Assembly: GCF_935822925.1 (NCBI RefSeq)
Contig: NZ_CAKXZS010000011.1
Coordinates: 402,308 to 466,307 of the forward strand
DNA: 64,000 bases
DNA from: Mesorhizobium ventifaucium
Lineage (GTDB): Bacteria; Pseudomonadota; Alphaproteobacteria; Rhizobiales; Rhizobiaceae
Direction: 5' to 3'
The position numbers and the translations under genes were made by a program. Position 1 is the stretch's first letter; each line of letters begins with the position of its first letter. The notes under the pieces are model-generated. The model saw nothing but the letters and a program-made list of their open reading frames with translations, searched no databases and was not told where the DNA came from. Of the stretch, positions 1-64,000 are shown one piece after another.

Positions 1-1
1 G

Positions 2-1030
2 CCGGCGGTTCCCGCTGTCGGCCGGCCGACCTATGACGACGCTACAACACCGGCGGTGGAGCAGCCGGCTGGCAGCGAAGCCGATGCCGATGCGGAACCC
101 CAAGCCGATGCCGAACCGGATGCCGGCGCCGACGCTGAACCCGCGCCGCCGCCTGAGGTCGTTGTCGACGCTCCGGCGGAGCCTCCTGCATCGGTCGCGC
201 CTCCTGCTTCCGATGCGCCCTCTGCTTCCGGTGAACCGCGCTCGCGCGTCTTGCCGGTCGTTCCCGATATCATGCCTGAACCGGTTTTTCCCAGTGTACC
301 GGAGATCGACATGTCGTCCCCTCCATCGGCCGGAGACGGCGACGTAGAGGTGATGCCCGACCGCGACGACAGGCGGGTGAGAGGCCCCCGCCTTCCTCTC
401 ACCGCGATCTTCCTCGGCGTGACGCTGCTCGCAGCCGCCGGCATCGGACTCTATTTCGCTGCCCAGACCGGCGTCTTCAAGTCGGCGGCCGAACTCGACA
501 CCGCCCCGCCGCAAATGGAACCGACGGTGGAAGACGATGATTTCACGCCGCCAAGCGACACGGCCTCGCCGCTGAACCCCGGCGAGGCGGAGCGCGACTG
601 GATCAATGTGTTTTCACCGCGCGACCCGGCGCTTGTCAGCGCGCCTTCTGATGCCAAGGCCGAAGTCATGCAGGACGACAGCGGTTCCTTCCTGCGCATC
701 CGGTCGGGCGCCTCCGGTTCGGCGATCAGCTTCGACGTCGGGCAAGGCGTCTTGGAAAAACTCGCCGGCAAGCACGCCACATTCGACATCATCGCGCGCT
801 CCGAGGAGGGCCAGGAGACGCAGATCTCCGTCGACTGCAATTTCGGCGAGCTCGGCGACTGCGGTCGCAAGCGCTACGCGGTCGGCCACGAGCGCAACGA
901 ATACCTCTTCGATGTGCGCTTTCCCGACAAGCGTCCGGGCGCTGCCGGCACCATCGCCATCAATTCCGACTTCGACAAGCAGGGCAAGTCGGTCGACATT
1001 TACGAGATCCGCGTCTCGATTGTTCATTGA
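2..1030 (+). CDS. Membrane-anchored protein of unknown function, 5' end outside window
   Basis: The reading frame is open to the left edge, so the true start lies upstream; 342 residues are visible. The first third is an Ala/Pro/Asp/Glu-rich low-complexity stretch with repeated ADAEP-like units, probably disordered. One hydrophobic helix follows (encoded about 393-465, LPLTAIFLGVTLLAAAG). After an acidic linker comes a roughly 150-residue domain with alternating polar and hydrophobic strands and a Cys pair (CNFGELGDC), which looks like an extracytoplasmic beta-sandwich. A single-pass protein with a periplasmic C-terminal domain is the simplest reading. I do not recognise the family. It converges on the DNA ligase gene. 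Confidence 0.7.
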   Translation, partial: PAVPAVGRPTYDDATTPAVEQPAGSEADADAEPQADAEPDAGADAEPAPPPEVVVDAPAEPPASVAPPASDAPSASGEPRSRVLPVVPDIMPEPVFPSVPEIDMSSPPSAGDGDVEVMPDRDDRRVRGPRLPLTAIFLGVTLLAAAGIGLYFAAQTGVFKSAAELDTAPPQMEPTVEDDDFTPPSDTASPLNPGEAERDWINVFSPRDPALVSAPSDAKAEVMQDDSGSFLRIRSGASGSAISFDVGQGVLEKLAGKHATFDIIARSEEGQETQISVDCNFGELGDCGRKRYAVGHERNEYLFDVRFPDKRPGAAGTIAINSDFDKQGKSVDIYEIRVSIVH

Positions 1031-1064
1031 TTTCTGGAGCGGCGGGCGTGCATGAAACCGCTGC

Positions 1065-1091
1065 ACCCATGCCGTAGGTTACGGCATGGGT
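1065..1091. terminator. Perfect 12-bp hairpin between convergent genes
   Basis: ACCCATGCCGTA is followed by a 3-base loop and its exact reverse complement. It sits between the convergent ends of the membrane protein (1030) and the ligase (1175). There is no T-tract, so it may be a factor-dependent or RNA-stabilising 3' hairpin, or a fragment of a repeat: ATGCCGT recurs just downstream and also inside the repeat at 39672-39853. Confidence 0.45.
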
Positions 1092-1174
1092 CCATGCCGT
1101 GGCCTTCGAGCCTCGCAGCGATGAATGGCCGAGCAGCACGTTGACCCGGCACCCTTTGCCTTTCCTCATCCGTA

Positions 1175-2773
1175 CTAATCAAGCAGCGCCTGCAACGTCT
1201 CGATGCGGTCAGCTTCGGCCGCCGGCTTGTCCCAGCGCAGCCGTGAAATGCGCGGAAAGCGCATGGCGACGCCGGATTTGTGCCGTGTCGAGCGGTTAAG
1301 TCCTTCGAACGCCACCTCGAGCACGAGGCCTTGTCTGCGGTCGGCCCGCACCGAGCGGACCGGGCCGAAGCGCTCGATCGTGTTGTCGCGGACATATTTG
1401 TCGATCTGCCTCAGTTCCTCGTCGGTGAAGCCGAAATAGGCTTTCCCCACCGGCACCAGTTCCTCCGATCCTTCCGGGCCGGACCACACGCCGAACGTGT
1501 AATCGGAATAGAAACTCGAACGCTTGCCGTGGCCGCGCTGGGCATACATCAGCACGGCGTCGATTGTGTGCGGATCGCGCTTCCATTTGAACCATGGGCC
1601 TTTCGGCCGGCCGGTGAGATAGGGCGAATCCCAGCGCTTCAGCATCACGCCTTCGATCACCGGATGCAGCGGCTTGCGGCGCAATTCCTCCAGTGCCTGC
1701 CAGTCGGTGAATTCGACCAGCGGCGAAAGATCGAAGCGGCTCGGATCGAGCGTCTGCACGAAGACTTCGAGGCGGCCGCGCCGATCGCTAAAAGGGAGCG
1801 TGCGCAAGTCCTCGTCGCCGATCTGAAGCACGTCGTAGCAGCGCATGAACGCCGGGTATTGCTGCTGGATCTTCGGCGTCACGCTCTTGCGGTTCAGCCG
1901 CTGCTGCAGGTCTGAGAACGTGCCGGTCGCCTGCAAGGGATCGCCGACCAGAAGCTCGCCGTCGAGGGTGGCGGAGAAATCCATCGCCTTTGCGAGGTCA
2001 GGAAAAGCCCCGGAGACGTCGTCGCCGGTGCGCGAATAGAGCCGGCGAATGCCGCCTTCCGACACGGCCTGCACGCGGATGCCGTCCCACTTCCACTCGG
2101 CGGCGTAGTCGGCCGGGTCGAGTTTTTCGAGGTCGCCGTCACCGATCGGGTTCGATAGCATCACTGGCCGGAACAGTGCCAGCGCCGTCTTTTTTGGTTT
2201 GTCTGCCTTGCCCTCCAGCCAGGCGAACAGCTCGGCATAGGGCGGCGTCAGCCCGTGCCACAGTTCTTCGATCTCGGCGACGTCGACCTTGCCGAGATCG
2301 GCCAGTGCCTGCTTGGCCAATCGCGCCGAAACGCCGATGCGCAGGCCGCCGGTGACCAGCTTGATGATGGCGAAGCGTGCCGAGATGCTGGCGCTGTCGA
2401 GCAGCCGGGCCAGCACCTTCGGCCCGTCGGAACGGCTCGCCGCCTGCAATTTCGAGACGACCTCGGCGAGCGTCGGCTCATGGTTGGCGACATCCGCCGG
2501 CGATTGCGGCCAGACCAGCGACACGGTCTCCGCCAGGTCGCCGACATAGTCGTAGGAATAGCCGAACAGCACCGGGTCTATGCGCTCCATGACCAGCGCG
2601 CGCAGCATCGCCGGCTTGACCGCCGCGATGGTGAGGTCGCCGGTGATCGCAGCCAGCGCCAGGCCGCGATCCGGATCCTCGACGCTGCGGAAATAATCGC
2701 TCAGCAGCGTCAGCTTGCCATTGCGCGACGGCGTCAGCACGAGGCGGTCGAGGAGTTCGGCGAAGCGGTTCAT
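1175..2773 (-). CDS. ATP-dependent DNA ligase (cytosolic, exonuclease-associated type)
   Basis: 532 residues. Seals nicked DNA using ATP. The N-terminal half is the helical DNA-binding domain. The nucleotidyltransferase core begins near residue 225 with the adenylation motif EWKWDGIRVQ (the Lys is the AMP acceptor), followed by YSRTGDD and LDGELL. The C-terminal OB-fold ends in RHKSGVAMRFPRI. Length and layout match the family paired with a metallo-beta-lactamase exonuclease, which is the next gene on the same strand (3003-4013). In this family the cluster often also carries an Lhr-type helicase and a phosphoesterase; neither is visible here. It is not the essential NAD-dependent LigA and has no LigD primase or nuclease domains. 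A role in DNA repair is inferred. Confidence 0.9.
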   Translation of the reverse strand: MNRFAELLDRLVLTPSRNGKLTLLSDYFRSVEDPDRGLALAAITGDLTIAAVKPAMLRALVMERIDPVLFGYSYDYVGDLAETVSLVWPQSPADVANHEPTLAEVVSKLQAASRSDGPKVLARLLDSASISARFAIIKLVTGGLRIGVSARLAKQALADLGKVDVAEIEELWHGLTPPYAELFAWLEGKADKPKKTALALFRPVMLSNPIGDGDLEKLDPADYAAEWKWDGIRVQAVSEGGIRRLYSRTGDDVSGAFPDLAKAMDFSATLDGELLVGDPLQATGTFSDLQQRLNRKSVTPKIQQQYPAFMRCYDVLQIGDEDLRTLPFSDRRGRLEVFVQTLDPSRFDLSPLVEFTDWQALEELRRKPLHPVIEGVMLKRWDSPYLTGRPKGPWFKWKRDPHTIDAVLMYAQRGHGKRSSFYSDYTFGVWSGPEGSEELVPVGKAYFGFTDEELRQIDKYVRDNTIERFGPVRSVRADRRQGLVLEVAFEGLNRSTRHKSGVAMRFPRISRLRWDKPAAEADRIETLQALLD

Positions 2774-2812
2774 AACGCGGACCGCACCAATGGGCCAACG
2801 TTGCGTTCTGTC

Positions 2813-2972
2813 GAGCCCCCCTCTGTCCTGCCGGACATCTCCCCCACGAGGGGGGAGATTGGCAATTTCGTTCTTGCCGCCCGTCCTACAACGTCAGTGA
2901 TTGGCGAAAGCCGGCGCGACATCCGATCTCCCCCCAAGTGGGGGAGATGGCCGGCAGGCCAGAGGGGGGCGC
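2813..2972. repeat. Dispersed mosaic inverted repeat, copy A1 (CTCCCCC-arm subtype)
   Basis: Two GC-rich hairpin arms point toward each other: a left arm with CTGTCCTGCCGGACATCTCC and a right arm with GGAGATGGCCGGCAGGCCAG, flanked by inverted CCCCCC/GGGGGG. A core with GTGATTGGCGAAA lies between them. It fills the spacer between the ligase and the exonuclease. Five more copies lie in this window. Confidence 0.8.
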
Positions 2973-3002
2973 CGTAGAGCGCTACGTCGGCCGTGAGCAC
3001 CA

Positions 3003-4013
3003 TCAGTCGCCCTCGTCCTCATAGCCGACGAGATGCAGCGGCCTGGCGGCGATGCCTTCGAGTTCGCACCAGCGCACCAGGGCCTCCTCGCGGCCATGCG
3101 TCACCCAGATTTCCCCGGCGCCGGTCTGCCTTATCGTGGCGGTCAGCTCGTCCCAGTCGGCATGGTCGGAAATAATCAGCGGCAGCTCGACGCCGCCCTG
3201 CTTGGCGCGCTGGCGGATGCGCATCCAGCCGGACGCAAAGCACGAGATCGGATCGGGAAAGCGCCGCGCCCAGCGGTCGGCGAAGGCCGAGGGCGGGCCG
3301 ACGACGATGGCCCCGGTGAAACCCTCCTTGCCACCGCTTTCGACGGTTGCCGGCTCCAGCGTCCCGAGCTCGATGCCCTGGCTCTGATAGTAGTCGCTGA
3401 GCTTGGCCAGCGCGCCGTGGATGTAGATCGGCCTGTCGTAGCCGGCGTCGCGCAGCAAGCGCATGACGCGCTGCGCCTTGCCGAGCGCATAGGCGCCGAC
3501 CAGATGCGCGCGTTCGGGAAACTGCGCCGTCGATTTCAGCAGGCGGGCGATCTCTTCGGCATCGGGCGGATGACGGAACACCGGCAGGCCGAAGGTCGCC
3601 TCGGTGATGAACACGTCGCACTTGACCGGTTCGAACGGCTGGCAAGTCGCATCCCTCTGGCGCTTGTAGTCGCCCGAAGCGCCGATGCATGCGCCCTGAT
3701 GCACGACCTCGATCTGCGCCGAGCCCAGCACATGGCCGGCCGGATGGAAGGTTACGGTGACGCCGTTCAGCGCAATCGCCTCGCCAAGTGCTGCCGCTTG
3801 CGTGGTCCCGGCAAAACCCTCGCCGTAGCGCAGCCGCATGATGTCCAGCGTCTGTTGTGTGGCCAGCACCGAGCGGTGGCCGGAACGGGCATGGTCGGAA
3901 TGGCCGTGCGTGATCAGCGCCCGGTTGACCGGCCGCACTGGATCGATGAAGAAATCGCCGGGCGGGCAATAGAGGCCCTCGGGCCGCGGGTGAAGCAGGT
4001 CGCTGGCGCGCAT
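3003..4013 (-). CDS. Ligase-associated DNA exonuclease (metallo-beta-lactamase/beta-CASP fold)
   Basis: 336 residues from the ATG at 4013. The frame stays open further upstream, but that extension runs over the lipoprotein gene and lacks family-like sequence. The metal-binding motif THGHSDHA is at residues 35-41. Further metal-site histidines fit HPAGHVLGSAQIE, SGDYK, HGALAK and ISDHADWDEL, the usual beta-CASP order. The family (COG1236) is found next to ATP-dependent ligases and is thought to process DNA ends for repair. It lies upstream of the ligase on the same strand, separated by repeat A1. The nuclease polarity cannot be read from sequence. Confidence 0.88.
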   Translation of the reverse strand: MRASDLLHPRPEGLYCPPGDFFIDPVRPVNRALITHGHSDHARSGHRSVLATQQTLDIMRLRYGEGFAGTTQAAALGEAIALNGVTVTFHPAGHVLGSAQIEVVHQGACIGASGDYKRQRDATCQPFEPVKCDVFITEATFGLPVFRHPPDAEEIARLLKSTAQFPERAHLVGAYALGKAQRVMRLLRDAGYDRPIYIHGALAKLSDYYQSQGIELGTLEPATVESGGKEGFTGAIVVGPPSAFADRWARRFPDPISCFASGWMRIRQRAKQGGVELPLIISDHADWDELTATIRQTGAGEIWVTHGREEALVRWCELEGIAARPLHLVGYEDEGD

Positions 4014-4172
4014 GGCTCCAAGATAGTTGCTAATTCCGGCGCGGGAAGCCTGTTGCAAGTGACTGCTGACTCGGCATACAGGCAACTGCCGGCGGTCCAC
4101 ACGTGGCGGCGGCTGCGAAAAAGGCCGACTCGCATGCCCGAAAGGGCAGGACACCGACACGGAGGACGTTGC

Positions 4173-4505
4173 ATGCGCTGGAACTTGGTCGTCTTGGCAT
4201 CTTGCCTGGCAATAGCCGGCTGCGTCGGCACCTCGATTGCCGAGCGACAGGACGCGAATGTCCAGTCCTCGCTGCAATACGACAGTGTGCCTTGCAATCG
4301 ATTGCTGGCGCAACGCAACGCGCTGGCGCAGCGATATCGCCTTCCGCAGGACGCCAAGCCGTCCTTCTCCGATCCGGGCGTGGGTCTCGGCCCGTTCACG
4401 CCGGACACCCGTTCCAAGGCCCAGCGCGACGTCGAACAGGCAAGCGGCCGGATCGACGCCATGAACCGGTCGATCGCCCGCCGCGAATGTGGCAAGCCGG
4501 GTTAA
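4173..4505 (+). CDS. Small lipoprotein, unknown function
   Basis: 110 residues. A good GGAGG lies 8 bases before the ATG. The N-terminus is a lipoprotein signal (MRWNLVVLASCLAIAGC) with Cys17 in the LAIAGC lipobox, so the mature protein should be lipid-anchored. The remainder is polar, helix-prone (RLLAQRNALAQRYRL) and contains two more cysteines. It starts 159 bases from the divergent exonuclease start, and its stop codon overlaps the stop codon of the convergent dehydrogenase gene (TTAA shared, 4502-4505). No family recognised. Confidence 0.75.
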   Translation: MRWNLVVLASCLAIAGCVGTSIAERQDANVQSSLQYDSVPCNRLLAQRNALAQRYRLPQDAKPSFSDPGVGLGPFTPDTRSKAQRDVEQASGRIDAMNRSIARRECGKPG

Positions 4506-5443
4506 TACCCCGCCTTGCGATCGACGACGTTCTCAAGCTTCTCGCCGCGCTCGAAGGCGGCCATCTGGCGCAGCATGATCGGCACCAGATGCACCGGATC
4601 GGAGGTCGCCGCCGCGTGCGGCGTCACGAACACCTTCGGGTGGCTCCACAGCCGGCTGGTCTTCGGCAGCGGCTCGACCTCGAACACGTCGAGGCTCGCT
4701 TCCTTGAGCGTGCCGTCCTCCAGCGCACGCAGAATGTCGGCGTCCTTCTGCAGGCGGCCGCGCCCGGCGTTGATCAGCACCGAGCCGCCGAGGCCGTTGC
4801 GTTTCCTCAACTCCTTCAGCACGCCGTAATTGATGACACCTTGCGTCTGCGGCGTAAGCGGCAACAGCACCACCAGGATGTCGGTGGCGTTGAGGAAGGG
4901 GATCAATCCGGCCTCGCCAGCATAGGTCGAAACGCTTTTCATCGGCCTGTCGCTGCGCGACCAGCCATTGACCGCAAAGCCGAGCGACAAAAGCACCGAC
5001 GCCGCCGCGCGGCCAAGCGTGCCGAGCCCCATGATGCCGACGGAGATGTCGCCGGCCGGTCGCTGCGGCGGCTCGTGCCAGATCTTCTTTTGCTGCTGCT
5101 GCCGGTAGAGCAGGCCCTGGCGATGGTGATCGAGCACCCGCCAGACGACATATTCAGTCATGTATTGGGTCAAATTGTCGGCCACGACCTTCACGATCGG
5201 CACATCGGGCAAGGTGGGATCGGCGAAGATGTGGTCGACGCCGGCGCCGATCGAAAAGACAGCGCGCAGATTGGGCAGGGACGACAAAAGGTTCGGCCGC
5301 TGCTTCCAAACCACGGCATAGGTGATCGAAGGATCGCTGGCGCCGTCCGGCTCGAGCACCACCTCGCGTTCGGCCGACAAGAGTTCGCGCCAACGGCCTG
5401 GATGGATACCGGTGAGGGCAAGCAGGACACGGCCTTTTTCCAT
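4502..5443 (-). CDS. ghrA: D-2-hydroxyacid dehydrogenase, glyoxylate/hydroxypyruvate reductase A type
   Basis: 313 residues, the usual size for GhrA. NAD(P)H-dependent reduction of glyoxylate or hydroxypyruvate (or related 2-keto acids) is expected. Visible landmarks: FSIGAGVDH (residues 63-71), a Rossmann motif GIMGLGTLG (136-144), the catalytic Arg in INAGRGR, the Glu in the following segment, and the catalytic His in VTPHAAA near the C-terminus. It reads in the same direction as the yej operon, 30 bases after yejF, so read-through is possible. Substrate specificity is inferred from family resemblance only. Confidence 0.85.
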   Translation of the reverse strand: MEKGRVLLALTGIHPGRWRELLSAEREVVLEPDGASDPSITYAVVWKQRPNLLSSLPNLRAVFSIGAGVDHIFADPTLPDVPIVKVVADNLTQYMTEYVVWRVLDHHRQGLLYRQQQQKKIWHEPPQRPAGDISVGIMGLGTLGRAAASVLLSLGFAVNGWSRSDRPMKSVSTYAGEAGLIPFLNATDILVVLLPLTPQTQGVINYGVLKELRKRNGLGGSVLINAGRGRLQKDADILRALEDGTLKEASLDVFEVEPLPKTSRLWSHPKVFVTPHAAATSDPVHLVPIMLRQMAAFERGEKLENVVDRKAGY

Positions 5444-5473
5444 GGCGGATTCTTGTTCCTTATGCGGTACAGC

Positions 5474-7105
5474 CTACTCGCTGACGATGCCGACCGGCGC
5501 CGTTTCGATCTTGAATGCGGCCGAGATCAGCGCCTTGGTATAGTCGGTCTGCGGCCGTTCGAAAATCTGTTCGGACGGGCCGGCTTCGACGATCCTGCCA
5601 TTGCGCATGACGATGACGTCGTTGGCAAGCGCACGGATGACCTTCAGATCGTGGCTGATGAATAGATAGGCGAGGTCGTGTTTCGCCTGCAGGCTGCGCA
5701 GAAGATCGACCACCTGCGCCTGCACGCTCATGTCGAGCGCCGAGGTCGGCTCGTCCAGCATGACGAAGCGCGGGTTGAGCACCATGGCGCGGGCGATCGC
5801 GATGCGCTGGCGCTGGCCGCCGGAAAACTCGTGCGGATAGCGATTGCGCGTGGCGGGATCGAGCCCGACTTCCCCGAGCACATCGACGATGCGCTTGTCG
5901 CGCTCATCGGGCGACAGCTTCGGCTCGTGGATCTTTAGCCCTTCCTCGATGATCTCGGAGACCGACATGCGCGGGCTCAACGACCCGAACGGATCCTGGA
6001 AAACGATCTGCAGCTCGCGCCGCAGCGGCCGCATGGCGTTGAATGACAGCTCGTTGATATCGCGCCCGTTGAACTGAATGATCCCGGTCGACGAGATCAT
6101 GCGGGCCAGCGCCAGGCCGAGCGTTGTCTTGCCCGAGCCGGATTCGCCGACGACGCCGAGCGTCTGGCCGGCGCGCACGGTGACGTCGATGCCGTCGACT
6201 GCCTTCACATTGTCGACGGTGCGCCGGAAAAAGCCTTTCTTGATCGGAAACCAGACTTTTATGTCCTGGCCGGTCATCACCGGCTTGGCGGCTGCGTTGG
6301 CGGCGGGCGGCTTGCCCTTCGGTTCGGCGGCCAAAAGGTGCCGGGTATAGGTGTGCTGCGGGTTGGCGAAGATTTCTTTCGTCGGCCCGGTCTCGACGAT
6401 CTTGCCCCTGGTCATCACGCAGACCCGGTCGGCGATCTTTCTGACGATGCCGAGATCGTGGGTGATGAACAGCATCGACATGCCTTTGCGGCTCTTCAAC
6501 TCCGCGAGCAGTTCGAGGATCTGCGCCTGCACGGTAACGTCGAGTGCGGTCGTCGGCTCGTCGGCGATCAGCAGTTCCGGCTCGTTGGCCAGCGCCATGG
6601 CGATCATGACGCGCTGGCGCTGGCCGCCGGAAAGCTGGTGCGGATAAGCGTCAAGCCGCTTCTCCGGCTCGCGGATGCCGACCTCGTTGAGCAGCTCCAG
6701 GGTGCGCGCCTTGGCCTGGCGGTCACGCAGGCCCTGGTGCAGCGTCAGCACCTCGACGATCTGCTGCTCGATCGTGTGCAGCGGGTTGAGCGAGGTCATC
6801 GGCTCCTGGAAGATCATGGTGATCTTGTTGCCGCGCACGCGGCGCAATGCCTTCTCGTCGGCAGCGAGCAGATCGGCGCTCTGGAACAGGATCTTTCCCG
6901 ACGGATGGCTGGCAGTCGGATAGGGCAGCAGCTTCAGCACCGAGAGCGCCGAGACCGACTTGCCGGAGCCGGATTCGCCGACCAGCGCCACCGTCTCGCC
7001 CTTGGCGATGTCGAAGGAGATGTGGTCGACGGCCATCGACTGGTTGCCGCCCTGCGTGAAGGCGACGCTGAGGTCGCGCACCGAGAGAAGAGGGGCTTCG
7101 CTCAT
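5474..7105 (-). CDS. yejF: Peptide ABC transporter, fused double ATPase YejF
   Basis: 543 residues with two complete ABC ATPase domains in one chain. The first Walker A is GESGSGKS at residues 43-50, with [15 protein letters not shown] and [12 protein letters not shown]. The second has [24 protein letters not shown] and [12 protein letters not shown]. The start ATG at 7105 overlaps the stop of yejE (ATGA). It powers the YejB/YejE channel. In rhizobia and relatives YejABEF-type systems are linked to uptake of peptides, including antimicrobial and murein-derived peptides. The substrate here is not shown by the sequence. Confidence 0.93.
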
Positions 7106-8241
7106 CTGAACGTCTTGCGCGGATCGAAGGCGTCGCGGGTCGCCTCGCCGACGAAGACCAGCAGCGACAGCATCAGCGAGATGACGACGAAGCCGGAAAT
7201 GCCCAGCCACGGCGCGTTGAGGTTGCGCTGCGCCTGCTTGAGAAGCTCGCCCAGCGAGGCCGAGCCGGGCGGCAGGCCGAAGCCAAGATAGTCGAGCGAG
7301 GTCAGCGTCGAGATCGAGCCGCTGAGCAGGAAGGGCAGGAAGGTCAGCGTCGCCACCATGGCGTTGGGCAACAGATGCCGGAACATGATTGTACCGTTGG
7401 GTACGCCGAGCGCGCGGGCCGCGTTGACATATTCGAAGTTGCGGGCGCGCAGGAACTCGGCCCGCACCACGCCGACCAGCGCCACCCAGGAGAACAGCAG
7501 CATCAGCCCCAGCAGGATGAAGAAGCCGGGCGGCAGGATGGCGGCGACGATGAGGAGCAGATAAAGCACCGGGATCGCCGACCAGATTTCGATGAAGCGC
7601 TGGAACAGAAGGTCGGTCCAGCCGCCGAAATAGCCTTGCAATGCGCCGGCCGTCACGCCGATCACCGCCGAGCCGGCGGTGAGGATCAGGCCGAACAGCA
7701 CCGAGACCCTGAATCCGTAGATGACGCGCGCCAGCACGTCGCGGGCCTGGTCGTCGGTGCCCAGCCAGTTCCAGTTGCCGACAACGCAATTCGGGTCGGC
7801 CGCACCTTGCGGATACTGGTTGCAACGTGTCTTGACGTCATAGAGCCAGGACGGCTTGGTCGGCGCCGCCTCGGGGATGGCGTTGTTGACGGTCCGGTAG
7901 GAGTAGCGGACCGGCGGCCAGATCATCCAGCCATGGGCATTGATCTCGTCCTGGATGACCGGGTCGCGATAGTCGGTGACCGCATAAAAGCCGCCGAACT
8001 TCTCCTCGGGATAGGCGACCACGACCGGAAACAGGATCTCGCCCTTGTAGGAGACGAGGACCGGCTTGTCGTTAGCGATCCATTCGGAAAACAGCGACAG
8101 CACGAAAAGCACGAGGAAGATCCACAACGACCAGTACCCGCGCCGGTTGGCCCTGAAATTCTGCAGCCGCCGCTGGTTGAGCGGCGACAGCCAGGGCCGC
8201 GCAATCCGCTCCGGCGCCGTTTCGGCTGCGGCCCCGGCCAT
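7102..8241 (-). CDS. yejE: Peptide ABC transporter permease YejE
   Basis: 379 residues. An N-terminal cytoplasmic segment is followed by one membrane helix (WSLWIFLVLFVLSLFSEWI). Next is a large periplasmic insertion with two cysteines (CNQYPQGAADPNC), then the binding-protein-dependent permease core, whose EAA loop fits ALGVPNGTIMFRHLLPNA. The insertion is typical of YejE as opposed to DppC. The start overlaps the yejB stop as TGATG, implying translational coupling. Confidence 0.92.
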   Translation of the reverse strand: MAGAAAETAPERIARPWLSPLNQRRLQNFRANRRGYWSLWIFLVLFVLSLFSEWIANDKPVLVSYKGEILFPVVVAYPEEKFGGFYAVTDYRDPVIQDEINAHGWMIWPPVRYSYRTVNNAIPEAAPTKPSWLYDVKTRCNQYPQGAADPNCVVGNWNWLGTDDQARDVLARVIYGFRVSVLFGLILTAGSAVIGVTAGALQGYFGGWTDLLFQRFIEIWSAIPVLYLLLIVAAILPPGFFILLGLMLLFSWVALVGVVRAEFLRARNFEYVNAARALGVPNGTIMFRHLLPNAMVATLTFLPFLLSGSISTLTSLDYLGFGLPPGSASLGELLKQAQRNLNAPWLGISGFVVISLMLSLLVFVGEATRDAFDPRKTFR

Positions 8242-9335
8242 CAGACGTCTCTCCGCTCGAAGTCGATGCGCGGATCGACCCAGGTATAGATCAGGTCGGA
8301 CAGCAGCCCGACGATCAGGCCAAGCAGCGAGAAGATGTAGAGATTGGCGAACACCACCGGGTAGTCGCGCTCGACCACCGACCTGAAACCGAGCAGGCCG
8401 AGGCCGTCGAGCGAAAAGATGTTCTCGATCAGCAGCGAGCCGGTGAAGAAGGCCGAGATGAAGGCGCCGGGAAAGCCGGCGACGACGATCAGCATGGCGT
8501 TGCGGAAGACGTGGCCGTAGAGAACCCGCCGTTCCGACAGGCCCTTGGCGCGCGCGGTCACCACATACTGCTTGCGGATTTCCTCTAGGAACGAATTCTT
8601 GGTCAGCAGCGTCGTAGTGGCGAAGGCCGACAGCACCAGCGCCGTCAGCGGCAAGGTCATGTGCCAGAGATAGTCGACGATCTTCGCCGGCCAGGACAGC
8701 TGGTCCCAATTGTCGGAGGTGATGCCGCGCAGCGGAAACCAGTCATAGAACGATCCGCCGGCAAACAGCACCATCAGCAGGATGCCGAACAGGAAGCCCG
8801 GAATGGCGTAGCCGACAATAACGACGCCGCTGGTCCATACGTCGAATGCCGAGCCGTCCTTGACTGCCTTGCGGATGCCGAGCGGGATCGAGATCAGGTA
8901 GGACAGCAGCGTGATCCACAGCCCGATCGAGATCGACACCGGCATCTTCTCCAGGATCAGATCGATCACCGAGATGTCGCGGAAATAGCTGTCGCCGAAA
9001 TCGAACCGGATGTAGTTCCACAGCATCATGCCGAAGCGCTCGAGCGGTGGCTTGTCGAAGCCGAACTGCTTTTCCAGCTTGGCGATGAATTCTGGGTCGA
9101 GCCCTTGGGCGCCACGATATTTCGAACCGATGTCGCCGGCCGCGTCGAAATTGCTGGCGCCGGCGTCACCGCCGCCGCCGCCAAGGCGATCGCTGCCGCC
9201 CTGATTGGTCAGCCGGGCGATGACCTGCTCCACCGGCCCGCCCGGCGCGAACTGGATGACGGCGAAAGACACCGCCATGATGCCGAACAGGGTCGGGATC
9301 ATCAGCAGGATGCGGCGCAGGATATAGGCGCCCAT
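8241..9335 (-). CDS. yejB: Peptide ABC transporter permease YejB
   Basis: 364 residues. N-terminal helix [20 protein letters not shown] is characteristic of DppB/YejB permeases. A Gly/Asp-rich stretch ([19 protein letters not shown]) lies in the periplasmic loop after it, as in many YejB proteins. The permease core has the EAA-like loop [20 protein letters not shown]. It is separated from the preceding yejA2 by about 280 bases filled by repeat A2, so transcription into yejBEF must cross that repeat or start near it. Confidence 0.92.
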
Positions 9336-9417
9336 CAGACGTTGTCTTCCTTGAGGGAGACCACTGTGTCTGGAGATGCCGCCAAGGCAATCGCCTCAGG
9401 CCAATTTTCGACACTGG

Positions 9418-9599
9418 CGCCGCCCCTCATTGTCCTGCCGGACATTTCTCCCCGTATAGTGACGGGGAGAAAGGGGCTGGCCGCGATCTCGGCGCTTTTA
9501 TTGCCACGCTTGTGGTTGGCGAAACCCTCGATGGAAGCGCCCCTCTCCCCGTCACTATACGGGGAGAGGATGCCGGCAGGCAGGTGATGGGCGGCGCCA
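9418..9599. repeat. Dispersed mosaic inverted repeat, copy A2 (CTCCCCGT-arm subtype)
   Basis: Symmetric element running from GGCGCCGCCCCTCATTGTCC to its near-inverse ending GGTGATGGGCGGCGCC. Each arm holds a CTCCCCGT..ACGGGGAG hairpin around a TATAGTGA-type loop. The core has GTGGTTGGCGAAAC, shared with A1, A3 and A5. It lies inside the yej gene set between yejA2 and yejB. Confidence 0.8.
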
Positions 9600-9614
9600 A
9601 CGCCCGCAAGAAAT

Positions 9615-11501
9615 TTAGCCTTTGCCAATCTTTGCCGCCTTGTCCTTGTCGAACCACCACAGCGCTTCGACCGGAAAGCCGAAATCAGGCTTCTGCTCGG
9701 GAAAGCCGAACATGTCCCAATAGGCGACTCGGTGATTCGCGAGATAATATGTTGGAATCCAGTCTAGCCGCGCGCGCAAGACCCGGTCGAGCGCTTTGAG
9801 CGCCGTGACCAGTTCGACCCGGCTCTGCGCCTTGCCGGCTGCCTCGATCAGCGCGTCGACGGCTTTGCTTTCCGTGCCGGGGTAATTGCGCATTCCCGGC
9901 GTTTTCGCCATCCGCGAATCATAGAGTATCTCCAGGCCGTCGGCAGTCGGTGTCGCCCCGATCGACCACGCGAGCAGGGTGAAATCGAAGTCGAAATTGC
10001 TCTGCCGCTGTTCATATTGCGTCGAATCGACCTGCCGGATCGAAGCGTCGATGCCGATCGTTTTCATGTTCTCGGCCCACGGCGAGCAAAGCCGAACGAT
10101 GCCATCGTCCTCGGCCAGCATTTCGACCCGCAGTCGCTCGCCCTTTTCATTGACGACGAAATTGCCCGCCCGCTTCCAGCCGGCTTCGGCAAGCAGTCTC
10201 GAAGCCGCGCGCAGCAGCTTACGGTCGTGGCCCGAACCGTCGGAGACAGGCTGCATCACCGCTTCGCCGAAGGTTTCCGGCGGCAACTCGCCTCGAAACG
10301 GCTCAAGCAGGGCCAATTCCTCGGGCGAGGGCGGGCCCTCGGCCTTGTAATCCGACCGTTCGAAGTTCGATTGCGAGCGCTCGTAGGCGCCGTAAAACAG
10401 AACCCGCTTGGTCCATTCGAAATCGAAGCAATTGGCGATGGCGCGTCTGACGCGCACATCGCGGAATTGCGCACGGCGCTGGTTCAGCGCGACAGCCTGC
10501 ATGGATGGCGTTTTCTCGCCGGGAAATTCGCGTTTGACGACCCTGCCGTCCCTCAGCGCCGGAAAGTCGTAACCGGTGGCCCATACCCGCGAGGTAAATT
10601 CCTCGCGAAAATGCGTGTCCCCCTTCTTCAGGGCTTCAAACGCTGCCTGGCGATTGATGTAAAAGTCGATACGGATGCGGTCGAAATTGTAGAGGCCGCG
10701 GTTCACCGCCAGATCGCTGCCCCAATAGTCGGCGACGCGCTCATATTCGACGGTCTGCCCGGCCGCCACGCGCCCTATTTTGTATGGTCCGGAGCCGAGC
10801 GGCGGTGTCATCGTCGAGGCATCGAATTCGTTGACCGTATAGAAAGCCTTGGACACGATCGGCATGGCGACGACCGTAAGGATATTCTGCGCCGACTGTT
10901 TGCCGTTGAAGGTGAGGTCGACGGTAACCGGATCGACCGCGACCGCTTCCGTCATATGCCGCAACGCCTGGGAAAGGTTCGGGTGGCCCTTGTCCTTGTA
11001 AAGCTTCAATGCGAAGGCGACGTCCTCCGCGGTCAGTGGCGAGCCGTCGTGGAAGCGCGCTTGCGGTCGCAGGTCGAAGCGGAAGCCATTGCGGTCCGGC
11101 GATAAGGTAACGGTTGCGGCAAGCCGGCCATAGAGCGCATCCGGCTCATCGAGTGCGCTTGCCATCAGCGAATCGAAACAGAGTTCGGTGCGCGGCGGCG
11201 ATTCCCCCCTCAACACCACCGAATTCAGGGTGTTGAACGTCAGGAAGCTCTGATTGAAGGTGGAGTTCGGCGGTGCGAAATTCATCTGGCCGCCCTTGGG
11301 CGCGTCCGGATTGACATACTCGAAATGACTGAAACCTGGTGAATATTTGAGATCGCCGAATGCCGACAGGCCGTGCAGCTTGACGCCGGTCGGGATGGCG
11401 GCGAAGGCCCGGCCGGGCAACAAAGCTGCCGCCGTGGCCGCCGCGCCCAGGGCCAGAAAGTCGCGGCGGGCCAGAGGGGCGCGGCGAGGCAGCGCCGCCA
11501 T
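9615..11501 (-). CDS. yejA2: Peptide ABC transporter substrate-binding protein, YejA paralogue with Tat signal
   Basis: 628 residues. The N-terminus has a twin-arginine signal (ARRDFLALGAAATAAALL), so export of a folded protein through Tat is likely. The rest is a family-5 extracellular solute-binding protein: YVNPDAPKGGQ, RPQARFHDGSPLTAEDV, LGSGPYKI, RAIANCFDFEW, WWFDKDK. The start overlaps the upstream paralogue's stop (TGATG), so the two are translated from one message. Two adjacent YejA proteins are also known in Sinorhizobium yej operons. Its partner YejA1 uses an ordinary Sec-type signal. Confidence 0.88.
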   Translation of the reverse strand: MAALPRRAPLARRDFLALGAAATAAALLPGRAFAAIPTGVKLHGLSAFGDLKYSPGFSHFEYVNPDAPKGGQMNFAPPNSTFNQSFLTFNTLNSVVLRGESPPRTELCFDSLMASALDEPDALYGRLAATVTLSPDRNGFRFDLRPQARFHDGSPLTAEDVAFALKLYKDKGHPNLSQALRHMTEAVAVDPVTVDLTFNGKQSAQNILTVVAMPIVSKAFYTVNEFDASTMTPPLGSGPYKIGRVAAGQTVEYERVADYWGSDLAVNRGLYNFDRIRIDFYINRQAAFEALKKGDTHFREEFTSRVWATGYDFPALRDGRVVKREFPGEKTPSMQAVALNQRRAQFRDVRVRRAIANCFDFEWTKRVLFYGAYERSQSNFERSDYKAEGPPSPEELALLEPFRGELPPETFGEAVMQPVSDGSGHDRKLLRAASRLLAEAGWKRAGNFVVNEKGERLRVEMLAEDDGIVRLCSPWAENMKTIGIDASIRQVDSTQYEQRQSNFDFDFTLLAWSIGATPTADGLEILYDSRMAKTPGMRNYPGTESKAVDALIEAAGKAQSRVELVTALKALDRVLRARLDWIPTYYLANHRVAYWDMFGFPEQKPDFGFPVEALWWFDKDKAAKIGKG

Positions 11502-13378
11502 CAATTTCCACTCTTGTATTTTGCCGCCAGCGCCTTTTCCTGGTCCGGGTCGACCCACCAGGAATTCTGGTCGACGCCGCTATAGGCCGGTTGCTTTTGC
11601 GGGATGCCGAACTTGTTCCAGTAGGCTATCCAGACCACCGACCGATGGTGTTGCGGCACGACATAGTAATTCCAAAGCAGCACCCGGTCGAGCGCATGGG
11701 TGGCGGCAACCAGATCGTCGCGGTCGGTGGCAAAGATGACGCGATCGACCAGTGCATCGACGACCGGGTTCTTGATGCCGGCATAGTTGCGGGATCCGGG
11801 CGTGTCGGCGGCCTTGGAGCTCCAGAAGTCGCGCTGCTCGTTGCCAGGCGAATCCGACTGCCCCAACTGCGATATGGTGACGTCGAAGTCGAACTTGTTG
11901 ATGCGGTTGATGTATTGGGTCTGGTCGATCAGCCGCAGCGTGGCGTCGACGCCGATCTTGCGCAGATTGGCGATGTAGGGACTGGAAAGGACCTGGTCGG
12001 TATCGTTCCAGCCGAGGATTTCGAACTTGAAAGGCTCGCCCGTCTTGGCATTGACCATCTTGCCGCCCTTGATCACCCAGCCCGCCTTGGCGAAGAGATC
12101 GACCGCAGTCTTAAGATACTTGCGTTCCGCCTGTGGCGAATCGTAGACCGGCAGCTTGAATTCCTGGGTGAAGACTTCGGGCGGCAGCTTGTCGCGATAT
12201 TGCTCGAGGATTTCCAGCTCCTTGCCTTGCGGCAGGCCGCTCGATGCCAGTTCGGTGCCTTGGAAATAGCTGCTGGTACGGGTGTTGGAACCGAAGAACA
12301 AGGTACGATTCATGGTCTCGAAGTCGAGCGGGTAAATAAGCGCAGCGCGCACCAGACGATCCCCAAACAGCGGACGCCTTGTGTTGAGCATGAAGGCCTG
12401 CATCGGCTCGGGTGAGGCGGTCTTGAATTCCTGCTTGATGACGTCGCCGGCCTGGACTGCCGGGAAATTATAGGCCGTGTTCCAGCGCCTCGAACTGTTT
12501 TCCGGCCTGATGTCATGCAGTCCGCCCTTGGTGAAGGCTTGCCAGGCCGCATTGTCGTCGAGAAAGTAGCTGAAACGCTGCCTGTCGAAATTCTCTCGCC
12601 CGATCTTCACCGGCAGTTGGGCTGCCCAGTAGTCGGGCACGCGCTGCCAGACGATTTCGGTGCCCGGCTTGAAGCTGGTGATCTTGTAGGCGGCGGACCC
12701 CAGCGGCGGCTCCTGTGTCGGCCTGGTGATGTCGCGCTTCTTGCCGTTGGCGTCGGTGCCTTCCCACCAATGCTTCGGCAGCACAACGAGATCGCCGAGG
12801 ATTTTCGGCAACTCCCGGTTGCCCTTCTGGTTGAAATTGAACTCGACTTCGCGATCGGAGATTGCAACCGCATCGGTGACGTTCTCGAAATAGCGGCTGT
12901 ACATCGGGCTGTTGGCCTTCAGCACCTGAAACGACCAGATTACATCGTCGGTGGTGATCGGCTTGCCGTCATGCCACTTGGCCCGCGGATCAAGACGGTA
13001 GGTCGCCGACGAATAGTCGTCCGGATGTTTGTAGGCGTCGGCGATCAGAGGATGGCTGACGCTGCCTTCGTCGGTCGCCTGCTCCATCAGCGTGTCGTAG
13101 AGCAAGCCGCCGCCGAATTGTGCAAAACCGGCTGCCGGCGAACCCTGGACGATATACGGATTGAAGCTGTCGAACGTGCCGAGCACCGCCGAATTCAGCG
13201 TGCCGCCCTTCGGCGCGTCCGAATTGACGTAATCATAGTGCTGGAAGTTGTCGCCATATTTGGATTCGCCGATCAGCGACGAGGTGGTGCGCCATTCGTC
13301 CGCGAAGGCTGCCTGCAGGCCGCCGGCAAAAGCCGCCACAACCAGCATCGATCTGAGAAACGTTCGGCCAACCGTCAT
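11501..13378 (-). CDS. yejA1: Peptide ABC transporter substrate-binding protein YejA
   Basis: 625 residues. Sec-type signal peptide (FLRSMLVVAAFAGGLQAAFA) without a twin arginine. Family-5 solute-binding protein with YVNSDAPKGGTLN, LDPRAKWHDGKPIT, LGSAAYKI, ALIYPLDFETMNRTLFFG and a C-terminal NSWWVDPDQEKAL resembling its neighbour. It is the first gene of the five-gene unit. Expected to deliver oligopeptide-type ligands to YejBE. Start ATG at 13378; AGAGGAGAAGGC lies just upstream on the coding strand. Confidence 0.9.
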   Translation of the reverse strand: MTVGRTFLRSMLVVAAFAGGLQAAFADEWRTTSSLIGESKYGDNFQHYDYVNSDAPKGGTLNSAVLGTFDSFNPYIVQGSPAAGFAQFGGGLLYDTLMEQATDEGSVSHPLIADAYKHPDDYSSATYRLDPRAKWHDGKPITTDDVIWSFQVLKANSPMYSRYFENVTDAVAISDREVEFNFNQKGNRELPKILGDLVVLPKHWWEGTDANGKKRDITRPTQEPPLGSAAYKITSFKPGTEIVWQRVPDYWAAQLPVKIGRENFDRQRFSYFLDDNAAWQAFTKGGLHDIRPENSSRRWNTAYNFPAVQAGDVIKQEFKTASPEPMQAFMLNTRRPLFGDRLVRAALIYPLDFETMNRTLFFGSNTRTSSYFQGTELASSGLPQGKELEILEQYRDKLPPEVFTQEFKLPVYDSPQAERKYLKTAVDLFAKAGWVIKGGKMVNAKTGEPFKFEILGWNDTDQVLSSPYIANLRKIGVDATLRLIDQTQYINRINKFDFDVTISQLGQSDSPGNEQRDFWSSKAADTPGSRNYAGIKNPVVDALVDRVIFATDRDDLVAATHALDRVLLWNYYVVPQHHRSVVWIAYWNKFGIPQKQPAYSGVDQNSWWVDPDQEKALAAKYKSGN

Positions 13379-13481
13379 GCCTTCTCCTCTGTGCGATAGC
13401 TGTTAGCGGACAATCTAGATCATTTGACGCTCATGAAAACCGCGACAGGCCGGCTTTGTCGCCGCACATGCGCTTTTCCCA

Positions 13482-13514
13482 TTGAAAAAGCCGGGCTGAA
13501 CCCGGCTTTTTCAA
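13482..13514. terminator. Bidirectional intrinsic terminator downstream of cycM
   Basis: A perfect 14-bp stem (TTGAAAAAGCCGGG with its reverse complement) and a 5-base loop, with an A-run on one side and a T-run on the other. It lies 24 bases past the cycM stop in the direction of cycM transcription and would stop it before the yej promoter region. Confidence 0.85.
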
Positions 13515-13537
13515 GGAATGCTTCGATTACAATTGCG

Positions 13538-14242
13538 TTATTGCGCCGGTGCTGGTGCGGGAGCGGCAGGGGCCGGTGCCGGTGCCGGTGCGGGAGCAGC
13601 AGGGGCTGGTGCCGGAGGGGCGGCCGGTGCTTCGCCCTCTGCCGACTTGGCCGGCGCCGCGCCTTCGGCGGGTGCAGCCGCCGAAGCGCCCGGTGTCGGC
13701 AGCGGCTTCGGATTGTCCGACAGTGTGCGCAGATAGGCGATGACGTTGGCGCGGTCCTCGTCCTTCGGCAGGCCGGCGAAGCCCATCGCCGTGCCCTTCA
13801 CCAGCTTCTTCGGCGAAAGCAGAAAATGGTTGAGGTGGTCGTAGGTCCATTTTTCGGCGCCGCCCTTGGAAAACTCTTTCATGCCGGCCGAATAAGCGAA
13901 GCCCCCATGCTCGGCGATGGGACGGTCGATGATGTCCCACAGATCGGGGCCGACCTTGTTCGGCCCGCCCTTCTCGCCGGAGTGGCAGGCCTGGCACTTC
14001 TTGAACACGGCCGCACCCGCCTCGACATTGGCGTTGGGCAGGAGGTCGGCGATCGGCTTGGCTTCTGCAGCGGGGGCCGCCGGGCCGCCCTCGGCAGGCT
14101 CCTCGGTCGCCTCGATGGCGTAGCCGGGCTTTTCCGGTGCGGGGGAGGCGAACAGCGCGTCGGATATGATGCCGACCGAGAAGACGACGAACACGGTTCC
14201 GAGCAGGCCGCCGATCAGCTTGTTGATTTCGAAAGAGTCCAT
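13538..14242 (-). CDS. cycM: Membrane-anchored cytochrome c (CycM type) with Ala/Pro-rich tail
   Basis: 234 residues from the ATG at 14242, which has AGGGAG upstream; the longer frame to 14308 lacks a comparable site. An uncleaved N-terminal helix (LIGGLLGTVFVVFSVGIISDALF) anchors it. An acidic linker leads to one class I cytochrome c domain with heme site CQACH and an axial Met probably in the KGTAMGF segment. CycM-type cytochromes carry electrons from the bc1 complex to aa3 oxidase. After the heme domain it carries an extra 60-residue tail ending in a regular APAPAPAAP repeat, which is unusual. Divergent from kdsB. Confidence 0.88.
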   Translation of the reverse strand: MDSFEINKLIGGLLGTVFVVFSVGIISDALFASPAPEKPGYAIEATEEPAEGGPAAPAAEAKPIADLLPNANVEAGAAVFKKCQACHSGEKGGPNKVGPDLWDIIDRPIAEHGGFAYSAGMKEFSKGGAEKWTYDHLNHFLLSPKKLVKGTAMGFAGLPKDEDRANVIAYLRTLSDNPKPLPTPGASAAAPAEGAAPAKSAEGEAPAAPPAPAPAAPAPAPAPAPAAPAPAPAQ

Positions 14243-14435
14243 ACGCCCCAGGCTCCCTTTTCCGGCGGACCGATCTGTCCACTCCGTCCGTCGGTAATCG
14301 TGAACCACCCCGCGAGGCAGTCAAATCGGGCGGAAACTAGGTCTTTTGCTCTGGCGTTGCAACACCTATAAGGGCGCTTCCAGTGAGACCTTTTGCCACT
14401 TTTCCCTTCCTCTTTTTCGGATGCTTCATCACCCG

Positions 14436-15164
14436 ATGTCCACGCTCATCCTCATCCCGGCCCGCATGGCCTCGACCCGCCTGCCGGGCAAGCCGCTGGC
14501 CGACATCGCCGGCGTTCCGATGATCGTCCATGTCGCTCGCCGCGCCGCCGAGGCCGGGCTCGGCCGGGTGGTGGTCGCCACCGATACTGACAGCGTGGCG
14601 GAGGCGGTGCGCACGCACGGTTTCGAGGCGGTGATGACGCGCGTCGACCACGAATCGGGCTCCGACCGCATTTTCGAGGCGCTGGCCACACTGGATCCCG
14701 GGCGCAAGGTCGAAACGATAGTAAACGTGCAGGGCGACCTGCCGACCATCGATCCCGACATCATCAAGGCTGCACTGAAGCCTTTCGAGGATGCGACGGT
14801 CGGCATCGCCACGCTCGGCATCGAGATCGTCCGCGACGAGGAAAAGACCAATCCGAATGTCGTCAAGATCGTCGGCTCGCCGCTGTCGGAGACACGGCTG
14901 CGGGCACTCTATTTCACCCGCGCCACGGCACCCTGGGGCGATGGGCCGCTCTATCATCACATCGGCCTCTATGCCTATCGCCGCTCGGCGCTCGAGCGCT
15001 TTGTCGCGCTGAAGCCGTCGCCGCTGGAACGGCGCGAGAAGCTCGAGCAGTTGCGGGCGCTGGAGGCCGGCATGCGCATCGATGCCGAGATCGTAAAGTC
15101 GGCGCCGTTCGGCGTCGACACGCCGGACGATCTCGAACGCGCCAGAACCGTCCTTTCAAGCTGA
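14436..15164 (+). CDS. kdsB: 3-deoxy-manno-octulosonate (Kdo) cytidylyltransferase
   Basis: 242 residues. Activates Kdo with CTP to CMP-Kdo for lipopolysaccharide core synthesis in the cytoplasm. The N-terminal nucleotide-binding motif [20 protein letters not shown] and the later [10 protein letters not shown] and HIGLYAYRR match KdsB throughout, and the length is standard. I chose ATG 14436 ([10 protein letters not shown]), where family similarity begins; an in-frame ATG at 14421 is an alternative. pheA follows after 28 bases on the same strand. Confidence 0.93.
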
Positions 15165-15192
15165 GACATCTGGTCAACCTGAGACATTTGGC

Positions 15193-16056
15193 ATGCCTGA
15201 GAAAACCAACAGAATAGCCTTCCAGGGCGAGCCGGGCGCCAATTCCGACACCGCCTGCCGCAACATGTTCCCTGATATGGAGCCGTTGCCGTGCCCGACC
15301 TTCGAGGATGCTTTCAACGCAGTCGAGACTGGCAAGGCCGACCTCGCCATGATCCCGATCGAGAACACCATTGCCGGGCGCGTCGCCGACATACATCATC
15401 TTCTGCCGGAATCGAAGCTGCACATCGTCGGCGAATATTTCCTGCCGATCCATTTCCAGCTGATGGTTCTGCCGGGCGTCAGGCGCCACGAGATCAGAAC
15501 CGTGCACAGCCACATCCATGCGCTCGGCCAGTGCCGCAGGTATATCCGCAAGAACGGCTGGAAGCCGGTGGTCGCCGGCGACACGGCGGGCGCCGCCAAG
15601 CTGGTCGCCGAGCTGAAGGACCACACCATGGCGGCGCTGGCGCCGGCTCTGGCCGCGACGCTCTACGGACTCGACATCATCGAGGAGAATGTCGAGGACA
15701 CCGACAGCAACGTCACCCGCTTCGTCGTGCTGACCAGGAACAGGCAGTGGGCCGAACGTCCCTCGGCTGACGCCAGGATGATGACGACGTTCATCTTCCG
15801 CGTCCGCAACGTGCCGGCCGCGCTCTACAAGGCGATGGGCGGCTTCGCCACCAACGGCATCAACATGACCAAGCTCGAGAGCTACCAGCTCGGCGCATTC
15901 ACCGCGACCCTGTTCTATGCCGATATCGAGGGCCATCCCGACGATCCGCTGGTCAAGCTGGCGCTCGACGAGTTGGCCTTCTTCTCGCGCGAAATGCGGA
16001 TTCTGGGCGTCTACCCGGCCAGCCAGTCGCGCGAGCAATGGAAGGTAGCGGACTAG
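15193..16056 (+). CDS. pheA: Prephenate dehydratase
   Basis: 287 residues. Converts prephenate to phenylpyruvate in phenylalanine synthesis. Monofunctional: there is no chorismate mutase domain. N-terminal catalytic domain with FQGEPGANSDTA, IPIENTIAGRV and the EDTDSNVTRFVVL block (the Thr-Arg-Phe is the active-site signature). A C-terminal ACT domain from about residue 195 (TTFIFRVRNVPAALYKAMGG, LESYQLG) gives feedback inhibition by Phe. Probably co-transcribed with kdsB. Confidence 0.93.
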   Translation: MPEKTNRIAFQGEPGANSDTACRNMFPDMEPLPCPTFEDAFNAVETGKADLAMIPIENTIAGRVADIHHLLPESKLHIVGEYFLPIHFQLMVLPGVRRHEIRTVHSHIHALGQCRRYIRKNGWKPVVAGDTAGAAKLVAELKDHTMAALAPALAATLYGLDIIEENVEDTDSNVTRFVVLTRNRQWAERPSADARMMTTFIFRVRNVPAALYKAMGGFATNGINMTKLESYQLGAFTATLFYADIEGHPDDPLVKLALDELAFFSREMRILGVYPASQSREQWKVAD

Positions 16057-16100
16057 CTCAGCGCCTTGCCAGGTGACGAGCATCGGGCGACATTCCTGCG

Positions 16101-16904
16101 ATGTGGCTTTTGAAACTGATGCTCGCGGTCGCTGGATTGTATGCGGTGATTGTCGCCGTCGTGTATGCGCTTCAATCCTGGCTGATTTTTCCGGCCGGCC
16201 TTGCGGCGTTCGGACCCGATCTGCCGGCCGGGGCCCGCCATGTCGAACTGGCGACGGAGGATGGCGAGCGCGTTGTCCTGGTCCGCCTGCCGGCAAGGCA
16301 GGCGCCGGCCGAGCCACGCCCGCTGCTGCTGGGCTTCGCCGGCAATGCCTGGAACGCCGACGCACTTGCCCTGATGCTGCACCAGCTATTTCCCGAACAT
16401 GAGGTCGCTGCGCTGCACTACCGCGGCTATGCGCCGAGCAGCGGAAGCCCGTCGGCCGCCGCCCTGTTCGAGGACGCCCGACGCGCCCATGACAAGCTGG
16501 CCAGCGACGCCAAAGCCGGCATCGTCGCCATCGGCCTTAGCATCGGCGCTGCGGTTGCGGCCGATCTGGCGACGGCCCGGCCCCTGCGTGGCATCGTCAT
16601 GGTGACGCCCTTCGATTCGCTGAAAGAACTCGCCGCTCACCACTATCCCTGGCTGCCGGTGCGGCTCTTGCTGCGGCACCGCATGGAAGCTGCAGGATCT
16701 CTGCGCGACCTCGATGTGCCGACGGCTGTCATCACCGCCGAGAACGACACCATCGTACCTGCGGCGCGTTCGGCGCCTCTGCGCGAGGCTGCCCGTGACC
16801 TGCGCAGCCACATCGCCATAGCGGCTGGCCACAACGACCTCTATGGCCATCCCGACTTCGCTGGCGCGCTACGCGCCTCCGTCGCGGCGGTCATGCGCGA
16901 TTGA
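16101..16904 (+). CDS. Alpha/beta hydrolase with N-terminal membrane helix
   Basis: 267 residues. An N-terminal helix (LKLMLAVAGLYAVIVAVVYAL) probably anchors it to the membrane with the domain outside. The hydrolase domain carries a nucleophile elbow GLSIG (Ser near residue 144), an acid candidate in ITAENDTIVP and a His in AAGHNDLYGH. It resembles the BEM46/YfhR-like group with the motif GFAGNAWN. Substrate unknown. It lies 44 bases after pheA on the same strand. Confidence 0.8.
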   Translation: MWLLKLMLAVAGLYAVIVAVVYALQSWLIFPAGLAAFGPDLPAGARHVELATEDGERVVLVRLPARQAPAEPRPLLLGFAGNAWNADALALMLHQLFPEHEVAALHYRGYAPSSGSPSAAALFEDARRAHDKLASDAKAGIVAIGLSIGAAVAADLATARPLRGIVMVTPFDSLKELAAHHYPWLPVRLLLRHRMEAAGSLRDLDVPTAVITAENDTIVPAARSAPLREAARDLRSHIAIAAGHNDLYGHPDFAGALRASVAAVMRD

Positions 16905-16995
16905 AAAGCAGTTCCCAGATGTCGGAATTCCGGCGCGACATTCGTCCTTTGCTTGCCACAGTCGAAGAAAGGACACGACGAGATGAGGCCTCCCA

Positions 16996-17646
16996 ATGAT
17001 CCCCACCATCACCGCCTTTGAACGGTCGCCCGATCGCGGCAGGGGACTGGCGCGCGACATGCGCGTTCGCTGGGCGCTTGAAGAAGCCGGCCAGCCGTAC
17101 AAGGTCCGCCTTGTTTCGTTCAGTGGAATGAAGAAACCCGCGCATCGAGCGCTTCATCCTTTCGGGCAGATTCCGACCTATGAGGAAGGCGATCTCGCGC
17201 TGTTCGAGTCGGGGGCCATCGTGTTCCATATCGCCGAGCGCCATGCTGGCCTGCTGCCAGACGATGCGAATGCCCGGGCGCGCGCGATCTCATGGATGTT
17301 TGCCGCGCTCAACACCGTGGAGCCGCCGATCCTTGAACGCCAAACCGCCGTGCTCCTGGAGCGCGACGAGACCTGGCACGAACAGCGCCTGCCTATGGTC
17401 GAGGATCGCATCCGTGACCGGCTGGGCGAACTTTCCGGTCGGCTTGGCGATGCCGACTGGCTCGATGGTGCGTTCAGCGCCGGGGACCTGATGATGGTGC
17501 ACGTGCTGCTAAGGTTGAGCGGGTCGGGTATACTGGACGAATATCCGAACCTCTCCGCCTATGTCGCCCGCGGCGAAGCCCGGCCCGCCTACAAGCGTGC
17601 TTTCGCCGCTCAATTGGCGGTTTTCACAGGCGAGTCACCAACCTAA
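16996..17646 (+). CDS. Glutathione S-transferase family protein
   Basis: 216 residues. N-terminal thioredoxin-like domain with the cis-Pro block FGQIPTYEEGD and the glutathione-contact ESGAI segment (LFESGAIVFHIAERH). The C-terminal helical domain contains DWLDGAFSAGDLMMVHVLLR. Substrate is not predictable. Its stop overlaps the stop of the convergent Dabb gene by three bases (17643-17646). Confidence 0.85.
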   Translation: MIPTITAFERSPDRGRGLARDMRVRWALEEAGQPYKVRLVSFSGMKKPAHRALHPFGQIPTYEEGDLALFESGAIVFHIAERHAGLLPDDANARARAISWMFAALNTVEPPILERQTAVLLERDETWHEQRLPMVEDRIRDRLGELSGRLGDADWLDGAFSAGDLMMVHVLLRLSGSGILDEYPNLSAYVARGEARPAYKRAFAAQLAVFTGESPT

Positions 17647-17936
17647 CTCAGCGGCGCGTAGTCGATCTCCAAAAACGCCGCTACCTCCGGAATCCAGCGG
17701 TCGCGGACGAAGGCGACGTGATCGGGATGGTCGTTATAGCGGGAATAGGCGGCCTGGTCGGCGAACTCCATCGAGAAGCCAAAACGATAATCGTTCTTCG
17801 GGCTGACCTGCCGCAACTGCTCGAAGTTCTCGACGCCCGGTATCGCCGCCAGTATTTTGGCGTCTGCCAGAAATTTTGCCTCCTCGGCCGAGCTCTCTTT
17901 GTGCTTCAGCCTGAACACCACTGTATGACGGATCAT
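17643..17936 (-). CDS. Dabb family (stress-responsive alpha/beta barrel) protein
   Basis: 97 residues, the normal length for this family. MIRHTVVFRLK at the N-terminus and the YRFGFSMEFADQAAYSRYND and HPDHVAFV blocks are typical of Dabb dimeric ferredoxin-like barrels. Function in bacteria is mostly unknown. It follows nudC by 9 bases and is probably in the same transcript. Confidence 0.82.
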   Translation of the reverse strand: MIRHTVVFRLKHKESSAEEAKFLADAKILAAIPGVENFEQLRQVSPKNDYRFGFSMEFADQAAYSRYNDHPDHVAFVRDRWIPEVAAFLEIDYAPLS

Positions 17937-17945
17937 TTCGCTCCC

Positions 17946-18896
17946 CTATGAGTCTTGCGCGCTGTCGGCCCAGGCGCGGATGAGGTTGTAGGCGATCGCC
18001 CCCTTCGGCGGCGTGACCAGGCCGCCCGGATGCTCGCGAGCCAGCATTAAGAGCACCTCGTCGCGAAAGAACCAGCGGCAGTCCTCCAGCTCGTTGAGGT
18101 CGGCCTGGATGTCCTCGTTGAGCGGCTCGCCGAAGCAGCCGATCATCAGCGAATAGGGAAACGGCCAGGGTTGGCTGGCGTGATAGACGACGCGGCCAAG
18201 CCGGATGCCGGCCTCCTCCAGCGTTTCGCGGCGCACCGCCGCTTCGATCGTCTCGCCCGGTTCGATGAAGCCGGCAAGCGCCGAATACATGCCGGGCGCG
18301 AAATGCCGGCCGCGGCCGAGCAGGCATTTTTCACGAGTCGCCGTCAGCATGATCGCCACCGGGTCGGTGCGCGGAAAATGCTCGGTGGCGCAGGCCGGGC
18401 AAAGCCGCTTGTAGCCGCCGGCCCGCATCGCGGCTTCAGCGCCGCATTTGCTGCAGAAGCGGTGGCTGGCATGCCAGGCGAGCAGCGCTGCTCCTTGCGC
18501 CATCGCGCCGGCCGCCGCCTCGTCGATCAGCCCCTGCATATAGACCGAGCGATAGTCGATGGCCTTGATGGTTTCTGGCAGCTGTTCGGGGTCGCTGCCG
18601 GCCGGCACCGCGAGCACCGGGCCGCTGTCGGAAAAACCGAGCAGGACGCCACGGTCGAGCGACACCTTGAGCGGCTGGCTTTCCTCGGCGCTGAACCAGG
18701 GGTCGAAGCCGCCACCGCCGAGCTTGAGGTAGAGCCGCCCGCCATGCATCAGCAAAAGCCTGACCGAGGGGTCGGCGAGCGCCTTTTCGACGGAATCGTC
18801 GGCCCGGTTTTCCGATTGCCGGTCGATCCTATTGCCGGCGAAGCCGACGAACTGGCTCGGCTCGCGCAAGGGCGCGTCAAACAGGCGGAAGCTCAT
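17946..18896 (-). CDS. nudC: NADH pyrophosphatase / NAD-RNA decapping Nudix hydrolase
   Basis: 316 residues. Zinc ribbon with two Cys pairs (FCSKCGAEA and LCPACATEH), followed by the Nudix box (GFIEPGETIEAAVRRETLEE and on), and the NudC-specific SQPWPFPYSLMIGC motif just after. Hydrolyses NADH and can remove NAD caps from RNA in the family. The N-terminal domain is present at full length. It is preceded by the HIT gene after 50 bases; that spacer contains a perfect 14-bp tandem duplication. Confidence 0.92.
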   Translation of the reverse strand: MSFRLFDAPLREPSQFVGFAGNRIDRQSENRADDSVEKALADPSVRLLLMHGGRLYLKLGGGGFDPWFSAEESQPLKVSLDRGVLLGFSDSGPVLAVPAGSDPEQLPETIKAIDYRSVYMQGLIDEAAAGAMAQGAALLAWHASHRFCSKCGAEAAMRAGGYKRLCPACATEHFPRTDPVAIMLTATREKCLLGRGRHFAPGMYSALAGFIEPGETIEAAVRRETLEEAGIRLGRVVYHASQPWPFPYSLMIGCFGEPLNEDIQADLNELEDCRWFFRDEVLLMLAREHPGGLVTPPKGAIAYNLIRAWADSAQDS

Positions 18897-18900
18897 CGGA

Positions 18901-18928
18901 GACTCAAGGTTCAGGACTCAAGGTTCAG
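18901..18928. repeat. Perfect 14-bp tandem duplication
   Basis: GACTCAAGGTTCAG occurs twice head to tail in the spacer between the HIT gene and nudC, directly upstream of the nudC start on its coding strand. Confidence 0.9.
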
Positions 18929-18946
18929 GATGGACACGGGACAGGC

Positions 18947-19366
18947 TTATAGCGCCGCCTTTATCTTCTGCGCAAACCGGCGCAGGTCCGAGCGCTCATA
19001 GGGCTCGCGCATGCCGTGCCCCCACACCGGGCCCGGCCAGCCGGGATCGCCTTCCGAGCGCGCGACGACATGGACATGCAACTGTCGCACGATGTTGCCA
19101 AGTGCGCCGCTGTTGATCTTGGTGCAGCCGGTCACGCTTTTCAGCGCCTGCGCCACCATGTTGGTCTCGAAGGTCAGCATCGCCTGGTCGAGCGGCGTCA
19201 AATCATGGATTTCCTCCGCGCCTGGCCGCTGCGGCACCAGAAGCAGCCACGGCCAGCGGCGGTCGTTCATCACCCGCAACTCGCACAGGCCGAGCCACAT
19301 CAACTGCTCGCTGTCCGCCTCCAGACGAGCATCCAGCGTGAATCCGGCCTCGAGGCCCGGCGACAT
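18947..19366 (-). CDS. HIT family protein with atypical motif
   Basis: 139 residues from ATG 19366; the open frame extends to 19567, but the extra residues look non-coding. HIT proteins are nucleotide hydrolases or transferases. The C-terminal block reads RQLHVHVVAR, so the canonical His-x-His-x-His triad appears as Gln-x-His-x-His. The second half (GDPGWPGPVWGHG) is typical of a rhizobial HIT subgroup. First gene of the minus-strand HIT-nudC-Dabb set. Confidence 0.8.
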   Translation of the reverse strand: MSPGLEAGFTLDARLEADSEQLMWLGLCELRVMNDRRWPWLLLVPQRPGAEEIHDLTPLDQAMLTFETNMVAQALKSVTGCTKINSGALGNIVRQLHVHVVARSEGDPGWPGPVWGHGMREPYERSDLRRFAQKIKAAL

Positions 19367-19687
19367 CGGCGTTTCCTTCACTTTTGTAGTATTTTTTACT
19401 TCATGGACGCTAGAGCGGCTGCCGTTAGCCCGCAAGAGGGCGGCACGCGAATCAAGTTCTATCGTGGCTCCGGCGAAGAACTCAGGGCATGGCCTGGCAG
19501 GAGCTGGGCTGGAATGAAGCCACCATCTCGCGCCGCCTCTGGTCTGCCGGCCATATCTTTCGTCCATTTGTTCTTGCTTTGTGCCGGCAGCTATGCTAGT
19601 GGTTTCGACATGGTGCTTATTCGCGCCAGCGATCCGCCCGCCTAGGCGGTTTTTTTATTTCTGGTTTCGCTGACCGTCACTGCGCTC
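19367..19687. other. Spacer without a supported gene
   Basis: Lies between the HIT start and the ffs promoter. Short frames exist on both strands (for example a 36-codon frame from 19490 on the plus strand) but none has a good ribosome site or recognisable sequence. It contains the terminator-like hairpin at 19638. Confidence 0.5.
19638..19656 (+). terminator. Short intrinsic terminator-like palindrome
   Basis: CCGCCTAGGCGG followed at once by seven T. The stem is short (4-5 bp). It sits upstream of ffs with no obvious plus-strand gene before it, so an unrecognised short transcript may end here. Confidence 0.5.
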
Positions 19688-19716
19688 TTGCATTTCATTG
19701 CCGGATTGCCGATATG
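19688..19716 (+). promoter_or_regulatory. Likely housekeeping promoter of ffs
   Basis: TTGCAT, 17 bases, GATATG; the RNA 5' end predicted from the fold (19722) lies 6 bases after the -10 box, as expected for a stable RNA promoter. Confidence 0.65.
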
Positions 19717-19721
19717 AAAGC

Positions 19722-19817
19722 GGGAGGTTGGTGGTGGACGGTCCACTCGCCAACCGGGTCAGGTCCGGAAGGAAGCAGCCCTAACGAGCCCGGAACGGGT
19801 CATTGTTCCAGCCTCCC
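19722..19817 (+). ncRNA. ffs: Signal recognition particle RNA (4.5S type)
   Basis: About 96 nt. The ends pair as GGGAGGTTGG with CCAGCCTCCC. The apical domain contains the conserved GGTCAGGTCCGGAAGGAAGC element, which binds Ffh with its GGAA loop and GCAG/AGCA internal loop. It acts in co-translational membrane targeting. Located between the HIT gene and dnaX, a common rhizobial arrangement. The ends are set by the outer stem. Confidence 0.95.
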
Positions 19818-19924
19818 ACCTCTTCGCCTTTCTCCCGCGACATTGACGGCGCCAAGCCCTGCGGGCGAAACTATGCGCAGGAATCGGCCGCCTTAAGCCG
19901 CGGCCCTTGGAGCTTTACGGGCGA

Positions 19925-21775
19925 ATGAGCGAAGCCGGAAATTCGGGAACGGAAAAGGCCGCCGCCTATCGCGTTCTGGCGCGCAAATACCGTCCTGCCA
20001 ATTTCTCCGAACTGATCGGCCAGGAGCCGATGGTCCGCACCCTCACCAACGCTTTCGCCACCGGCCGCATCGCCCAGGCCTGGATGCTGACCGGCGTGCG
20101 CGGTGTCGGCAAGACGACGACGGCGCGCATACTGGCGCGGGCCCTGAACTACAAAACATCGACCGTCGACCAGCCTTCGGTCGACCTTGCCGTGCCGGGC
20201 GAGCATTGCCAGGCGATCATGGAAGGCCGCCATGTCGACGTCATCGAGATGGACGCCGCCTCGCACACCGGCATCGACGACATCAGAGACATCATCGAGC
20301 GCGTGCGCTACGCCCCGGTGTCGGCGCGCTACAAGGTCTACATCATCGACGAAGTGCACATGCTCTCGACGCAGGCCTTCAACGGCCTGCTGAAGACGCT
20401 GGAAGAGCCGCCGCCGCATGTGAAGTTCATCTTCGCCACCACCGAAATCAGAAAAGTTCCGATCACCGTCCTGTCGCGCTGCCAGCGCTTCGATCTCAGG
20501 CGTATCGATGCCGGCACGTTGGTCGCGCACCTCTCCTCGATCGCCGGAAAAGAAGGCATCGCAGTCGATGACGACGCGCTGGCGATGATCGCCCGGGCGG
20601 CCGAGGGCTCGGCGCGCGATTCACTGTCCATTCTCGACCAGGCGATCGCCCATGGTAGCGGCGCAGTCAGCGCCGAAGCGGTGCGCGCCATGCTCGGGCT
20701 GGCCGACCGCGCCCGTATCGTCGACCTGTTCGAACATGTGATGAAGGGCGATGTGGCAGCCGCACTGGCCGAATTCCGCAACCAATACGACGCCGGCGCC
20801 GATCCGGCCGCGGTGCTGACCGATCTTGCCGAGTTCAATCACCTCGTCACCCGGCTGCGCTTCGTGCCGACAGCCCTCGATGACGCCTCGCTGTCCGAGG
20901 ACGAGCGCCGGCGCGGCGCGGATTTCGCCAGGGCGCTGTCGGTCAGGGTGCTGTCGCGGACCTGGCAGATGCTGTTGAAAGGCATTCCCGAGGTGCAGTC
21001 CTCCAACCGGCCGGTCAGTGCCGCCGAAATGGTGCTGATCCGGCTGGCGCATGCCGCCGACCTGCCGACTCTGGACGAGGCGCTGAAATCGCTGGAGAGT
21101 GGAGCGTCGGTGTCGAATGGCGCGCCACGCTTGAATGCTGCGCCGGCAAGCCCCGGCCCAGCAAATTCTGGCCCAGCAAATACTGGCCCAGCAAGTTCCG
21201 GTAACGGCGGCGCCAGCGCCGTTGCGCAGACGCGGATACCGGCGGTCAATGGCGGCGCCCAGACCATGCGGCTGGTCGAACCCGAGCCGATGCCCGCGGC
21301 CTTCCTTCCGGCGCCGGCGCCGGAGCCGGTCGCCGATGCGCCGTCGGTGCCGGTGAAATCGCTGGCCGACATCGTCGCCTTGGCCGATGCCCAGCGCGAC
21401 ATGGCCTTCAAGGTGCTGGTCAAGCGCTGCGTGCGCCTGGTGCGCATCGAGCCGGGCCGCATCGACGTCAGCCTGACCGATGACGCGCCGAAGATGCTGC
21501 TCAACGATCTGACCGCCAAATTGCGCGCCTGGACCGGCCGCAGCTGGCTGGTCTCGCTGTCGAAGGAAGAGGGCGGCCAGACGCTGGCCGAGATGGAATC
21601 GACCAAGCGCGAAAACGCGCTCCTCGATGCCAAGAGCGATCCGACCGTCGCCGCCATCCTGGCGCGTTTTCCCGGCGCCAGGATCATCGACGTGCGCATT
21701 CCCGACGCACCGGAAGCCGATGCGGTGGAGGCCGAGGTTCCGATCGAGCCGCCCGCTGACGAAGACGAAACCTGA
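19925..21775 (+). CDS. dnaX: DNA polymerase III subunits gamma and tau
   Basis: 616 residues from ATG 19925; a TTG at 19907 is a less likely alternative. Clamp-loader AAA+ ATPase: [18 protein letters not shown], Walker [15 protein letters not shown], Walker [10 protein letters not shown] and sensor SRC ([11 protein letters not shown]). The zinc module between Walker A and B keeps a single Cys (GEHCQ) instead of four. A Pro/Ala/Gly linker (about residues 405-435) contains a 15-base tandem repeat ([13 protein letters not shown]). The C-terminal tau-like domain follows. No strong A-run for programmed frameshifting was noticed. ybaB and then recR follow, the standard grouping. Confidence 0.95.
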
Positions 21776-21797
21776 TACCAACCGTAGAGGAACCGTG

Positions 21798-22121
21798 ATG
21801 AAAGATCTTCTCGGCCTGATGGGCAAAGCAAAGGAAATGCAGGCCAAGTTCCAGGCCATGCAGGATGAGATCGCCACACTGGAAGCCACCGGACAGGCCG
21901 GCGGCGGCCTGGTCAGCGTGACGCTGACCGGCAAATTCGAGATGAAGGCGCTGAAGATCGATCCGTCGCTGTTCAAGGAGGACGAGGTCGAGATTCTGGA
22001 GGATCTGCTTCTCGCCGCCCACAATGACGCCAGGGCCAAGGTCGAGCAGATGATGCAGGAAAAGACCCAGGCACTGACCGCCGGACTGCCGATACCGCCG
22101 GGAATGAAGCTGCCGTTCTAA
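21798..22121 (+). CDS. ybaB: YbaB/EbfC family nucleoid-associated protein
   Basis: 107 residues. [20 protein letters not shown] at the N-terminus and PPGMKLPF at the C-terminus are family hallmarks. Forms small DNA-binding dimers. It starts 22 bases after the dnaX stop, with GAGGAACC as ribosome site, and is very likely in the dnaX transcript. Confidence 0.95.
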
Positions 22122-22410
22122 GGTGCTGTATGCCGGTCGACCGAGCCCATCGCATTGGCCCGGCAGGCCACGCTGCGAAGGCTGCGCCGCTCGAAGGTGA
22201 CGCTACCAAGCCCCTTGCGGAAGTTGCGACGCTCGAAGGTCAAGCCGTTACAGTGGCCAAAGAGCGCAGCGATCAACGCCCACCCGCCGGCCAGCTGTGT
22301 CCATTCGGCAACTCCGCGCACTTAATAACGCTTTAGCCATCTTTTTGCCTGAAAGTGTCTCATTCTTGCCGCAACCAGAGGCGGGCTGGCGACTGAATGA
22401 GGGGATATCT
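22122..22410. other. Spacer upstream of the SleB-type gene
   Basis: About 290 bases with no supported gene. It contains an imperfect direct repeat (CGCTCGAAGGT near 22190 and 22231). Confidence 0.4.
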
Positions 22411-23313
22411 TTGATCGCGACCCGATGGAAGACGCCGTTGCTGCTCGGCGTCATCACCTCTCCGCTGTTTTTGGCCGCCTGCAGTCAGACCACGCACGGC
22501 CTGTCCGTGGCCAGCCTGACCGATACGGTCAGGTCCCGACCCTACAGCCACACAGCCAAGGACAAAGAGTGCCTCCAGCGCGCGATGTTCTTCGAATCCA
22601 ACCGGTCGAGCCGTGACGGCATGATTGCCGTCGGCACGGTGGTGATGAACCGGCTGCGCTCCGGCAAGCACGGCAACACCATCTGCCAGGTGGTCGGCGA
22701 ACGCGGCCAGTTCGCGCCGGGCGTGATGACGCGGCCAATGAATTCGAAGGCGATGCCCGATGTCGAGGAAGCCGCCGAGGCGGTACTCAGGGGCGAGCGC
22801 AAGGCCAAGCTGAAGAACTCGATGTTCTTTCACACCGCCGGCCTGCGTTTCCCCTACAAGAACATGCACTACACCATGGTCGCCGGCGGCAACGCCTTTT
22901 ACGAAAAGCGCGGCCGCAACTGGAAACCACTGCCGGACGAGCCCACGGTCGCGGTGGCGCAGGCGACGCCGCGGGGGTCGCGCGCCGCACCAGTGACGCT
23001 CATGGCCTCTGCGGCGCCGGCCGCCAAGGCAGAACTCGCCAAGGCAGCGCTCATCAAGGCAACCTATGTGACCGCGGTCGCATCGCAACCGGCAAAGGCC
23101 ATTCCAGAGAAGGCGACGCCAGAGAAGGTGACCTTTGTGGCGATGCAGGAGCCGGACGCGGCCCGTTTCGGCGGCACCGCCGGTGCGCAACCGGTCACGT
23201 CATTCCCGGCGGCGCCGGCCGAGCCGACGATGTCGTTTGAACCGACGCCCGAGAACACCGATGCCATCGGCGCGATGATCGCCGGCCAGGGCAGGCCGCT
23301 GGAAGCCTACTGA
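22411..23313 (+). CDS. SleB-type cell wall hydrolase, lipoprotein
   Basis: 300 residues if translation starts at TTG 22411, which has GAGGGG 6 bases upstream and gives a clean lipoprotein signal (TPLLLGVITSPLFLAAC, lipobox LAAC). The frame is open to 22297, but those residues have no signal character. The Hydrolase_2 (SleB) domain includes ECLQRAMFFESNRSSRDGMI, with the likely catalytic Glu, and FAPGVMTRP. The C-terminal 110 residues are low-complexity Ala/Lys/Pro with AKA and EKAT repeats. Role in peptidoglycan cleavage is inferred. It separates ybaB from recR. Confidence 0.8.
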   Translation: MIATRWKTPLLLGVITSPLFLAACSQTTHGLSVASLTDTVRSRPYSHTAKDKECLQRAMFFESNRSSRDGMIAVGTVVMNRLRSGKHGNTICQVVGERGQFAPGVMTRPMNSKAMPDVEEAAEAVLRGERKAKLKNSMFFHTAGLRFPYKNMHYTMVAGGNAFYEKRGRNWKPLPDEPTVAVAQATPRGSRAAPVTLMASAAPAAKAELAKAALIKATYVTAVASQPAKAIPEKATPEKVTFVAMQEPDAARFGGTAGAQPVTSFPAAPAEPTMSFEPTPENTDAIGAMIAGQGRPLEAY

Positions 23314-23333
23314 GACGGTCGGATAGTCAACGT

Positions 23334-23510
23334 TGGCGCCGCCCCTCATTGCCCTGCCGGGCATTTCTCCCCGTTAACGGGGAGAAAGAAGCTGGCCGCA
23401 ACCTTGGCACCCTTTCTGCAACGCCTGCGATTGGCGAAATCCTTTGCGAAGGCTCTTTCTCACCGTCACTATACGGGGAGAAATGCCCGGCAGGGCAATG
23501 AGGGGCAGCG
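23334..23510. repeat. Dispersed mosaic inverted repeat, copy A3 (CTCCCCGT-arm subtype)
   Basis: GGCGCCGCCCCTCATTGCCC on the left, GGGCAATGAGGGGCAGCGC on the right; arms CTCCCCGTTAACGGGGAG and CGTCACTATACGGGGAG; core GCGATTGGCGAAAT. Lies between the SleB-type gene and recR. Confidence 0.8.
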
Positions 23511-23587
23511 CAAACCTCAGCGATTGTCTCGTAGCAGCGTCCTTGCACGGTGTTCCAAAACCCATCGAAAAATCCTAAACCGATGCG

Positions 23588-24193
23588 ATGTCGAAGCGAA
23601 TCGCCGGTCCCGAGATCGAACGCCTGATCCAGCTCCTGGCCAAGGTGCCGGGGCTTGGGCCGCGTTCGGCCAGGCGAGCAGCGCTTCACCTCATCAAGAA
23701 GAAGGAGCAGTTGCTGTCGCCGCTCGCCGCCGCCATGAGCGAGGCGGTCGACAAGGTGCGCATCTGCTCGACCTGCGGCAATGTCGATACGTCCGATCCC
23801 TGCATGATCTGCACCGATCCGCGCCGCGACGCCGGCACGCTGATCGTCGTCGAGGACGTGGCCGACCTATGGGCGCTGGAGCGGGCGGCCGCCATGAATG
23901 TCCGCTATCACGTGCTCGGCGGCTCGCTGTCGCCGCTCGACGGCATCGGCCCCGAACAGCTCAACATCGGCTCGCTGGTCGACCGTGTCGCCGGCGGCGA
24001 GGTCAAGGAGGTCATCCTTGCCGTCAACGCCACGGTCGAGGGCCAGACCACCGCGCATTATCTCACCGACCAATTGTCCGGCTTCGATATCAAGGTGACG
24101 CGGCTGGCGCATGGCGTGCCGGTCGGCGGCGAACTCGACTATCTCGACGAAGGCACGCTGGCCGCGGCGCTGCGCTCACGGACGGCGTTTTGA
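23588..24193 (+). CDS. recR: Recombination mediator protein RecR
   Basis: 201 residues, standard length. N-terminal helix-hairpin-helix ([17 protein letters not shown]), a four-Cys zinc finger (ICSTCGN and CMICTDPRR), a Toprim domain beginning [14 protein letters not shown] and the C-terminal Walker-B-like block [20 protein letters not shown]. Works with RecO/RecF in loading RecA at gaps. Conserved as the downstream partner of dnaX-ybaB. Confidence 0.96.
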
Positions 24194-24229
24194 GGAAGGG
24201 GGGAGGTATTCTTGAGATGATTGCGTTCC

Positions 24230-24410
24230 GTCGCGCCCCCCTCCGTCCTGCCCTCTTTGCCAATACTTGGCATCTCCGCCACGAGGGGGGAGATTGGATG
24301 TCATCTCGGCTTTCGCCATTCTCCAACGTTGTTGAACAGGCGCAGCCCGCGAAGCTGCCAATCTCCCCCCTCGTGGGGGAGATGTCCGGCAGGACAGAGG
24401 GGGGCGCGAC
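24230..24410. repeat. Dispersed mosaic inverted repeat, copy A4, overlapping a gene start
   Basis: CCCCCCTCCGTCCTGCCCTC on the left and GGACAGAGGGGGGCGCGAC on the right. The core is in the opposite orientation to the other copies (TTTCGCCATTCTCCAACGTT is the inverse of AACG..TTGGCGAAA). The right arm contains GGGGGAGATG, which holds the start codon chosen for the lytic transglycosylase at 24382. Confidence 0.8.
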
Positions 24411-25659
24411 AGAACGCGGCCTTTGCAGGCTGGCCGCCGCTTTTTTCCTCGCCGCACTGACTGCCTTCCTCCTCGCCACCCCCGCCTCCGCCACAAAACT
24501 CGACGACCAGTTCCACGCCTGGCTCAACAACGACCTCTGGCCCGAGGCCAAGGCCAAGGGCATCTCCAGAAAAACCTTCGACGCCGCCTTCGACGGCATC
24601 AACCCGAACCTCAAACTGCCCGACCTGGTGATGCCGGGCAAAAAGGCGACGACGCCGCAGAAGCAGCATCAGGCGGAGTTCGGTTCGCCCGGAGCCTATT
24701 TCGCCGAAAAGACGGTTCGCGCCGTGACCGCTGGTGGCCGCACGCGCAAGGCGGCCAATGCCAGAACCGTCGCCGCGATCGAGAAGCGCTACGGCGTGCC
24801 GGGCGAGGTGCTGCTGGCGATCTGGGGTCGCGAGAGCGGCTTTGGCGCAGCGAAAATGCCCTACGACGCTTTCGAAGTGCTGGGCACCAAGGCCTTCATG
24901 GCGACCAGGAAGGATTTCTTCCGCAGCGAGCTTATGGCGGCGCTCGAGATCGTCGAGCGCGGGTTGGCCCCGGTCGGCGCGATGAAATCGTCCTGGGCCG
25001 GCGCACTCGGCCAGCCGCAGTTCATGCCGAGTTCGTTCCTCAGACATGCCGTCGACTTCGATGGCGACGGCAGGGTCGACATCTGGAACTCGGAGCCGGA
25101 CACGCTGGCCTCGATCGCCAACTATCTCGTCCACTATGGCTGGGTAAAAGGCCGCGGCTGGGGTTTTGAGGTGACGGCGCCGGACGCGGTCTCCTGTTCG
25201 CTCGAAGGTCCGGACCAAGGCAAGAGGATTTCCCAGTGGGCTGATATGGGCATCAAGCGTGTCGCGGCAAGACCGTTTCCGGCGCGCGAATTGAAGACCG
25301 AAGGCTTTCTTCTTATGCCGGCCGGGCGCAGCGGTCCGGCCTTCATCGTCACGCCCAATTTCTACGTCTTGAAGCAATACAACACCAGCGATCTCTACGC
25401 CCTGTTCATCGGCCACGCCGCCGACCGCATCGCCAATGGCGACAGCAATTTTTCAGGGCGCTGGGGTGCGGTCGGCGGGCTCCACAGGTCCGATATCGCC
25501 GCCTTGCAGCGGGCGCTGGAGGCCGAGGGCCACGACGTCGGCAGCGCCGACGGCCTGCCCGGTTTCAAGACCCGCCGCTCGATCGGCAAGTGGCAGGCCA
25601 GGAACGGTCGCGCCGCCACCTGTTTTCCCGACGCCGACCTGGTGACCGCGTTGAAATAG
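24382..25659 (+). CDS. Lytic murein transglycosylase (MltB type) with peptidoglycan-binding domain
   Basis: 425 residues from ATG 24382. The first 10 or so residues ([13 protein letters not shown]) are encoded by repeat A4; the signal core CRLAAAFFLAALTAFLLATPASA follows. An in-frame ATG at 24298 lies even deeper in the repeat. The transglycosylase domain has the catalytic Glu in LLAIWGRESGFG, then LGQPQFMPSSFLRHAVDFDG and DTLASIANYL, typical of MltB/SLT_2. A C-terminal PG_binding_1 domain (LHRSDIAALQRALEAEGHDV, with GFKTRRSIGKWQ) ends the protein. Cleaves glycan strands to 1,6-anhydro ends in the periplasm. Confidence 0.9.
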   Translation: MSGRTEGGATERGLCRLAAAFFLAALTAFLLATPASATKLDDQFHAWLNNDLWPEAKAKGISRKTFDAAFDGINPNLKLPDLVMPGKKATTPQKQHQAEFGSPGAYFAEKTVRAVTAGGRTRKAANARTVAAIEKRYGVPGEVLLAIWGRESGFGAAKMPYDAFEVLGTKAFMATRKDFFRSELMAALEIVERGLAPVGAMKSSWAGALGQPQFMPSSFLRHAVDFDGDGRVDIWNSEPDTLASIANYLVHYGWVKGRGWGFEVTAPDAVSCSLEGPDQGKRISQWADMGIKRVAARPFPARELKTEGFLLMPAGRSGPAFIVTPNFYVLKQYNTSDLYALFIGHAADRIANGDSNFSGRWGAVGGLHRSDIAALQRALEAEGHDVGSADGLPGFKTRRSIGKWQARNGRAATCFPDADLVTALK

Positions 25660-25882
25660 CTGCACTCCTTGTGTCGCTTCCGGTGGTGGTGGCTGGCTGA
25701 TCCTGGTCCAACAAACAGCTTTGCAAATGCTCGTTGCCGCGCCTGAAACCGCCGGATAAGGTGAGGCGGAACTGGATAAAAATCACCAGGACGACCGGTT
25801 CAGGGTCATAGTTCGATTAGGCAGGTGAATGCCAAACCCTGAGCTGGGAACTCAGGTCAACAAAAACAGGGAACAGTTAAAA

Positions 25883-27526
25883 ATGATGATGGAAAAGTTT
25901 GCTCTACGCTCCCGCGTCCTGCTCGCCGGCGCAGCCATGTCCGCGCTGCTTCTGGCCGGCGCGCCTGCCTTGGCGGTCACGCCGGCCGACACGCTGGTCG
26001 AGGGTTTCGCCATCGACGACATCATCTCAATGGATCCGGGCGAGGCGTTCGAGCTGTCGACCGCCGAGGTCACCGGCAACACCTACGATCTTCTTGTCCG
26101 CCTCGATCTCAGTGATACGTCCAAGGTCAAGGGCGATCTCGCCGAAAGCTGGACTGTCTCCGACGACGGATTGACCTACACTTTCAAGCTCAAGCCCGGC
26201 CTGAAATTCGCCTCGGGCAATCCGATCACCGCGGCGGACGTCGCCTACTCCTTCGAGCGCGCCATCAAGCTCGACAAGAGCCCGGCCTTCATCATCGGCC
26301 AGTTCGGCATCACCGGCGACAACGTCACCGAGAGGGCCAAGGCCGTCGATGACACGACGTTCCAGTTCACCGTCGACAAGACCTATGCGCCGAGCTTCGT
26401 CCTGAACTGCCTGTCGGCAACCGTCGCGTCGGTCGTTGACGCCAAGCTGGTCAAGGAACATGTCGCCGCGGTGACGCCCAGCGCCGACTACAAATACGAC
26501 AATGACTTCGGCAACGCCTGGCTGAAGACCGGCTATGCCGGCTCCGGCGCCTTCAAGCTGCGCGAATGGCGGGCCAACGAGGTCGTCGTCATGGAGCGCA
26601 ACGACAATTATCACGGCGAAAAGGCCAGGCTTGCCCGCGTCATCTATCGCAACATGAAGGAAAGCTCGGGCCAGCGCCTGGCGCTGGAGGCCGGCGACAT
26701 CGACGTTGCCCGCAATCTCGAGCCGAACGACCTCGACGCCATCGCCAAGAACGCCGATCTCACCACCACCAGCGCGCCGAAGGGCACGGTCTTCTACATC
26801 AGCCTCAACCAGAAGAACCCGAACCTCGCCAAACCCGAGGTTCGCCAGGCCTTCAAATATCTTGTCGACTATGATGCCCTGAGCTCGACCATCCTCAAAG
26901 GCATTGGCGAGATCCACCAGACCTTCCTGCCAAAAGGCGTGCTCGGTGAGCTGGACGAAAATCCGTTCAAATTCGACCTCGCCAAGGCCAAGGAACTGCT
27001 CGCCAAGGCCGGCTTGGCCGACGGCTTCAGCGTCACCATGGACGTCCGCAACACCCAGCCGGTGACCGGCATGGCGGAATCGTTCCAGCAGACGCTCGGC
27101 CAGGCCGGCGTCAAGCTGGAGATCATTCCCGGCGACGGCAAGCAGACGCTAACCAAATACCGCGCCCGCAATCACGACATCTATATCGGCCAGTGGGGCC
27201 AGGATTATTTCGATCCGAACTCCAACGCCCAGACCTTCGCCAGCAACCCCGACAATTCGGATGAAGGCAAGACCAAGACCCTGGCCTGGCGCAACGCCTG
27301 GGACATTCCGGAGTTGACCAAGCAGACCGAAGCGGCCCTGCTCGAGAAGGATCCGGCCAAGCGCGCCGCAATGTACCAGGATCTGCAGAGGAAGATTCTC
27401 GAAACCAGCCCTTTCATCATCGTTCACCAGCAGCTGGAAGTGGCCGGCCTGCGCAAGAACCTTAAGGGCTTCGCGCTCGGCCCGAGCTTCGACACCAATT
27501 TCGTCGGCCAGATCTCCAAGGAATGA
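25883..27526 (+). CDS. Peptide-type ABC transporter substrate-binding protein
   Basis: 547 residues from ATG 25883, with AGGGAA upstream. Sec signal SRVLLAGAAMSALLLAGAPALA. Family-5 binding protein: LAESWTVSDDGLTYTFKLKP, SGAFKLREWRANE, EVRQAFKYLVDYDAL, HDIYIGQWGQDYFDPNSN. First gene of a five-gene dppABCDF-like operon (gap 18 bases to the first permease). The ligand (peptide, opine or similar) cannot be told from the sequence. Confidence 0.88.
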   Translation: MMMEKFALRSRVLLAGAAMSALLLAGAPALAVTPADTLVEGFAIDDIISMDPGEAFELSTAEVTGNTYDLLVRLDLSDTSKVKGDLAESWTVSDDGLTYTFKLKPGLKFASGNPITAADVAYSFERAIKLDKSPAFIIGQFGITGDNVTERAKAVDDTTFQFTVDKTYAPSFVLNCLSATVASVVDAKLVKEHVAAVTPSADYKYDNDFGNAWLKTGYAGSGAFKLREWRANEVVVMERNDNYHGEKARLARVIYRNMKESSGQRLALEAGDIDVARNLEPNDLDAIAKNADLTTTSAPKGTVFYISLNQKNPNLAKPEVRQAFKYLVDYDALSSTILKGIGEIHQTFLPKGVLGELDENPFKFDLAKAKELLAKAGLADGFSVTMDVRNTQPVTGMAESFQQTLGQAGVKLEIIPGDGKQTLTKYRARNHDIYIGQWGQDYFDPNSNAQTFASNPDNSDEGKTKTLAWRNAWDIPELTKQTEAALLEKDPAKRAAMYQDLQRKILETSPFIIVHQQLEVAGLRKNLKGFALGPSFDTNFVGQISKE

Positions 27527-27544
27527 TGCCGGCGGACGCGCCGC

Positions 27545-28606
27545 ATGAGTACTGTTGAAAGCGAAGAGACGGCGGGCCGCGGCAGCGCCCGCGCCGTCGC
27601 GTCGTCGATCGCCCGTTTCCTGGTCATCGCAATAACCACCTATCTCGGTCTTCTCGCGGTGACCTTCTTCATCGGCCGGGTGATCCCGATCGACCCGGTG
27701 CTGGCGGTGCTCGGCGACCGCGCGCCGGCCAATGTCGTCGAGCGCACGCGGCGCGAGATGGGGCTCGACCTGCCGCTGATCGAGCAGTTCTACATCTATG
27801 TGAAGAATGCCCTGAACGGCAATTTCGGCACCTCGGTGCTGACCACCAATCCGGTGATGACCGACATTCGCCGCGCCTTTCCGGCGACGATCGAGCTGGC
27901 GACGCTGGGAACGCTGATCGGCGCATTGCTTGGTGTGCCGCTCGGCGTGCTGGCGGCGGTCCGGCGCGGCAGCATCATCGACCAGATCGTGCGGATCATC
28001 GGCCTGGTCGGCTACTCCGTGCCGATCTTCTGGCTGGGACTGCTGGCGCTGGTGCTGTTCTACGCCAGGCTGCAATGGGTGGCTTTTCCCGGCCGCCTCG
28101 ACATCGTCTATGAATATACCTTCACGCCGATCACCGGCCTTTATCTCCTGGATGCGCTGTGGCAGCGGCAGTGGGATGTGTTTCGCGATGCCTTCCGCCA
28201 CATCATCCTGCCGGCCTCGCTGCTTGGCTATTTCTCGCTCGCGTATATCAGCCGGATGACCCGATCGTTCATGCTGAACGAGCTTGCCCAGGAATATATC
28301 GTGGCGGCGCGCGCCAAGGGCCTGTCGGAAACACGCATCATCTGGGGCCACGCGCTGCGCAACGCGGCGGTGCCGATGGTCACCGTGATCGCGCTTTCCT
28401 ATGCCGGCCTGCTCGAAGGCTCGGTGCTCACCGAGACCGTGTTCTCATGGCCGGGCATCGGCCTCTACATCACCAATTCCCTGCAGAACGCCGACATGAA
28501 CGCCGTGCTCGGCGGCACCATCATCATCGGCTCGGTGTTCATCGGCATCAACCTCCTGTCCGACCTGCTCTATCGGGTGCTTGATCCGAGGACCAAAGTG
28601 AGATGA
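27545..28606 (+). CDS. Peptide-type ABC transporter permease (DppB-like)
   Basis: 353 residues, six predicted membrane helices. The first (ITTYLGLLAVTFFIGRVIPI) and the PVLAVLGDRAP segment are typical of DppB/OppB. The EAA loop reads [21 protein letters not shown]. Its stop overlaps the next start (ATGA). Confidence 0.9.
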   Translation: MSTVESEETAGRGSARAVASSIARFLVIAITTYLGLLAVTFFIGRVIPIDPVLAVLGDRAPANVVERTRREMGLDLPLIEQFYIYVKNALNGNFGTSVLTTNPVMTDIRRAFPATIELATLGTLIGALLGVPLGVLAAVRRGSIIDQIVRIIGLVGYSVPIFWLGLLALVLFYARLQWVAFPGRLDIVYEYTFTPITGLYLLDALWQRQWDVFRDAFRHIILPASLLGYFSLAYISRMTRSFMLNELAQEYIVAARAKGLSETRIIWGHALRNAAVPMVTVIALSYAGLLEGSVLTETVFSWPGIGLYITNSLQNADMNAVLGGTIIIGSVFIGINLLSDLLYRVLDPRTKVR

Positions 28607-29523
28607 GCGTTGAGGTGATACAAAGCCGTCGCGACTGGCTGCTCAGCGAGCGGCCGGCGTCGCGCATGCAAGCCAGGCTCGGTCGTGCCTATGTCGCGTG
28701 GCGGCGCTTTTCCGCCAACCGGCTGGCGTTTCTCGGCCTGCTAATCATCATCGCTTTGCTGGTGGTCGCCGCCTTTGCCGATGTGCTGGCGCCCTATTCG
28801 CCGACATTCGGCGACCTCAAGGGCTCGCGGCTGCTGGCGCCAAGTGCCGAGCACTGGTTCGGCACCGACGACCTCGGCCGCGACATCCTTTCGCGCGTCA
28901 TCTTCGGCTCGCGATGGACGCTTTACGTCGTCATTCTCGTCGCAGTCATCGCCGCTCCTATCGGCCTGCTGGTCGGCACCGTCGCCGGTTATGCCGGCGG
29001 CTGGATCGATGCGATCCTGATGCGTATCACCGACATCTTTCTCGCCTTTCCGAAGCTGATCCTGGCGCTGGCCTTCGTCGCAGCACTCGGTCCCGGCATC
29101 GAGAATGCGGTGCTCGCCATCGCCATCACCTCATGGCCGCCCTACGCCCGTATTGCCCGTGCCGAAACGCTCACCGTGCGCAATTCGGATTACATCAAGG
29201 CCGTGCAATTGATGGGCGCCTCGCCGTTCCGCATCGTGCTGCGCCACATCATGCCGCTCTGCATCTCCTCGCTGATCGTCAGGGTGACGCTCGACATGGC
29301 CGGCATCATCCTGACCGCCGCCGGTCTCGGCTTCCTCGGCCTCGGCGCCCAACCGCCGCTGCCGGAATGGGGCGCGATGATAGCGTCGGGCCGCCGCTTC
29401 GTGCTCGACCAATGGTGGGTGGCCGGCGCACCAGGCTTTGCAATCCTCATCGTCAGCCTCGGCTTCAACCTGCTCGGCGACGGCCTACGCGACGCGCTGG
29501 ATCCGCGCAGTGGTGATCAATGA
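28603..29523 (+). CDS. Peptide-type ABC transporter permease (DppC-like)
   Basis: 306 residues. Cytoplasmic N-terminus, first helix FLGLLIIIALLVVAAFADVL, then HWFGTDDLGRDILSRVIFGSR, the DppC/OppC signature, and the EAA loop in AVQLMGASPFRIVLRHIMP. Pairs with the preceding permease. Overlaps the next gene by ATGA. Confidence 0.92.
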   Translation: MSVEVIQSRRDWLLSERPASRMQARLGRAYVAWRRFSANRLAFLGLLIIIALLVVAAFADVLAPYSPTFGDLKGSRLLAPSAEHWFGTDDLGRDILSRVIFGSRWTLYVVILVAVIAAPIGLLVGTVAGYAGGWIDAILMRITDIFLAFPKLILALAFVAALGPGIENAVLAIAITSWPPYARIARAETLTVRNSDYIKAVQLMGASPFRIVLRHIMPLCISSLIVRVTLDMAGIILTAAGLGFLGLGAQPPLPEWGAMIASGRRFVLDQWWVAGAPGFAILIVSLGFNLLGDGLRDALDPRSGDQ

Positions 29524-30353
29524 GCACGCTTCTCGAGGTCGACAATCTGCGCGTCACCTTCCCGACGCGCACCGGCCGGATCGAGGCGGTGCGCGGCGTT
29601 TCCTTCTCGCTCGGCCGCGAACGGCTCGGCATCGTCGGCGAGAGCGGCTCCGGCAAGTCGCAGACCGGCCGCGCCATCATGGGCCTGACCCCGGCGCAGG
29701 CCGAGGTCACGGCTGGCAAACTTGCCTTCGACGGCATCGACCTGCTCGCGGCCTCGCCCCGCGACCGCCGGGCGCTGCGCGGCAAGCGCATCGCCATGAT
29801 CCTCCAGGACCCGAAATATTCGCTCGATCCGGTGATGAGCATCGGCCGCCAGATCGTCGAAACGCTGCGCACGCATGAGAAGGTCGGCAAGGCCGAAGCC
29901 CGCGCGCGGGCGCTCGCCATGCTGGAGGCGGTGCAGATCCGCGATCCCGCCCGTGTCTTCGACCTGCATCCGCACGAGGTTTCGGGCGGCATGGGCCAGC
30001 GCGCCATGATCGCCATGATGCTGATCGCCGGGCCGGAGATGATGATCGCCGACGAGCCGACCTCCGCGCTCGACGTCACCGTGCAGCTCGAGGTGCTCGG
30101 CATCCTCGACCGGCTGGTCAGCGAGCGCGGCATGGGCCTGATCTTCATCTCGCACGATCTGCGCCTGGTCTCGTCCTTCTGCGACCGGGTGATCGTCATG
30201 TATGCCGGCAAGGTGGTCGAGCAGCTCAAGGCTTCGGAGCTCGGCCGCGCCCAGCACCCCTATACGCGCGGCCTGCTCAACTGCATGCCGAAGATCGGCG
30301 CCGACCGTCATCCTCTGCCGGTGCTCGACCGTAAGCCGGAGTGGGCGGCATGA
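29520..30353 (+). CDS. Peptide-type ABC transporter ATPase (DppD-like)
   Basis: 277 residues. Walker [12 protein letters not shown], signature VSGGMGQRAMIAMM (the family normally has SGGMRQR; here Gly replaces the Arg), Walker [15 protein letters not shown]. The C-terminal HPYTRGLLNCMP belongs to the oligopeptide ATPase tail, shorter than usual and without the Cys-rich FeS-like motif of DppD. Overlaps dppF by ATGA. Confidence 0.9.
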   Translation: MSTLLEVDNLRVTFPTRTGRIEAVRGVSFSLGRERLGIVGESGSGKSQTGRAIMGLTPAQAEVTAGKLAFDGIDLLAASPRDRRALRGKRIAMILQDPKYSLDPVMSIGRQIVETLRTHEKVGKAEARARALAMLEAVQIRDPARVFDLHPHEVSGGMGQRAMIAMMLIAGPEMMIADEPTSALDVTVQLEVLGILDRLVSERGMGLIFISHDLRLVSSFCDRVIVMYAGKVVEQLKASELGRAQHPYTRGLLNCMPKIGADRHPLPVLDRKPEWAA

Positions 30354-31099
30354 CGGCAGCGCTTTCCGTCGACAGGCTGGAGGTGGTCTTCGATCGCTTT
30401 CGCGCGCTCAAGGGTGTCAGCATCGAAGTGCAATCCGGCGAATCCTTTGGGCTGGTCGGCGAATCCGGCTCCGGCAAATCGACGCTGCTGCGCGCGATTG
30501 CCGGCCTCGCACCGGCCGCTTCGGGCAGCATCACCGTCAACGGCAAAAAGCTCGGCACGCGCCGCGACAAGGCCTTTTATCGCGAAGTGCAGATGGTCTT
30601 CCAGGACCCCTACGGCTCGCTGCATCCGCGCCAGACCGTCGACCGGCTGCTGCAGGAGCCGCTCGCCATCCACGGCTTTGCCGATGGCGAGAAGCGCATC
30701 CAGCGGGCGCTGAACGAGGTCGGGCTCGGTACCGGCTTCCGCTTCCGCTATTCGCATCAATTGTCGGGTGGCCAGCGCCAGCGCGTGGCGATCGCGCGGG
30801 CGCTCATCCTCGAGCCGTCGATCCTGCTGCTCGACGAGCCGACCTCGGCGCTCGACGCTTCCGTGCAGGCCGAGGTGCTCAACCTCTTGGAAGAGATCCG
30901 GCGGCGGCGCAAGCTGACCTTCCTGATGGTCAGCCACGACCTCGCCATCATCACCCATATGTGCGAGCGGCTGATGGTGATGCAGAACGGCGAGGCGGTG
31001 GAAAATCTGGCGGCGAGCGACCTTGTCAAGCGGCACGTGACCAAGGACTATACGCGCAACCTCTTGCGGGCCAGTGACGGGTTTGTGCGGACTGCGTGA
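30350..31099 (+). CDS. Peptide-type ABC transporter ATPase (DppF-like)
   Basis: 249 residues from ATG 30350; an upstream GTG at 30341 is less likely given the ATGA overlap. Walker [13 protein letters not shown]-loop MVFQDPYGSLHPRQT, signature [15 protein letters not shown], Walker [13 protein letters not shown]. Last gene of the operon; repeat A5 follows. Confidence 0.9.
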   Translation: MTAALSVDRLEVVFDRFRALKGVSIEVQSGESFGLVGESGSGKSTLLRAIAGLAPAASGSITVNGKKLGTRRDKAFYREVQMVFQDPYGSLHPRQTVDRLLQEPLAIHGFADGEKRIQRALNEVGLGTGFRFRYSHQLSGGQRQRVAIARALILEPSILLLDEPTSALDASVQAEVLNLLEEIRRRRKLTFLMVSHDLAIITHMCERLMVMQNGEAVENLAASDLVKRHVTKDYTRNLLRASDGFVRTA

Positions 31100-31130
31100 G
31101 CGGCCCGCTTTCAATTCCCCGCGTCGTGTT

Positions 31131-31311
31131 CCTTCGCGCCCCCCTCTGGCCTGCCCTCTTTGCCAAAACTTGGCATCTCCCCCACAAGGAGGGAGATCGG
31201 CAGCTTCGTCGGCCGCGCTCCTTCTGCAACGTTCGCGATTGGCGAAACCATCAATGACAGCCAATCTCCCCACCCGTGAGATGGCCGGCAGGCCAGAGGG
31301 GGGCGCGAAGG
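31131..31311. repeat. Dispersed mosaic inverted repeat, copy A5 (CTCCCCC-arm subtype)
   Basis: GCGCCCCCCTCTGGCCTGCC on the left, GGCAGGCCAGAGGGGGGCGC on the right, with the TTTGCCAA..CTTGGCA insert seen also in A4 and the core AACGTTCGCGATTGGCGAAA. It fills most of the 343-base spacer between the ABC operon and gabT. The remaining 130 bases should hold the gabT promoter, which I cannot pinpoint. Confidence 0.8.
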
Positions 31312-31442
31312 AACACGACGCCAAAGGCGGCAGGCCCAATCGCCTGGCGGCGGTGCCAACTTGAGGAAAACGTGAAATAAGATCAGAACAATTCCCGGCA
31401 ATCATCCAACCGAGAACAGGCGCCGGGCCGGCGAGGGACATC

Positions 31443-32720
31443 ATGAAGAATTCAGCCATTTCCGAACGCAAGAACCAGTCGATCTCGCGCGGCGTCGGCA
31501 TGACCACGCAGATCTATGCCGACCGCGCCGAGAACTCGGAAATCTGGGATGTCGAAGGCCGTCGCTACATCGATTTCTCGTCCGGCATCGCCGTCGTCAA
31601 CACCGGCCACCGCCATCCCAAGGTGATCGAGGCGGTCAAGGCGCAGCTCGACCGCTTCACCCACACCTGCCATCAGGTGGTGCCCTATGAGAGCTATGTC
31701 AGGCTGGCCGAACGGCTGAACGGCATGCTGCCGGGCAAATTCGACAAGAAGACAATTTTCGTCACCACCGGTGCCGAAGCGGTGGAGAACGCCATCAAGA
31801 TCGCCCGCAACGCCACCGGCCGGCCGGCGGTCATTGCCTTTGCCGGCGGCTTCCATGGCCGCACCTTCATGGGCATGGCGCTGACCGGCAAGGTCGTGCC
31901 CTATAAGGTCGGCTTCGGCGCCATGCCGGCCGATGTTTTCCACGCGCCGTTCCCAGTGGTGCTGCACGGAATCACGGTCGCCGATTCGCTGGCCGCGCTC
32001 GACCGGCTGTTCAAGGCCGATGTCGATCCGGCCCGCGTCGCCGCCATCATCGTCGAGCCGGTGCAGGGCGAGGGCGGCTTCTACGAGGCGCCGCGCGACT
32101 TCATGACGGCGCTACGCAAGGTCTGCGACCAGCACGGCATGCTGTTGATCGCCGACGAGGTGCAGACCGGCTTTGCCCGCACCGGAAAGATGTTCGCCAT
32201 GGATCATCACGAGGTGGCGCCCGACATCACCACCATGGCCAAGAGCCTGGCCGGCGGCTTTCCGTTGGCGGCGGTCACCGGGCGTGCCGAAATCATGGAT
32301 GCGCCGAACCCCGGCGGGCTCGGCGGCACCTATGGCGGCAGCCCGATCGGCGTCGCCGCGGCGCATGCCGTGCTCGACGTGATCGACGAGGAAAAGCTCT
32401 GCGACCGCGCCAACACGCTGGGCAACCGGCTGAAGCAGCGGCTGCAATCGATCCGCGACGACACGCCGGAGATCGTCGATATCAGAGGCCCGGGCTTCAT
32501 GAACGCTGTCGAGTTCAACGATGTGAATAAGGGCCTGCCATCGGCCGAGATCGCCAATGCGGTCCGGCTGAAGGCGCTCGACAAAGGGCTGATTCTGCTC
32601 ACCTGCGGCGTCTACGGCAACGTCATCCGTTTCCTCGCGCCAATCACCATCCAGGACGGCGTCATGAACGAAGCGCTCGACATCCTGGAAAGCTCGATCC
32701 GCGAAGTCCGCGCCGCCTGA
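31443..32720 (+). CDS. gabT: 4-aminobutyrate aminotransferase-like PLP enzyme
   Basis: 425 residues, class III aminotransferase. Landmarks: DVEGRRYIDFSSGIAVVNTGH, TTGAEAVENAIKIAR (phosphate contacts), AFAGGFHGRT, LLIADEVQTGFARTG (the Asp binds the PLP ring nitrogen) and the Schiff-base Lys in MAKSLAGGFPLAA near residue 267. Overall similarity, including HTCHQVVPYE, favours GABA transaminase, which feeds GABA nitrogen and carbon to succinate semialdehyde. A related omega-amino acid substrate is possible. The neighbouring genes do not include gabD. Confidence 0.85.
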   Translation: MKNSAISERKNQSISRGVGMTTQIYADRAENSEIWDVEGRRYIDFSSGIAVVNTGHRHPKVIEAVKAQLDRFTHTCHQVVPYESYVRLAERLNGMLPGKFDKKTIFVTTGAEAVENAIKIARNATGRPAVIAFAGGFHGRTFMGMALTGKVVPYKVGFGAMPADVFHAPFPVVLHGITVADSLAALDRLFKADVDPARVAAIIVEPVQGEGGFYEAPRDFMTALRKVCDQHGMLLIADEVQTGFARTGKMFAMDHHEVAPDITTMAKSLAGGFPLAAVTGRAEIMDAPNPGGLGGTYGGSPIGVAAAHAVLDVIDEEKLCDRANTLGNRLKQRLQSIRDDTPEIVDIRGPGFMNAVEFNDVNKGLPSAEIANAVRLKALDKGLILLTCGVYGNVIRFLAPITIQDGVMNEALDILESSIREVRAA

Positions 32721-32739
32721 GGTGATCTTTCCGGGCGTT

Positions 32740-32869
32740 GGCGCTGCCCCTCACCCTTACCCTCTCCCCGTGAAAAACGGGGACAGGGGGACGCCAGCGT
32801 TGCGATCAGCCCCTTCTCCCCGTTCTTCACGGGGAGAAGTGCCCGGCAGGGCGATGAGGGGCAGAGCCG
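32740..32869. repeat. Dispersed mosaic inverted repeat, copy A6 (short form)
   Basis: GGCGCTGCCCCTCACCC on the left, GGCGATGAGGGGCAGAGCC on the right; both CTCCCCGT hairpin arms are present but the TTGGCGAAA core is missing. It lies between gabT and the convergent reductase. Confidence 0.7.
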
Positions 32870-32951
32870 AGATCGACAATTGGCGGTCGGCATCGGCGGG
32901 CGCAGGATATCGCCGCTCGCAACCCGGCATCACCTGAATATCAACATATCC

Positions 32952-34205
32952 TTATTCAGCGGCGCGGACAGGCTCTACCTGCTGGAAGGCGGCGAGCGCC
33001 GCCTTCAGTCCGTCCGGTCCCGTCGCAACCGTCTGCGGCGTCGGCGAGAAGCCGGCGCCGAGCATCTTGCGGCCAAGCATATGGTCGCCCGGCCGGTTGA
33101 CCGACTCGATGCCGAGCAGACGATTTCCAGCATAATGGTAGATCGAAAATCTGTTCTCGTTGACGTCGCCCAGCACGACATGGCTGTCGCCGCCCGAAAT
33201 CAGGCCGACCATCTGCAGCTTGATGTCGCCGATGTCGGACCAGAACCATGGCACCGCCGCAAAGGCGTCGGCGTGACCGAGGATGGTGCGCGCGGCGAGA
33301 CGCGCCTGGTCGGTCGCATTCTGCACCGATTCCAGCCGCACATCGCCGCCGGTGAGCCAGTGCCGGTAGGAGGCGGCGTCGCCGATAGCGAGGATTTCGG
33401 GCATAGACGTGCGCATCTGCTGGTCGACGCGGATGCCGTTGGCGATCGTGATGCCGGCGGTCTGCGCCAGTTCGACATTAGGCACGACGCCGATGCCGAT
33501 GATCACCATCTGCGCCGGCAGCCGCTCGCCGGATGCGGTGATTGCCGCCGAGACATAGCCGTTCTCGCCTTCGAGCCGCGCAATCGTGGTGCCGGTGAGG
33601 ATGCGCACGTCGATCGCTTCCAGCCGCTGCCGCACGTGGCTCGCGATGATCGGCGCCACCGCCCGGCCGAGTAGCCGGTCGACCGCCTCGACCACGGTAA
33701 CCTTGCGGCCGGCCGCTTTGAGCGTCGCGGCGATCTCCAGCCCGATGAAGCCGCCACCGAGGATGACGACATCCTCGCTCTGTGCGCTCAATTCGCGGAT
33801 CAGGCGTGCGTCGGCGAGCGAGCGCAGCGACACCACGCCTGAAAAATCCGAACCCGGCAACGACAGCATGCGCGGCCGCGAACCGGTCGCCAGGATCAGC
33901 CGGTCGAACGGCAGTGTGCCGCCATCTGATAGCTCCAGCCCACGGCCGCCGGCATCGATGCGATCGATGCGGACGCCCTGCCGGTAGTCGATCGCGCTGC
34001 CGGTATAAAAAGCCTCGCCGCGCAGCGGCTGCGGTTTGGCCTCTTGATCCTTGATGAAGGTCTTCGACAGCGGCGGCTTGTGGTAGGGCAGTTCGTCCTC
34101 GTCACTGAGGAGGATCACGGGTCCGTCGTGGCCGTCCTCGCGCAGGCTGGCGGCCGCTTGCACGCCCGCATGACCCGCACCGACAATGACCACACCGTTT
34201 TTCAT
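32952..34205 (-). CDS. FAD/NAD-dependent ferredoxin (rubredoxin-type) reductase
   Basis: 417 residues. FAD-binding VIVGAGHAGVQAAASLRE at the N-terminus, LPYHKPPLSK, LILATGSRPR, an NAD-binding VILGGGFIGLEIAATLKAAG near residue 150, VVPNVELAQTAGI and AIGDAA. This is the ferredoxin-NAD reductase family of oxygenase systems (BphA4/ThcD-like). No oxygenase or ferredoxin gene is adjacent. It is divergent from the iron operon, and the Irr-type box lies 175 bases upstream of its start, so an iron link is possible. Electron acceptor unknown. Confidence 0.85.
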   Translation of the reverse strand: MKNGVVIVGAGHAGVQAAASLREDGHDGPVILLSDEDELPYHKPPLSKTFIKDQEAKPQPLRGEAFYTGSAIDYRQGVRIDRIDAGGRGLELSDGGTLPFDRLILATGSRPRMLSLPGSDFSGVVSLRSLADARLIRELSAQSEDVVILGGGFIGLEIAATLKAAGRKVTVVEAVDRLLGRAVAPIIASHVRQRLEAIDVRILTGTTIARLEGENGYVSAAITASGERLPAQMVIIGIGVVPNVELAQTAGITIANGIRVDQQMRTSMPEILAIGDAASYRHWLTGGDVRLESVQNATDQARLAARTILGHADAFAAVPWFWSDIGDIKLQMVGLISGGDSHVVLGDVNENRFSIYHYAGNRLLGIESVNRPGDHMLGRKMLGAGFSPTPQTVATGPDGLKAALAAFQQVEPVRAAE

Positions 34206-34379
34206 CGCAGACCCAATTCCTCATCTCTCCAACGCGTCATCGAAGTCTAGGACGTCTCGCCAAGTGGCGATTGTCTGACGCCGCCGCAAGACCACCTTTG
34301 CGGGTCGCACCCGGAATGGCGGTCTGTCAATCGTCTCGTCGACGGCGGCACGGCAAATGCAGCTAAAGTTGATACTTGC

Positions 34380-34400
34380 AGTTTAGAATAATTCTAAACT
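34380..34400. promoter_or_regulatory. Iron control element (ICE), probable Irr binding site
   Basis: A perfect 21-bp palindrome (10 bp, one central base, 10 bp) containing TTTAGAA-N3-TTCTAAA, which is the published ICE consensus bound by Irr in rhizobia, Agrobacterium and Brucella. It is markedly AT-rich against its surroundings. It is located upstream of irpA and, in the other direction, of the FAD reductase. Irr links transcription to heme and iron status. Confidence 0.88.
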
Positions 34401-34433
34401 GTTGTTTCAATTGGCTTTTCTCTCTGAAATCGG

Positions 34434-34462
34434 TTGACTTCCGGCACCTTCATCGCTTTATG
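34434..34462 (+). promoter_or_regulatory. Candidate promoter for irpA
   Basis: TTGACT, 17 bases, TTTATG. If used, the ICE centre (34390) lies about 80 bases upstream of the start point. Only the boxes and spacing support it. Confidence 0.4.
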
Positions 34463-34667
34463 GAAGCTTGCGCGTCAAGCGCATCCCTTTGATGTCTGGG
34501 CCTTGAACCCTTTCGATTGGAGGCATTTCGATGTCTTTCTTCCGCAAACCGCGCTATGCCGCGGCCTGTATCACGCCCAATGGCATGGACCTGCCTTGGC
34601 GCCGATTGCCTGCCGACGCGCCTTTGGCGCCGGCATTTTCACTGAATTCCCGAGGGAGATGACAATC

Positions 34668-35969
34668 ATGAGAGCGATGATCATGGCGCGATATGGCAGC
34701 AGGCTTGCAGCGATCGGCGCCACGGCGGCCTTGACGGCGGCGATATTCGTGCTGCCGGCCAAGGCGGAAACCGATGCCAAGGCGGTCATCGAGACCTATT
34801 CCGACATTGCGCTCGCCAAATATGAGGATTCGCTGACCTCGGCGCAGGCGCTCGACAAAGCCGTCGACGCGCTGCTCGCCAAGCCCTCGGTGGAAACGCT
34901 GGCTGCCGCCCGCGAGGCCTGGAAAGCGTCGCGCGTTCCCTATCAGCAGACCGAAGTCTATCGCTTCGGCAACGCCATCGTCGACGACTGGGAAGGCAAG
35001 GTGAATGCCTGGCCGCTGGACGAAGGCCTGATCGACTATATCGCCGAGAACTACGGCACCGAGTCGGACGCGAATGCGCTCTACACCGCCAATGTGATCG
35101 CCAACAAGTCGATCGAAATCGACGGCAAGAAGATCGACGCCACCAATCTTATTCCCGAGTTCCTCTCCGGCACGCTGCAGGAAGCCGGCGGCATCGAGGC
35201 CAATGTGGCGACTGGCTATCACGCCATCGAATTCCTGCTGTGGGGTCAGGATCTGCACGGCACCGGCCCGGGCGCCGGCGAACGGCCCTATACCGACTAC
35301 GACCTCGCCAACTGCACCGGCGGCAATTGCGATCGTCGCGGGCAGTACCTGAAGTCGGCGAGCGAGCTTCTGGTTTCCGATCTGCAGGACATGGTCAACG
35401 ACTGGAAGGAAGGCGGCGCCGCCCGCAAGAACCTTGTCGATGGCGAGCCGAAAGCCGGCATCTCGGCCATTCTCACCGGCATGGGCTCGATGTCCTACGG
35501 CGAACTCGCCGGCGAGCGCATGAAGCTTGGCCTGCTGCTGCACGATCCGGAAGAGGAGCATGACTGCTTCTCTGACAACACCTACGATTCCCATCTCTAC
35601 GATGCCGTCGGCATTCGTGCCGCTTATAAGGGCAGCTACACGCGCCTCGACGGCACGGTCGTCGAAGGCCCTTCGGTGTCCGACATGGTCAAGGAGGCCG
35701 ATCCAGCGATCGACAAGGAACTGTCCGAAAAGCTTGATGTCACTGTCGCCAAGATGGAAGCCATCAAGGCGCGGGCGCTTGGCGGCGAGGCCTATGACCA
35801 GCAGATCGGCGAAGGCAATACGCAAGGCAACGCCACCGTGCAGGCGGCGATCGACGCGCTGGTCGACCAGACCAAGTCGATCGAGCGCGCCGTCGGCGCC
35901 CTGAAACTCAATGCCATCGCCTTCGAGGGCTCGGACAGCCTCGATGCGCCAGACAAGGTGTTTCAGTAG
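34668..35969 (+). CDS. irpA: Imelysin-family iron-regulated protein (IrpA, COG3487)
   Basis: 433 residues from ATG 34668, where GAGGGAG lies 9 bases upstream; ATG 34659 is an alternative. Signal peptide LAAIGATAALTAAIFVLPAKA, so periplasmic. Imelysin (peptidase M75) fold with the GxHxxE metal-like motif GYHAIEFLLWG near residue 184 and the conserved TEVYRFGNAIVDDWEG and ERPYTDYDL segments. Members are iron-regulated and take part in iron uptake; protease activity is doubtful. First gene of the ICE-linked operon. Confidence 0.9.
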   Translation: MRAMIMARYGSRLAAIGATAALTAAIFVLPAKAETDAKAVIETYSDIALAKYEDSLTSAQALDKAVDALLAKPSVETLAAAREAWKASRVPYQQTEVYRFGNAIVDDWEGKVNAWPLDEGLIDYIAENYGTESDANALYTANVIANKSIEIDGKKIDATNLIPEFLSGTLQEAGGIEANVATGYHAIEFLLWGQDLHGTGPGAGERPYTDYDLANCTGGNCDRRGQYLKSASELLVSDLQDMVNDWKEGGAARKNLVDGEPKAGISAILTGMGSMSYGELAGERMKLGLLLHDPEEEHDCFSDNTYDSHLYDAVGIRAAYKGSYTRLDGTVVEGPSVSDMVKEADPAIDKELSEKLDVTVAKMEAIKARALGGEAYDQQIGEGNTQGNATVQAAIDALVDQTKSIERAVGALKLNAIAFEGSDSLDAPDKVFQ

Positions 35970-36092
35970 GGCCTCGATGCCCGGAGCCCGAACCGAAAGT
36001 CCGCGTCGCGAAAGTTGAAATCGGTATCAGGCTCCACTTAAGAAAATAAGCCACACGGCGCCGAGCACGCGCTGTCAGCCACAGAGCAAATA

Positions 36093-36404
36093 ATGCTGAT
36101 CTGCCATTGCAACATCATCACCGAGAAGGAGATTGAGCAGACGATCGTCGGGCTGCTGGATCAGGATCCCTGGCAGCTTATCGTGCCGGCGAAAATCTAT
36201 CATGCCATGCAGAAGCGTGGTCGCTGTTGCGGCTGCTTCCCAAATGTGGTCGAAACGATCATTCGGGTAACCGAAAATTACCACGCCCGCTCGGAGGCGA
36301 GCGGCGGGGATGTCGTTTCACACCTGGATCGCGTCAGAGGCCTGCGCGTCCAATACGGGAGCAGAACCCATGAAAGGCGAACAGCAGATCATAGAGCGGC
36401 TTAA
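36093..36404 (+). CDS. bfd: Bacterioferritin-associated ferredoxin
   Basis: 103 residues. The [2Fe-2S] cysteines are C4 and C6 (MLICHCN) and C45/C48 in GRCCGCFP, the Bfd pattern; the loop between the pairs is a little longer than in E. coli. In the family it reduces the bacterioferritin core to release iron. The last 12 codons overlap the bfr start in another frame, so the C-terminal 30 residues (from about [13 protein letters not shown]) may be an add-on with no structural role. It starts 123 bases after irpA; no ICE is visible in that gap. Confidence 0.88.
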
Positions 36405-36855
36405 CGAGGCTCTGTTTCTGGAACTTGGAGCAGTCAATCAGTACTGGGTGCATTTCCGGCTGCTGGAGGACTGGGGCTACGCCAAGCTGGCGAAGAAGGA
36501 ACGCGCGGAATCGATCGAGGAGATGCACCATGCCGACCGGCTCGTGGCCCGCATCATCTTCCTTGAAGGCCATCCGAACCTGCAGTCGGTAGCACCGCTG
36601 CGCATCGGACAGAATGTCAAGGAAGTGCTCGAATCGGATCTTGCCGGCGAATATGACGCGCGCTCTGCCTACAAGCGGTCGCGCGAGATTTGCGAAGAAG
36701 CAGGCGACTATGTGACGATGAAGCTGTTCGAGGATTTGTTGTCTGACGAGGAAGGTCACATCGACTTCCTCGAGACGCAACTCGACCTGCTCGCCTCGAT
36801 CGGCGAGGAAAAATACGGCCAGCTCAACGCGGCATCGGCCGACGAGGCGGATTAG
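36370..36855 (+). CDS. bfr: Bacterioferritin
   Basis: 161 residues, standard. The 24-mer iron store. Ferroxidase ligands are all present: E18 (LFLELG), E51 and H54 with heme-ligand M52 between them (IEEMHHAD), then E94 (EYDAR region), E127 and H130 (DEEGHIDF). Starts inside the end of bfd (35-base overlap), so translation of the two is coupled. It lies inside the irpA operon, joining iron storage to the imelysin uptake genes. Confidence 0.95.
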
Positions 36856-36867
36856 GGACATGCGGGA

Positions 36868-38475
36868 ATGCGGCGCCCCTTAGATTTCTTGCGCCGCTTG
36901 CGGCGGGCCGAGGATTACGGCCTGCCGTCCCAGCACAACCCGCGATACGGCTGGGTTCGCGGGCTTTCGCTTGCCGTAGTGGTCGCGCTGACCGCCTCGG
37001 CGCTGGCCGGCGCGCCCGAACCGGCGAGTCTCGCCACCAGCCGTGCCGATCTGACGCCGAAGGATCTTGCGCGCGTCATTGCCATCACCGGGCCGACCAG
37101 GGATTTCTCCAAGCCCGAACAGTTCGAGCCGATGCAGGGCGGCGCCGGCACGTCACGGAAAGGCGCCAACAAGGACGCTTTCTCGCAATCCTCGACCAAT
37201 ATCACGTTCGAGGAAGAGGGCACCTTCAAGCTCGGCAATGCCCTTTTCCGCAAGAACTGGGTGTCGTCGCCCTCGTCGACGCAGGCATCGGACGGGCTTG
37301 GTCCGCTGTTCAACGAGCGGGCGTGCCAGAATTGCCATCTGAAGGACGGTCGCGGTCATCCGCCGGACGCCGACAGCGGTACCACTTCGATGTTCCTGCG
37401 GCTGGCGCGCCAGGCGAGCACCGAGGAGGAGAAAGCAGCGCTGGCCGCCCGCAAGGTGCTCAACTTCCCCGATCCGGTCTACGGCTCGCAATTGCAGGAA
37501 CTGGCCGTTCCGGGTCTTCGGGGCGAAGGCAGGATGCGTGTCGTCTATCAGGAGCAAAAAGTCACGCTGCCGGACGGCACCGTGGTTTGGCTGCGCAAGC
37601 CGAGCTATTCGGTCGATGAACTTGCCAACGGGCCGCTCGATCCGCACACCACGCTTTCGCCGCGCTTGACGCCGCCGATGATCGGCCTCGGCCTGGTCGA
37701 GCAAATCGCGCCGGCCGACATTCTCGCCGATGCCGATCCGGACGATCGGGATGGTGACGGCATCTCCGGCAAGCCCAACATCGTGCGCGACGGCCAGAGC
37801 GGCGAGCCGACGCTCGGCCGCTTCGGCTGGAAGGCGCAGGCCCCTTCGATCCGCCAGCAAGCGGCGGACGCGTTCGCCGGCGACATCGGCATTTCGACGC
37901 CGGAAGTGCCGAACCACTGGGGGGATTGCACCGCGGCCGAAAAGACCTGCCTTGCCATGCCCAGCGGCGCCCAGGAGCGCCTCGGCCCGGTCGAGGCGCC
38001 GCCGCCGGTCATGGACCTCGTCACCTTCTATTCGCAAAACCTCGCCGTGCCGGCGCGGCGCGATCTCGACAAGCCCGATGTGCTGGCCGGCAAGAAACTG
38101 TTCTACGACATGGGCTGCATTTCCTGCCATACGCCGAAATTCGTCACCCGCCGCGGCACGCCCAACAAGGCACAGGCCTTCCAGCTGATCTGGCCCTATT
38201 CCGATTTTCTGCTGCACGACATGGGACCGGACCTCGCCGACGGGCAAGCGGTGGGCGATGCTACCGGGAGCGAATGGCGAACGCCGCCGCTGTGGGGCAT
38301 CGGTCTTACCCAGACCGTCAACGGCAACAACTTCTTCCTGCATGACGGGCGGGCGCGCACGCTAACCGAGGCGATCCTGTGGCATGGCGGCGAGGGGCAG
38401 AAGGCGCGTGACCGTTTTGCCGCCGCCGCCGCGCCCGATCGCGCCGCACTGGTCAAATTCCTGGAGTCGTTGTGA
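36868..38475 (+). CDS. Di-heme c-type oxidoreductase (COG3488)
   Basis: 535 residues. An N-terminal helix (LSLAVVVALTASALAG) acts as signal or anchor. Two heme c sites: CQNCH near residue 152 and CISCH near 417, in a fold related to MauG/di-heme peroxidases. Earlier annotated as a thiol oxidoreductase. It normally travels with imelysins (COG3487 and COG3489) and COG3490, as here. A redox role in periplasmic iron handling is inferred. Starts 12 bases after bfr; ends in a TGATG overlap with the next gene. Confidence 0.88.
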   Translation: MRRPLDFLRRLRRAEDYGLPSQHNPRYGWVRGLSLAVVVALTASALAGAPEPASLATSRADLTPKDLARVIAITGPTRDFSKPEQFEPMQGGAGTSRKGANKDAFSQSSTNITFEEEGTFKLGNALFRKNWVSSPSSTQASDGLGPLFNERACQNCHLKDGRGHPPDADSGTTSMFLRLARQASTEEEKAALAARKVLNFPDPVYGSQLQELAVPGLRGEGRMRVVYQEQKVTLPDGTVVWLRKPSYSVDELANGPLDPHTTLSPRLTPPMIGLGLVEQIAPADILADADPDDRDGDGISGKPNIVRDGQSGEPTLGRFGWKAQAPSIRQQAADAFAGDIGISTPEVPNHWGDCTAAEKTCLAMPSGAQERLGPVEAPPPVMDLVTFYSQNLAVPARRDLDKPDVLAGKKLFYDMGCISCHTPKFVTRRGTPNKAQAFQLIWPYSDFLLHDMGPDLADGQAVGDATGSEWRTPPLWGIGLTQTVNGNNFFLHDGRARTLTEAILWHGGEGQKARDRFAAAAAPDRAALVKFLESL

Positions 38476-39554
38476 TGTCGAAGCGTCTGGCGGTTGTCCT
38501 GGCTCTCCCGCTGGTCCTCGCCTGCGCATTGTCGGCGTCCGCAGCGGTGAAGGCTTCCGACGTGATCCAGCGAGCAATCGACGGCTTTGTTCGCCCCGCC
38601 TATACGCGCCTGCATGACCATGCGGACAGCCTGAGCAACGCAGTGCGCACCCTGTGCGACGCGCCTTCGCAGGACCATCTTGATGCGGCGCGCGCCGAGT
38701 TCTCCGGCACCGTGGATGCCTGGTCGGTCGTCGAGATCATCCGCATCGGACCGATCACGCAGAACAACCGGCTGGAGCGCATGCTGTTCTGGCCGGACCG
38801 AAAGAGCATCGGCCTGAGGCAGGTGCAGGCGGCGCTGGCCAGTAAAGACCGGACCGCCGCCGATCCGGCCCAGCTGGCGACAAAGAGCGTCGCCATGCAA
38901 GGGCTCGGCGCGCTGGAATTCGTGCTTTACGGCGATGGCGCCGAGCGGCTCGCCGGCAAGGACGATCCCTATCGCTGCGCTTACGGCGCGGCCGTCGCCG
39001 GCAACATCGAAACGATTGCCGCCGAGGTCAGCGACGCCTGGAACAAGCCCGACGGCTTTGCAGCACTTTGGGCCAATCCGGGGCCGCAAAACGCACTCTA
39101 CCGCGACGGCACGGAAGCGGTGACCGAACTGGTCGGCGTCTTCATCAACGAACTGGAGTTGGTCCGTGACGTGCGCCTGAAAGGTTTTCTGGGGAGTAGC
39201 CCGGAGGCCGACAAGCCGAAACAGGCGATCTACTGGCGTTCACAAAACACCACGCGTTCGCTGACCGGAAACCTTTCGGGCATGGACGCTCTGTTCCAGG
39301 CTTCGCAGCTTGGCGACGCGCTGTCGCCCGATGCGCGCTGGATGGCGGAATCGATCCACATCCAGCTCGTCAACGGCGCCGCCGACGCTACCGCCATCAG
39401 AGGCCCGATCGACAAGGCGCTCGCCGACCCGACGCTGCGCCAGAAGCTCGACCACTTTTCGCTGGTGACATCCAGCCTATCGACCCTGATCGGCACCAGG
39501 CTGACCGCCGAATTCGGCCTGACCGCCGGGTTCTCGTCGCTCGACGGAGACTGA
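38475..39554 (+). CDS. Second imelysin-family periplasmic protein (COG3489)
   Basis: 359 residues. Signal peptide KRLAVVLALPLVLACALSASA. Imelysin-like helical fold, more diverged: the motif that is GYHAIE in IrpA reads GLGALE, so the His is gone. In related organisms it sits beside COG3488. The start overlaps the preceding stop (TGATG). The ALACALSA segment could be read as a weak lipobox, but the Cys is followed by a better signal-peptidase I site. Confidence 0.85.
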   Translation: MSKRLAVVLALPLVLACALSASAAVKASDVIQRAIDGFVRPAYTRLHDHADSLSNAVRTLCDAPSQDHLDAARAEFSGTVDAWSVVEIIRIGPITQNNRLERMLFWPDRKSIGLRQVQAALASKDRTAADPAQLATKSVAMQGLGALEFVLYGDGAERLAGKDDPYRCAYGAAVAGNIETIAAEVSDAWNKPDGFAALWANPGPQNALYRDGTEAVTELVGVFINELELVRDVRLKGFLGSSPEADKPKQAIYWRSQNTTRSLTGNLSGMDALFQASQLGDALSPDARWMAESIHIQLVNGAADATAIRGPIDKALADPTLRQKLDHFSLVTSSLSTLIGTRLTAEFGLTAGFSSLDGD

Positions 39555-39671
39555 GCATGATCTGGAAAAGTTGGAGACTTTTTGGACTAATTTCTGGCGC
39601 AGAAGGTTGACTGATCGGATGACGTGGATGGGATCGCATGCTCTCGAGATTGGCTGAAACGCCCTTCCCGT

Positions 39672-39853
39672 CGTCATCCTGGGGCGGAGCAAGGAGCGAA
39701 GCGACGCGGCGCAGACCCCAGGATCCATGCCGTGACTTCAAGGCGCTGCAACGGTGCGGAATTCTGCTCCGCTGCAAACTTCGACCAAGATTACGGCATG
39801 GATCCTTGGGTCTCCGCGACGGAGCTTCGCTCCTGCTCCGCCCAAGGATGACG
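39672..39853. repeat. Second repeat family (B): long inverted repeat
   Basis: Arms GTCATCCTGGGGCGGAGCAA and TTGCTCCGC-like inverse (GCTTCGCTCCTGCTCCGCCC..AGGATGAC), with inner CAGGATCCATGCCGT and ACGGCATGGATCCTTGGG also inverted. About 180 bases, no coding capacity, no transposase. It interrupts the iron operon between the COG3489 and COG3490 genes; the 439-base spacer otherwise shows nothing I can name. Confidence 0.75.
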
Positions 39854-39993
39854 AAGCTGGGGAGGCTTCGGCCAATCCCGAACGCCTGTGGTGATCCATT
39901 CAAACGATCGCTGGGTGCCTGGCGCCAGGAAGCCCTCCGATCTGTCAAGATCCCCGTGTCGAGGAAGGGGACCGTGCCCGAGAGGACGGTCTC

Positions 39994-41100
39994 TTGAAAA
40001 CGCCGCTGATCGATCGTCGTGATTTTCTCAGGGCCGCAGGCGTTGGCTTTGTTGCCGCGATGGCGCCACCGGCATGGGCGAAGACGCTTGCCACCGACGC
40101 CGTCTTCGCCAGCGCTTTCGTCAAGCGCGACGGCAGCTATGGCGCGGCGATCCTGTCCGAGGCCGGCAAGGTGCTGCATGCCATCGACCTGCCCGCCCGC
40201 GGTCACGATGTCACCTTCGATCCGGTGTCAAAGCGCTCCGTGGTCTTTGCCAGGCAGCCCGGCACCTTCGCCGTGGTCTTCGACCACACCGGCCGCGACG
40301 AGCCGCTGACCATTGCCAGCGTCAGTGGACGGCATTTCTTCGGCCACGGCGTGTTTTCGACCGATGGTGCGCTGCTCTACGCCACCGAGAACGATTTCGA
40401 CAATGCCGCCGGCGTGGTCGGCGTCTATGACGCGCGTGCGAAATTCAAGCGCGTTGGTGAGTTCCCGACCTATGGCACGGGTCCGCACGAGCTTCTGCTG
40501 CTCGGCGACGGCAGGACGATTGCCGTCGCCAATGGCGGCATCGAGACGCATCCGGATTATGGCCGCGCCGAGCTCAACATCGCGACGATGAAGCCATCTT
40601 ATGTGCTGGTCGACCGCCTTACCGGCGACCTTGCCGAAAAGCACGAATTGCCGCCGGCGCTGCACCAGCTTTCGATCCGGCACATGGATACCGACAAATC
40701 CGGCACGGTCTGGTTCGGCTGCCAGTACAGGGGGCCGGGCAGCGATTGTCCGCTGCTGGTCGGCTGCGCCGCCCGCGGCAAGGAATTGCAACTGCTCGAC
40801 ATGCCGCAGGACGTGCTGTCCGGCTTGAGGAACTACATCGGCTCGGTCGCCGCCAACCCCGCTGCCGGCACCGTCGCCGTGTCCTCGCCGGAAGGCAACT
40901 CGCTTGCGGTGATCGATGCGACCAGCGGCCGGATCGTCGCCACCAACGCATTGGCCGAGGTCTGCGGCTTGGCGCCCGACGGGACGGGCTTCATGGCGAC
41001 GACTGGCACGGGCGAAATCGTCGAAGCGGGCGGCGCGACACGGTCCGAGCCGGACTATGTCTGGGACAATCACATGCTGCGCATCGACCAGACCGCATAG
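39994..41100 (+). CDS. DUF1513 Tat-exported beta-propeller-like protein (COG3490)
   Basis: 368 residues from TTG 39994 (AGAGGACG upstream). Twin-arginine signal DRRDFLRAAGVGFVAAMAPP. Repeated blade-like segments (GHDVTFDPVSKRSVVFARQP, HFFGHGVFSTDGALLYATEN, GPHELLLLGDGRTIAVANGG) suggest a seven-bladed propeller. Fourth member of the irpA/COG3488/COG3489/COG3490 set; periplasmic. Function unknown but tied to iron by constant context. Confidence 0.85.
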   Translation: MKTPLIDRRDFLRAAGVGFVAAMAPPAWAKTLATDAVFASAFVKRDGSYGAAILSEAGKVLHAIDLPARGHDVTFDPVSKRSVVFARQPGTFAVVFDHTGRDEPLTIASVSGRHFFGHGVFSTDGALLYATENDFDNAAGVVGVYDARAKFKRVGEFPTYGTGPHELLLLGDGRTIAVANGGIETHPDYGRAELNIATMKPSYVLVDRLTGDLAEKHELPPALHQLSIRHMDTDKSGTVWFGCQYRGPGSDCPLLVGCAARGKELQLLDMPQDVLSGLRNYIGSVAANPAAGTVAVSSPEGNSLAVIDATSGRIVATNALAEVCGLAPDGTGFMATTGTGEIVEAGGATRSEPDYVWDNHMLRIDQTA

Positions 41101-41280
41101 TGCGGCACTGGTTCATTGAGGGTTGGGTTCGCTGAAAGTTGCCTCTTTTGGGCGAGGTCGAAGCGAAGCCGCCAAACGATTTATGCATTATCCCCTTGCA
41201 GGGATGAGCCATGGCAGGCACAGGGAAATTGTCTTTCGAACTCCCTGTACCCCAAGCGGGTGCTCCCAACCGGCCGCCTC

Positions 41281-41970
41281 ATGAAGTTGCTTGCCATCGA
41301 TTGTGCCGCCAATCTCTGCGCCGCCTGTGTCTACGACGCGGCGGCCGCGAAGGAACTCGGCCGCTCGGTGCTCGATCTCGGCAAGGGCCATGCCGAACAT
41401 CTGATGGCTGTGATCGAAGAGGCGTTGACGACCGGCGGCGCCGACTATGCCGGCCTCGGCGCCATCGCTGTCTCCACCGGCCCGGGCTCCTTCACAGGAC
41501 TGCGCGTTGGCGTCTCGGCGGCGCGGGGCCTGGCGCTGGCGCTGAAAATCCCGGCAATCGGGGTGACGACGCTGGAAGCGCTGGCGGCGCAAGCAAAAGC
41601 GACATTTCCCGGCCGCGCCGTCCTGGCCGCGCTCGACGCCGGCCGCGAGGAGATCCATGCAGCGCTTTACGACGAAGCATCCGTTTTGATTTACGGTCCC
41701 GCTGTGACCACGCTTTCGCAAGCCGCCGCCATGGCGGTTGACAGGTCTCCGGTTCTGGCCGGCACGGCGGCCACGCAAATCGCCGCGTCGGCCGGGCGCG
41801 CCTTCGACATCGGCCCGACAAGTGCCACTTCGGATATCGCCTTCTATGCCCGGCTGGCCGCTACCAAGGGTGAAGGCGAAAAGCCGAAACCGCTTTATTT
41901 GCGCGGGGCGGACGCCAAGCCGCAGGCCGGGTTTATCCTGTCCAGGAAGAAAGCCGGGAAGAAAAACTGA
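41281..41970 (+). CDS. tsaB: tRNA threonylcarbamoyladenosine biosynthesis protein TsaB
   Basis: 229 residues from ATG 41281 (MKLLAIDCAAN). ASKHA fold with VSTGPGSFTGLRVG and an LGKGHAEHLM segment. Acts with TsaD and TsaE in t6A37 synthesis on ANN-decoding tRNAs. rimI follows with a TGATG overlap, the usual pairing. Confidence 0.93.
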   Translation: MKLLAIDCAANLCAACVYDAAAAKELGRSVLDLGKGHAEHLMAVIEEALTTGGADYAGLGAIAVSTGPGSFTGLRVGVSAARGLALALKIPAIGVTTLEALAAQAKATFPGRAVLAALDAGREEIHAALYDEASVLIYGPAVTTLSQAAAMAVDRSPVLAGTAATQIAASAGRAFDIGPTSATSDIAFYARLAATKGEGEKPKPLYLRGADAKPQAGFILSRKKAGKKN

Positions 41971-42464
41971 TGCGCATTCCTTTCCTCCAGCCGCGCCGCA
42001 GGGACTTTGCGCTCGAGCCGCTGACGATTGCCGACAGTGCGGCCCTGTCGGTGCTGCATCGCGAGGATTTCGTCCGGCCGTGGAGCGACGACGAATTCGC
42101 CGCACTGCTCGAGCAGGACACGGTGTTCGGCTATGCCGCGCGCGAGAGCGGTCAGGGTGCCAAGCCGCCGGTCGGTTTCGTGCTGGCGCGCCTGGCAGCC
42201 GGCGAAGGCGAGATCCTGACTGTCGCGGTGGCGCGCTCCCATCGCCGCCAGGGGCTCGGCTGGCAATTGATGGACGCGGTGCTGCGTGAACTGCATGCGC
42301 AACGCGCAGAGGCGCTTTTCCTCGAGGTCGACGAGACCAACGTCGCCGCGATCGCGCTCTACCGGCGGCTGGGATTCCGCGAGGTCGGCAAACGTGCCAA
42401 CTATTACAGATCGCCCGAGCACGGCCCGACCGGAGCGCTTGTCATGCGCCGCGATCTTCGCTAG
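41970..42464 (+). CDS. rimI: Ribosomal protein S18 alanine N-acetyltransferase (GNAT)
   Basis: 164 residues. GNAT fold with acetyl-CoA loop VARSHRRQGLGWQLMD and the RimI-type VDETNVAAIALYRRLGFREVGKR. Expected to acetylate the N-terminus of S18. Translationally coupled to tsaB. Confidence 0.9.
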   Translation: MRIPFLQPRRRDFALEPLTIADSAALSVLHREDFVRPWSDDEFAALLEQDTVFGYAARESGQGAKPPVGFVLARLAAGEGEILTVAVARSHRRQGLGWQLMDAVLRELHAQRAEALFLEVDETNVAAIALYRRLGFREVGKRANYYRSPEHGPTGALVMRRDLR

Positions 42465-42537
42465 CGCTGCGGCCCGCAAATCGGAACCGATTTTCGGAAA
42501 GCACGATGCGTAGGTCGAGATGCGCAGATTCAAAGCG

Positions 42538-42579
42538 CTAGAGCGTGCTTTGGGCGTCCAGTTGGACGCGTCGCTCTAG
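42538..42579. repeat. Small nested hairpin (family D)
   Basis: Outer stem CTAGAGCG/CGCTCTAG and inner stem GCGTCCA/TGGACGC. Preceded at 42474-42511 by a degenerate copy of the family C hairpin. Both fill the rimI-plsC spacer. Weaker relatives: 43422-43456 and 63183-63224. Confidence 0.6.
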
Positions 42580-42607
42580 CCAGAACTCGGGATAGGGCCA
42601 AGAGCGG

Positions 42608-43408
42608 ATGATCGGAAAAATCAGGATCTTCCTGGCGCTGAGCCTCGTTGTCGCAGGCTCGTTGATCCTCGTGCCGTTGCAGATCCTGTCGATGAAGACC
42701 GGCCTCTGGCGCGAGACTTTCATTCTGAAGATCTGGCACCGGCTCATCATCCGGGCGCTCGGCATGCGCATCCATGTCAGCGGGACCTTGTCCAATCAGC
42801 GCCCGTTATTGGTTGCGTCGAACCATATCTCCTGGACCGACATCATGGTGCTGGGATCGATGACCGACGTGACGTTCATCGCCAGGGCCGACATGGCCGG
42901 CTGGCCATTGATCGGCATGTTGTCGAAGCTGCAGCGCACCGTTTTCATCGAGCGCGAGCGCAAGCGTTCGTCAGGTGACCAGGCGAGCGAAATCGCCAGC
43001 CGCATGGCCAAGGGTGACGCCATGGTGCTGTTTGCCGAAGGTTCGACCTCCGACGGCAACATGATCCTGCCGTTCAAGAGCACGCTGTTCGGCGCCGCCT
43101 CGATGGCGATTTCGGAAGGGGCGGCCGAAAAAGTCTTCATCCAGCCGGTGGCGATCGTCTACACGCGCCTGCATGGCGTGCCGCTCGGCCGCAGGCACCG
43201 GCCGATTGCCGCCTGGATCGGCGACGAGGATTTGATGCCGCATCTCAGGGTCCTGATGGCGGAGGGCGGGCTCGATGTCGAAGTGCATTTCGGCGAGCCG
43301 GTCGCCTTCTCCAAGGGCTCCAGCCGCAAAGAAACGGCCAGGCTGATGGAAAGTCAGGTGCGTGATATGGTGCAAGCGGCGCTCGCCGATCCGCGCCCGA
43401 GCCGGTAA
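42608..43408 (+). CDS. plsC: 1-acyl-sn-glycerol-3-phosphate acyltransferase
   Basis: 266 residues. N-terminal helix IFLALSLVVAGSLILVPLQI, then the NHX4D catalytic motif NHISWTD and the FAEGSTSDG substrate motif. Makes phosphatidic acid in the inner membrane; a lyso-ornithine-lipid acyltransferase role, as for rhizobial OlsA-like proteins, cannot be excluded. Confidence 0.88.
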   Translation: MIGKIRIFLALSLVVAGSLILVPLQILSMKTGLWRETFILKIWHRLIIRALGMRIHVSGTLSNQRPLLVASNHISWTDIMVLGSMTDVTFIARADMAGWPLIGMLSKLQRTVFIERERKRSSGDQASEIASRMAKGDAMVLFAEGSTSDGNMILPFKSTLFGAASMAISEGAAEKVFIQPVAIVYTRLHGVPLGRRHRPIAAWIGDEDLMPHLRVLMAEGGLDVEVHFGEPVAFSKGSSRKETARLMESQVRDMVQAALADPRPSR

Positions 43409-43421
43409 GCCGGAAAAGCTA

Positions 43422-43456
43422 CAGCGCTTTGCGCGTCCACGGGAGGCGCGGCGCTG
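43422..43456. repeat. Small hairpin (family D relative)
   Basis: CAGCGC paired with GCGCTG, enclosing GCGCGTCCACGGGAGGCGCG. Sits in the plsC-miaB spacer. Confidence 0.45.
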
Positions 43457-43507
43457 CAAAGCAGAATCGTCTGTTTTTTGTCGGGGAAAGGCGTTAGAAG
43501 CCGCCAG

Positions 43508-44917
43508 ATGGAATTGAACACGATCGAACGGGACGACATCGATACTGCGACCGAAACTGCGGTCGCGCCGCCTGCCGCGAGCCGGAAGGTCTTCGTCAAG
43601 ACCTATGGCTGCCAGATGAACGTCTACGATTCGCAGCGCATGACCGACGCGCTGGCCGCCGACGGCTACACTGCGACGGATGCGATCGGCGAGGCCGATC
43701 TGGTGCTGCTCAACACCTGCCATATCCGCGAGAAAGCCGCCGAAAAGGTCTATTCCGAACTCGGCCGCATTCGTGAGATGAAGGCCGAACGGGCTCGGGC
43801 CGGCCGCGAGATGCTGGTCGGCGTCGCCGGCTGCGTGGCGCAGGCCGAGGGCTCCGAGATCATCCGCCGCTCGCCTTCCGTTGATCTGGTCATCGGCCCG
43901 CAGACCTATCATCGGCTTCCGCATGTGCTGGCACGGGTGCGTGGCGGCGAAAAGATCGTCGAGACGGACTACGCCATCGAGGACAAGTTCGAGCATCTGC
44001 CGCAGCCGAAGCGCGCCGAGATCACCAGGCGCGGCGTCACCGCGTTCCTGACCGTGCAGGAAGGTTGTGACAAGTTCTGCACCTTCTGCGTCGTGCCCTA
44101 TACCAGAGGCTCGGAAGTGTCGCGGCCGGTGGCGCAGATCGTCGCCGAGGCCGAGCGGCTGGCGCAAGCCGGCGTGCGCGAGGTGACGCTGCTTGGCCAG
44201 AACGTCAATGCCTGGCACGGCGAAGGCGAAAACGCCGAGGAATGGGGCCTTGGCCGCCTGCTGTTCCGGCTGGCCGAGATTCCCGGGCTGGCGCGGCTGC
44301 GCTACACCACCAGCCATCCGCGCGACATGGACGACGAATTGATCGCCGCTCACCGTGACTTGCCGGCACTGATGCCCTATCTGCATTTGCCTGTGCAATC
44401 CGGCTCCGACCGCATCCTCAAGGCGATGAACCGCAGGCATACGGCAAAAGACTATCTGACGCTGCTCGACCGGATCCGCGCCGCACGCAGCGATATCGCG
44501 CTTTCGGGCGATTTCATTGTCGGCTTTCCCGGCGAGACGGATGCGGATTTCGAGGCGACGATGGACCTTGTCCGCCAGGTGAACTATGCCTCGGCCTTCT
44601 CGTTCAAATATTCGCCGCGCCCCGGCACGCCGGGCGCGGAAATGGCCGATCATGTGCCGGAAGCGGTTAAGGACGAGCGCCTGCAGCGGCTGCAGGCGCT
44701 GCTGCTGACCCAGCAGCAGGATTTCGGCGCCAGCCTGATCGGCAGCACCATCGACACGCTGATCGAGAAGCCGGGCCGTCAGGCTGGCCAGAAGGTCGGC
44801 CGCTCGCCGTGGCTGCAGCCGGTTATTGTTGATGAAAAGTCCGGCGAAATCGGTGAGATTATCCAGGTACGAATCACGAAGACGGGTTACAACAGCCTGT
44901 TCGCCGAATTGGCCTGA
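43508..44917 (+). CDS. miaB: tRNA-i6A37 methylthiotransferase
   Basis: 469 residues from ATG 43508. N-terminal cluster-binding domain with Cys in [18 protein letters not shown] and VAGCVAQ. Radical SAM motif CDKFCTFC near residue 188. C-terminal TRAM domain ([20 protein letters not shown], then [16 protein letters not shown]). Adds the 2-methylthio group to i6A37 of tRNAs. phoH follows 26 bases later. Confidence 0.96.
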
Positions 44918-44943
44918 AGGTCTCGGCAGATGAGGAGAGACGG

Positions 44944-45993
44944 TTGAGCGCTGCGGAAGTGAAGAACCTGCCCCAGAACCTACCATCGGGGGCTTCGGAT
45001 ATGGCGCACATCGTTCTGACTTTCGACAATAACAAGCTTGCCAGCGCCCTTTACGGCCAGTTCGACGAGAATCTGGCCAGGCTCGAGCAGAAGCTTGGCG
45101 TCGATATCCGCTCGCGCGGCAACCAGCTGACCATTAAGGGCTCCGCCTCGGCCGCCGAGCAGGCGCGCCGCGCCCTGGATAATCTCTACGGCATTCTCCA
45201 GAAAGGCGCTGACATCGGCCAGTCGGACGTCGACGGTGCCGTCCGCATGGCGATCGCCGCCGACGACCAACTGACACTGCCGACACTGGAGCGCAAGGGC
45301 AAGGTGTCCGCCGCCCAGATATCGACGCGCAAGAAGACGATCTATGCCCGCTCGCTCAACCAGGACGCCTATATGCGCGCGCTGGAGCGGTCCGAACTCG
45401 TCTTCGGCATCGGCCCGGCTGGCACGGGAAAAACCTTCCTGGCGGTGGCGCATGCGGCGATGCTGCTCGAACGCGGCATGGTCGAGCGCATCGTGCTGTC
45501 GCGGCCGGCCGTCGAGGCCGGCGAGCGGCTCGGCTTCCTGCCCGGCGACATGAAGGAGAAGGTCGATCCCTATCTGCGGCCGCTCTATGACGCGCTTTAC
45601 GAGATGATGCCGGCCGACAAGGTCGAGCGGGCGATTGCCGCCGAGGTGATCGAGATCGCGCCGCTGGCCTTCATGCGCGGCCGCACGCTGGCGCACGCCG
45701 CCGTCATCCTCGACGAGGCGCAGAACACCACGCCGATGCAGATGAAGATGTTCCTGACCCGTCTCGGCGAGAATTCGCGCATGATTGTCACCGGCGATCC
45801 GACCCAGATCGACCTGCCGCAAAACACCAAATCCGGTCTGGTCGAGGCGCTCAGGATCCTCGACGGCGTCACCGGCATGGTGACGGTGCGCTTCAACGAA
45901 GGCGACGTCGTCAGGCATCCGCTGGTCGCCGAGATCGTCAAGGCCTACGACCGCGACGGCAAGCTGGCCCGGGGCCTGGGCGCCGAAGGCTAG
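44944..45993 (+). CDS. phoH: PhoH family ATPase
   Basis: 349 residues from TTG 44944 (GGAGA upstream); ATG 45001 is the alternative. N-terminal KH-like segment, then P-loop ATPase with GPAGTGKTFLAVAHA and Walker B ILDEAQNTT. Thought to act in RNA metabolism with YbeY, its near neighbour. The TAG stop is the first part of a family C hairpin. Confidence 0.93.
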   Translation: MSAAEVKNLPQNLPSGASDMAHIVLTFDNNKLASALYGQFDENLARLEQKLGVDIRSRGNQLTIKGSASAAEQARRALDNLYGILQKGADIGQSDVDGAVRMAIAADDQLTLPTLERKGKVSAAQISTRKKTIYARSLNQDAYMRALERSELVFGIGPAGTGKTFLAVAHAAMLLERGMVERIVLSRPAVEAGERLGFLPGDMKEKVDPYLRPLYDALYEMMPADKVERAIAAEVIEIAPLAFMRGRTLAHAAVILDEAQNTTPMQMKMFLTRLGENSRMIVTGDPTQIDLPQNTKSGLVEALRILDGVTGMVTVRFNEGDVVRHPLVAEIVKAYDRDGKLARGLGAEG

Positions 45994-46041
45994 AGCATCG
46001 GACCCAAAAGTGGGAACCGGTTTTGGGGAAATCCGATGCTC
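45993..46041. repeat. Long hairpin (family C) at the phoH stop
   Basis: Outer stem GAGCATCGGA/TCCGATGCTC, inner stem CCCAAAA/TTTTGGG around GTGGGAACCGG. This matches a very common rhizobial intergenic palindrome (AAAAGTG..AACCGGTTTT core). The phoH stop codon TAG overlaps its left edge. Confidence 0.8.
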
Positions 46042-46069
46042 AAACAAGAAAACACGATGATGCGGCCTT

Positions 46070-46576
46070 ATGGCTGAGGACAAAAAATCTGTAGGCGGGG
46101 ATCTTCCGGTTCCCGTCGACATCGATATAGCAATCGAAGCGGGCGACTGGCCCGATGAGGCCGCGCTGACGCGGCTGGTCGATGACGCCGTTGCCGCCGC
46201 GTTTACCGAAGCCGGTGCGGCCGGCCGTTCCGAACTCAGCATCGTTTTTTCTGACGATGCCCGTATCCGCAGTCTCAATGCGGGGTGGCGCGGCAAGGAC
46301 AAACCGACCAACGTCCTGTCTTTCCCGGCTTTTCCGCTCGCCAAGGGCGGTCCGCTGCCGCCCATGCTGGGCGACATTGTGCTGGCCGCCGAGACGGTTG
46401 CGCGGGAAGCCGCACTGGAAGACAAGCCTGTCGACAACCATATCACCCATCTCGTCATCCACGGCCTGCTGCATTTGCTGGGCTACGATCACGAGACCGA
46501 CGCCGAGGCCGAAGAAATGGAAGCCGTCGAACGCGCAGCACTTGCAAGGCTTGCCATTCCCGATCCCTACGCGTAA
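46070..46576 (+). CDS. ybeY: Endoribonuclease / rRNA maturation factor YbeY
   Basis: 168 residues. Zinc site [11 protein letters not shown] near residue 130 with all three His. Preceded by [13 protein letters not shown], the other family signature. Takes part in 16S rRNA 3' maturation and sRNA control in rhizobia. Between phoH and corC, the standard order. Confidence 0.95.
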
Positions 46577-46603
46577 CTAAAAAGATCAAATGACCGGACG
46601 ACG

Positions 46604-47677
46604 ATGAACGACAAACCAGAGACTGCCGCCCGCCCAGACGCCGGCAGTGCGACCACGCCATCCGAACAGACGGAAGAGGACTCTAGTCCGAGTACCACGA
46701 CCGGCAGCTTCGCCAGCGAGTCATCGCCTGCCGGTCCTTCCCTGTTCGATCGCGTGCTCGGCCTGTTCAGGCAACGCAACGGCACCAGCCTGCGCGAGGA
46801 GATCGCCGACGCGCTTGCCGAAACGGCGAGCGATGCCGGCGCCTTTTCGCCCGGCGAACGAGCCATGCTCAACAACATCCTGCGCCTGCGCGAGGTTCGC
46901 GTCGAGGATGTCATGGTGCCGCGCGCCGACATCGAGGCGGTCGAGATCACGACGAACCTGGGCGATCTTCTGGGACTGTTCGAGCAGTCCGGCCATTCCC
47001 GCATGCCGGTCTATTCGGAGACGCTCGACGACCCGCGCGGCATGGTCCACATCCGCGACGTGCTCGCTCACATCACCAAGATCGCCCGCGTCAGAAAGGG
47101 CAGGACGACCAGGAAGGCCGCCCCTGCCACGCTTCTCGATCTCGCCAAGGTCGATCTCACGCGCACCATCGGCGACCTGACCCTGATCCGCCCGGTGCTT
47201 TTCGTGCCGCCGTCGATGCTCGCCTCCGATCTGATGGGGCGGATGCAGGCGATGCGCACCCAGATGGCGCTGGTCATCGACGAATATGGCGGCACCGATG
47301 GTCTGGTCTCGCTCGAGGACATCGTCGAGATGGTGGTCGGCGACATCGAGGACGAGCACGACGAGGACGAGCCGATGATCACCCAGACCGGCGAGGGCGT
47401 GTTCGTCGTCGACGGCAAGGCCGAGATCGACGATGTCGCCAAGATGATCGGCGAGGATTTCGCCGCCGGCGAGCATGGCGAATATGTCGACACGATCGGC
47501 GGCATGATCTTCAACACGCTTGGCCGGGTCCCGGCCCGCGGCGAAGTGGTGCAGGCCATCCCTGGGTTCGAATTCCATGTGCTCGACGCCGATCCACGCC
47601 GCGTCAAGCGTGTGCGCATCGTGGAGACCCAGAAGGGCGAGCGCCGGCGGCGCGCCGTCCGCGCCGAGCAGGCTTGA
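46604..47677 (+). CDS. corC: CorC/HlyC-type CBS-domain protein
   Basis: 357 residues. A polar N-terminal extension, then VRVEDVMVPRADIEAVE, which opens two CBS domains (about residues 100-225), and the CorC_HlyC domain (GMIFNTLGRVPARGE). No DUF21 membrane domain, so it is a cytoplasmic short form that may regulate Mg/Co efflux. Ends in an Arg-rich tail. Confidence 0.9.
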   Translation: MNDKPETAARPDAGSATTPSEQTEEDSSPSTTTGSFASESSPAGPSLFDRVLGLFRQRNGTSLREEIADALAETASDAGAFSPGERAMLNNILRLREVRVEDVMVPRADIEAVEITTNLGDLLGLFEQSGHSRMPVYSETLDDPRGMVHIRDVLAHITKIARVRKGRTTRKAAPATLLDLAKVDLTRTIGDLTLIRPVLFVPPSMLASDLMGRMQAMRTQMALVIDEYGGTDGLVSLEDIVEMVVGDIEDEHDEDEPMITQTGEGVFVVDGKAEIDDVAKMIGEDFAAGEHGEYVDTIGGMIFNTLGRVPARGEVVQAIPGFEFHVLDADPRRVKRVRIVETQKGERRRRAVRAEQA

Positions 47678-47694
47678 AAGACGCCGCTCGCCCG

Positions 47695-47873
47695 ATGACG
47701 GTCGACGATCCGTTCAAGCGCTCAACCTTGGGCTCAGGCATATTCTGCAAGGATCCGCGCGCCGCATTGATCTGGCTTGAAAATGCTTTCGGCTCGAGCC
47801 GAGCATGGTGGTCAGCGACGCTGACGGCAGGCTCGTCCATTCCGAGATGCGGTCGGTGACGCTCCGTTCCACG
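47695..47873 (+). pseudogene. Remnant of a VOC/glyoxalase-like gene
   Basis: In one frame TVDDPFKRSTLGSGIFCKDP and ALIWLENAFG resemble the start of a VOC (PhnB-like) domain. The continuation EPSMVVSDADGRLVHSEMR is in another frame, so there is a frameshift near 47795. After that the similarity stops. No full domain remains. Confidence 0.5.
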
Positions 47874-47979
47874 CGAGGAGGCTGAGCGGCTGGGCGATTT
47901 GCAGATCGAAGGCTGGCACCGATCACGTCTCGTCTGAGTTTCAGTAATGGATGGGGCCGGTGCTCTAGGAGAATATCTG

Positions 47980-48795
47980 ATGTCGTGGAAACTCGATGAG
48001 ACCGTGGAAACGTCTGCGGGCGCTGTGGCAGCGGGTCGATTTGGTAGGGGGCCTGCGCTCGTGCTGGCTCACGGCTGGCCGTGGTCTTCATTCTCATGGC
48101 ATCGGATTATTCCAGACCTTGCAAGGCGGTATCGTGTCCATTGGTACGATATGCCCGGATACGGGCGATCCGCCAAAGCCGCGGAGCAGCGCACCTCACT
48201 CGATGTGCAAGGAGAAGTATTCGCCGAGATGCTTGCGCATTGGGACCTTGAGCAGCCTATGGTCGTTGCCCATGACTTTGGCGGAGCGACGACGCTACGG
48301 GCGCATTTGCTGCATGGCTGCGACTTCGAGCGGTATGTCCTGATGAATGTCGTCGCCATGCGCCCTTGGGGATCGGAGTTTCTTCGATCATGTCGGTCGC
48401 CATGTGGATGCCTTTCTGGGCCTGCCGCCGCATATCCACAGAGCGGTCGTGGAGGCATATATCAAAGGGGCGATCGCAAATGACATCGATTCCGGAGATT
48501 TCGAAAAACTTGTCGAGCCGTGGCTTGCCGAGGAAGCTTCTATCGGCAATTCGCGCAAGCCGACGAAAAATATACCGCCGAAGTCGAGCCGGCGTTCGGG
48601 GATATCAGGTGTCCGGTAAAGATAATCTGGGGCAAGGACGATCCATGGATCCCGCTGGAGCGAGGCGAAGCGCTTCATGCGCTGATCCCGCAGGCATCGT
48701 TCGAAACACTGCCTGGCGCCGGTCACTTACCGCAGCTCGAAGCCCCGGATCTCGTCCTGGAGCGGCTGAACGCATTTCTATCGCGCACATCCTAG
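47980..48795 (+). pseudogene. Alpha/beta hydrolase (haloalkane dehalogenase/epoxide hydrolase-like) with two frameshifts
   Basis: AGGAGA precedes ATG 47980. Frame 1 gives LAHGWPWSSFSWHRIIPDLA and the nucleophile elbow AHDFGG (Asp nucleophile). Near 48382 (GAGTTTCTTC) the sensible reading moves to frame 2 (FFDHVGRHVDAFLGLPPHIH). Near 48536 (GAAGCTTCTAT) it returns to frame 1 (FYRQFAQADEKYTAEVEPAF), ending with IIWGKDDPWIP and the catalytic His in GAGHLPQLE. The two single-base shifts compensate. Every catalytic element is still encoded, so this is a recent pseudogene or carries two sequence errors. Confidence 0.75.
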
Positions 48796-49073
48796 TGATA
48801 TACCGGCACGCGATGCCTGCGCGACAATTCACATGCGACGCTTGTCTTGCCGGCGTCAGTCGCCCCACCTATCCAGCAGACCTTAGAGAGTTGAAGCTTG
48901 AGTCGTTCGTTCATCTATCCAGACTGTGAGCCAAAAACGACCATTGTCGGACGTCCGCAAGGAGTCGATTGCCGAAATTCAATCCGGCACGGTGGCTGAA
49001 GCGGTGGCCGTTTGGAGCGTGGACCGTGGCCTGATAAATCTTCTGCCGTGATTCGCACGACTCGGAAGCATCG

Positions 49074-50690
49074 ATGAAGCGCCTGGCCGGCCGGATAATT
49101 CTGCTCTGGGGCTGGCGCCGCGCACTTGTGGCGTTTCTCGCCGGTGCGCTGGCGGTTCTTGCCCAGGCGCCTTACGATTTCTTTGCCGTCTGTTTCGTTT
49201 CGTTTCCGCTGCTGGTCTGGCTCCTCGACGGCGCAACCGGCGAAGCCTCCGATGGCTGGTTCCGGCATTTGCGGCCCGCCTTTGCCGTCGGCTGGTGGTT
49301 CGGCTTCGGCTATTTTCTCGCCGGCCTGTGGTGGATCGGCTCGGCACTTCTGGTCGAGGCCGACAGTTTCGCCTGGGCGCTTCCCTTCGCAGTGGTCGGA
49401 ATTCCGCTGGCGCTCGCCTTTTTCTATGGCTTCGCGACAGCGGTTGCCCGGCTGCTGTGGAGCAACGATATCGGCCGCATCGCCGCCCTTGCCTTCGGCT
49501 TCGGCCTGGCGGAATGGCTGCGCGACTTTCTGTTCACCGGCTTTCCCTGGAATGCCGTCGGCTACGCGGCGATGCCGGTGCCCTTGCTTATGCAGAGCGT
49601 GTCGGTGACCGGCATGGTCGGCATCAACGCGCTGGCGGTCTTTGTCTTTGCATTGCCGGCCCTGCTTGCGGCGCGCCGGCATGTCCGCCTGGGGGCTGCA
49701 CTGGTTGCCGTTCTCGTCGCGGCCCATCTCGGCTTCGGCTATATCAGGCTTGCTGCCAAGGTCGAGCCCGAAACCCGCGCAATCGACGTCCGCATCGTGC
49801 AGCCGGCCGTCGACCTCAGCGAAAAGTGGGACGCTTCGGTGCCCGACCGGATCTTCGCTACGCTGATGGGGCTTTCGGCCAAGGCGCCAGAGGCCGGCCC
49901 AGAGACTGGCCCGGAGACTAGCCATGACAAGCCGCAATTGATCCTGTGGCCGGAAACCTCCGTGCCGTTTTTTTTCGCCGAGCGTCCCGATGCGCTGACC
50001 GCGCTGGGAGAGATGCTTGGCGACGGCCAGACGCTGATCGCCGGCGTCGTCCGGGAGGAGGGCGGGTCGGCGGAAGATGCCGACAGGCGGTACTACAATT
50101 CGGTAGTGGCAATCGACGACAAGGGACAAATCGCAGATGCAGTCGACAAGGTTCATCTGGTGCCCTTTGGCGAGTATCTGCCTTTTGCCGACCTGCTTGG
50201 CCGCTTGGGGCTCAAACAGCTCGTCGCCGGGCCGACAACCTACGCGGCGGGCAATGAGCGGCACCCGATCGCGCTGCCCGGCGGCATCCGCGTGCTTCCG
50301 TTCATTTGCTATGAAGTCATCTTTCCCGATCTGGTGGCGATTGACGCTACGTCAGCAGAGCTTATTGTGAATGTCACGAACGACGCGTGGTTCGGTGACA
50401 CGCCGGGTCCGTACCAGCATTTCAGGCAGGCGCAGATTCGTGCGGTGGAGAACGGGGTGCCCTTGTTGCGCGCAGCCAATAACGGCATCTCCGCTGTCGT
50501 CGATCCGCGCGGACGCATCCTCGACGCGCTGGCGATCGACGCGCGCGGAGCCATCGATGTCCATGTTCCGATTTCCGATCAAGCCATCGTTTCTTCCCGC
50601 CAAAGACGCATTAACGGACTGATGATCATGGTGCTGTTCGCCTTGGCCGCTTTCACATTCAATGTAAGGCAACGGCTACGGGCGAATTGA
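49074..50690 (+). CDS. lnt: Apolipoprotein N-acyltransferase
   Basis: 538 residues. N-terminal membrane domain of six or so helices, then a periplasmic nitrilase-like domain with the Glu-Lys-Cys triad: Glu in LWPETSVPF (about 292), Lys in [13 protein letters not shown] (about 357), Cys in [10 protein letters not shown] (about 412). A final helix anchors the C-terminus. Adds the third acyl chain to lipoproteins. The 278-base gap before it (48796-49073) shows no gene. Confidence 0.95.
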
Positions 50691-50828
50691 CAGTCGACAC
50701 ATTAGAAACTCATACTGTAACGGCCTGAAATTTCTCGAAGTCAGTACGTTGTTGTGTTGGGGCACTGGCCGCCGGCTTCGTTTGGGCAGAAAAAACACAA
50801 AAAGCCGGAAAAATTCGGCGAGGAAAAA

Positions 50829-51248
50829 ATGGCAGAAGAAAACAAGAAGAAGCCGAATCCTATCGACATCCATGTCGGAAGTCGCATCAGGCTTCGTCGC
50901 AATATGTTGGGTATGAGTCAGGAAAAGCTGGGCGAGAACCTCGGCATAACGTTTCAGCAGATACAGAAATACGAAAAGGGGACCAATCGCGTTGGCGCTA
51001 GCCGTTTGCAGGCAATCGCGTCGATACTGGGCGTGCCTGTCGCTTTCTTTTTCGAGGACGCTCCGGGCCAGGAGGCGGTGGGCAACCGCGGATTTGCCGA
51101 GGATGCATCAATGGCTTCTGCCGTCGAATTCTGCGGCAGTCCTGAAGGTCTTCAACTCAACCGGGCCTTCGTCAAGATCGCCGACGTGAAGATACGCCGC
51201 AAGGTTATCGAGCTTGTGAAGGCGCTTTCCGCCGACGAAGTCGATTGA
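50829..51248 (+). CDS. praR: XRE-family regulator, PraR/PhrR type
   Basis: 139 residues from ATG 50829 (GAGGAAAAA upstream). HTH_3 domain: IDIHVGSRIRLRRNMLGMSQ, then LGITFQQIQKYEKGTNRVGA. FFFEDAP and the C-terminal FVKIADVKIRRKVIELVKAL match rhizobial PraR/PhrR, which control quorum sensing, attachment and acid response, and which lie upstream of metK in relatives. The stop codon lies inside a 14-bp tandem repeat. Confidence 0.85.
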   Translation: MAEENKKKPNPIDIHVGSRIRLRRNMLGMSQEKLGENLGITFQQIQKYEKGTNRVGASRLQAIASILGVPVAFFFEDAPGQEAVGNRGFAEDASMASAVEFCGSPEGLQLNRAFVKIADVKIRRKVIELVKALSADEVD

Positions 51249-51299
51249 TTTTGGCCGATTGACTTGGGCCGATTGATTTGGGCCGATTGATTTGGCGGC
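51244..51299. repeat. Four 14-bp tandem repeats at the praR stop
   Basis: Units of ATTGATTTGGGCCG (variants ATTGATTTTGGCCG, ATTGACTTGGGCCG, and a last copy ending GGCG). The first unit contains the TGA stop of praR, so copy-number change would not alter the protein. Confidence 0.85.
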
Positions 51300-51709
51300 C
51301 GCTGAAGTCCGAAATGGCGAGGCCGTCATAGCGGGGCAGGAAAATTCTCGCGATCTCGCGCATCGTGGAATTGGCATCCCGCAGGCATGCCGAGAGCGGA
51401 TCGATTTTGCTCGACACCCATGCTCAAAGTCTTTTTCATCAATGTGTTGAAGCTGAATACGCGTTGGAGCTGATGCATCTCGCGCAAAGGCATGGCCTCG
51501 GGCTTGAACCGAGGATGCGCAACGGTTTTGCGATGACGACATGCATAAAAACAAGAACTTAAGGCGCGTCGCATGGATCCGCTCAGCCACAACGCGCTTT
51601 AAGCACGCTACAAGGTCACAGTGGTACAAGATAATAGCGCGATTTTCATGCCAGAATGGCCGCACCGCTTGACGAGCGCCGCCCGGCACAGCTAACACGT
51701 GGCGCGCCA
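51300..51709. other. Long spacer upstream of metK
   Basis: About 410 bases with no convincing gene on either strand. The part 51520-51650 is less GC-rich and contains ATGCATAAAAACAAGAACTT and small palindromes of the kind scattered in rhizobial genomes. A GATAAT at 51638 could be a -10 box for metK, but no good -35 is seen. Confidence 0.4.
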
Positions 51710-51733
51710 ATCGGCAGCGTGCCGATATTTTTT
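51710..51733 (+). terminator. Terminator-like hairpin in the metK leader
   Basis: ATCGGCA, 3-base loop, TGCCGAT, then A and six T. It ends only 15 bases before the metK start, with the ribosome site AGAGGGGA between. No promoter can fit after it, so metK mRNA must cross it. Likely an attenuator or translation-control element. Confidence 0.6.
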
Positions 51734-51748
51734 CAAGAGGGGACACCC

Positions 51749-53038
51749 GTGACGCGGCAAAACTATCTATTCACCTCGGAATCCGTTGCCGAGGGTCATC
51801 CCGACAAGGTCTGCGACCGCATCTCCGACGAGATCGTCGATCTGGTCTATCGCGAGGCCAGAAAGACCGGCATGGACCCTTGGAAGGTCCGCGTCGCCTG
51901 CGAAACGCTGGCGACCACGAATCGCGTCGTCATCGCCGGCGAAGTGCGCGTCCCCGAGACCCTGCTCAAGAAGGACAAGGCCGGCAACATCCTGATGGAT
52001 ACCGCCGGTCATCCGCTTGTCAATCCGGCGAAGTTCAAGTCGGCCGCGCGCAAGGCGATCCGCGAAATCGGCTATGAACAGGCCGGGTTCCACTGGAAGA
52101 CGGCAAAGATCGAGGTTCTGCTGCACGGGCAGTCGCCGGATATCGGCCAGGGCGTCGACAATGCCTCCGACCGGCAAGGCGAGGAAGGGGCCGGCGACCA
52201 GGGCATCATGTTCGGCTATGCCTGCCGCGAGACGCCGGATCTGATGCCGGCGCCGATCTACTACAGCCACAAGATCCTCGAATTGCTGGCCGCCGCGCGC
52301 CATGAGGGTAATGGCGATGCCGGCCGGCTCGGGCCGGACGCCAAGAGCCAGGTCACCGTCCGCTATGTCGACGGCAAGGCGGCGGAAGTGACGCAAATCG
52401 TGCTGTCCACCCAGCACCTCGACGCCAGCTGGGATTCGAAGAAGGTCCGCAACGTCGTCGAACCCTATATTCGCGAGGCGCTAGGCGACCTGAGGATCGC
52501 CGACAGCTGCAACTGGTACATCAACCCGACGGGCAAGTTCGTCATCGGCGGGCCCGACGGCGACGCCGGCCTGACCGGGCGCAAGATCATCGTCGACACT
52601 TACGGCGGTGCTGCGCCCCATGGCGGCGGTGCTTTTTCCGGCAAGGACACCACCAAGGTCGACCGTTCCGCAGCCTATGCGGCACGCTACCTCGCCAAGA
52701 ACGTGGTGGCGGCCAAGCTCGCCGATCGCTGCACCATCCAGCTTTCCTATGCCATTGGCGTCGCCCAGCCGCTGTCGGTCTATGTCGACCTGCACGGCAC
52801 CGGCAAGGTCGATGAGGCAAAGCTCGAGCATGCGCTGCGCACCGTGATGGACCTGTCGCCGTCCGGCATCCGCCGCCATCTCGATCTCAACAAGCCGATT
52901 TACGCCAAGACGTCGTCCTACGGCCATTTCGGCCGCAAGGCCGGCCGCGACGGGTCCTTCTCCTGGGAAAAGACCGACCTCGCCAAGGCGCTCAAGGACG
53001 CACTCACCGAAGCGCCCGCCGAAGCAGTCGCGGCCTAG
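51749..53038 (+). CDS. metK: S-adenosylmethionine synthetase
   Basis: 429 residues from GTG 51749 ([20 protein letters not shown]). The upstream open frame to 51656 would run through the terminator-like hairpin and is not family-like. Motifs: [36 protein letters not shown], all complete. Makes SAM from Met and ATP. Some 25-30 residues longer than E. coli MetK, as usual in Rhizobiales. Confidence 0.96.
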
Positions 53039-53049
53039 CCGCGGCGTCC

Positions 53050-53109
53050 ATAGATCCGGAAGACATGGATCCGAAAGACATGGATCCGAAAGTCATGGAT
53101 CCGAAAGGC
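53050..53109 (+). repeat. Four 15-bp tandem repeats forming the trmB start region
   Basis: ATGGATCCGAAAGAC repeated in frame; the first unit has ATA for ATG. It encodes [15 protein letters not shown], giving three alternative ATG starts (53065, 53080, 53095). Confidence 0.9.
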
Positions 53110-53796
53110 CGGCCAAGCCGTGCGACCGAAGCATTTTTCGGTCGCCGGCGCGGCAAGACCATCCGTCCGCAGCAGGCGGCGGCACTGGAAAGGGGCTTCA
53201 GCACCTACCGGCTCGATCTGACGGCTGGACCGCCGGCCGAATTGCGCAGCCTGTTCGAAGCCGATGTCCGCGCCATTCATCTCGAAATTGGTTTTGGTGG
53301 CGGCGAACACCTGCTGCATCGGGCGACGGCGGCTCCTGAGACCGGTTTTGTCGGCGTCGAGCCTTTCGTCAACGGCATGGCCAAGATGATGATGGCGGTC
53401 AGGGAACAGCCGCTTGCCAATCTTCGGGTCCATGACGACGACGCCACGCGCCTGCTCGACTGGCTCCCGCAAGCCTCGCTCGACGGCATCGACCTTCTCT
53501 ATCCCGATCCCTGGCCGAAGAAGAAACACTGGAAGCGCCGCTTCGTCAGTCCGGTCAATCTCGACCGTTTCGCTCGCGTCCTGAAGTCAGGCGGAAAATT
53601 CCGCTTTACTTCCGATATCGATAGCTATGTGAACTGGACGCTGCTGCATTGCCGCGCACATGATGCGTTTGCGTGGCAGGCTGAAGAGGCAGCCGACTGG
53701 CATCGGCCCTATGAGGGTTGGCCGGGTACACGCTACGAGGCGAAAGCCGTTCGCGAAGGCCGTCGGCCGGCCTATCTTACCTTCGTCCGAAGATAG
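53065..53796 (+). CDS. trmB: tRNA (guanine-N7-)-methyltransferase
   Basis: 243 residues from the first ATG; 238 or 233 from the second or third. Methylates G46 of tRNA. SAM-binding [12 protein letters not shown] and the TrmB signature [15 protein letters not shown] are intact. The N-terminal DPK repeat comes from a 15-bp duplication, and no strong ribosome site marks one start. Starts 26 bases after metK. Confidence 0.93.
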
Positions 53797-53881
53797 GCAT
53801 ACTTCGTTAAGCATCGCGCATCGCGCATCGCGCTTTGCCGTCGACGAGGACCAAAGATGTCCTCGCCCTGCGTCGCCGGTC

Positions 53882-54046
53882 TTAGAAGCGGCCGATCTTG
53901 TCGAAGGCGACCGGATCCATGCCAAGATTGCGCAGATCGCGCGCGCGCGGCTTGCGGCCGGTTTCGACGGCGTGTGAAGCGGCGACGGCGCTGCCGAACA
54001 CGGTGAAGAAATCGCCGATGGCCGAGAAAACCTTGCGGTTGGTCAT
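53882..54046 (-). CDS. Small DUF1127/YjiS-like protein
   Basis: 54 residues from ATG 54046; AAGGGCATA precedes it on the coding strand. NRKVFSAIGDFFTVFGSAVAASHAV, then Arg-rich ARDLRNLGMDPVAFDKIGRF. The C-terminal block resembles the DUF1127 (YjiS) arginine-rich motif, which in Agrobacterium and Sinorhizobium contributes to RNA and phosphate/carbon regulation. Alone between trmB and the divergent rimP promoter. Confidence 0.75.
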   Translation of the reverse strand: MTNRKVFSAIGDFFTVFGSAVAASHAVETGRKPRARDLRNLGMDPVAFDKIGRF

Positions 54047-54219
54047 GATTATGCCCTTTCGCCTGCTGCGATGGCTGATTGAATTTGTGCAGCGCAACAT
54101 AAATAGGCGCGTATTGCCTGATATCACAGGGCCGTTGCCGCATGGCCGCCATGCGCCCTGTGCAACGCTGCCGCCCCCGACACTTTCGCCATACCCTGCA
54201 TCATACCCTGCATGCGGAC

Positions 54220-54248
54220 TTGAAACGACGGCCGCGATCGTCTATATC
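54220..54248 (+). promoter_or_regulatory. Promoter of the rimP-nusA-infB operon
   Basis: TTGAAA, 17 bases, TATATC, with a start point near 54255. A perfect 12-bp tandem duplication (CATACCCTGCAT, 54190-54213) lies just upstream of the -35. Confidence 0.6.
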
Positions 54249-54276
54249 AAGCTCAAATTCTTGGTCGGTATGGCGA

Positions 54277-54307
54277 AGAGTGGGTCCACCCGGTCCCGCT
54301 CTTTTTT
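54277..54307 (+). terminator. Intrinsic terminator in the rimP leader (candidate attenuator)
   Basis: AGAGTGGG pairs with CCCGCTCT around a 10-base loop, followed by a run of T (54302-54307). It lies about 20 bases downstream of the predicted start point and 36 bases before rimP, so every operon transcript from that promoter must read through it. Confidence 0.65.
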
Positions 54308-54343
54308 GTTAGCTTCCGGCCGCCGTGAAGCGACAGGAATAGA

Positions 54344-55000
54344 ATGACGGCAACCGTACCCCACAGCGACGATCGCATCATCCGCGAAAGCGGCATCGAT
54401 GCGCGCATCGCGCTGATCGTGCAGCCGGTGCTGCGTGCCATCGGCTTCCGACTTGTCAGGGTGCATCTGACGGGCCAGAACGGGCTGACGCTGCAGATCA
54501 TGGCCGAACGCGAGGATGGCACCATGACCGTCGAGGACTGCGAAGAGGTCAGCCGGGCGGTGTCGCCGGCGCTCGATGTCGATGATCCGATCGAAAAGGC
54601 GTATCATCTCGAAGTGTCGTCGCCGGGAATCGACCGGCCACTGGTCCGCAAGTCGGATTTCGCGACCTGGACGGGTCATCTGGTGAAGATGGAAACCTCG
54701 GTCCTCGTCGCCGACCGCAAGCGCTTCAAGGGCAAGATCGCCGAGAGCGACGCGGACGGCGTGCTGATCGAGCGCGACAAGGCCGCCTATGGCGAACAGC
54801 CGACGGTGCGCGTGCCCTACGATGCGATTGCCGAAGCACGGCTGATCCTGACCGACGACCTTATCCGCGACGCGTTGTCGAAGGACAACAGGGCGCGCAA
54901 GGAAGCCAAGAAGCGCCGCGACGAGCCCGAAGACGCGCCAGAGGGCGTAGAAGAGGGTGTAGAAGCGGGCGCGGAAGATGAAACCGAACAGAAAATGTGA
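54344..55000 (+). CDS. rimP: Ribosome maturation factor RimP
   Basis: 218 residues. [17 protein letters not shown] at the N-terminus, [20 protein letters not shown] and [14 protein letters not shown] are family signatures. Needed for 30S assembly. Ends with an acidic tail of about 30 residues ([20 protein letters not shown]). First gene of the nusA operon. Confidence 0.95.
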
Positions 55001-55048
55001 TTGGGCTGCCGGGCGCAAAGGCTCGGCAACAAGCTCGGGAGAAAAAAG

Positions 55049-56644
55049 ATGGTTGTAAGCGCAAACAGGCTTGAACTGCTGCAGATCGCCGATGCGGTCG
55101 CGCGTGAGAAGTCGATCGACAAGTCAATCGTCATCGCGGCTATGGCCGATGCGATCCAGAAGGCGGCGCGCTCGCGCTATGGCCAAGAAACCAACATCCG
55201 TGCCGACATCAATCCGAATACCGGCGAGATGAAGCTGCAGCGGCTGATGGAAGTGGTCGAGAAGGTCGACGATTATGCGACGCAGATCGCCATTTCCTCG
55301 GCGCGTGAGCGCAATCCCGACGCTCAGCTCGGCGACTTCATTGCCGAACAGCTGCCGCCGATGGATTTCGGCCGCATCGCCGCCCAGTCGGCCAAGCAGG
55401 TCATCGTGCAGAAGGTGCGCGAGGCCGAGCGTGACCGCCAGTACGACGAGTACAAGGACCGTATCGGCGAGATCGTCAACGGCACTGTCAAACGTGTCGA
55501 ATACGGCAACGTCATCGTCGATCTCGGCCGCGGCGAGGCGATCATCCGCCGCGACGAACTGATCCCGCGCGAAAACTACAAATATGGCGATCGCGTCCGC
55601 GCCTATGTCTATGATGTGCGCCGCGAGCAGCGCGGTCCGCAGATCTTCCTGTCTCGTACCCATCCGCAGTTCATGGCGAAGCTGTTCACCATGGAAGTGC
55701 CGGAAATCTACGACGGGATCATCGAGATCAAGTCGGTCGCCCGCGATCCCGGTTCGCGCGCCAAGATCGCCGTCATCTCGCGTGACAGTTCCATCGATCC
55801 GGTCGGCGCCTGCGTCGGCATGCGCGGCAGCCGCGTTCAGGCGGTGGTCGGCGAATTGCAGGGCGAGAAGATCGACATCATTCCGTGGTCGCCTTCGGCC
55901 GCTTCCTTCATCGTCAACGCACTGCAGCCGGCGGAAGTCGCCAAGGTCGTGCTCGACGAGGACGCCGAACGCATCGAGGTCGTGGTGCCGGACGACCAGC
56001 TGTCGCTGGCCATCGGCCGCCGCGGCCAGAACGTCCGCCTCGCCTCGCAGCTCACCGGCTGGGATATCGACATCCTGACCGAGCAGGAAGAGAGCGAGCG
56101 CCGCCAGAAGGAGTTCGTCGAACGCTCGGCGCTGTTCATGGATGCGCTCAACGTCGACGAGATGGTCGGCCAGGTGCTCGCCTCGGAAGGCTTCACCAGC
56201 GTCGAGGAAGTCGCCTATGTCGATGCCGACGAGATCGCGTCGATCGACGGCTTCGACGAGGACACCGCGTCGGAAATCCAGGCCCGCGCCCGCGAATATC
56301 TGGAGAAGATCGAAGCCGAGCATGACGAGAAACGCAAGGCGTTGGGCGTCAAGGACGAGTTGCGTGATATTCCAGGCGTGACCACCGCCATGATGGTGAC
56401 GCTCGGCGAAGACGGCGTGAAGACGATCGAGGATTTCGCCGGCTATGCGGCCGATGACCTGACCGGCTGGAAGGAACGCAAGGACGGCGAGACGAAGGTA
56501 TTCCCGGGTGTGCTCGCCAATCACGGCGTGTCGCGGGCCGATGCCGAGCAGATGGTTCTGGCTGCCCGCCTCAAGGCCGGCTGGATCACCGAAGACGAGC
56601 TTGCAGCCGAAGACGTGCCGGCTGACGAAGCCGTTGGTGCGTGA
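55049..56644 (+). CDS. nusA: Transcription termination/antitermination factor NusA
   Basis: 531 residues from ATG 55049. N-terminal RNAP-binding domain (residues 1-130), S1 domain ([20 protein letters not shown]), two KH domains ([20 protein letters not shown] and [20 protein letters not shown]) and two C-terminal acidic helix-hairpin repeats. Modulates intrinsic termination, which makes the terminator in its own operon leader notable. Confidence 0.96.
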
Positions 56645-56682
56645 GGTGAAACCGCATCGCACACAAACCGCCCTTGGACGAG

Positions 56683-57333
56683 ATGAACGATCGCACTTGC
56701 ATCGTCACGCGCAGACAGGCCGAACCGGATGAACTGATCCGTTTCGTCGTCGGCCCGGATTCGGGCGTCGTTCCGGATATTAAGAAAAACCTGCCCGGCC
56801 GCGGTTGCTGGGTGACTGCCGACCGCCTACATATCGACAAGGCGGCAGCGAAAAACCTGTTCGCTCGCGCCTTCAAGGCGCAGGTGACCGTGCCGACCGA
56901 TCTCGGCGGCATGGTCGACGGGCTGCTTTCCAGATACGCTCTGGGCATGCTCGGTCTTGCCCGCAAGGCAGGTGCGATCGCGCTCGGCGCCACTAAGGTC
57001 GAGAGCGCGGTGCGTGGTGGGCTGGCGCTTTTCGTGTTGCATGCGACCGAGGCGTCAGATGACGGCGTCCGCAAGATCAGCCAGGCGCGACGGGCAACCG
57101 TCCACCTCGGCGGCCCCGCCATCCCTGCCTACAAACTTTTCTCCAAGGCCGAGTTGAGCTTGGCATTGGGGGGTACAAATGTGATACATGCTGCCGTTCT
57201 CGCGGGAGACGCGGGCAGGGCGGTCCAGAAGCGCATGGTTGCGCTCGACCGGTATCGGGGCGGTTCCCCGGACGATCTGGCAATGCTTGCGGCCGTTGCT
57301 GACGAAGATGATGCCGCAGAGGATGTGGAATGA
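56683..57333 (+). CDS. YlxR/DUF448 RNA-binding protein fused to an L7Ae-like domain
   Basis: 216 residues from ATG 56683; TTG 56674 would add three. The N-terminal DUF448 domain has [19 protein letters not shown] and PGRGCWV. The C-terminal half ([20 protein letters not shown]) is L7Ae/YbxF-like. This two-domain form is typical of alphaproteobacteria and lies between nusA and infB. Overlaps the infB start by ATGA. Confidence 0.9.
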
Positions 57334-59897
57334 ACGATACGAAATCGGGCGACGACAAGACGCTGAGTGTTACGCCGAAGAAGACCTTGACGCTGAAGCG
57401 CCCCGGTACGGAGCAGGGCACCGTGCGCCAGAGCTTCTCGCATGGCCGCACCAAGGCGGTCGTGGTTGAGACCAAGAAGCGCAAGTTCTCGCTGCCCGGC
57501 GACAAGCCGGAGCCGGCCGCTGCCCCTGTGTCCGTCTTCACTCCGAAGCCGCAGGTCGCGGCAGCGCCGGTTGTGCAGGAAGCGCCCAAGGCGCCGCCGC
57601 CTCCGCCGCCGGTCGAACGCGGCGGCATGGTGCTGAACGAATTGTCGCGCAATGAGATGGAGGCGCGCCGCCGGGCTCTTGAGGGTTCAAAGGTGCGCGA
57701 TGTCGAAGATCGCCAGCGCGCCATCGAAGAGGCCAAGCGCCGCGCCGAGGATGAAGAGCGCCGCCGTCGCGAGCGCGAGGAATCCGCGCGCCGCCAGGCC
57801 GAGGAAGAAGCCCGGCTGCAGGCCGAGGCCGAGTCCCGCCGGCGTGCCGAGGAAGAGGCGCGCCGCCGCGCGCCGCTGGCCGCCGAACTGGCGACAGTCG
57901 ACGACGAGGACGTCAAGCCGAAGCGGATCGGCGCCGGTGCCCCGGTGCGCCGTCCGGTCACGCCCGAAGTGGCGCGTCCAGCCAAGCCGACCAAGGGCGA
58001 GGAAGATCGCCGCCGCGGCAAGCTGACGCTGAATGCCGCACTTTCCGATGAGGATGCGCGTGCGCGTTCGCTGTCGTCGATGCGTCGGCGCCAGGAGAAA
58101 TTCAAGCGCGCGCTGCATAATGAACCGCGCGAGAAAGTCATGCGCGAAGTGATACTGCCCGAAACCATCACCATCCAGGAACTGGCGCAGCGCATGTCCG
58201 AGCGCGCCGTCGATGTGGTCAAGTTCTTCATGAAACAAGGCCAGATCCTGAAGCCGGGCGACGTCATCGACGCCGACACGGCCGAGCTGGTCGCTACCGA
58301 ATTCGGCCACACAGTTCGCCGCGTCGCCGAGTCCGACATCGAGGAAGGCCTGTTCAACATCGCCGATCGCCCCGAGGATCTCGAGCCGCGTCCGCCGGTG
58401 GTGACCATCATGGGCCATGTCGACCACGGCAAGACGTCGCTGCTCGACGCCATCCGCAATGCCAATGTCGTATCCGGCGAAGCCGGCGGCATCACCCAGC
58501 ATATCGGCGCCTATCAGGTCGAGAAGAACGGTCACAAGATCACCTTCATCGACACGCCCGGCCACGCCGCCTTCACGGCGATGCGCGCCCGTGGCGCTCA
58601 GGCGACCGACATCGCCATCCTCGTCGTGGCGGCCGACGACAGCGTGATGCCGCAGACGATCGAATCGATCAGCCATGCCAAGGCGGCTGGCGTTCCGATC
58701 ATTGTGGCGATCAACAAGATCGACAAGCATGACGCCGATCCGCAGAAGGTACGTTCTGAACTGCTGCGCCATGAAGTCTTCGTCGAATCGATGGGCGGCG
58801 AGGTGCTGGACGTCGAAGTCTCGGCGACCAAGGGCATTAATCTCGACAAGCTGCTCGAAGCGATCCTGCTGCAGGCCGAAATCCTCGACCTGAAGGCCAA
58901 TCCGGACCGCACCGCCGAGGGCGTCGTCATCGAAGCCCAGCTCGACAAGGGCCGCGGCCCCGTCGCCACGGTGCTGGTCCAGACCGGCACGCTGATGCCT
59001 GGCGACATCCTCGTTGCCGGCAACGAATGGGGCCGGGTGCGCGCGCTGGTCAACGACCGCGGCGGGCAGATCAAGGAAGCGCCGCCGGCTATGCCGGTGG
59101 AAGTGCTCGGTTTGCAGGGAACCCCGCAGGCCGGCGACCGCTTCGCCGTCGTCAACAACGAGGCCCGCGCCCGCGAGATCACCGAATATCGCCAGCGTCT
59201 GGCGCGTGAGAAGGCGGTGGCCAAGCATGCCGGCCAGCGCGGCTCGCTCGAACAGATGATGTCGCAACTGCAGACGAGCGGCCTGAAGGAATTCCCGCTG
59301 GTCATCAAGGGCGACGTGCAGGGCTCGATCGAGGCAATCAGCGCGGCGCTGGACAAGCTCGGCACCGACGAGGTGCGTGCGCGCATCGTTCATGCCGGCG
59401 CCGGCGGCATCACCGAAAGCGATGTGTCGCTGGCGGAAACCTCGGGTGCCGCAATCATCGGCTTCAACGTTCGCGCCAATGTGCAGGCGCGTGCGGCGGC
59501 CGCGGCTGCAGGTATCGAGATCCGCTACTACTCGATCATCTACAACCTCGTGGATGACGTGAAGGCGGCGCTGTCCGGCCTGCTGTCGCCGGAGCGTCGC
59601 GAGACCTTCATCGGCAATGCCGAGATCCTCGAGATCTTCGACATCACCAAGGTCGGCAAGATCGCCGGCTGCCGTGTCACCGAAGGCAAGGTCGAGCGCG
59701 GTGCGGGCGTTCGCCTGATCCGCGACAACGTCGTCATCCACGAAGGCACGCTGAAGACGCTGAAGCGCTTCAAGGACGAAGTTGCGGAGGTTCCGGGTGG
59801 CCAGGAATGCGGCATGGCCTTCCAGAACTACGAAGACATGCGCGTCGGCGACGTCATCGAGTGCTTCCGCGTCGAGATGGTGACCAGGACGCTCTGA
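57330..59897 (+). CDS. infB: Translation initiation factor IF-2
   Basis: 855 residues. A variable N-terminal region with a long Arg/Glu/Ala helical stretch (about 105-185), then the IF2_N domain and the GTPase core: G1 GHVDHGKT near residue 360, G3 DTPGHAAF, G4 NKID. Domains II-IV follow to the C-terminus ([17 protein letters not shown]). Delivers initiator tRNA to the 30S subunit. Confidence 0.97.
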
Positions 59898-59948
59898 GTT
59901 CGAGTATTCCGGGCCAAACCGGGCGGTGGTCGAAAGGCCGCCGCCTAA

Positions 59949-59994
59949 ACCATGATCCGAAAAGTGGAATCCGGTTTTCGGAGAAGATCATGGT
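59949..59994. repeat. Long hairpin (family C) after infB
   Basis: Outer stem ACCATGATC/GATCATGGT, inner stem CCGAAAA/TTTTCGG around GTGGAATCCGG. Same architecture as 45993-46041. Confidence 0.8.
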
Positions 59995-60006
59995 CAATCA
60001 AAAAGA

Positions 60007-60050
60007 TAGAGCCTGATCCATCCGATTCATATCGGATGGATCAGGCTCTA
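60007..60050. repeat. Perfect 20-bp stem hairpin between infB and rbfA
   Basis: TAGAGCCTGATCCATCCGAT, loop TCAT, then the exact reverse complement. No T-run follows. It lies 12 bases after the family C hairpin and 61 bases before rbfA, inside the operon. Confidence 0.9.
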
Positions 60051-60111
60051 AAGCATATGAGACATGCGGCACGGTCCCATCCCGCGCCTCATGATTTCAG
60101 GATAGAGAAAA

Positions 60112-60549
60112 ATGCCGCGTTCAACCACGTCAGGTCCATCCCAGCGCATGCTTCGCGTTGGCGAGCAGGTGCGTCATGCGCTGTCGGAAACCTTGCAGCG
60201 TGGCGAGATCCTCGATCCGTTGATCGAGAATTCGGTGGTTTCGGTCTCGGAAGTACGCATGTCGCCCGATCTGAAGATCGCCACCGCTTTCGTCTCGCCG
60301 CTTGGCGCCAGTGATGCCGATGGGGTGGTCGAGGCGCTCAACAAGCATGCGAAATTCGTGCGCGGCCGCGTTTCCGGCGCGCTCCGGCAGATGAAGTACA
60401 TGCCGGAATTCCGCTTCCGGCTCGACACCAGCTACGACAATTTCCAGAAGATCAACGAATTGTTGCACTCGCCCGAAGTGGCGCGCGATCTCGGCCCCGA
60501 CGCCCAGATCGGCGTCCAGAACAAAGACAACGACAAGGACGAAAAATAG
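60112..60549 (+). CDS. rbfA: Ribosome-binding factor A
   Basis: 145 residues. [38 protein letters not shown] and [14 protein letters not shown] are the family landmarks. Cold-shock 16S processing factor. Ends in a charged tail. Overlaps the truB start by one base. Confidence 0.95.
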
Positions 60550-61517
60550 TGGCGCGTCGCGGCAAGAAGAAGGGTCGGCCGATCTCCGGCTGGCTGGTGC
60601 TGGACAAACCCGTCGGCATGGGTTCGACCGAAGCCGTCTCCAAGATCAAATGGCTGTTCCAGGCGGAAAAGGCCGGCCATGCTGGCACGCTCGATCCGCT
60701 CGCTTCCGGCATGCTGCCGATCGCGCTCGGAGAAGCGACCAAGACCGTGCCCTATGTCCAGGATGGCGCCAAGGTCTACCGCTTCACCGTTGCCTGGGGT
60801 GAGGAGCGTTCGACCGATGACCTCGAAGGTCCGGTGACGAAAAGCTCCGACCAGCGTCCGGCTGAAGCCGATGTGCTTTTGCTGATGCCGAAATACACCG
60901 GCGTCATCATGCAGACGCCGCCGCAATTTTCGGCCATCAAGATCGCAGGCGAGCGCGCCTATGACCTTGCCCGCGACGGCGCGACGGTCGACATTCCGGC
61001 GCGGGAAGTCGAGATCGGCCGCATCGACCTGATCGAGCACAATGCTGACAGCAGCATTTTCGAGGTCGAATGCGGCAAGGGCACCTATGTCCGCTCGCTG
61101 GCCCGCGACTTGGGCCGCGATCTCGGCTGTTTCGGTCACATCGCCGAACTGCGCCGGATCGAGGTCGAGCCGTTCACGCAGGAAGACTTGGTCACCATCG
61201 CCGAGCTGGAAGCCGCCCGCTTCGGCGAACAGGGCGACGAAGGTTCGGATTCAGCGGGCGCGGTGGATTCGCCGGTCGACTTCGATGCCATCGACGCGTT
61301 TTTGGTCGACACATCAGCCGCGCTCGACTGCCTGCCGCAGATCGCGATCAGCGACGACGCGGCAACAAAGATCCGCCTCGGCAATCCGGTCATCATCCGT
61401 GGCCGCGACGCGCCGGTGGAAGCTGAGGAAGCCTGCGCTACGGCGCGCGGCAAGCTGGTCGCCATCGGCGCCATCGAGCAAGGCATGTTCAAGCCGAAGC
61501 GGGTCTTTGCCGGGTGA
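60549..61517 (+). CDS. truB: tRNA pseudouridine-55 synthase
   Basis: 322 residues from GTG 60549. Catalytic Asp in [11 protein letters not shown] (about residue 48), then [20 protein letters not shown] and the [20 protein letters not shown] block. Makes pseudouridine 55 in the T-loop. A low-complexity acidic insert ([16 protein letters not shown]) lies before the C-terminal PUA-like part. Confidence 0.95.
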
Positions 61518-61560
61518 GTCCCGTCGTCTAATCTCGATCAGAGGTACATTCGAGGGGCAC

Positions 61561-62655
61561 ATGGCAAAGGCCGAGACGATCAAGAAGCGGGCGCCGGTGA
61601 CAGCACGGCGGTCGCCGGTCGGCGCATCACCGGGGACACTGATCGCCGACCCTGCGGCGCGGCGCAGCGAACTGCGACGGACACTGATGTCGCCCGACAA
61701 ATTCGAGACGATCGAAAATGCCAGCATCGACGACCTGAATGCTCATTGCAACGCATGGCCGGTCATCTGGCTCGATTGCACCGGTCTCGCCAACATCCCA
61801 CTGATCGAGGAGATCGGCCGGATTTTCAGCCTGCATCCGCTGGCGCTGGAAGACGTCGTCAACACCGGCCAGCGGCCCAAGGTGGATTTCTTCGAGGACC
61901 ATGCCTTCGTCGTCGTCAGGATGATCGACGACGTCACCGCGCATCGCTACGAGCAGATCGCGGTCTTCTTCGGCAGGAACTTTGTCGTCACCTTCCAGGA
62001 GCGCGAAGGCGATCCGTTCGATCCTGTGCGCAAGCGCATCGAAAGCTCGATGCCCAACCGGCTGCGCGCACGCGGCGCCGACTATCTCGCCTATGCGCTG
62101 ATCGACGCCATTGTCGACAGCTATTTCCCGCCGATCGAGACTGCCGGCGAATTGGTCGACAGCATCGAGGACCAGATGCTGCGCGCGTCGGACAAGCACC
62201 AGATGCGGCGGCTTCACGAGTTGCGGCGCGACGCCAATGTGCTGAAGGGGGTGCTTTGGCCGATGCGCGACGCGCTGGCGACGCTGATCCGCAACGACGT
62301 GCCCTATGTGAAGCCCGAGACCAAGATCTTCCTGAACGACACGCTCGATCACTCGCTTCGGCTGATCGAGCTGGTCGAAACCCAGCGCGACATGCTGACC
62401 GGTCTGATCGAGATGCATCTGTCGCTGAGCCAGGCACGCACCAGCGACGTCATCAGCTATCCGACGATCGTCTCGGTGATCTTCATCCCGCTCACCTTTC
62501 TCGCTGGCGTGTGGGGCATGAATTTCGATCCCGAAGCCTCGCCATGGAACATGCCGGAGCTGAAGGCCCAATACGGGTATCCGGCAGCGCTCGTGTTCAT
62601 GGCGCTTGCCGCGCTCGGGCTTGTCGCTTTCTTCAGATGGAAGAAGTGGCTTTAG
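61561..62655 (+). CDS. corA: CorA family magnesium/divalent cation transporter
   Basis: 364 residues from ATG 61561; the frame is open upstream inside truB but that part is a shadow. Large cytoplasmic N-terminal domain, then two C-terminal helices. The GMN gate motif is present as WGMNFDP after the first helix (ISYPTIVSVIFIPLTFLAGV). Basic end FFRWKKWL. Ion selectivity (Mg, Co, Zn) is not readable from the motif alone. Confidence 0.9.
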   Translation: MAKAETIKKRAPVTARRSPVGASPGTLIADPAARRSELRRTLMSPDKFETIENASIDDLNAHCNAWPVIWLDCTGLANIPLIEEIGRIFSLHPLALEDVVNTGQRPKVDFFEDHAFVVVRMIDDVTAHRYEQIAVFFGRNFVVTFQEREGDPFDPVRKRIESSMPNRLRARGADYLAYALIDAIVDSYFPPIETAGELVDSIEDQMLRASDKHQMRRLHELRRDANVLKGVLWPMRDALATLIRNDVPYVKPETKIFLNDTLDHSLRLIELVETQRDMLTGLIEMHLSLSQARTSDVISYPTIVSVIFIPLTFLAGVWGMNFDPEASPWNMPELKAQYGYPAALVFMALAALGLVAFFRWKKWL

Positions 62656-62680
62656 CCGAAGCGAAATCTTTGTTTGTGCA

Positions 62681-62718
62681 GCAAAAAGCCAGCTTGTGAA
62701 TTGGGCTGGTGTTTTTGC
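62681..62718 (+). terminator. Intrinsic terminator after corA
   Basis: GCAAAAAGCCAGC pairs with GCTGGTGTTTTTGC (one bulge), giving a 12-13 bp stem with a T-run in the 3' arm. It separates corA from rpsO. Confidence 0.75.
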
Positions 62719-62837
62719 CTGAATTGCACTATATGCGCCGCAGCATCGTGCAATGCCACCTTGCTTGTACCGGCCCCTGCTGGACGACATCCCGGCCGAG
62801 GGCGTCCCGTTTCCTCAAACAGATAAGGAAAAACACG

Positions 62838-63107
62838 ATGTCGATTACTGCCGAGCGCAAGAAGGAATTGATGGGTGAATTCGCAACCGCCAAGGGCGAT
62901 ACCGGGTCTCCGGAAGTCCAGGTGGCCATCCTTTCCGAGCGCATCAAGAACCTGACCGACCATTTCAAGGACCACAAGAAGGATAACCATTCCCGCCGTG
63001 GTCTGCTTGCGCTCGTCTCCCAACGCCGCAGCCTGCTTGATTATCTCAAGCGCAAGGATGACGCGCGCTACCAGACGCTGATCGAGAAGCTCGGTCTGCG
63101 CCGTTGA
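62838..63107 (+). CDS. rpsO: 30S ribosomal protein S15
   Basis: 89 residues, exact family length, from ATG 62838 (AAGGA upstream). [20 protein letters not shown] and [20 protein letters not shown] are invariant blocks. Binds 16S rRNA early in 30S assembly and in many bacteria represses its own translation. Confidence 0.98.
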
Positions 63108-63113
63108 CGAATT

Positions 63114-63145
63114 GACCGGCGGGTTCTTTCGAGAGCCCGCCGGTC
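63114..63145 (+). terminator. Very strong UUCG-capped hairpin after rpsO
   Basis: GACCGGCGGGTTCT, loop TTCG, AGAGCCCGCCGGTC: a 14-bp stem closed by a UUCG tetraloop, starting 7 bases after the rpsO stop. There is no T-run, so it may protect the rpsO mRNA end or mark processing rather than terminate. Confidence 0.75.
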
Positions 63146-63447
63146 GCGCATTGGAGCAGTCCATTGCTCTAATGAAGGAAGTAGAGCGCCGCGCATCGAT
63201 CTGGACGCGCACATAGGACGCTCTGAAACTTTGAATTTGCGCAAGGCATTTCCGAGAGCCGCGGTTTTCGGGTCATGCGCAAGGCCAGTCGGATCGATTG
63301 GCCAGACCCGGTTTCGAGATAGCACAGGGCCTTTCGAAACCGCCCATGGACGGTCATGGGGCAGGATTGCAGGATGCTCGCGCGGCAAGCGCCGATAACC
63401 GAGCTTCCCGTTGTCTTGCCCGTGGCTGCCCGAGAAACGAACCCAAG

Positions 63448-63489
63448 GGAAAGGGGCATTCGCGCACGGTGAACGGCGCGGCCCTTTCC
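63448..63489 (+). promoter_or_regulatory. pnp leader stem-loop
   Basis: GGAAAGGGGC pairs with GCCCTTTCC (one bulged G) around a GC-rich loop; the stem ends 8 bases before AAGGA, the pnp ribosome site. Its position matches the long leader hairpin through which PNPase and RNase III autoregulate pnp in enterics. Confidence 0.55.
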
Positions 63490-63507
63490 GCATATGAAGG
63501 ACAAGAC

Positions 63508-64000
63508 ATGTTCAATCACCACAAAGTGGAAATCGAATGGGGCGGCCGTCCGCTCATCCTCGAAACCGGCAAGATCGCGCGCCAGGCTGACGGCGCGGTG
63601 CTCGCCACCTACGGCGAAACCAAGGTCCTCGCCACCGTCGTTTCGATGAAGGAACCGAAGCCCGGCCTTGATTTCTTCCCGCTGACCGTCAACTACCAGG
63701 AAAAGACCTATGCCGCCGGCAAGATCCCGGGCGGCTATTTCAAGCGCGAAGGTCGTCCGAGCGAAAAGGAAACGCTGGTTTCCCGCCTTATCGACCGTCC
63801 GATCCGCCCGCTCTTCGCTGACGGTTACAAGAACGACACGCAGATCGTTGTCACCGTCGTCCAGCATGATCTCGAAAACGACCCGGACATCCTGTCGATC
63901 GTCGCCACCTCGGCGGCTTTGACGCTGTCCGGCGTCCCTTTCATGGGCCCGATCGGCGGCGCCCGCGTCGGCTACATCAACGGCGAATATGTGCTCAATC
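63508..64000 (+). CDS. pnp: Polyribonucleotide nucleotidyltransferase (PNPase), 3' end outside window
   Basis: 164 residues visible of an expected 700 or so. Begins [20 protein letters not shown], then [33 protein letters not shown] and [11 protein letters not shown], the first RNase PH domain. Phosphorolytic 3'-5' exoribonuclease of the degradosome. The frame is open at the right edge. Confidence 0.97.

Follow-up and report, generated by a model that had tools for sequence, protein, structure and literature searches.

An exact Irr box and a conserved leader RNA before the irpA-bfd-bfr iron operon of Mesorhizobium ventifaucium and its relatives

Iron control in alphaproteobacteria has been described mainly through DNA-binding regulators (Irr, RirA, Fur/Mur). 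We analysed a 64,000-nucleotide stretch of Mesorhizobium ventifaucium DNA (hereafter, the window) that carries an operon headed by an irpA-type imelysin gene. The region upstream of irpA resembles the Irr/ICE regulon of alphaproteobacteria in having an exact ICE, in the presence of an irr gene in the genome, and in the occurrence of a box at the genome's own mbfA gene. The locus differs from that regulon because here a shared leader RNA accompanies a phase-locked upstream box, a pairing not described in the literature that we searched.

Three kinds of regulatory RNA come closest to the leader element. Translational riboswitches and orphan RNA motifs likewise show a covarying, conserved structure over the Shine-Dalgarno sequence of functionally related genes, whereas the present core is very short (38 nt) and has no match in Rfam 15. 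RNA thermometers (ROSE, fourU) share a weak, G-U-rich helix over the Shine-Dalgarno sequence; in contrast, this element has a fixed heptaloop, a restriction to iron genes, and no Rfam match. The animal iron-responsive element (IRE) is also a hairpin in the leader of iron genes, but its loop is CAGUGN, whereas the loop here is CCUUGAA.

A search against Rfam 15 gave a best E value of 0.36 in the window, which was below the gathering score and on the other strand, and nine other loci gave no match at E ≤ 1; the leader was thus rejected as a known Rfam element. Our literature search (outside subscription journals and supplements) turned up no RNA element of iron genes for this group, and a term search of PMC2864571 found the word ‘iron’ once, in the reference list. 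The leader RNA is apparently undescribed so far.

The Irr box and its neighbouring genes

The DNA elements and genes of the locus are as follows (window coordinates).

32952–34205, minus strand: ferredoxin-reductase-family flavoprotein (Pyr_redox_2 and Reductase_C; Pfam and solved-structure search)
34256–34332, minus strand: conserved block before the reductase, with TTGACA (34330–34325) and three short palindromes (genus alignment)
34379–34401, no strand assigned: Irr box (ICE) within a perfect 23-bp palindrome, exact consensus at 34382–34398
34433–34461, plus strand: putative promoter P2 of the irpA operon, GTTGAC-N17-CTTTAT, proposed from fixed TTGAC spacing, with the start expected near 34468
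34668–35969, plus strand: irpA-type imelysin (Pfam Peptidase_M75, E 8.7e-89; solved relatives)
36093–36404, plus strand: Bfd-like [2Fe-2S] ferredoxin of 103 aa, conserved at 60/60 genus loci
36370–36855, plus strand: bacterioferritin (NCBIfam bfr, 180 bits, cut-off 125.6), presumed start codon at 36370
36868–41100, plus strand: remaining iron cluster of a di-haem oxidoreductase, a second imelysin and a DUF1513 protein (Pfam search)

The original prediction had claimed an exact TTTAGAA-N3-TTCTAAA match to the ICE. We found this match, TTTAGAATAATTCTAAA, at 34382–34398, and the palindrome containing it spans 23 bp. No other site in the window matched the consensus with up to three mismatches, and dinucleotide shuffles averaged 0.31 such matches. 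The M. ventifaucium genome (6.74 Mb) held two exact matches and two with one mismatch. At two mismatches a reversed-pattern control was as common as the real pattern (8 versus 7 places in all); therefore, we placed weight only on sites with zero or one mismatch. The other three such boxes accompany mbfA (NCBIfam MbfA, above its cut-off), a NifS-like cysteine desulfurase gene, and a gene whose C-terminus weakly resembles NifU/NfuA, the latter two genes scoring below curated cut-offs. These locations agree with a working Irr regulon. The irr gene itself (L069, G000:C11:472167-472463) lies 5.9 kb past the end of the window and exceeded both NCBIfam cut-offs (IrrA, 223 bits against 150; Irr, 209 against 170). 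The one-mismatch box at G000:C11:312419-312435 (L062) has the NifU/NfuA-like gene on one side and, on the other, a divergent region that precedes a possible universal stress protein gene.

A box at the same place in related genomes, which the original prediction had named as a check, was present at all 60 genus irpA loci (59 exact, one with one mismatch). These loci came from 61 genomes, 60 of which contained a full-length irpA and the 61st an irpA fragment only. The divergent reductase and a downstream Bfd were found at 60/60 of them and Bfr was seen at 58/60; L046 and L047 had lost bfr and kept bfd. Outside the genus we read 28 family loci, drawn from 91 genomes with an irpA match, and 24 of the 28 had the box with 0–2 mismatches. 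The other four (L097, L099, L100, L101) had at least three mismatches at best, and also had neither bfd nor bfr. At L094 the box was present, and bfd and bfr were absent. An alignment of the intergenic region of the 60 genus loci revealed three conserved blocks instead of a single one.

The Bfd-like protein of the window had no match in Pfam or NCBIfam, and we take it to be a Bfd by its Cys pattern. Its reading frame runs ~35 bp into bfr, which is read in another frame; the BLAST coordinates of the genus loci also show an overlap.

The original prediction further proposed that the box might control the divergent reductase. On such a reading one box would drive both sides, with the reductase serving Bfd. 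This flavoprotein resembles BphA4 and putidaredoxin reductase in type; among solved structures a putative rubredoxin reductase was its closest relative, followed by putidaredoxin reductase. The box and the reductase are neighbours at 60/60 genus loci, and inspection of the other strand of the box showed a weak promoter-like sequence. However, three reductase orthologues of the wider family that do not lie beside irpA (L412, L414, L416; 59–63% identity) had no box (best 7, 6 and 6 mismatches), yet kept the reductase's upstream block within two mismatches. Sixteen more distant reductase relatives (42–54% identity) had no box either (best 5–7 mismatches). Moreover, the gap between the box and the reductase's TTGACA drifted from 44 to 153 bp (57/60 genus loci where the TTGACA was found), whereas the distance from the box start to the TTGAC of the irpA promoter was 51–53 bp at 60/60 genus loci. 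From the unlinked reductases and the drifting spacing we conclude that the box is not the reductase's, and we consider shared control improbable. A weak proximity effect on the reductase is possible, since it adjoins the box at every genus locus. The conserved block of ~77 bp, found at 60/60 genus loci and containing its TTGACA in 57/60, is probably the reductase's own promoter or operator, outside the Irr unit; with its three short palindromes it might act as an operator, or else as the reductase's own RNA leader. We put at roughly 0.6 the probability of our best explanation as a whole, in which the box would truly serve Irr in controlling the irpA-bfd-bfr operon, with the divergent reductase outside this control.

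Promoter geometry and the sense of Irr control

The prediction of Irr control over the irpA operon gained support from the exact genus-wide box, the irr gene, and the fixed spacing between box and promoter. The promoter sequence, GTTGAC-N17-CTTTAT, presumably fits the rhizobial sigma-70 consensus. To the order-wide comparison of spacing we admitted 77 non-redundant loci that had a box with at most two mismatches. Results showed TTGAC at +40 to +42 in 24/77 loci, at +51 to +53 in 38/77, and at both positions in none (62/77 in total); six-position windows elsewhere contained TTGAC in 0–3 of the 77. The two positions are one helical turn apart, as expected if a regulator contacts RNA polymerase from one constant side, and we therefore infer activation. 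In addition, the box lies ~80 bp before the expected start at a fixed distance upstream of the −35 element, which suits an activator, so Irr most likely activates at low iron. That is, Irr bound at the box under low iron would switch the irpA-bfd-bfr operon on. We judged a role of Irr as activator at the irpA operon to be probable from this geometry.

Published work bears on both sides of this question. Excerpts of PMC7762939 state that the position of the ICE decides whether Irr represses or activates, and that Irr commonly activates directly. These excerpts also describe bfr of rhizobiales as repressed by Irr at low iron, and the part of PMC3413700 consulted describes Irr as a repressor in all species studied to its date; both statements count against activation. 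Were Irr a repressor here, as it is elsewhere at bfr and mbfA, it would shut this iron-storage operon at low iron. Besides these statements, a TTGAY found 13–14 bp before the box in the genus favours repression, as the box would then overlap the −10 element of a second, upstream promoter. In contrast, upstream TTGAC occurred in only 6/77 order-wide loci, compared with a phase-locked downstream −35 element in 62/77, and the mbfA box of the same genome has another geometry, ending 16 bp before the start codon. Data for R. sphaeroides in the same part of PMC3413700 also speak against repression: expression of irpA, bfd and bfr is higher when iron is low (4.05, 2.71 and 1.99, wild type, low versus normal iron), though no Irr box was predicted there and the leader RNA was not found in class-drawn genomes. 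The values for the irr mutant versus wild type at normal iron were 0.56, 0.49 and 0.55, given in parentheses for failing the authors' intensity criterion. For R. sphaeroides bfd and imelysin, the portion of PMC4344238 consulted predicts IscR, not Irr. On balance we regard repression by Irr as rather unlikely at this operon and favour activation.

A conserved leader RNA linked to iron genes

The leader elements of the window, which follow the promoter, are listed next.

34469–34483, plus strand: small hairpin P0 (TGCGC/GCGCA) ahead of the core, with 76% of cells paired and changes on both sides in each of its five pairs
34486–34523, plus strand: leader RNA core, with helix P1 (CCUUUGAU/AUUGGAGG), hairpin P2 (GGG-CCUUGAA-CCC) and the Shine-Dalgarno sequence GGAGG at 34519–34523 (covariation, model searches)
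34531–34662, plus strand: small leader ORF of 43 codons that uses the core's Shine-Dalgarno sequence and ends 5 bp before irpA
34549–34564, plus strand: hairpin P3 (CCGCG/CGCGG), just inside the leader ORF

The 38-nt core reads CCTTTGATGTCTGGGCCTTGAACCCTTTCGATTGGAGG, and the irpA leader RNA extends from ~34469 to 34564. In the alignment, the P1 strand CCUUUGAU pairs with AUUGGAGG, which is the Shine-Dalgarno strand, around the GGG-CCUUGAA-CCC hairpin. Hairpin P0 was variable and absent in some relatives. A further hairpin starts ~20–25 nt past the Shine-Dalgarno sequence: in the interval that begins 20 nt after it, 59% of 118 non-redundant loci had a strong stem, versus 9–24% in intervals 40–400 nt after it. 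The leader ORF encodes a little-conserved peptide that had no match in Pfam or NCBIfam.

We used an alignment of 82 diverse core sequences to examine covariation. The proposed structure paired 84.1% of cells, versus 79.6 in shuffles. Both-side changes were seen at 9 pairs and in 69 cells (versus 5.6 and 28.4 in shuffles), and none of 500 shuffles reached 69. The covariation score was 0.278; shuffles gave 0.196 and slid controls no more than 0.139, and every slid control was lower on paired cells, both-side cells and covariation. Pair 19–34, which closes the GGG/CCC stem, showed all six pair types, and covariation in P1 consisted mainly of one-side changes. RNAalifold recovered P1 and P2 unaided from the first alignment. 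Folding energies of single sequences mostly failed to improve on those of shuffles, and for the leader in the window itself the lowest-energy fold differed from the alignment structure with P1 over the Shine-Dalgarno sequence. The heptaloop was CCTTGAA in 51/82 cores, and its two U residues were invariant in 82/82. An alternative GCCUU/GAGGC pairing of the loop CCUU with the Shine-Dalgarno sequence paired 92% of cells, but had no both-side changes and no excess over shuffles, and was set aside; it is possible as a transient pseudoknot.

Conservation of the leader might in principle reflect an encoded peptide in the PFDVWALNPFDWR frame, which is open in the window, and two variable positions of the core are third codon positions (GTN, CCN). 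However, the four-fold site of GCC did not vary in 55/56 rows (the remaining row has an indel), TGG was replaced by GGG, AGG or CGG in 9/56, and the second TGG became TGA in 2/56. Stops lie directly upstream in L075, L081 and L085, and the sequence changes follow base pairing. The codon-position and stop evidence ruled out the leader as peptide-coding, a reading to which we give almost no credence. The comparative evidence argues that the element is almost certainly a real cis-acting RNA.

The core was found at 60/60 genus loci and at 20/28 family irpA loci, and all 20 of these had the box. It was absent at the other eight, four of which had a box (L090, L091, L094, L098); none of the 28 family loci had the RNA without a box. 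The first search model (56 sequences) detected the RNA in 83/297 order genomes at E ≤ 1, and the second in 100/396 at E ≤ 0.01. Among class-drawn genomes it appeared in 3/385 at E ≤ 0.05, namely the M. ventifaucium genome and two marginal matches, in a search where large-set filters can lose weak matches. The M. ventifaucium genome had one strong copy only. A second candidate (L193, G000:C13:12376-12433; E 1.29), ~1.4 kb from the Irr box of the NifS-like gene, was taken as noise. An exact-pattern scan of named genomes gave at least 118 stretches, and the 80 of these that we read come from genera such as Mesorhizobium, Hyphomicrobium, Methyloceanibacter, Phyllobacterium, Brucella, Pseudochrobactrum, Cohaesibacter, Aminobacter and Propylenella. 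The element, with a Cys-rich gene and an Irr-like box, also occurs in a record titled Bacillus subtilis strain SK6B4 (L314), a genome that has probably been mislabelled or contaminated.

We compared the downstream genes in three sets of loci that share some members; the first gene that could be recognised belonged to an iron operon at 78/83, 56/60 and 77/80 loci. The 83 loci were 85 matches less two duplicates (L126 is the place of L191, and one match of L177 is the place of L148); one member of set A, L189, appears to be a false positive. The downstream genes were a Cys-rich gene with irpA, an Fe3+-binding ABC protein gene, bfd-bfr, FeoA-FeoB, FTR1, and an A-type Fe-S carrier gene. The labels ‘cys’, ‘bfdA’, ‘bfdB’, ‘unk408’ and ‘fbpA’ rest on BLAST to single references (E ≤ 1e-4), with fbpA checked on one protein: all 28 of its solved-structure matches at E ≤ 1e-20 were to entries for ABC iron-binding proteins, although the title gave just extracellular solute-binding protein in one case and a gene name in two. 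Of the loci outside the iron-operon count, two began with a DUF2325 gene and ten had no recognised gene, one of the ten (L261) having a TonB siderophore receptor. The start codon directly followed the Shine-Dalgarno sequence at 69/69 fbpA and 7/7 Fe-S carrier loci, and a small leader ORF often stood between the Shine-Dalgarno sequence and irpA, bfd or the Cys-rich gene. We are highly confident, from these gene neighbourhoods, that the leader RNA is linked to iron genes.

Several arrangements accompany the element. A Cys-rich protein of ~165–175 aa, with a motif like CPLxSFPFGAHHxCRDECL, is encoded before irpA or after fbpA in many relatives (L078, L080, L110, L119 and others); it had no match in Pfam, NCBIfam or solved structures, and its gene upstream of irpA has been lost in the genus. 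Back-to-back RNA copies, each reading outward, occur at G241:C2:386284-386567, G282:C14:58497-58780, G316:C3:68760-69257 and G395:C41:6868-7198. In L160 and L236/L237 one of the paired copies faces a Cys-rich gene, and in L237 the opposite copy faces the Cys-rich gene and irpA. A DUF2325 protein of ~400 aa follows the RNA in L167, L177 and L250, in the last of these between bfd and bfr.

The association of box and RNA was assessed at 135 loci (223 loci, minus 63 with too little upstream sequence, including all 60 of set B, and minus 25 redundant). The box lay 180–50 nt before the core at 37, 77 and 101 of the 135 with at most one, two and three mismatches, respectively. By comparison, 60 permuted palindromes of the same composition gave means of 0.03, 0.42 and 2.9 and maxima of 1, 5 and 22. 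At L409 irpA is gone, and the box, promoter and RNA stand before bfd-bfr.

Possible action and meaning of the leader RNA

In the mechanism that we propose, the transcript would begin with the conserved cis-acting RNA after the promoter, near 34468. A weak helix would hold the Shine-Dalgarno sequence in a duplex around the CCUUGAA hairpin, with a further hairpin just past the start codon, and opening or closing of this leader structure would set the level of translation. We consider it likely that the leader RNA controls translation. Whether it also responds to a signal related to iron, on its own or by way of a factor, we hold to be about evenly balanced; a candidate signal at the heptaloop would be a small ligand, a protein or a small RNA. 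More tentatively still, the leader RNA may define an undescribed iron-responsive RNA regulon of Hyphomicrobiales, in which a switch sensing iron, haem or an Fe-S protein directly tunes translation.

The leader RNA could instead be a constitutive structure of the ribosome-binding site (for example, one that acts against premature Rho termination or decay), with Irr alone providing iron control. Such a structure would fit the lack of an evident switching partner, the ordinary folding energies, and the Irr-like box already present at 101/135 loci. Yet the fixed heptaloop, with CCTTGAA in 51/82 cores and an invariant U-U, exceeds the needs of a generic ribosome-binding site, as does the restriction to iron operons, and we find a constitutive role doubtful. 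The recurrence of the RNA, usually with the box, before iron genes across relatives suggests a second, RNA-level iron control.

If the iron-responsive regulon is real, it would cover ferric and ferrous uptake, imelysin, bacterioferritin and Fe-S assembly genes, with the switch usually ~100–120 nt downstream of an Irr-type box. Iron status would then be read twice, by Irr on the DNA and again by the RNA. The phase-locked box positions allow a direct test of Irr as an activator, and the leader RNA would offer nitrogen-fixing symbionts a candidate iron- or haem-sensing RNA that is simple to test. A structured leader RNA common to uptake, storage and Fe-S genes would add a shared translational layer to the control of iron in these bacteria.
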